Shown here: positions 1 through 23,606 of the stretch, piece after piece | Layout: each line of letters opens with the position of its first letter | Numbering within the stretch: position 1 is the first letter of the stretch | Source of the DNA: a virus | Virus record (IMG/VR): IMGVR_UViG_3300032242_000307 | Coordinates: 1-23,606 of that record | Direction: 5' to 3' (one strand) | DNA length: 23,606 bases | The notes under the pieces: generated by a model | What the model saw: the letters and a program-made list of their open reading frames with translations, nothing else | Database searches by the model: none | Told to the model about the DNA's origin: nothing | Made by a program: the position numbers and the translations under genes

Positions 1-158
1 TAAGGCTCGGAGCCTACCATTGGAAAGAGTCTCGTAAGGGGCTCCACTCTGGTAGGTTCCAGCCCTCCATAATAGTCTAATATTTCTGAACAAGACTAGG
101 AGCTTAACATTATAGTGTAGTCCCCTAATGGGTTCCACTCTGGTAGGTTCCAGCCTTA
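1..158. repeat. Repeat-rich structured leader next to the broken capsid gene
   Basis: No convincing ORF is visible here. A 22-base block at 43-64 recurs exactly at 134-155 (offset 91), with similar flanks. An upstream arm at 9-19 (GGAGCCTACCA) can pair with 50-60 (TGGTAGGTTCC), with one G-U. TAGTCT at 73-78 can pair with AGACTA at 93-98, and GACTA at 94-98 can alternatively pair with TAGTC at 118-122. The second repeat copy ends three bases before the point where capsid protein homology starts. The segment could be the 3' part of an intron interrupting the capsid gene, a recombination junction, or an assembly artefact at a contig end. I cannot decide between these from the sequence. Confidence 0.5.
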
Positions 159-485
159 TTGGTTGTGGCTCCGGGCAACATTTTCCAAGCCGAAGTTCTG
201 TTGAAGAGCGTGTTGCGTACTGGTACAGGCAACAACGACGTTAACCCAATCAAGTCTATCGGCTTGCTTGACGAAGGCGCCGCTGTATTGTCACGTTTGA
301 CCAGTTCGACAGCATGGTGGGTACAGACAGATGCTCCAGAAGGGATGAAACTCTTGATGCGTCGTAAACTTGAGAAGACCATGGAAGGCGATTTCGAAAC
401 CGACTCCATGCGCTACAAGGCTACTGAGCGTTACCAAGTTGGTTTCACTGACTGGCGCGCGATGTACGGTACACCCGGCGTGTAA
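159..485 (+). CDS. Major capsid protein, C-terminal fragment (5' truncated)
   Basis: The reading frame from 159 encodes about 108 residues that look like the C-terminal third of a tailed-phage HK97-fold major capsid protein. It begins with a VVAPGN stretch, which in these proteins lies mid-chain, and ends with RYQVGFTDWRAMYG, close to the usual capsid C-terminus (R-x-x-G-x-T-D-x-R-x-x-Y-G). Full-length capsid proteins are typically 300-400 residues, so roughly two thirds is missing. In the same frame there is a TAG at 144-146, so the frame cannot extend upstream, and the nominal TTG at 159 is not a believable start. The upstream bases are repeat-rich and do not look coding, so the gene is interrupted or misassembled. 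Its position ahead of other virion genes fits. Capsid identity is fairly secure; the cause of the truncation is unknown. Confidence 0.75.
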   Translation: MVVAPGNIFQAEVLLKSVLRTGTGNNDVNPIKSIGLLDEGAAVLSRLTSSTAWWVQTDAPEGMKLLMRRKLEKTMEGDFETDSMRYKATERYQVGFTDWRAMYGTPGV

Positions 486-490
486 GCAAC

Positions 491-523
491 AGGGGGTTGG
501 GATAAAACCCAGCCCCTTTTTTT
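491..523 (+). terminator. Rho-independent terminator after the capsid gene
   Basis: A G-rich arm (GGGGTTGGG, 493-501) pairs with CCCAGCCCC (508-516) over 9 bp including one G-U, around a 6-base ATAAAA loop. The arm is followed directly by seven T residues (517-523). It lies just after the capsid stop codon, the usual place for a terminator that limits read-through from the highly expressed capsid gene. Confidence 0.9.
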
Positions 524-561
524 AAAATTTAATTTGTCAAACTTTTCAAGGAGCAGACAAA

Positions 562-1530
562 ATGCCTCAATATTCTGATGACCTATTCTTAGGCCCAGCA
601 CAGACCTTTATGGGTACTGGTCTTAACCAGTCCGAATCTGTTTTTGCTGGTTCTGTAACAACCACAACTCTGAACGTCACATCGATGTTGTCAGGTGATC
701 CAATTCAATTGGGTCAATATGTAAGCGGCACTGGTATCACTACCGGCTCTTACATCACCGCTTTCGGAACAGGCTCCGGCGGTACAGGTACTTACACCGT
801 CAGCGCATCTTCAAGCGCAACTGGTGCAATCACAATCTATGCGTCTGGTGATGCCTATTTAGGCGACCCTGCACCTATGGATTTGGGTGTTGGCCCATTG
901 GGTCGTGTTTATATTTGGGACTGCATCCCACAGGCTTTGCAAACTGCAAACATTGCCGCATCGCAAACTGCCTCAGCCGCAGGCGCTGTAGTGTTGACGG
1001 CAGGTACATCTGCTAAGACTGTGATCAACGCATCTGGTGTATCAGTGATTCAATTGAACACACCACGCGCATTGCAGATCAACACATCTACCACTGCTCG
1101 CTCTATCACCATCAGCGGATACGATTATTTTGGTCAAGCAATGACCGAGACAATCACTGTTGCAACTGCTGGTACAGCAAAGTCAGGTAAAAAAGCGTTC
1201 TATCAAGTCGCAAGCGCAACCATCAACGGTTCTGCAACTGCTGTGACTATCGGTACAACCGATATTCTCGGTTTGCCAGTCCGCGCGATTGACGCTGGCT
1301 ACGTGGTTAAGGTGGGTTGGAACAACACATTGGCTCAAGATGCAGGTACTTTTGTTGCCGCAGATATGACCACTCCAGCAACTGCAACTACTGGTGACGT
1401 TCGCGGTACATACACTCCATCATCGGCTTCAGACGGTACTAAGCGTTTGGTTATGACTATTGCTATTCCAGCAATTGGTTGCGGCCCTAACGCTACCCGC
1501 GTTGGCGCTCTTGGTGTAACCCAAGCCTAA
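562..1530 (+). CDS. Virion structural protein downstream of capsid (Gly/Thr-rich)
   Basis: This 322-residue protein is rich in Thr, Ala, Gly and Ser, without signal peptide or membrane segment, and has beta-strand-like alternation throughout. The ATG at 562 has a strong ribosome binding site (AAGGAG, 548-553). Residues about 29-95 form a Gly/Ser/Thr module with a [15 protein letters not shown] motif. A module of the same style is inserted in the hub protein at 16209-18206 and is, from general knowledge, frequent in phage virion proteins. The region from about residue 135 onward is predicted by eye to be beta-rich ([21 protein letters not shown]). The position immediately after the capsid gene suggests a capsid decoration, head fibre or other head-associated protein. 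That is inference from position; no catalytic motif is visible. Confidence 0.7.
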
Positions 1531-1542
1531 TAGGAGACCGAC

Positions 1543-2748
1543 ATGGGACAATTCAAACCAATGATCAAGATGGAAACAACTGAGCCATCTGTTGAGTTAA
1601 AACTCAAGAAAGGCGGACACGCCACTCATAAAGCCATGAAAAAAGGTGGCAAAGCAGAATCTGGTCATAAAAAGATGGCTATGGGCGGGGCTTTAGAGGC
1701 TTTGTCAGGCACTCCTGCATTGATCGGTCGTCCTGCTGTTAACGCCCCTGTTCAAGCCCCCGGCAAGCCTTCTATGATGGCTCGTCGTAGGGCCATGATG
1801 GCGGCTCCTGCTCCTGTAATGGGCGGCCGTATGAAAAAAGGCGGCAAGGCTGAGATGGAATCAAAGGCCGACGAGCGCAAAGAAGAAAAGATGGATTTGG
1901 CTAAAGACAAAGCCATGATCAAGAAAGCCTTCAAGCAACACGATATGCAAGAGCATAAAGGCGACAAAGGCACGTCTTTGAAGTTGAAAAAAGGCGGAAA
2001 GATGAAATTCGCTACTGGCGGATCTATTCCTTCTGAGTCACGCTCTGGCAACTATGACGTTTCTGAAGTTGATACAGCAAGACCTGATCATTCACCAGCA
2101 AAAACTGGCGATGTCAAAAATGGTAATGGCGGTGGTTTCAAGCGCGGTGGTCATACTAAAAAGATGGCTACTGGCGGTGTTGCCAAATCTAATGCCGGCG
2201 GTTACGCAACTGGTGGATCTATTCCTGAAGAAGAGTCATCTGGAAACTATGACACAACTAAGGTTTATCAGGCCAGCAAGAAGAATCCTCCTGTAGGTAC
2301 TGGTGGCGTTAAAGATGGCAACGGCGGCGGTTATAAGCGCGGTGGCCACACAAAACGCATGAAAAATGGTGGCGACGCATTGGGTGCAAAACTTGATCGT
2401 TTTGAAACCAAGACCACTATTGAAAATGACCAAGGCCCTTACGACAAAACCATGATGCATGGAGGTGCGCGTTCAAAAAAGCATTTCGCCACGGGGGGAA
2501 GTGTTAATAACACTGGCCGCGCCGTGGCAATGCCTCAAGGTAGTAAGAAGGCTCCGACGCCTGTGATGATCTCTCAATTGTCTGGCACATACCGTAACGG
2601 TGGCAAGGTAACGCGCCCCGAGGCGGCTTTGTTAAAAGCCAACAAGGAAGAGAACTCCGCAAGCATGAAGGCGGCAAAGAAGTATTCGGTGGATCCTGAT
2701 CCAATGATTTTCCCTGCCAGCAGAATGAAACGCGGTGGTCGTTGTTAA
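1543..2748 (+). CDS. Lys/Gly-rich repeat protein, unknown function
   Basis: This 401-residue, strongly basic protein starts at an ATG with a TAGGAG site six bases upstream. It is built from short KKGG / KRGG / ATGG motifs. Two near copies of a 65-residue unit occupy about residues 157-221 and 222-286. Each begins ATGGSIP, continues with SGNYD and NGNGGG(F/Y)KRGGHTK, and the KRGG blocks sit at residues 200 and 265. Met-rich and Arg-rich segments lie at about residues 75-100 (MMARRRAMM). There is no membrane helix and little predicted globular structure. The composition suggests a disordered protein that binds nucleic acid or an acidic surface; its place among head genes fits a DNA-associated internal or scaffold-like role. 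I do not recognise a characterised family. Confidence 0.75.
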   Translation: MGQFKPMIKMETTEPSVELKLKKGGHATHKAMKKGGKAESGHKKMAMGGALEALSGTPALIGRPAVNAPVQAPGKPSMMARRRAMMAAPAPVMGGRMKKGGKAEMESKADERKEEKMDLAKDKAMIKKAFKQHDMQEHKGDKGTSLKLKKGGKMKFATGGSIPSESRSGNYDVSEVDTARPDHSPAKTGDVKNGNGGGFKRGGHTKKMATGGVAKSNAGGYATGGSIPEEESSGNYDTTKVYQASKKNPPVGTGGVKDGNGGGYKRGGHTKRMKNGGDALGAKLDRFETKTTIENDQGPYDKTMMHGGARSKKHFATGGSVNNTGRAVAMPQGSKKAPTPVMISQLSGTYRNGGKVTRPEAALLKANKEENSASMKAAKKYSVDPDPMIFPASRMKRGGRC

Positions 2749-2753
2749 AAATA

Positions 2754-2780
2754 AGGTGGGGGCTAACGCCCCCGCTTTTA
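2754..2780 (+). terminator. GC-rich terminator hairpin
   Basis: GGGGGC (2758-2763) pairs with GCCCCC (2768-2773) around a TAAC loop. The stem extends outward by two or three weaker pairs, including G-U, and is followed by TTTT (2776-2779). It fills the short gap between the Lys/Gly-rich gene and the next ribosome binding site. The short T run suggests partial termination or an RNA 3'-end stabiliser. Confidence 0.7.
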
Positions 2781-2793
2781 ATTGGAGATAAAT

Positions 2794-3219
2794 ATGGCAA
2801 TTACTGCTACATCACAAACATTATTTGATGGCGAGCGCAAGGCCATCATGAAGTTTTACTTTACAACCACTGACACGACTGGTGAAACCAACGTAGTCAA
2901 GGTTAACCCTGCCGCCTTGAACCCATCAAATGCTGGTGGTGCTTGTAATGGCGTGACAATTACAAAGATTTCTGCATTGACACATGGACTTGAAGTGCAG
3001 ATGTCTTGGGATGCAACCACTCCTGTAGTGATTGAAACTATTCCACAAAACACTCAGTACACACAAGATTACGAAAATATTGGTGGACTGACAAATAACT
3101 CTGGAACAGGTAAGACGGGAAAGATTTTATTTACGACTCTTGATCAGTCTGCTGGGGATGCTTATACCGTCACTCTTGAGATGGTCAAGCATTACGTCAA
3201 TCCTTTTGACACTCTGTAA
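2794..3219 (+). CDS. Small virion-associated protein, unknown
   Basis: This is a 141-residue protein from the ATG at 2794. That start has GGAG at 2784-2787, six bases upstream; an in-frame TTG at 2782 overlaps the ribosome binding site and is rejected. The chain is beta-rich with no transmembrane segment: an N-terminal FDGERKAIMKFYF strand region, a Thr/Asn-rich centre and a C-terminal YTVTLEMVKHYVNPF. The size, composition and location between capsid-linked genes fit a head decoration, head completion or other minor structural protein. I do not recognise a named family. Its stop is two bases before the next ATG, which suggests co-translation with the downstream gene. Confidence 0.65.
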   Translation: MAITATSQTLFDGERKAIMKFYFTTTDTTGETNVVKVNPAALNPSNAGGACNGVTITKISALTHGLEVQMSWDATTPVVIETIPQNTQYTQDYENIGGLTNNSGTGKTGKILFTTLDQSAGDAYTVTLEMVKHYVNPFDTL

Positions 3220-3221
3220 TC

Positions 3222-3746
3222 ATGCCTAGCAAATCCAAAGCCCAACACAACTTGATGGAGGCTGTGGCCCACAGCCCTGCCTTCGCCAAAAAAGTAGGTA
3301 TCCCAACTAAAGTAGGAAAGGATTTTGCAAATGCAGATAAAAAACAAGGTTTTAAATCTGGTGGCCTCTATGAAAACATTCATAGAAAGCAAGAAAGAAT
3401 CGCTGAAGGCTCTGGTGAACATATGCGTAAGCCGGGTTCAAAAGGCGCTCCAACTGCTGAGGCTTTTCGTCAGTCGGCTAAGACCGCAAAAATAAAAGAA
3501 GGCGGCCCTAGTTTGGCTGTTGGTCGTGGTGAAAAACTTCCAACAAAACAGGGCGCAGGGCTTACACAAAAAGGTCGCGAGAAGTACAATAGAGAGACTG
3601 GAAGTCACTTAAAAGCACCACAACCACAAGGCGGATCACGTAAAGATTCATTTTGTGCGCGGATGTCTGGCGTTGTAGAACACTCAAAAGGAGATGCACC
3701 AAGGGCAAAAGCATCATTAAAGCGCTGGAATTGCCCCGGGTGGTAA
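3222..3746 (+). CDS. Basic phage protein with conserved Cys/Trp C-terminal domain (possibly DUF6321)
   Basis: This 174-residue basic protein starts two bases after the preceding stop. The N-terminal 40 residues (KSKAQHNLMEAV, PAFAKKVGIP, VGKDF) form a motif I associate with phage proteins that process or bind small basic partners. Residues about 110-174 contain GLTQKGREKYNRETGS, GGSRKDSFCARM and a C-terminal KASLKRWNCPGW. This is a highly conserved block in phage genomes that I believe corresponds to DUF6321. The function is not established. Two Cys (in SFCARM and NCPGW) and many Lys/Arg suggest nucleic-acid contact. Because it is encoded between head genes and the neck gene, a packaged or assembly-related role is plausible but unproven. 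The family name is from memory. Confidence 0.65.
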   Translation: MPSKSKAQHNLMEAVAHSPAFAKKVGIPTKVGKDFANADKKQGFKSGGLYENIHRKQERIAEGSGEHMRKPGSKGAPTAEAFRQSAKTAKIKEGGPSLAVGRGEKLPTKQGAGLTQKGREKYNRETGSHLKAPQPQGGSRKDSFCARMSGVVEHSKGDAPRAKASLKRWNCPGW

Positions 3747-3750
3747 ATGT

Positions 3751-4824
3751 ATGGCTTATTCAGGATCAGTTGGCAATACAGTCATCAGCATTCAAACTCT
3801 GATTGACCATGGCGCACGTCGATGCGGCAAACTCGCTGAAGAGTTGACAGACGAAGAAGTCCTGTCCGCTAGACAGTCCCTGTTCTTTTTCCTGACAAGC
3901 CTTTCCAATATCGGTATCAACTATTGGGCCATCAACAAATTGGTTGTTGGTCTGAATGCCGACAACTATCAATACTTTTTGCCTGCGGGTACGATTGATG
4001 TGCTGAATGTGCTTTATCGCACAATGACTCAGCCCTCTGGCGCTTACACATCTTCTGCGGGAGGGGTAACAGCCAATGTCTATGATGACAATCCTCAAAC
4101 GTATTGCGTCCAGTCTTCCACGAATGGAAACATTGCGGTCAATTACGGCCCGACTAACCCCGTATATATTGGTTCTATTGGTGTTCTGCCTTATATCGCT
4201 GGCGGTGGAAGTGCTGTCTGGAATTATGTATTCGAGTATTCGTATGACAATACCACGTGGACTACCCTCTACACAGCAACTAATCAGACCGTTACAGACA
4301 ATACTTGGGTATGGCAGGACATTAACCCCGGCGCTAATGTCCCATACTACAGAATGCGCGCTACCGGCGGCACGACTTTGTCCTTGCGCGAACTCTATTT
4401 CGGAACAAATTCGCGCGAACTGCAAATGTCTCGCTTAAACCGCGACGACTACACAAACCTACCCAACAAACAATTCACGGCGAACCAGCCGTTCCAGTAT
4501 TACTTCGAGCGCACCATTCCTCAGCCAAACGTCGTGTTGTGGCCTACGCCTTCCAACACTTTTGTGCAGATGACTGTGTGGTACTCGCGTCAAGTCATGG
4601 ACATCACGTCCTTGAGTCAAGAATTAGAAGTCCCACAACGCTGGTATGAGGCTGTGGTGATGAATCTGGCTCACCGGATGAGCCTTGAGTTGCCTCAAGT
4701 TGACCTTGCTCGTATCCAGTACCTTGAAAAGATGGCCATGCAGTACCTAAATGAGGCCGAGCAAGAAGAGCGCGACAAGTCACCAATTTATTGGGCGCCG
4801 AATATCTCGGTGTACACAAGATAA
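3751..4824 (+). CDS. Head-tail neck/adaptor protein with inserted discoidin-like domain
   Basis: A 357-residue protein. The flanks resemble phage head-to-tail adaptor proteins of the P22 gp4 / T7 gp11 type. An alpha-helical N-terminus covers about residues 10-60 (IQTLIDHGARRCG, LTDEEVLSARQSLFFFLTSL). The C-terminal part from about residue 217 has NRDDYTNLPNK, then a PNVVLWPTPS strand and ELEVPQRWYEAVVMNLAHR, characteristic of these adaptors. Between them, about residues 95-216, sits an extra domain (NVYDDNPQTYCVQ, VFEYSYDNTTWTTLY, NVPYYRMRATGG, LSLRELYFG). It has the strand pattern of an F5/8 type C (discoidin, galactose-binding-like) fold. The adaptor would sit below the portal; the inserted domain would project outward and might bind sugar. 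There is no strong ribosome binding site before ATG 3751. The adaptor call is moderate and the insert call is by motif pattern. Confidence 0.7.
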   Translation: MAYSGSVGNTVISIQTLIDHGARRCGKLAEELTDEEVLSARQSLFFFLTSLSNIGINYWAINKLVVGLNADNYQYFLPAGTIDVLNVLYRTMTQPSGAYTSSAGGVTANVYDDNPQTYCVQSSTNGNIAVNYGPTNPVYIGSIGVLPYIAGGGSAVWNYVFEYSYDNTTWTTLYTATNQTVTDNTWVWQDINPGANVPYYRMRATGGTTLSLRELYFGTNSRELQMSRLNRDDYTNLPNKQFTANQPFQYYFERTIPQPNVVLWPTPSNTFVQMTVWYSRQVMDITSLSQELEVPQRWYEAVVMNLAHRMSLELPQVDLARIQYLEKMAMQYLNEAEQEERDKSPIYWAPNISVYTR

Positions 4825-5198
4825 TGCCAGTCTGGCTCGATACTCACGGTTTATCGTCTCTGGCGATAGCCGTCTGCGACCGTTGCAAGATGAAAAGAGC
4901 ATTTGTAACCCTCGGCCCAGACCCAAATTTTCCCGGATTACGGGTATGCGACCAAGGTTGCAGGGATAACTTTGACCCTTACCGTTTGCCTGCTCGTCAA
5001 ACTGAGCGTATCAATCTTCGGTTCCCGCGTCCTGATGTGAGTGTTGCCGCTAATGACAACTTCCTGATGACCGGTAGCCAGTCCATGGACGGATCAAGTC
5101 AGTTCCAGATTTCAACGGAAAATAATACTCAGACCCCGTCAAATACTGGAAACAAAGACACGATTGCTCCTAACCCTCCAGATAATACGAGTACATAA
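4824..5198 (+). CDS. Small Cys4 zinc-ribbon-like phage protein
   Basis: This is a 124-residue protein. I start it at ATG 4824, which overlaps the preceding stop as TAATG; an upstream in-frame start would need a long overlap. Residues 18 and 21 (CDRC) and 42 and 46 (CDQGC) form two Cys pairs about 20 residues apart, consistent with a zinc-binding knuckle. PDPNFPGLRVC and FDPYRLPARQTE are conserved in phage proteins of this kind. The C-terminal 50 residues are Asn/Ser/Thr-rich and probably disordered. It lies between the adaptor and the fibre genes, so a minor structural or assembly role is likely. The start of the following gene again overlaps its stop by one base. Confidence 0.65.
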   Translation: MPVWLDTHGLSSLAIAVCDRCKMKRAFVTLGPDPNFPGLRVCDQGCRDNFDPYRLPARQTERINLRFPRPDVSVAANDNFLMTGSQSMDGSSQFQISTENNTQTPSNTGNKDTIAPNPPDNTST

Positions 5199-7660
5199 TG
5201 TCAGCACAAGTCTCCATTACCCAATTACCAGCCGCCGGCACTATCACAGGTGCTGAGGCGGTTCCAATCGTCCAAAACGGGGTCACAGTACGCACGACTA
5301 CGGCCGCTATTGCCGGCTCGCCAAGTCAAACCCAGACCTTTTTGACGGTCAATCAAGAGCCAACCCTGCCAAACAGCCGCTATGTCGGTGTGACAAACGG
5401 TTTATCCATCACCGACGCAGGCGCTCAGGGCCTCTTTAATATTACAACCACAGGCGCTTTGCTGTCTTTGGTGAACTCAGGTACTGGCTTTCAGGTAAAA
5501 ACGTCTTCTACGGCCATTACAGGCCGCTCTATCGCGGTTGCAAACGCTGGTTTATCCATTTCTAATGGAGATGGTATTGCTGGCAACCCAACAATTACAC
5601 TTGCTGGCCAAGTTGCCAACTTTGCCAACGCTAGTTTCAACAGTTTTGTTGTTTTAAAGAGCGACGGATCGGTAACTTCAACCACTTTGGTCGGTACAAG
5701 CAACCAAATCAACATTGCAAACCCAACTGGAATTGGAAATCCTACATTTACCATTGCTGATAACGCAATATTGCCCGGCACTGGGTCTGTAACCGTTCCA
5801 AAAGGCACAACAAGCCAGCAACCTTCAGTCCCGCAAATAGGTATGTTCCGTTATGACACCACTTTAGGTGGTTTCTACGGCTATTCTGGCGGCTCTTGGA
5901 GGCAGTTTTCGCTGTCTGGTGGTGTTACCGAGATTGATACAGGCACTGGCCTTACTGGCGGCCCTATTTTTGGTATTGGCACGATTTCAATTGCCAATAC
6001 AGCAGTCACCGCAGGAACTTACGGCAACTCTACCAACGTCGCCCAGTTCACCGTCAACGGCCAAGGTCAACTGACTTTTGCCGGGAACGTCGCCATCAGC
6101 GCATCATCCATCGGTGCGGTGACCTCTGTTTTGGGTACGGCCAATGAGATTACAGCAACTGGAACAACTGTTGTCACTTTGTCCTTGCCGACTGCTTTGA
6201 CCTTTACCGGCAAAACCGTTACCGGTGGCACATTCACTGGCACAACCGTAACCGGCGCAACTCAGACCGGCGGAACAATCAACAACACGCCTATTGGCGG
6301 AACAACTGCCAGCAGTGGTGCATTTACTACCCTGACGGCATCCTCCAGTGCCAGCGTTGCCGGTGATACTGTTGCGACCCTGACTGCGGCACAGACATTG
6401 ACCAACAAGTCAATGAGCGGTTCTAGCAACACTTTTACAAACATCCCTAACTCAGCGTTGACAAACAACTCAATCACGCTGGGAACGACCACAATTGCCC
6501 TTGGTGGCACGTCTTTGACGCCTGCTGGTTTGACTTCTGTCACTGTGACGCAAGACCCTACACAAGCCTTGCAATTGACCACAAAGCAATACGTTGATGC
6601 TGTTGCATCTAACGTAAACTATCACGCCGCTTGTAACTATGCGACTACGGCTGACTTAGGTTCTGTAACATACAACAACGGTTCATCAGGTGTTGGTGCG
6701 ACGATTACCAAAACATCGCCTTTTGCAACCCTATCTATTGACGGTGGTAGCCCAACCGTTGGCCAGCGTATCCTTGTTAAAAACGAGACTAGCGGCCAAT
6801 ACAACGGTATTTATACGGTAACCAGCGTTGGTTCTGGTTCAACTGCATGGGTTTTAACTCGTGCAACTGACTACGATCAAACAGGTACTGGGGCTAACGA
6901 AATTGCACCGGGCGATACCACATATATTGTCAGCGGTACGATTAACGCCTCTACACAGTGGGTGCAAACCACTGATTTGCCTATTGTTATTGGTACAACT
7001 CCAATAAATTTTGTGCAGATTGGTGGCCCCGGTGCTTACACCGCTGGTACAGGACTTACCTTAACCGGTACACAGTTCAGCATTACCAACACTGCTGTAA
7101 CCGCAGGATCGTATGGTTCTGCAACTCAGGTTGGCACGTTTACTGTAAACGCACAAGGTCAACTAACGCTGGCCGGTAACACAACAGTAACCCCAGCGGT
7201 AACCTCGATTACCGGTCTTGGTACTGGTGTTGCAACGGCTTTGGCTGTCAACGTCGGCTCTGCTGGCGCTTTTGTCACCTATAACGGTGCTTTGGGTACT
7301 CCATCAAGCGGTACTGTGACCAACTTGACTGGTACTGCCTCGATCAACATCAACGGTACTGTCGGTGCAACAACACCAAACACCGGCGCTTTCACGACAA
7401 TTTCAGCAACCGGTGTTATCACTTCTACCGTGGCGACTGGTACGGCTCCATTTACCGTTGCATCAACCACTGCGGTGGCTAATTTAACTTCAACAAATGC
7501 GGTCAACACAGGCACAACGGCAAACTCTACGAACGCGACAAACTATCTTATTTTTAAGAGCGCTACTAGTGGAAATCTGCCTGAATTGGTAAACTCATCA
7601 ATAACTTGCAATCCCTCAACTGGCGCTATAACAGGCGGGATTTCTGGAGGAACATTCTAA
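5198..7660 (+). CDS. Large tail fibre protein
   Basis: An 820-residue protein, highly Thr/Gly/Ala/Ser-rich, made of repeating beta modules typical of phage tail fibres. Recognisable pieces: an N-terminal SITQLPAAGTITGAEAVP attachment-like segment; a GMFRYDTTLGGFYGYSGGSW module near residues 214-233; two copies of an NTAVTAG(T/S)YG...FTVN(G/A)QGQLT(F/L)AGN block starting near residues 267 and 631; a TPIGGTTASSGAFTTL motif near 364 and a related one near 725; TKQYVDAV near 463-470; and a 472-608 region with GQRILVKNETSGQYNGIYTV and AWVLTRATDYD. All are common fibre modules. The C-terminus is GGISGGTF. It probably forms a trimeric fibre contacting the host. ATG 5198 overlaps the previous stop (TAATG). 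Confidence 0.85.
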   Translation: MSAQVSITQLPAAGTITGAEAVPIVQNGVTVRTTTAAIAGSPSQTQTFLTVNQEPTLPNSRYVGVTNGLSITDAGAQGLFNITTTGALLSLVNSGTGFQVKTSSTAITGRSIAVANAGLSISNGDGIAGNPTITLAGQVANFANASFNSFVVLKSDGSVTSTTLVGTSNQINIANPTGIGNPTFTIADNAILPGTGSVTVPKGTTSQQPSVPQIGMFRYDTTLGGFYGYSGGSWRQFSLSGGVTEIDTGTGLTGGPIFGIGTISIANTAVTAGTYGNSTNVAQFTVNGQGQLTFAGNVAISASSIGAVTSVLGTANEITATGTTVVTLSLPTALTFTGKTVTGGTFTGTTVTGATQTGGTINNTPIGGTTASSGAFTTLTASSSASVAGDTVATLTAAQTLTNKSMSGSSNTFTNIPNSALTNNSITLGTTTIALGGTSLTPAGLTSVTVTQDPTQALQLTTKQYVDAVASNVNYHAACNYATTADLGSVTYNNGSSGVGATITKTSPFATLSIDGGSPTVGQRILVKNETSGQYNGIYTVTSVGSGSTAWVLTRATDYDQTGTGANEIAPGDTTYIVSGTINASTQWVQTTDLPIVIGTTPINFVQIGGPGAYTAGTGLTLTGTQFSITNTAVTAGSYGSATQVGTFTVNAQGQLTLAGNTTVTPAVTSITGLGTGVATALAVNVGSAGAFVTYNGALGTPSSGTVTNLTGTASININGTVGATTPNTGAFTTISATGVITSTVATGTAPFTVASTTAVANLTSTNAVNTGTTANSTNATNYLIFKSATSGNLPELVNSSITCNPSTGAITGGISGGTF

Positions 7661-8895
7661 TGTCAGCAACAGGCTATACCCCCATTCAGTTGTACAGAAG
7701 TACAACGGCCTCAGCAGTGCCGCTGGCGGCTAACCTATCGCCCGGCGAATTGGCAATCAACATCACTGATGGTAAGTTGTACTACAGCGATGGATCAACC
7801 ACCAAACTGTTGGCGTCAAATGGCGCATCAAGCCCTGTTTTGTCTTTCCAGACATCTTTGTCTGGTCTGACCCCATCTACCGCTACAACTGGTGTTGTGA
7901 CCCTTGCAGGTACGCTTGGTGTGCCTTCTGGCGGTACTGGCTTGACTACGTTGACCGCAGGCTATATCCCTTACGGTAACGGCACTGGCGCGCTATCTAG
8001 TTCTTCAAGCCTAAATTACAGCGGCACATTGCTGTCTTCAACGGCTTATAGCGCATCTGGAACGATTACAGGTTCGTCATCAACTGGTGTCTATGCATAT
8101 GGCACGCTGGGTTATTCAGATGTAAACCACATTTTGACGATGCAGTCGAGCCAAAACGGCTACATCCAGATGGAGATTCAGAATACCAATACGGGTTCTA
8201 CGGCATCTGCTGACGTAGTTGTCGGTAACAACAACACTACCGCAACTACCTACTACGGTGACTTCGGTATGAACAGTTCCGGTTGGACTGGAACCGCAGG
8301 TACAAACAGTTTTGGCGCACCAAACATGGTGTATTTGACTGCAACAACTGGCGACTTGCTGTTGGGTACAACGACAGCCAATGCAATTCGTTTGGCTGTC
8401 GGTGGTGGCGCTGATGCGATGAAAGTTGACGGAACGACCAGTATTGTGTCTTTCCCAACGACTGGCGCGATTACCTTGCCAAGCGGAAACACTGCGGCGC
8501 AACCTGCAAGCCCAACGGCTGGTATGTTGCGTTTCAATAGCCAGACAAGCCAGTTTGAAGGCTATAACGGGACAGCGTGGGCATCTGTTGGTGGAGCGGC
8601 GATTAGCAATGACACATCTACCTCAACCAATGTCTATCCATTGTTTGCAAATGCAACATCTGGAACTGCGTTAACCATTTACACAAGCAATGCCAAATAC
8701 TTGTACAAGCCTTCTACTGGCGAATTGCAAGCCAGCGAGATGGTGGCAACGAATGGTTTGTTTGTGAATGCAACAAGCATTGCGGCAAGTTACACCATTC
8801 AGTCTGGCTACAACGCACAGTCAGTTGGCCCAGTAACTATTGCATCAGGTCAATCAGTGACAGTGACTAGCGGTCAACGCTGGTTGGTCTATTAA
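7660..8895 (+). CDS. Tail fibre / receptor-binding protein with Mtd-like N-terminal domain
   Basis: A 412-residue fibre. I start it at ATG 7660, which overlaps the previous stop (TAATG) and has GGAGG at 7645-7649. Residues about 7-50 (PIQLYRSTTASAVPLA, LSPGELAINITDGKLYYSDG) match the N-terminal virion-attachment domain seen in major tropism determinant-like fibres (Mtd_N type). The centre contains Thr/Gly modules, and GMLRFNSQTSQFEGYNG near residues 288-304 is a standard shaft module. The C-terminus (YNAQSVGPVTIASGQSVTV) resembles the short beta cap of many phage fibres. No reverse transcriptase or template repeat is visible, so there is no sign that it is a diversified target. Likely one of several receptor-binding proteins. 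Confidence 0.8.
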   Translation: MSATGYTPIQLYRSTTASAVPLAANLSPGELAINITDGKLYYSDGSTTKLLASNGASSPVLSFQTSLSGLTPSTATTGVVTLAGTLGVPSGGTGLTTLTAGYIPYGNGTGALSSSSSLNYSGTLLSSTAYSASGTITGSSSTGVYAYGTLGYSDVNHILTMQSSQNGYIQMEIQNTNTGSTASADVVVGNNNTTATTYYGDFGMNSSGWTGTAGTNSFGAPNMVYLTATTGDLLLGTTTANAIRLAVGGGADAMKVDGTTSIVSFPTTGAITLPSGNTAAQPASPTAGMLRFNSQTSQFEGYNGTAWASVGGAAISNDTSTSTNVYPLFANATSGTALTIYTSNAKYLYKPSTGELQASEMVATNGLFVNATSIAASYTIQSGYNAQSVGPVTIASGQSVTVTSGQRWLVY

Positions 8896-8907
8896 GAGGA
8901 ATAAAAC

Positions 8908-9651
8908 ATGGCTTCTATAGTCTCAGCAGGAACAACCAGCGCAACGGCGCTGAACATGAGTGCAGACACCTCTGGTATTTTGCAACTTGCAACTAACAAT
9001 GGCACAGTGGCTGTAACCATTGACACAAGTCAGCGATTAGGCATAGGAACTAGCCCTACTGCCCCTTTGACAGTAAGCAGTGCCGCTGGTGGAAATGTGG
9101 CTCAATTCACCAATGTGTCTAGTGCGGACTTAAATATCAATTTAACTGCTGGCGTTACATTACTTACTCCGTCTACAGGTATTTTGGCTTTTGGTACTTC
9201 TACTACAGAGCGTATGCGTATTGACACTAATGGCAGGGTCAACATCAACTCAACATCAAATCTTGGCGGTATTCTCCAAGTTAACGGAAACATTGCTCCG
9301 ACAGCCTCGGCTTCTTCATATTGGGGTATTGATTTTGGAACATCCACAAGTGCAGGAAGTTATGTAACTTTGGCATATGGCGCAACTTATGACATGGCTG
9401 GTGGTGCTGGTTTCCTTTGGATTTATGAGCAGTCTAGTAGTGTTGGACTTTGTTTAGTCAATTGTGCATATGGTGGCACATATATTGTGAGCAACCCTCA
9501 AAACAACTTTAGCACAACTGTAAATACTGCTTCAAAAACAAATGTTTACTATAACGCTGGTACAGGAACTTACCGAATTCAAAATCTTTCTAGTTCTCCA
9601 ACAACCTATAGTTATTGGATTGCATCAATGCGTATAAGACAAAGTGCATAA
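8908..9651 (+). CDS. Tail fibre protein (cassette 1)
   Basis: A 247-residue fibre starting at ATG 8908 with AGAGGA upstream. The N-terminus MASIVSAGTTSATALNM followed by DTSGILQLATNNGTVAV is shared in style with the next fibre gene (9861) and probably anchors the protein to a common site. A repeat-like GIGTSPTAPLTV and ERMRIDTNGRVNIN occupy residues about 48-115. From about residue 120 the C-terminal half (YWGIDFGT, GFLWIYEQSSS, YWIASMRIRQ) is a distinct beta domain that is probably the receptor-binding tip. Its fold is not recognised. It is followed after eight bases by a 65-residue ORF, forming a fibre-plus-small-protein pair. Confidence 0.75.
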   Translation: MASIVSAGTTSATALNMSADTSGILQLATNNGTVAVTIDTSQRLGIGTSPTAPLTVSSAAGGNVAQFTNVSSADLNINLTAGVTLLTPSTGILAFGTSTTERMRIDTNGRVNINSTSNLGGILQVNGNIAPTASASSYWGIDFGTSTSAGSYVTLAYGATYDMAGGAGFLWIYEQSSSVGLCLVNCAYGGTYIVSNPQNNFSTTVNTASKTNVYYNAGTGTYRIQNLSSSPTTYSYWIASMRIRQSA

Positions 9652-9659
9652 GGAAAAAT

Positions 9660-9857
9660 ATGACAATTACTTTTAAAACCACAAAAATAGAGTTTACAGG
9701 CTCTCCTATGTACAAAGCACAGGCTATTGACGCAGATGGGGAAGTGCTGATGGATTGGGTAATTTGTTGCAATGAAAGCGATGACCCTAATGCAATTGCC
9801 GCAGACGGCTATGCCCATGCAATTGCTCCGCCTGTAATTCTTCCTCAAGGAGCATAA
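9660..9857 (+). CDS. Small protein paired with tail fibre (cassette 1)
   Basis: A 65-residue ORF from ATG 9660 preceded by AAGGAA. The sequence (TFKTTKIEFTGSP, MYKAQAIDADGEVLMDWVICC, NAIAADGYAHAIAPP) has no membrane segment or known motif. It lies eight bases after one fibre gene and three bases before the next, so all three are probably translated together. Small ORFs following fibre genes often encode assembly chaperones or tip adaptors, but that role is inference here. An upstream in-frame ATG at 9615 would overlap the fibre gene and is rejected in favour of the start with its own ribosome binding site. Confidence 0.65.
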   Translation: MTITFKTTKIEFTGSPMYKAQAIDADGEVLMDWVICCNESDDPNAIAADGYAHAIAPPVILPQGA

Positions 9858-9860
9858 AAC

Positions 9861-10673
9861 ATGGCATCAATCATCAACGCATCCTCATCTGGTAGCGGTG
9901 GCATCGTACAGACTGCTGACGCTTCTGGTGTATTGCAACTTCAGTCAAATGGTACGGTTGCATTGAGCATTAGCGGTGCGAATGTGACTCTTTCTGGAAC
10001 AGTTACCACTGGGCCAATTAGTCTTTCCACTGCGAATGGCAGTATGGCGACTTTCAACTCCACCAACGCAAATGGTGGTTACATAGGGGTGCAAACTTCT
10101 GGTGTTGCGGTTGGTTATGTCGGAGCGTCCGCTCAACTAGGTGGCGGTGGTAATAATTTAGATATGGCTTTGCGTGCTGACGCAAATTTGTATTTAGTTT
10201 CCTATGGTTCTGCTAAATATGCAAAATTGGACACGAATGGCTATTTGCTAACTCCATATCAACCCGCATTTTATGCTACACGCAGTGCATCAACAACGGT
10301 TGCAAGTGGAGCGGCTGTACTATTTGATAGTGTGCCTTTAAATCAAGGAAGTGGCTACAACTCCGCAACTGGTAGGTTTACTGCGCCAGTTGCAGGAACT
10401 TATCATTTTTCCTCTGTTATTCTTGCTCAAAGTTTAAGCCCCGGTGATAATTGTGAATGGGGTATTGTGAACCAATCAGGCACTGGAGCCTTAATGGGTC
10501 GAATGACTTACCAAGTAAATTACACAGGTTCTGGGGGGTATATGTGGTCTTGTGGTTCGGTAACCTATTACATGAGCGCAGGTGATTATTTTTATATAAG
10601 CAACAACTCTGGTGCGACTAGAACTATAAATAACACGGCTTGGGTAAATTTCTCTGGATTTTTAATTGGTTAA
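9861..10673 (+). CDS. Tail fibre with C-terminal C1q-like domain (cassette 2)
   Basis: This 270-residue protein carries the N-terminal pattern MASIINASSSG...ADASGVLQLQSNGTVALSI, similar to the preceding fibre, then a short beta shaft. Residues about 134-270 have the hallmarks of a C1q/TNF-like jelly-roll. These are an aromatic-rich first strand (PAFYATRSAS), VLFDSVPLNQGSGYNSATGRFTAP followed by VAGTYHFS, and a C-terminal SAGDYFYISNN then WVNFSGFLIG. C1q folds form trimers, which suits a fibre tip. It would act extracellularly as a receptor-binding head. The start is supported by CAAGGAGC about ten bases upstream. The C1q assignment rests on motif order rather than a profile search. Confidence 0.75.
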   Translation: MASIINASSSGSGGIVQTADASGVLQLQSNGTVALSISGANVTLSGTVTTGPISLSTANGSMATFNSTNANGGYIGVQTSGVAVGYVGASAQLGGGGNNLDMALRADANLYLVSYGSAKYAKLDTNGYLLTPYQPAFYATRSASTTVASGAAVLFDSVPLNQGSGYNSATGRFTAPVAGTYHFSSVILAQSLSPGDNCEWGIVNQSGTGALMGRMTYQVNYTGSGGYMWSCGSVTYYMSAGDYFYISNNSGATRTINNTAWVNFSGFLIG

Positions 10674-10684
10674 AAGGAAAAAAT

Positions 10685-10957
10685 ATGACTACCTACACAA
10701 TAACCCTTTCTGATGCTGAAAATAAAGCGCTTGGTTTTGTTGCGCTTTCTCAACAAGAATGGATTGACAACGCTATCCATGAGCGTTGCCGTATTGCAAT
10801 TGAAGAAATCGTAAAGTTGGAAGTGGAGCGCATCACTGCAACTGGTGGAACAATTTCTGGAACAAAAGAAGACATTGTCAATGCCGCTCCAATCAAATCT
10901 GCGGCAGAGCGTCAAGCGGAACTTGAGGCTCAACAAGCCGCAAAATTAGGGGCGTAA
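10685..10957 (+). CDS. Small helical protein paired with tail fibre (cassette 2)
   Basis: A 90-residue protein from ATG 10685 with AAGGA upstream. The N-terminal TYTITLSDAENKALGFVALS is followed by WIDNAIHERCRIAIEEIVKLEVERI, a charged amphipathic helix, and an Ala/Gln/Glu-rich C-terminal helix (AERQAELEAQQAAK). I have seen similar small proteins beside fibre genes in aquatic phages, but the function is not established. A folding chaperone or connector is the most natural guess from the fibre context and helical character. The stop is three bases before the next fibre start, again a tight coupling. Confidence 0.65.
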   Translation: MTTYTITLSDAENKALGFVALSQQEWIDNAIHERCRIAIEEIVKLEVERITATGGTISGTKEDIVNAAPIKSAAERQAELEAQQAAKLGA

Positions 10958-10960
10958 ACC

Positions 10961-11794
10961 ATGACACTCATCCTTCAAGGAACAGACAACAGCGTATCGT
11001 CCCCAGCGGTGCAAGGTGGTACTGCTGGCACTACGACTGGTGTGTATTACCCAGCAAGCAATCAAGTTGCTTTGGCGACCAATGGCACTTTGGCTTTAGT
11101 TGTAAATTCAAGCCAAGCGGTCGGTGTTGGAATTTCAAATCCTACTACTAAACTTCATGTGGCAGGAGGTGTTGTTAGAAGTTCAAATACCGCAAATACA
11201 ACTTATTGTGAATTGCAAAATGATGGTATTTACGGAGGTGGTAATTTATACATTCTTGCACCCGCATCTTCGGGTATATATACATATGCAAATAACACGC
11301 TTTCAACAACTTTGAGTACAGCAGGCAATCTTACTTTTAATCAATCTAACGCTGGCATTGTATTCAACAACTCATCAGCATCGGTTGCATCTACGCTAAA
11401 TGATTATGAGACTGGTACTTGGTCACCTGCTATTACTGGTGCATCTTCTTACGGTCAAAGAATTGGAACATATACAAAAATAGGAAATATGGTTTATGCC
11501 ATGTTTATTTTGGTTGGGCCAATAGGTGGTTCTCCATCAGGAAACACAATAAATGGATTGCCTTTTATTTCATCTAGTTCGTTAGGAACATTACGATGGT
11601 CTGGCAGTATTGCCAATTCACAAAATATTAGTTCTGGTGGAACTGCTTTACAAATAGAAGTAGCCAATTCAACATCATCTATATCAATGTATGGTTTTAA
11701 CAACGCCGCAGGTTATGGAACTGTGAACATGGCATCAGGTTCTAGCGGTGGTTCTTGGTTCATTCAGGGTCATGTTATATATCAAGCATTCTAA
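10961..11794 (+). CDS. Tail fibre protein (cassette 3)
   Basis: A 277-residue fibre from ATG 10961 with AGGGG at 10948-10952. The N-terminal third (TGVYYPASNQVALATNGTLAL, GVGISNPTTKLHVAGG) is a common shaft module. Residues about 145-277 begin STLNDYETGTWSPAI, continue IGTYTKIGNMVYAMFILV and end with GGSWFIQGHVIYQAF. This is the pattern of a widespread C-terminal tip domain in phage fibres and spikes (DYE-x-G-x-W-x-P ... YTKIGN). Its N-terminus differs from the two preceding cassettes, so it may attach elsewhere or be a recent acquisition. Confidence 0.75.
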   Translation: MTLILQGTDNSVSSPAVQGGTAGTTTGVYYPASNQVALATNGTLALVVNSSQAVGVGISNPTTKLHVAGGVVRSSNTANTTYCELQNDGIYGGGNLYILAPASSGIYTYANNTLSTTLSTAGNLTFNQSNAGIVFNNSSASVASTLNDYETGTWSPAITGASSYGQRIGTYTKIGNMVYAMFILVGPIGGSPSGNTINGLPFISSSSLGTLRWSGSIANSQNISSGGTALQIEVANSTSSISMYGFNNAAGYGTVNMASGSSGGSWFIQGHVIYQAF

Positions 11795-11799
11795 TCATA

Positions 11800-11834
11800 A
11801 CTAAGTTGGATGGCTTAGTCGGACAGATTTTTTA
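11800..11834 (+). terminator. Weak hairpin with downstream T run
   Basis: ACTAAG (11800-11805) pairs with CTTAGT (11814-11819) around an 8-base loop. A run of T residues starts about eight bases further on (11828 onward). The gap between stem and T run makes it a weak terminator at best. It lies in the longest intergenic space between the third fibre and the next small gene. Confidence 0.35.
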
Positions 11835-11851
11835 ACCAAAGGAGAAGCAAA

Positions 11852-12109
11852 ATGGCTTTAACGAAAGAAGTAGCAATCGACAAGATTGAAGTGATAGAGA
11901 ACGGTGCATTACAAGTTCGTCAAGTGACTCGTGTGATGGAAGATGGCAAAGAATTGTCAGCGTCCTATCATCGTTGGTCTTTGTCCCCCGGTGACGATGT
12001 ATCTGCACAAACAGACAAGGTCAAGGCAATTGCCACCGCCACATGGACTGCTGAAGTTATATCAGCATACCAAGCACAGCAAGCACATAACGCTTTGCCA
12101 CAGGCATAA
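11852..12109 (+). CDS. Small conserved phage protein, unknown (cassette 3 partner)
   Basis: An 85-residue protein with a strong ribosome binding site (AAGGAG, 11839-11844) before ATG 11852. The sequence KIEVIENGALQVRQVTRVMEDGKELSASYHRW is a beta-strand/turn pattern, followed by SPGDDVSAQTDKVKAIATATWTAEVISAYQ, a helix. Similar proteins occur near the tail fibre and lysis genes of aquatic phages. No function is known to me. It follows the third fibre, extending the alternation of fibre and small protein. It is soluble by composition, with no signal peptide. Confidence 0.65.
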   Translation: MALTKEVAIDKIEVIENGALQVRQVTRVMEDGKELSASYHRWSLSPGDDVSAQTDKVKAIATATWTAEVISAYQAQQAHNALPQA

Positions 12110-12114
12110 TTAGA

Positions 12115-12150
12115 TAGGGCTAAACCGCTGGCCCTAACAGCGGGATATTT
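12115..12150 (+). terminator. Two competing hairpins, terminator or attenuator-like
   Basis: TAGGGC (12115-12120) can pair with GCCCTA (12131-12136). CCGCTG (12125-12130) can pair with CAGCGG (12138-12143). The 3' arm of the first is the loop of the second, so the two stems are either mutually exclusive or form a strained pseudoknot with a single-base loop at 12137. The second hairpin is followed by GATATTTTT, giving it terminator character. It sits between the last small fibre-region protein and a 54-residue ORF. Confidence 0.5.
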
Positions 12151-12167
12151 TTGAAAAGGCAACTGAA

Positions 12168-12332
12168 ATGGACAAAGTAACTCTATCCATCCAACTCGTG
12201 AATCAAGTTATGGCTTACCTCGGTAACCAACCCTATCAACAAGTTTTCCAACTCGTTGATGCAATTCAAAAAGAGGCTCAAGCACAGGCTCAAGCACCTG
12301 TGGAGAAGGTCTCCGCTGAAGTGGTGAACTAA
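12168..12332 (+). CDS. Very small ORF, 54 residues, Gln-rich
   Basis: ATG 12168 to TAA 12330 encodes 54 residues: MDKVTLSIQLVNQVMAYLG, then QPYQQVFQLVDAIQKEAQ, then a short tail with repeated Ala-Gln. It is predicted helical and soluble, with weak coiled-coil character. AAGG lies about ten bases upstream. The stop is eight bases before the next start, and that interval holds the next gene's ribosome binding site (AAAGGA), so it behaves like a real operon member. No family is recognised. Its place ahead of the lysis genes is compatible with a regulatory or accessory role, but that is speculative. Confidence 0.55.
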   Translation: MDKVTLSIQLVNQVMAYLGNQPYQQVFQLVDAIQKEAQAQAQAPVEKVSAEVVN

Positions 12333-12340
12333 AGGAAATC

Positions 12341-12556
12341 ATGGACGGGGTTGAAGAATTGGCTACCGAAACGGACAAGCGTTTAAGCGTTCACGAAGCG
12401 ATCTGCGCAAGTCGTTACGAGAGCATTCAAGCCCGTTTTGATGATGGTTCCAAGCGCATGACCAAGATTGAATACCTTTTGTATGTAGTCATCTTGGCTG
12501 TGTTGCTTGGCCCCGGCGTTGCGGCTGATATTGTCAAGAAGGTACTTGGAATATGA
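12341..12556 (+). CDS. Single-TM small membrane protein, lysis region (holin-like)
   Basis: A 71-residue protein from ATG 12341. The N-terminal 40 residues are charged and helical (ELATETDKRLSVHEAI, SIQARFDDGSKRMTKIE). One transmembrane helix covers about residues 44-62 (YLLYVVILAVLLGPGVAA), with a short basic tail. The layout, an N-terminal coiled region then a TM helix, recalls XhlA-type lysis accessory proteins and small holins. It begins a run of four small membrane or membrane-associated proteins that ends in an endolysin, which supports a lysis role. It overlaps the next gene as ATGA. Confidence 0.6.
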   Translation: MDGVEELATETDKRLSVHEAICASRYESIQARFDDGSKRMTKIEYLLYVVILAVLLGPGVAADIVKKVLGI

Positions 12557-12813
12557 ATTTACAAGATGTTCTTAAAGCCTTATTGCCAATCCTTGTTGCT
12601 TGCATTGGATGGCTCTTGAGTGAAGTAAGTTCATTCCAAACTCGTTTGACTCAAATTGAAGGCAAGATGCCTGCTTTGATTACAACCGATGGCGTGCCTA
12701 CTGATAGCCCCATTTCGGCTGAACGCAGAAATATTTTGCGTAGAGAATTAGAAAAAGAACTTGTTGATATGCAAGTGCGTGTGCGTTTACTTGAAGAAAA
12801 AATAAAAAAATGA
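12553..12813 (+). CDS. TM plus coiled-coil protein, lysis region
   Basis: This 86-residue protein has an N-terminal hydrophobic helix, about residues 5-24 (DVLKALLPILVACIGWLLSE). It is followed by FQTRLTQIEGKMPALI, a conserved-looking DGVPTDSPISAERR linker, and a C-terminal charged coiled coil (RELEKELVDMQVRVRLLEEKIKK). An N-terminal TM with a periplasmic coiled coil is the layout of an i-spanin (Rz-like), although spanins are usually longer. It could equally be a holin partner. The start overlaps the previous stop (ATGA) and its stop overlaps the next start, so translation is coupled. Confidence 0.55.
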   Translation: MNLQDVLKALLPILVACIGWLLSEVSSFQTRLTQIEGKMPALITTDGVPTDSPISAERRNILRRELEKELVDMQVRVRLLEEKIKK

Positions 12814-13372
12814 TTGATCCCGTATCGGCATTTGCAATGGCTCAGGCCGCAATTGCCGGGGTCAGAAAATGCGTTGATCTTTATAAAGAGGCCAAGTCTG
12901 TGGCGGCTGATGTGACAGAAATTACATCAGAAGTAACCACTCACATTGGCACCTTTCTTGAGGCTAAAGAAACCTTAGAGATTGCAACTGAAGAGGCTAA
13001 GAAAAAACCGCCTCCAAAAGGTTACAGCCTTAACAAAATTGCTTTTGACAACATTATTCGTGTTCGTCAATTGCAGGAGCAGGAAAGAGAATTGCGCGAA
13101 TTCATGATTTATCAGACCCCCGGGTGGGGCAGTATATGGAGTGAGTTTGAAGAAGAGAGGGCAAGGCTCAGAAAGGAGCAAGAGGTTGCCGAGCAAGAGG
13201 CAAAAAAGCCGCTAGGCTGGCGTCTTACAAAAGACGTCAACTTATTGAGAAGTATCAAGTCAGAGTTGTCGTCTTGGTTGCCGTCCTCATCTTGGTTCTT
13301 GAGTTTGTCGGTTTGATGTACTGGGTACACAATGATTATCAGTCACGCAAATATCATTTGGAGAGTAAGTAA
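12810..13372 (+). CDS. Coiled-coil protein with candidate -1 frameshift to a membrane-anchored form
   Basis: ATG 12810 opens a frame that by itself stops at 13316 (168 residues). The N-terminus MIDPVSAFAMAQAAIAGVRK resembles a family of phage proteins with a C-terminal membrane helix. The centre is charged coiled coil (RQLQEQERELREFM, EEERARLRKEQEVAEQEAKK). At 13202-13208 an in-phase A AAA AAG occurs. A -1 shift there yields 133 + 54 residues (187 total) ending at TAA 13370-13372. The new tail has a clear TM segment (VRVVVLVAVLILVLEFVGLM) and a charged end. The unshifted tail is Ser-rich with no membrane helix. The shifted stop directly abuts the next ATG, as expected for the real gene end here. 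The -1 frame has no ATG, GTG or TTG before the slippery site after its stop at 13148-13150. A base-call error in the A6 run is the alternative. Confidence 0.7.
13202..13239 (+). promoter_or_regulatory. Candidate -1 programmed frameshift signal
   Basis: The heptamer A AAA AAG (13202-13208) is in the exact X XXY YYZ phase of the frame starting at 12810 (codons GCA AAA AAG). After a 9-base spacer (13209-13217) comes a 9-bp hairpin: TGGCGTCTT (13218-13226) pairs with AAGACGTCA (13231-13239), with one G-U, around an ACAA loop. This is the same heptamer used by bacterial dnaX and several IS elements, with the usual spacing to a downstream structure. No strongly placed upstream Shine-Dalgarno-like stimulator is seen; AAGGAG at 13173-13178 lies rather far upstream. 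Confidence 0.75.
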
Positions 13373-13876
13373 ATGAGTTGGTTAGAACAAGTTGCCCCAA
13401 CAATTGCTACGGCCCTTGGCGGGCCATTGGCTGGCCTTGCTGTTGAGGCAGTCTCCAAGGCTATAGGTGTTTCCACTGAAGATGCAAAAGAATTGATGGA
13501 CACCGGAAAGATGTCTGCCGATCAAATTGCACAAGTCAAGGTGGCTGAAATTGAACTACAAAAACAAGCGCAGGCTCTTGGTCTTAACTTTGAACAGTTG
13601 GCCGTGGACGACAGAAAGAGCGCTAGAGAGATGCAAACCTCTACTCATAGCATTATTCCTCCTGTTCTTAGCATTCTTGTTACTGCCGGGTTTTTTGGTA
13701 TTTTGGCTTATCTTATGGTCAAGCCAGCAGATACTGGAAATACACCCCTGATGATCATGCTGGGTTCTTTGGGAACAGCATGGACAGGAATTATTGCTTT
13801 TTACTTTGGGTCTTCTGCCGGTAGTCAGGCTAAAGACAAAATGATTTTTAACTCAACACCGATGGACAAAAAATGA
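13373..13876 (+). CDS. Holin-like membrane protein (3TM holin family type)
   Basis: A 167-residue protein. Its N-terminus VAPTIATALGGPLAGLAVEAVSKAIG is a hydrophobic, glycine-containing helix. A soluble helical middle follows (MSADQIAQVKVAEIELQKQAQ, then DDRKSAREM). Two C-terminal membrane helices lie at about residues 94-116 (PPVLSILVTAGFFGILAYLM) and 126-147 (MIMLGSLGTAWTGIIAFYFG), and the end is SSAGSQAKDKM. LG(T/A)AW and YYFGSSAGSKAK-type endings are typical of phage holins of the GTA/3TM class. Its function would be to form the inner-membrane lesion that releases the endolysin. The start is immediately after the -1 frame stop of the upstream gene, and the stop overlaps the endolysin start (ATGA). 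Confidence 0.85.
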   Translation: MSWLEQVAPTIATALGGPLAGLAVEAVSKAIGVSTEDAKELMDTGKMSADQIAQVKVAEIELQKQAQALGLNFEQLAVDDRKSAREMQTSTHSIIPPVLSILVTAGFFGILAYLMVKPADTGNTPLMIMLGSLGTAWTGIIAFYFGSSAGSQAKDKMIFNSTPMDKK

Positions 13877-14292
13877 TTAACTCAAGAAGTCTTGATGATC
13901 TAATTCCACAGGCCAGAGAGCGTGTAGATAAGTTCATTGCTCTATGCAAGGAGAATGGCATTGATCTTTTGGTTACGTCAACTTATCGCGATATGGAGTC
14001 GCAGACTGTACTTTATAACCAAGGACGCACAGCGCCGGGAAAGATTGTCACGAATGCTCATGCTGGTGAGTCTTTTCATAATTATCGTTGTGCAGTGGAT
14101 GTGGTGCCTCTGGTTAATGGAAAGCCTCAATGGGACGGTTCCGACCCCGTCTGGGCTAAAGTGGGTGAGTTAGGTAAGCAGGCTGGCCTTGAGTGGGCCG
14201 GAGAATGGCATTCATTCAAGGAATTGGCTCATTTTCAGTACACAGGCGGTTTGACCATAGCGCAATTAAAGTCTGGAACTGCTATTGCTTAG
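13873..14292 (+). CDS. Endolysin, M15-type peptidase (VanY/L-Ala-D-Glu peptidase-like)
   Basis: A 139-residue zinc peptidase that would cut peptidoglycan stem peptides. Visible motifs are LVTSTYRD and a QTVLYNQGRT segment (residues 33-53), SFHNYRCAVD (67-76) and LAHFQY (118-123). By the family pattern the zinc ligands are His69, Asp76 and His120, with Glu117 or a neighbouring acidic residue as catalytic base; the H-x6-D spacing is intact. The length is close to the single-domain T5-type endolysin. There is no signal peptide, so it needs the holin just upstream. ATG 13873 overlaps the holin stop. The substitution of Arg-Cys in HNYRCAVD, where many members have a small-residue pair, is a minor variation. 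Confidence 0.9.
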   Translation: MINSRSLDDLIPQARERVDKFIALCKENGIDLLVTSTYRDMESQTVLYNQGRTAPGKIVTNAHAGESFHNYRCAVDVVPLVNGKPQWDGSDPVWAKVGELGKQAGLEWAGEWHSFKELAHFQYTGGLTIAQLKSGTAIA

Positions 14293-14321
14293 TGGACGAA
14301 AAGGGTGTAGCGAACTAAAAT
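14293..14321 (+). promoter_or_regulatory. Candidate sigma-70-like promoter
   Basis: TGGACG (14293-14298, 4 of 6 matches to TTGACA), a 17-base spacer and TAAAAT (14316-14321, 5 of 6 matches to TATAAT) lie in the gap between the endolysin and the second adaptor gene. This is one of the few spaces in the window long enough for a promoter. The match is modest and could be chance in AT-rich DNA. Confidence 0.3.
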
Positions 14322-14344
14322 AAAGAGATAAAAAAGGATTTGAG

Positions 14345-14980
14345 ATGACTACAGCCGTTGTGATGACCTATGACTCTTTAGTCAACAACATCCAGATCTA
14401 TCTGGAGCGTACAGACGCCACCACAATAGCGTATATCCCCACCTTCATCATGCTGGCGGAGCAGTGTATTGCCTCCGAAATTAAGTTTTTGGGCAATTTA
14501 ACGGTAGCGGAATCAACCATGACCGCCAACAATGCGGTGATCCCAAAGCCGGCAAGGTGGCACAAAACCACGTCCATGAACGTGACTGTAAACGGCTCTA
14601 AACAACCCGTTTTGCTCAGGACATATGAATACCTTCGCTCGTATGCTCCAGACGCTACAGCGACCGATGTACCCCTTTTCTACGCTGATTACGACTACAA
14701 CAACTGGCTGGTGGCACCAACACCTGCGGCAAACTACCCTTTTGAGGTGATCTACTATGAGCGAGTCCAGCCTCTAGATACCACGAACCAAACCAATTGG
14801 TTCACCATTTACGCCCCTCAAGCGCTGTTATACGGCTCGCTTTTGCAGGCTATGCCCTACCTCAAGAATGACGACCGCGTCCCAATGTGGCAGGCTCAAT
14901 ACAACAACATCATCAATACCTTGAAGTCAGAGAACACTCAGCGTATCGGTGATCGCCAAGCAACGGTACTTGACACATGA
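14345..14980 (+). CDS. Phage adaptor / tail tubular protein candidate
   Basis: A 211-residue protein. The N-terminal MTYDSLVNNIQIYLERTD and IPTFIMLAEQCIASEIKFLG give a helical domain. A middle beta segment follows (AVIPKPARWHKTTSM, then PLFYADYDYNNWLVAPTP). The C-terminus is a helix (NWFTIYAPQALLYGSLLQAM, LKNDDRVPMWQAQYN). This order (helical, then FY-D...W-x-x-x-P, then Y-APxxLLYGxLLxAxP-x-L-x-DD-x-R-x-P-x-W) is that of phage adaptor proteins related to T7 gp11-type tail tubular proteins (I believe DUF6682). It would join portal and tail. ATG 14345 has AAAAGGA upstream. Its stop overlaps the next start (ATGA). It is the second adaptor-like protein in the window. Confidence 0.75.
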   Translation: MTTAVVMTYDSLVNNIQIYLERTDATTIAYIPTFIMLAEQCIASEIKFLGNLTVAESTMTANNAVIPKPARWHKTTSMNVTVNGSKQPVLLRTYEYLRSYAPDATATDVPLFYADYDYNNWLVAPTPAANYPFEVIYYERVQPLDTTNQTNWFTIYAPQALLYGSLLQAMPYLKNDDRVPMWQAQYNNIINTLKSENTQRIGDRQATVLDT

Positions 14981-16209
14981 GTTATACCTCGCCCTTTACT
15001 GGTGACGTCATTCAACCAACAGACGTCAGTTATGCCAGTTACAACCTTACGGCCAACATTCAGTTGCAGTGGCCATCCAACACCAACGGGTTGCAAAACC
15101 CTGCGGCTAGGATCATGGACGTCTACCAAAACGGCTCGTATACCTTATCGATGCCAGACGCAACTCAAGTGTCGGTTGGGCAAGACGCCCTAATCCGCAA
15201 CACAAGTGCAACAGCGGTCAACGTCCTAGCCTACGGCGGTAGCGTTATCTGCACCGTGGCCGGCGGTCAGTCTCAGTACATTTACCTTACCAACAACACT
15301 ACAAGCGGCGGTGGCTGGGGAATCATTGCCTTTGGCTCTACGACCTCTACAGCCAACGCATCAGCCCTTGCTGGGTTGGGTTTGGTGGCCATCACTACAA
15401 CGCTCAATCAAAGCCATCCTGTAGCCTCGTTTGCCACCGGATATACCTTCAGGGCAAGCGACCGCGCCCAAGTGGCTGAATGGAATGGCGGGGCCGGCAC
15501 GGCTGTTTTGCCTTTGGCCTCAACCCTCGGAAACAACTGGTTTACGATTTTTAAAAACAATGGCTCAGGTACGTTGACAATCAATTGCTCTGGCTCAGAC
15601 ACCATTGACCAGTTAACGACGAAGTCATTTAACCCTAACGAGTCTGCCTTCATCATGTGTGATGGCACAAACTACGTAACAGTGGGCTATGGAACTAGTT
15701 CGGTATTTTTCTTTACCGCCTTGGTAAAGCCTATTACCGGTGGAACTTACTACCTGACAACCTACGAGATTGCCTCAATTATTCAGGAATACGTGGGTTC
15801 ACTGACATCAAACGTGACTGTGGTTTACCCGCAGATCGTTAACCTGTATGTGATTTCTAACCAGACCACAGACAACGGTCATACATTGACGGTGACGACG
15901 GGCGTGTCCGGTTCAGCCTCTGCCATCATTCCACCCGGACAGCAAGCCACCTTGGTTTGCGACGGAACCAACTTCTTTAATGCTAACACCGTTCAGGCTG
16001 GTGCAACATCTTTGAACTTGGTGAACGGTACGGTATCAACCCCTGCGATCAACTTTGCGGCCGAGACCAACACCGGTATTTGGCGTTCTGGCGTAGGTGA
16101 ATTTGATATATCCATTCTGGGTACAAACCGCTTTGCTTTGACATCGACTGGTCTGACTATTCAAGGTATTGGTAACTTTATCAACGGCATCTCTGGAGGC
16201 ACTTTCTAA
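14977..16209 (+). CDS. Modular tail-associated protein with three tandem beta modules
   Basis: A 410-residue protein without membrane segment. Three similar modules follow one another: about residues 44-120 (RIMDVYQNGSYTLSMPDATQ to GWGIIAFG), 140-240 (ASFATGYTFRASDRAQVAEW, NWFTIFKNNGSGTLTINCSG, CDGTNYVTVGYG) and 255-336 (VVYPQIVNLYVISNQTTDNG, CDGTNFFNAN). The second is a module very common in phage fibres and baseplate-linked proteins. The end INFAAETNTGIWRSG...LTIQGIGNFINGISGGTF resembles the end of the large fibre at 5198-7660. Placed between an adaptor and the tail hub, it is probably a tail or fibre component. The start overlaps the previous stop (ATGA) and its stop overlaps the next start (TAATG). 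Confidence 0.7.
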   Translation: MSYTSPFTGDVIQPTDVSYASYNLTANIQLQWPSNTNGLQNPAARIMDVYQNGSYTLSMPDATQVSVGQDALIRNTSATAVNVLAYGGSVICTVAGGQSQYIYLTNNTTSGGGWGIIAFGSTTSTANASALAGLGLVAITTTLNQSHPVASFATGYTFRASDRAQVAEWNGGAGTAVLPLASTLGNNWFTIFKNNGSGTLTINCSGSDTIDQLTTKSFNPNESAFIMCDGTNYVTVGYGTSSVFFFTALVKPITGGTYYLTTYEIASIIQEYVGSLTSNVTVVYPQIVNLYVISNQTTDNGHTLTVTTGVSGSASAIIPPGQQATLVCDGTNFFNANTVQAGATSLNLVNGTVSTPAINFAAETNTGIWRSGVGEFDISILGTNRFALTSTGLTIQGIGNFINGISGGTF

Positions 16210-18206
16210 TGACCGCAAAAGTCTTTGCCTTTGATACCCAGCCGGGCGTACAGCGTGACGGTACAACATTCGACAAGAACTTCTACAACGATGGCCGCTG
16301 GGTTCGATTCCAGCGTGGCCGCCCCCGTAAGATTCTTGGCTATCGCGAGATCATCAACAATCTAGCAGGCCCCTCTCGCGGCATCTATGTTAACCCTCAG
16401 GCGGCATTCAGTTACGTCTATAGCGGCTATTCCGATGGCTTGCAGGTATTACCTATTGACAACAACGGTATTGGCTCATCACTTGTTGATTGGACTCTTA
16501 CAGGGTTTACACCTAGTCCAAATAACTTGTGGCAGTTTGATTCGTTGTTTGACGCGACCGGTACAGGTAAAGAAACATTGTTGGCCCACCCCGGCCAAAA
16601 CTTGTCAGACATCAACAACGTCATCAATACCTATGTTCTGGGTGGCGATGTAACAGGTTCAAGTGCGGCTCCAATTGGCATTTTTACGGCCGTAGGATCG
16701 TTTTCTAGCGGCGCGACAACCATTACCCTGCCTACGTCCAATATTTTGATTGGAGCAGGCCAAACAGTATCTGGAACCAATATTCAAGCAGGCACAACTG
16801 TTGTATCGATTACCGGTACTACGGTCACAATTTCACTGCCTACAACTGGCGTTGGATCTAGCGTCACTCTAACTTTTGATAATCAAATCAAAGTGTCTGG
16901 CGGCGTAGTTGTTTTACACCCTTACGTGTTTGTGTATGGCAACAATGGCCTGATTAAGAATTGCGCGGCCGGAGATACCAAAAATTGGATCTCTGCTGAC
17001 TCAAACGAGACCAACGTAGCGTCCACCAAGATCGTTCAGGGTTTACCAGTACGTGGCGGCTCTAACGCGCCATCCGGTTTGTTCTGGTCTTTGGACTCTT
17101 TGATTCGTGTTTCCTACACCCCAACGACTGTGACTGTTGGCGGTGTAGCAAGCACGTTCTACTGGCGTTATGACATCATCTCAAGCCAGACATCCATCAT
17201 GTCATCGCAATGCGTGATCGAATACGACGGTATCTATTATTGGATCGGTGTTGACCGGTTCATGCTCTACAACGGTGTTGTTAAGGAAATCCCTAACAAC
17301 ATGAACCAAAACTACTTTTTTGATAATTTGAATTATGCGGCACGTGAAAAGGTCTATGCGACCAAAGTCCCTCGGTACGGAGAGGTTTGGTGGTTCTACC
17401 CTCGAGGAACTTCAACTGAATGTAACGACGCCATCATCTACAACATCCGAGAAAACTGCTGGTATGACGCCGGAACAGCGCTTGGCTCTCGTCGCTCTGC
17501 TGGCTATTTCTCGCAAGTATTTCACTACCCCATCAATGCATCATGGGAGCCAAATGGCACAGGCGGAGTTAATGCAGTAACCATCAGCAATCAGGGTTCT
17601 GGCTATACCAATGGCTCGTATCCATTGACTCCTTTGACCGGCGGCACTGGGGCTGGGGCTTTTGCTGACATTACTGTTGCGGGCAACAAAGTGACTATTT
17701 GTAATGTGACCGTGCGTGGCTTAGGTTATACAGTTGGCGACTTTTTGTCAGCCACCCTTCCCGGCGGAGCAGGTTTTGTTTTGACGGTTAATTCGACCAT
17801 GACGTTTGTATCTCTATATCAACACGAGATTGGCGTTGATGCCATCAAGATTGGATCGGTACAAGCGATTGAGTCGTATTTTGAGACCAATGACCTTGGT
17901 TGGGTCTCTGGTGGCCCTTCTCAGACTTCTCCTGTAGGTGATAACCGCTGGCTTAGAATTGAGCGATTGGAGCCTGATTTTGTGCAAAGCGGGCCAATGG
18001 ATTGCTACATCACTGGCCGTCCTTTTGCGCAATCCCAAGACGCAACGACTGGGCCATATACGTTCTATCCAGACACCAACAAGATTGACATGAAAGAACA
18101 GCGCCGTGAATTGCGCGTGAAGTTTGTGTCAAATGTCCAAGGTGGTAATTATCAAGTGGGTCGCATCCTCATCGATGGCGACTACGGTGACGTTCGTGGC
18201 TATTAA
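16209..18206 (+). CDS. Tail hub / DNA-stabilisation-like protein (P22 gp10 type) with inserted modules
   Basis: This 665-residue protein resembles the beta-propeller tail hub/packaged-DNA stabilisation proteins of short-tailed phages. The N-terminus GVQRDGTTFDKNFYNDGRWVRF and RPRKILGYR is typical. Near residues 290-330 are LFWSLDSLIRVSY and STFYWRYDIISSQTSIMSS; then IEYDGIYYWIGVDRFMLYNG, NMNQNYFFDNLNYAAREKVY, VPRYGEVWWFYPRG and CNDAIIYNIRENCWYDAG lead to about 421. Residues about 160-224 (TVSGTNIQAGTTVVSITG) and 450-530 (ISNQGSGYTNGSYPLTPLTG, VRGLGYTVGDFLSATLPGG) look like extra modules inserted in loops. The C-terminal part ends EQRRELRVKFVSNVQGGNY. It would plug the tail below the adaptors. 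The family call is by motif memory. Confidence 0.75.
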   Translation: MTAKVFAFDTQPGVQRDGTTFDKNFYNDGRWVRFQRGRPRKILGYREIINNLAGPSRGIYVNPQAAFSYVYSGYSDGLQVLPIDNNGIGSSLVDWTLTGFTPSPNNLWQFDSLFDATGTGKETLLAHPGQNLSDINNVINTYVLGGDVTGSSAAPIGIFTAVGSFSSGATTITLPTSNILIGAGQTVSGTNIQAGTTVVSITGTTVTISLPTTGVGSSVTLTFDNQIKVSGGVVVLHPYVFVYGNNGLIKNCAAGDTKNWISADSNETNVASTKIVQGLPVRGGSNAPSGLFWSLDSLIRVSYTPTTVTVGGVASTFYWRYDIISSQTSIMSSQCVIEYDGIYYWIGVDRFMLYNGVVKEIPNNMNQNYFFDNLNYAAREKVYATKVPRYGEVWWFYPRGTSTECNDAIIYNIRENCWYDAGTALGSRRSAGYFSQVFHYPINASWEPNGTGGVNAVTISNQGSGYTNGSYPLTPLTGGTGAGAFADITVAGNKVTICNVTVRGLGYTVGDFLSATLPGGAGFVLTVNSTMTFVSLYQHEIGVDAIKIGSVQAIESYFETNDLGWVSGGPSQTSPVGDNRWLRIERLEPDFVQSGPMDCYITGRPFAQSQDATTGPYTFYPDTNKIDMKEQRRELRVKFVSNVQGGNYQVGRILIDGDYGDVRGY

Positions 18207-18456
18207 CACTGCGCCCCTTGTTGACCCCCGCTTTATGGAGTTTCCAGAGTGGGCGTCACGGATGTGCGAGCAATTTGCAACCCAGCAGTTGGAAATACCT
18301 GATGAGCGAACCGATTGGAAAAGTTGGGCTACCGGCTTGATTGCTATAGACTTGTTTGTAAACGAAGGAATACCTGACCCAACGGTTTTTAATGACTGGC
18401 ATGAGTGGGCAGAGGTTCTGGTTCTGACAGTCAACTTGAGGCAACCGCAGACATGA
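18175..18456 (+). CDS. Small conserved phage protein, unknown
   Basis: 93 residues from ATG 18175. A GTG at 18196 (86 residues), with only 11 bases of overlap with the hub gene, is an equally plausible start, and neither has a clear ribosome binding site. The conserved-looking core is NTAPLVDPRFMEFPEWASRM, then TDWKSWATGLIAID, NEGIPDPTVFNDWHEWAEVL and a C-terminal LVLTVNLR. It is Trp- and acid-rich, helical, soluble and without known motif. It sits between the hub gene and the ACP gene and overlaps the latter as ATGA, so it is in the same translation unit. A small structural or assembly role is possible, but function is unknown. Confidence 0.6.
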   Translation: MATTVTFVAINTAPLVDPRFMEFPEWASRMCEQFATQQLEIPDERTDWKSWATGLIAIDLFVNEGIPDPTVFNDWHEWAEVLVLTVNLRQPQT

Positions 18457-18740
18457 TAGATTTTCTTGACTTATTTAACGCCGTGGCCAAAGTAGCCAGA
18501 CCAATTCATTTTGAAGAGACCAAAGCCACCTCAATGGAAGACACCTTTGAGGACTTGGGAATTGATAGTCTCGACGGTTTGGTGATGCTGATGTATATGC
18601 AGGAAATATACGGCATTGCAGAAGATGATGAGACCAAAGAATGGGCGCCAAAGACAGTGCAAGAGTTGTATGACTTGCTGATGTCAAGAAAGACGCAAGA
18701 GCCTGATTCCCTTGAGCAGGTTTTAAAGGCCATCAAATGA
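18453..18740 (+). CDS. Acyl carrier protein
   Basis: A 95-residue acidic helical protein with the acyl carrier signature DLGIDSLDGLVMLMYMQEIYGI. Ser39 in GIDSLD is the expected 4'-phosphopantetheine attachment site, followed by the helix II recognition segment. Length and acidity match bacterial ACPs (about 75-90 residues), with a slightly longer C-terminal tail (residues 80-95, ending LEQVLKAIK). ATG 18453 overlaps the upstream stop (ATGA), and its TGA overlaps the ketosynthase start (ATGA), which implies coupled expression. No phosphopantetheinyl transferase is seen in the window, so a host enzyme would have to activate it. It would carry acyl groups for the adjacent synthase. An ACP among tail genes is unusual; it is not a host contamination edge because both flanks are phage-like. 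Confidence 0.85.
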   Translation: MIDFLDLFNAVAKVARPIHFEETKATSMEDTFEDLGIDSLDGLVMLMYMQEIYGIAEDDETKEWAPKTVQELYDLLMSRKTQEPDSLEQVLKAIK

Positions 18741-19849
18741 AGATGTATTTGACTCATTACCGGACAGCCTCCACGACGGACGTTGAATTATTTGACGACG
18801 TTGTCTACCCCCAGAAGGTTCACTGGTTCCCAGATACTTATGCAAGAGCAAAGTCTGGGCTTTTTTATGTCCCGCACAAGTTGGCCGAAAAAGTCCTAGA
18901 CCCTGATTTATGCACCTACTTGCGCGAGCATCCAGTTAACAAGACCGCCTTCATTCTTGCTGGTGGTAACGCTCATTTTGCTGGTATCGGCCCACGGCAC
19001 TACGACAACCGTCTGTCCTACGTGTACAAGTTCATGCCGTTTAGTCTGACGCAAGTCTATGCCGGCCGGACGGCTCAATCTTTTGGCGAGATGGATTTGG
19101 TGCAAACCGACGCCTCTGCCTGCGCATCTAGCCTCAAAGTAATGATGGATGTGCAGAATCTGATGCAGTTTTATGATTTTGACCGGGTAATCGTGCTGAC
19201 TGTAGAGGATGGCGTAACGAATGCCGTACTAGAGTTTTTTGGTGAGGCTAAGGCCGTATTGACTGAAAAGCAAGAACAAGAGGGTATAAAGCCATCCGCT
19301 TTTGACTCGAAGAACTTTGGGTTCCGAATCGGTCAGGGCGCGGCTTTGGCTGTATTTGAGAATGCTTGGGCCGTAGAAAAGCAGGGGCTGATACCTCACG
19401 CCGAGTTACTGGGGGCATATAGCGCCTCTGAGGCATCAACAAACGCCATTGGGCAGTGTGAAGATGGGCAAGGCTTTAAAAAGGCGATATTGGGGGCATT
19501 AAAGTATTCCCAAACTTACGCACGTGAGATTAAAATAGTCAAAGCGCACGGGACAGGAACGGCCTCTAACAACATCGCGGAATCCACTGCGCTCAAATCC
19601 ATTATTCCAGAGTTTGTTGCCACATCTTATAAACAGAAAATTGGCCACACCATGGGTAGCAGTGGATTATTGGAATCATTGTTGTTGATAGATGACCTGA
19701 ACAAGGGCTTTGTGCCAGCGATTGAGAACCGAACTGAAACCGATTCGGTATTTCTTTCGGAATCAATGCCAAAGCCTAACGGGTTAATTTTGAGTTTAGC
19801 GGCGGGGATGGGGAACATCTACTCAGCCGCAATCTTTAAGGGGCTGTAA
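18737..19849 (+). CDS. Beta-ketoacyl-ACP synthase (FabF/KAS II-like)
   Basis: A 370-residue thiolase-fold condensing enzyme that would add two carbons from malonyl-ACP to an acyl primer. The full catalytic triad is visible: Cys129 in TDASACASSLK, His271 in KAHGTGTASN and His304 in KQKIGHTMGSSGLLE, with Lys301 close by. A KAS-like FGFRIGQGAALAVFE strand lies at about residues 194-208. It is about 40 residues shorter than FabF, mainly at the N-terminus. The C-terminal SLAAGMGNIYSAAIF corresponds to the SFGFGGTN segment of FabF, and the gatekeeper Phe of that loop appears replaced by Ala in a hand alignment. The start is the ATGA overlap with the ACP gene. The neighbours suggest a dedicated acyl pathway. 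Function is well supported; substrate is unknown. Confidence 0.88.
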   Translation: MKMYLTHYRTASTTDVELFDDVVYPQKVHWFPDTYARAKSGLFYVPHKLAEKVLDPDLCTYLREHPVNKTAFILAGGNAHFAGIGPRHYDNRLSYVYKFMPFSLTQVYAGRTAQSFGEMDLVQTDASACASSLKVMMDVQNLMQFYDFDRVIVLTVEDGVTNAVLEFFGEAKAVLTEKQEQEGIKPSAFDSKNFGFRIGQGAALAVFENAWAVEKQGLIPHAELLGAYSASEASTNAIGQCEDGQGFKKAILGALKYSQTYAREIKIVKAHGTGTASNNIAESTALKSIIPEFVATSYKQKIGHTMGSSGLLESLLLIDDLNKGFVPAIENRTETDSVFLSESMPKPNGLILSLAAGMGNIYSAAIFKGL

Positions 19850-20302
19850 ATGGTGCAAGTCGTCGATAGTACAAAACGCAAGTTGTCCAGCAAGGAGATT
19901 ATCCATATCGCCGCTGAAAACACTAAGGCCGACCGCCCTATCAAGCAAGTTGAAGATATGCTCAAAATTGAGTTTGCTATGGCCAAAACATGGCGTATGC
20001 AAGAGGGTAATACCATATTCATTATTCACCGCACTAAAGTGCCGGGTCGAGGTTTCTTCAGATCGTTAAATGCCGATTCTCCCCGTATGTTCCTAGCGAA
20101 CAGCCAAGTATTCATGAAAGCCGCATACGACGTTGGCTTTGACGTTATCACTACACAATTTGAGGATCCAACGATTCTCAATATTTTTAAGTTAATTGCC
20201 CGGGGTAAGCCTGCTGGCATGGGATATGTTGCTCAGAGTTGTAAGGGCGGTGGCTATCAAGTTACTTTGAGACTAGGCCCAGATCGTAAGGGAGATAAAT
20301 AA
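19850..20302 (+). CDS. GNAT-like / internal-virion-A-like protein
   Basis: A 150-residue basic protein starting directly after the ketosynthase stop (AAGGGG upstream). Residues about 35-65 (QVEDMLKIEFAMAKTWRMQEGNTIFIIH) and 76-110 (LNADSPRMFLANSQVFMKAAYDVGFDVITTQFED, then ILNIFKLIARGKP) give the helix/strand order of a degenerate acetyltransferase-type fold. The end is GMGYVAQSCKGGGYQVTLRLGP. Similar short proteins in T7-like phages occupy the gp13 (internal virion protein A) place, which is itself GNAT-like. Its position between an ACP/KAS pair and two large internal-protein candidates fits either a structural role or acyl transfer from ACP. No conserved acyl-CoA-binding P-loop (Q/RxxGxG/A) is obvious, so activity is doubtful. 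Stop overlaps the next start (TAATG). Confidence 0.6.
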   Translation: MVQVVDSTKRKLSSKEIIHIAAENTKADRPIKQVEDMLKIEFAMAKTWRMQEGNTIFIIHRTKVPGRGFFRSLNADSPRMFLANSQVFMKAAYDVGFDVITTQFEDPTILNIFKLIARGKPAGMGYVAQSCKGGGYQVTLRLGPDRKGDK

Positions 20303-22113
20303 TGGGTGCAGTCGTTGAAACCGTTTTAGAAGTAGCCGCCATTGCGGCTGTTGCCATTTTTGCCCCTGAAATTTTGCCAGCGCTTGGTGAGATAGCGCCT
20401 GAAATTGGAGCAACTATTGTTGATGGAGCAGGAGAAGTTGTTGCAAGTGATTTGGCAACTTCTACTGTTGTCATGGATACGGTGGCAACAGATCCAATCA
20501 TTGTTGCTACGGCAGATGCCACACCGTCAACGCTAACCACAATGGCCGATGCGGCCACCACGACTTCAACGACTACTGCCGCAACTACTACCGCTGATAT
20601 TGGTTTGACAGTACCCGAAACCACTACCGCTGTTGAACAAGGTACAAGCACTTTGGCCGCCACTGGCGACAATGTGGCGGTTGCAAGCACCCAGCAGGCT
20701 ACCGCATCTACTGTTATCGAAAGCGGTGGAACTGTAGAGCAGGCTACTGATGCCGTTCAAATTGTGAATAACGGCGGTACTGTGTCCGAGGCTACATCTG
20801 CCGCTACAAACGGTGCTGTGACACCTAATGCAGTAACTGAGGTCGCTAACACCGGCACAAACTCTTTTGCTCAAGGATTCAACGACCTATCGCAACAAGC
20901 AAATAATTTTATGAAAGGCTTGGGAGATACCATTCTTCCCGGTCAAGACCCAATGGTTCAAAAGTTTGTTGCTCAGACGGCTGTAAACAGCGCAACCAAT
21001 GGTGGTGACTTTGAAAAAGCATTGACCAACTCGGTTATTGGTTTAGGTACTGGTAGTTTGGGTGGCGAGATTGCCTCAGAGACTGGTTCTCAATTAGCCG
21101 GACAAGTTGGTGCAAATGCCGCACGTCAACTGGTAACAACCGGAAACATCAACGCTGAAGGTTTGGCTACTGGCGCCGCTGGCAGTTTGGTTGGTAACGA
21201 AGTTGCTGGAGACACTGGTTCTCAATTGGCCGGTAAAGCCGCATCCACCGTTACATCAAGCCTTTTATCTGGGAAAGATCCTTCTACAGCATTGTTGAAT
21301 TTGGGTGCAAGCACCTTGATCAATGGCGCAGTAAATGAAATTAAAGACTTTACTTCCAGCCTTGGCAAAACTGATGACACTCAAGGCAAAACAGACACTG
21401 ATCAAAAAATTGATGCAACAACTGGATTACCTACAAGTGTGTCAGATTTATCAAACACCGAAACATCAACTCCAGATACTGGATTGACGCCAAAAGGTGG
21501 GCTATCAACAGTATCTAATACAGACAACATCAATGAAACTGATTTGTCTAAAGCGGGTATTGCTGGTACAAACACATCAAATCTTGATACCTCAACCGAT
21601 ATTGGGGCGATCAATCGTGCGGCTCAAAACACAGACAACAATGTTATCCAAAACACTGGTGAAGATCAAATTTCGCAAACTCCATCAGGATTGACCGCCG
21701 CAAATGTGCAGACTCAAACATCTTTAAATGGTGAGCAACCAAAGCCTGAAGACACAAGTTCAAGCCTATTTCCCAAAAACATCAATCCATTGAGTCCTTT
21801 GGGTATTGCTGGAGCCGCAGGTTCTGCTTTGGCAACAAATGCAATCAGAGGTGCAATTTCTGGTACTCCTGCCAAGCCAACATCTGGCTTGAGTGCAGTC
21901 AAACCTACCGTACAAGCGCCAGCAAGTCGATTAAGTTTAGATCAATTACAACAACTAATGACGCCAAACAATCAAGCGGCAACACCTGTCGCTCGCGTTG
22001 CACCAAAGCCAGCGCCTTTTGTTCCGCCTAAAAAAGTTGATGTCAGTACCTTGACTCCAATCAACAATATTTCTGGGCTAATGGCTTTGTTAACACACAA
22101 GAAGAATGGATAA
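20302..22113 (+). CDS. Large Thr/Ala/Gly-rich protein with glycine-zipper segment, candidate internal virion protein
   Basis: A 603-residue low-complexity protein. Residues about 1-45 are hydrophobic and acidic (VVETVLEVAAIAAVAIFAPE), followed by a Thr/Ala/Val-rich region to about 200. Residues about 245-350 hold two GxxxG/Ala-rich repeats: SLGGEIASETGSQLAGQVG, and SLVGNEVAGDTGSQLAGKA about 43 residues later. These are consistent with membrane-interacting glycine zippers. The C-terminal 250 residues are Asn/Asp/Thr-rich, and from about 495 onward Pro-rich (APASRLSLDQLQQLM, VARVAPKPAPFVPPKK). No enzymatic motif. Large internal or ejected proteins of short-tailed phages occupy this position after the tail hub, so that is the favoured role. 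The start has AGGGAGA upstream and overlaps the previous stop (TAATG). Confidence 0.7.
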   Translation: MGAVVETVLEVAAIAAVAIFAPEILPALGEIAPEIGATIVDGAGEVVASDLATSTVVMDTVATDPIIVATADATPSTLTTMADAATTTSTTTAATTTADIGLTVPETTTAVEQGTSTLAATGDNVAVASTQQATASTVIESGGTVEQATDAVQIVNNGGTVSEATSAATNGAVTPNAVTEVANTGTNSFAQGFNDLSQQANNFMKGLGDTILPGQDPMVQKFVAQTAVNSATNGGDFEKALTNSVIGLGTGSLGGEIASETGSQLAGQVGANAARQLVTTGNINAEGLATGAAGSLVGNEVAGDTGSQLAGKAASTVTSSLLSGKDPSTALLNLGASTLINGAVNEIKDFTSSLGKTDDTQGKTDTDQKIDATTGLPTSVSDLSNTETSTPDTGLTPKGGLSTVSNTDNINETDLSKAGIAGTNTSNLDTSTDIGAINRAAQNTDNNVIQNTGEDQISQTPSGLTAANVQTQTSLNGEQPKPEDTSSSLFPKNINPLSPLGIAGAAGSALATNAIRGAISGTPAKPTSGLSAVKPTVQAPASRLSLDQLQQLMTPNNQAATPVARVAPKPAPFVPPKKVDVSTLTPINNISGLMALLTHKKNG

Positions 22114-22116
22114 GTT

Positions 22117-23606
22117 ATGGCAATTCTAGTTAAGCGAACTGCAAAAAATCCAATCCCAACATTTTCTGGTATCCGCGATATAGATACCTCAGGTATGGAG
22201 GCTCGTCCCGGAACTGCGGGGCCAACTGGATCAATTTCCGATGCCGGTGGTTATCGTGCGCCAGTAACCTCTGTAATTTCTCCTGACGTTGTAAATACTC
22301 CAACAACTGGCACAGGAATGCCTGTCGGAGTTACGCCTGTTTCCAGACCAAACATCCCTACGGTCACAAACAAGCCAACACTGCCAACAACTACAAAACC
22401 AACTCTGCCTACACCGCCGACAAAAATTCCTACGACTGTAACTCCTAAAGTTACAACTCCTACGGTAACAAAGCCAAGCACAATTACATCTGTAGTCAAA
22501 CCAACTACAACAGTTACTCCTAAGGTGACAAATACAACACCTGCGGGAAAAATTACTACGCCCACGTCAACAACAAAAGTAACTCCAACCGTTACAAACA
22601 CTTCCAAAACTGGTACAAGTTCAATTTTGAATTCATTGTTGCCTACAGTTGGCGGAGCAGTTGCTGGTAGTTTGTTAAATAAAAATACTGGTAAAACAAT
22701 TACTGATTTTCTTGGTTTGACTGGCGGAAAAACTAATAACAGCAACGCAAGTAATTCTGGTTCATCTTCTGGTTCAAAGACTAGCGGTACAACAGGCGGT
22801 GGGCTTACTACTGGAACAAAGTCAACTGATACAAAATTGACTGATGCGCAAGTGCAGGCTGAATTAGATAAGGCCGGCAAAACTAGTTACGGGCCACCTT
22901 CTGACGCTGTGTCAAACGGTGATGGAACTTATTACAGCATCGACTCCAATGGATTTAAAACCACCTATGACAAAGATGGCGCAGTTCTTGGCATGGAGAT
23001 GGGAACTTCAGATGAATTAAGTGCTTGGGCTAAATTAAATAACACAACAATTGACACCACACAAATGGGTGACAACGGTGTTATGACAGGACAAGTTTAT
23101 ACACCTGATGGAACCTTGACACCTAAAGGTTCTGTGACGCCAACAAATATTGCAGACAACTCTAATTCATCAAATATGACTGACCTTGGAGAGGGCTACA
23201 AACAAGATGCCGCTGGTAATGTTTATGACTCTTCTGGCGCTTTAGTTGCGACCATGAATGGCGACGGTTCATATGCGTTGGTTGGCAGTCAAGACAATTC
23301 TGGTAATGTTGATTTGGGTGGCGGCTATTACCAAGACCCTAAAGGTGATATTTATTCTTCAGATGGTACTTTGTATGCATCTTTGGGTAATGATGGAAAT
23401 TATGCTTTGGTTGGTGATCAATCCCAGCAAGGTTCAGACAACACGCAAACGGCTGACAATGGTGGCTATACACAAGATGCGGCTGGTAACTGGTATGCCC
23501 CCGGTGGGAAACTCTACGCTCGTGTTAGCCCAGACGGTTCTTACACCCTTGCTGGTGACACCACATCGAATGACAATACAAGTGTAGACAATACAAATTT
23601 AGACAA
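22117..23606 (+). CDS. Thr/Pro-rich repeat protein, candidate internal virion protein (3' truncated)
   Basis: An open frame from ATG 22117 runs to the window end without a stop (496 codons), so the gene is cut. Order: an N-terminal region to residue 80; a Thr/Pro/Lys-rich stalk about 84-168 (KPTLPTTTKPTLPTPPTK, VTPKVTTPTVTKPS); a glycine-rich hydrophobic segment about 169-208 (ILNSLLPTVGGAVAGSLL) that could span or perturb a membrane; then Gly/Ser/Thr linker. From about residue 358 there are three copies of a 43-47-residue unit, starting near 358, 401 and 448. The unit is GGY-x-QD-x-x-GN-x-Y-x-x-x-G-x-L-x-A...DG-x-Y-x-L-x-GD. Such units resemble beta-hairpin or propeller-like repeats. Function is unknown; position and composition match the upstream protein, so they may act together. 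Confidence 0.75.
   Translation, partial: MAILVKRTAKNPIPTFSGIRDIDTSGMEARPGTAGPTGSISDAGGYRAPVTSVISPDVVNTPTTGTGMPVGVTPVSRPNIPTVTNKPTLPTTTKPTLPTPPTKIPTTVTPKVTTPTVTKPSTITSVVKPTTTVTPKVTNTTPAGKITTPTSTTKVTPTVTNTSKTGTSSILNSLLPTVGGAVAGSLLNKNTGKTITDFLGLTGGKTNNSNASNSGSSSGSKTSGTTGGGLTTGTKSTDTKLTDAQVQAELDKAGKTSYGPPSDAVSNGDGTYYSIDSNGFKTTYDKDGAVLGMEMGTSDELSAWAKLNNTTIDTTQMGDNGVMTGQVYTPDGTLTPKGSVTPTNIADNSNSSNMTDLGEGYKQDAAGNVYDSSGALVATMNGDGSYALVGSQDNSGNVDLGGGYYQDPKGDIYSSDGTLYASLGNDGNYALVGDQSQQGSDNTQTADNGGYTQDAAGNWYAPGGKLYARVSPDGSYTLAGDTTSNDNTSVDNTNLD

Follow-up and report, generated by a model that had tools for sequence, protein, structure and literature searches.

The window analysed here is the whole 23,606-nt stretch of IMG/VR virus record IMGVR_UViG_3300032242_000307. 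It carries, with small membrane genes on one side and a holin-like gene plus M15 endolysin on the other, an open reading frame (ORF) whose codons GCA (13200), AAA (13203) and AAG (13206), followed by CCG, hold a heptamer of the type on which ribosomes can slip into the -1 frame (Table 1). Read from 13208, the -1 frame translates as AARLASYKRRQLIEKYQVR-VVVLVAVLILVLEFVGLMY-WVHNDYQSRKYHLESK and its TAA stop (13370-13372) abuts the ATG of the holin-like gene at 13373. The -1 frame offers no start codon from its last stop, 60 nt before the G of the heptamer, up to a TTG within the region encoding the transmembrane (TM) helix. An initial annotation of this DNA had proposed a -1 ribosomal frameshift that turns a soluble protein into a membrane-anchored one. 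Its reading of the frames is borne out: the heptamer stands in the X_XXY_YYZ phase expected for programmed -1 frameshifting, and the -1 frame lacks its own start upstream of the slip site, encodes one strong TM segment (residues 153-171 of the fusion) and ends against the next gene.

Table 1. Coordinates of the slip site, its reading frames and the adjoining lysis genes in the window.
Feature	Position	Strand	Remarks
0-frame ORF	12810..13316	+	168 aa, of which 133 form a conserved helical head domain and 35 an unconstrained tail; predicted unanchored product
Upstream flank of slip site, last 16 codons	13161..13208	+	Reduced synonymous divergence
Slippery heptamer A_AAA_AAG	13202-13208	+	X_XXY_YYZ phase; codons GCA AAA AAG invariant (nine representatives); also in 43 other contigs
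-1 frame extension	13208..13372	+	54 aa and stop, giving a predicted anchored fusion of 187 aa; overlap dN/dS 0.17
3' stimulatory hairpin (putative)	13213..13244	+	13 bp, interrupted by a single C/A mismatch; ACAA loop at 13227-13230; -14.1 kcal/mol
TM helix of fusion	13265..13321	+	Residues 153-171, VVVLVAVLILVLEFVGLMY, after a basic segment; Kyte-Doolittle 2.85 (19 residues)
Holin-like membrane protein	13373..13876	+	PHROG 1544, without assigned function in PHROGs; 54% identity to an MW202701 protein annotated as holin
Endolysin, peptidase M15 family	13873..14292	+	PF13539; PHROG endolysins

The 0-frame product contains no comparable TM segment. The head domain (residues 1-130) matches the PHROG 32327 profile (E 7.3e-8), whereas neither Pfam, with no significant family, nor a sequence search of the PDB gave a significant match for the protein. 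An AlphaFold model of the homologue in L023 is all-helical (pLDDT 84.5, pTM 0.54) and matches only unnamed phage proteins; syntaxin-like PDB structures were dropped as not significant (E ≥ 0.35). The fusion would be a tail-anchored protein of the inner membrane, its head predicted to lie in the cytoplasm.

The remaining in-phase slippery heptamers of the window open mostly short extensions. Among the few long ones, those at 10646, 12804 and 18722 enter the next gene and the one at 7006 (55 aa) stays within its own gene. The heptamer at 12804-12810 (A_AAA_AAA) lies directly ahead of the stop of the upstream gene (12553-12813), whose -1 frame continues into the gene at 12810; this heptamer is probably there by chance, because the two genes are differently spaced in L004. 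No tRNA genes were found in the window.

Downstream of the slip site, the inner 9-bp stem (13218-13226/13231-13239) begins 9 nt past the heptamer, as had been claimed, and the hairpin is larger than that claim, with 4 further outer base pairs (13213-13216/13241-13244) that begin 4 nt past the heptamer. The spacing fits the 5-9 nt of the most-studied spacers, and the heptamer is followed by CC, the most favourable dinucleotide at this place (PMC5009743). A Shine-Dalgarno-like 5' stimulator, an optional element, was not recognised at the usual distance of about 10-14 nt; an AAGGAG lies ~23 nt upstream. Compared with synonymous recodings of the -1 frame, the hairpin energy is unusually low in the window (p = 0.005) and likewise in L001 (0.012), L006 (0.001), L009 (0.001), L011 (0.005), L251 (0.03) and L257 (0.02); it is borderline in L012 (p 0.06) and not significant in L004, L042 and L165. 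Combined over six lineages by Fisher's method, the hairpin reaches p = 3e-5, or 5e-4 without the window. The stems differ in sequence between lineages at similar spacing. Within one hairpin group, an alignment-based covariation analysis found one compensatory pair, a result also reached by 127 of 500 shuffles. Conservation of the hairpin in homologues thus holds in part: a 3' stimulator at typical spacing is strong in most lineages, and it is not universal across those with the slip site, because hairpins are weak or absent in L004 and L042/L165.

The heptamer itself is conserved. An identical slip site at the identical Lys-Lys position occurs in 43 other IMG/VR viral contigs, of which 25 fall into the window group, 14 into the L251 group and 4 into the L061 group; the conservation in homologues that had been proposed as a check is thus seen. 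Window-group sequences have C-A6-G at the run and those of the L251 and L061 groups A7-G, with the phase unchanged throughout, and among the relatives found none encodes the anchor in the -1 frame without the slip site. Fused products of the window group and the L251 group are 184-191 aa long; those of the L061 group have 223 aa and retain an extended C-terminus resembling that of L022 and L023. In the L061 group (L061:1503-2180), the 0 and -1 frames are both open to nearly the same end, with a 225-aa 0-frame product and a tail of ~95 aa. The 0-frame is open for ~95 codons throughout L061-L063, which was counted against the frameshift reading. A scan of genome contigs returned no relatives, and searches of phage collections with the head reached the Manatee Spring phages only, the distant member L243 being needed to reach named phages. 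Among the matches listed by a broad pattern scan, most were unrelated loci. No earlier report of the slip site was found in the part of the literature covered.

Substitutions among nine representatives separate the two frames. Upstream of the slip site, the 0-frame dN/dS of 0.08 points to strong purifying selection on the head. In the overlap (79 nt), dN/dS is 0.17 in the -1 frame vs 0.90 in the 0-frame, and the codon bootstrap of the pN/pS difference (-1 minus 0) gives a 95% interval of -0.94 to -0.27; the representatives are related and pairwise counts non-independent, so that these statistics are descriptive, although all subgroups point in the same direction. Between the window and its sister L001, the -1 frame shows 1 nonsynonymous and 11 synonymous changes, whereas the 0-frame reading would give 10.5 and 2.5. 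The corresponding ratios in the L251 group are 0.24 (-1) and 1.58 (0-frame). This pattern indicates purifying selection on the -1 frame after the slip site, and none on the 0-frame, whose tail is unconserved; the unanchored product could be useless. The codons GCA AAA AAG are invariant in the nine representatives while synonymous sites are near saturation; upstream, 8 of 64 comparable codons (degenerate, with invariant amino acid) are invariant. Synonymous differences per site fall to 0.39 in the last 16 codons (48 nt including the slip site), compared with 0.62-1.02 elsewhere. The same stretch, 13161-13208, contains a nearly invariant CTCAGRAAGGAG, too far upstream for a usual Shine-Dalgarno stimulator.

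Homologues that reach the TM helix in frame had been named as evidence against slippage. Such homologues do exist among more distant relatives, and they do not refute the frameshift. Head and TM helix share one frame, with no slip, in L022, L023, L024, L025, L045-L060 and L064-type loci as well as in L223-L243, and also in the Manatee Spring myovirus and podovirus, Limnohabitans phage DC31 and Roseobacter phage CRP-4. The C-terminal TM helix is present and aligned in the in-frame homologues examined, which makes the anchored protein the family's usual and ancestral product. On this comparison, the slip appears to be a derived way to add an unanchored form. Comparative genomics strongly supports the proposed -1 frameshift to a TM-anchored fusion and inverts its direction, the unanchored rather than the anchored form being derived. 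In the tree, the window group is a clade (99/98) separate from that of the L061 group, a placement that requires the slip to have been gained twice, or gained once and lost once.

In our preferred reading, which we consider highly likely, a -1 frameshift yields a 168-aa unanchored and a 187-aa anchored product, of which the anchored one is ancestral and the unanchored output was gained and kept. The majority of ribosomes would stay in the 0-frame and make the 168-aa protein with its last ~35 residues unconstrained. A fraction, held up by the 3' hairpin, would move back by one base on A_AAA_AAG and translate 54 further codons for a basic stretch and the TM helix, giving the 187-aa tail-anchored protein. 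Lineages with the frameshift would in this way keep a controlled output of the unanchored head beside the anchored form. The slip-site lineages are a group of freshwater phages, in which the slip is very probably real; we infer that slippage occurs and that it is ribosomal, not transcriptional.

The strongest rival is compensatory or 'savior' frameshifting, a class already described (PMC5009743), in which an indel broke an in-frame gene, slippage restores enough of the anchored protein and the 0-frame product, having no use, is broken down. The ancestry of the anchored form and the unconstrained 0-frame tail (dN/dS 0.90) suit this explanation, which we regard as possible though rather unlikely. 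A single inserted A would mend the run and fuse the frames, yet no repaired run occurs: although synonymous divergence is saturated, the slip site persists in all 44 sequences, the window included. Hairpins have been re-formed from different sequences, and upstream there is less synonymous change. Together, the absence of a repaired A-run, the rebuilt hairpins and the upstream constraint suggest selection on the slip itself, which may serve no more than to adjust how much of the anchored form is made.

Alternatively, RNA polymerase could slip on the A-run, yielding mRNAs lengthened by one A and coding for the fusion, as A6 in the window group and A7 in the two other groups could in principle allow. 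Such runs are short for slippage by bacterial polymerase. Moreover, the run always ends in G and keeps the X_XXY_YYZ phase, and the hairpins at ribosomal spacing would be needless for polymerase slippage, so that transcriptional slippage seems improbable. Separate production of the TM segment by internal or re-initiation is less probable still: L012-type sequences do have an ATG in the -1 frame directly after the heptamer, but other lineages, including the window, show no conserved -1 start between the last stop and the TM helix, on which ground an internal start was rejected, and the invariance of the heptamer would be left unexplained. Lastly, a sequencing or assembly error hiding a plain gene is hardly credible even though homopolymers are error-prone in some methods, since 43 other contigs from many metagenomes agree and the selection and 0-frame stop patterns fit two frames.

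Returning to a selected ribosomal slip, the part of the gene that carries it may have moved between heads. The heads of the L251 group and the window are only 40% identical, whereas their C-modules (anchor and slip site) are 64-70% identical. The L251 group branches outside all others in the head tree (100/100) but falls among window-group sequences in the C-module tree, which is built on only 51 columns. This discordance suggests, as its simplest reading, recombination near the slip site with slip, hairpin and anchor kept together; uneven rates may mimic part of it. We tentatively propose that slip site, hairpin and anchor are exchanged among aquatic phages as one module, which combines with different heads and sets the anchored:unanchored ratio needed at lysis or membrane take-over, an idea that we hold to be somewhat less likely than its negation. 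If it were true, phage frameshifting would here divide one protein between membrane and cytoplasm.

Several known systems resemble the locus in part. Escherichia coli dnaX (tau/gamma) likewise combines A_AAA_AAG with a 3' hairpin and makes two products from one start. It carries a 5' Shine-Dalgarno stimulator. Slippage truncates in dnaX and extends in the window, where no well-placed 5' stimulator was recognised. In E. coli copA, too, a frameshift chooses between a membrane and a soluble product (a membrane ATPase and a short soluble chaperone), but the slip gives the short soluble form there and adds the anchor here. Lambda G/GT offers a phage gene in which a -1 slip near the end of the 0-frame adds a C-terminal domain and is conserved across divergent phages; gene, position and protein differ, and a membrane anchor is added in the window instead of a tail-tube binding domain. 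The lambda tail chaperone gene lies upstream of the tape measure gene, and most annotated phage frameshifts belong to tail chaperones (PMC10885494). The gene described here has no chaperone match and no such position. Its frameshift would instead act in a lysis-region membrane protein and decide whether the anchor is made. Members of PHROG 32327, a family of unknown function, share the homologous head domain and are tail-anchored, but those matching proteins that were examined from outside the slip groups are encoded in a single frame. As a helical protein with one TM helix in a lysis region, the fusion also recalls the spanins (Rz/Rz1). Its TM helix is C-terminal and its head cytoplasmic-type, unlike the N-terminal TM helix and periplasmic coiled coil, or lipoprotein partner, of a spanin, and DC31 has a separate i-spanin-like gene beside the homologue.

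For genome annotation, a single ORF would give only the unanchored form, so that the anchor is invisible in slip-group genomes. Cultured phages with single-frame relatives (Limnohabitans phage DC31 and Roseobacter phage CRP-4) allow the roles of the two forms to be compared directly, and the rebuilt hairpins on one fixed slip site provide a natural series.

The initial annotation had placed the gene next to a holin and an endolysin; this setting in a lysis region is supported, in that the M15 endolysin stands, and its 'holin' is only holin-like (PHROG 1544). The DC31 homologue adjoins a small coiled-coil membrane protein, a two-TM protein, the i-spanin-like gene and an L-Ala-D-Glu peptidase, whereas no lysis gene is annotated beside that of CRP-4; the lysis location thus appears conserved in part. 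The surroundings of the window gene yielded no clear o-spanin. A role as ratio-controlled lysis timer or spanin regulator is speculative, as is any importance for lysis of the ratio between the two forms.

Elsewhere in the window, 12341-12556 encodes a small membrane protein with an HExxCAxRYE motif and an XhlA-like layout; the Manatee Spring myovirus and several IMG/VR loci encode a relative of it ahead of their homologue of the slip-site gene. At 18405-19849, a beta-ketoacyl synthase comes after an acyl-carrier-like protein whose Pfam match is weak and under the cut-off; together they are unusual phage cargo. The neighbouring fibre-like ORFs at 8908-9651, 9861-10673 and 10961-11794 are apparent paralogues by their N-termini.
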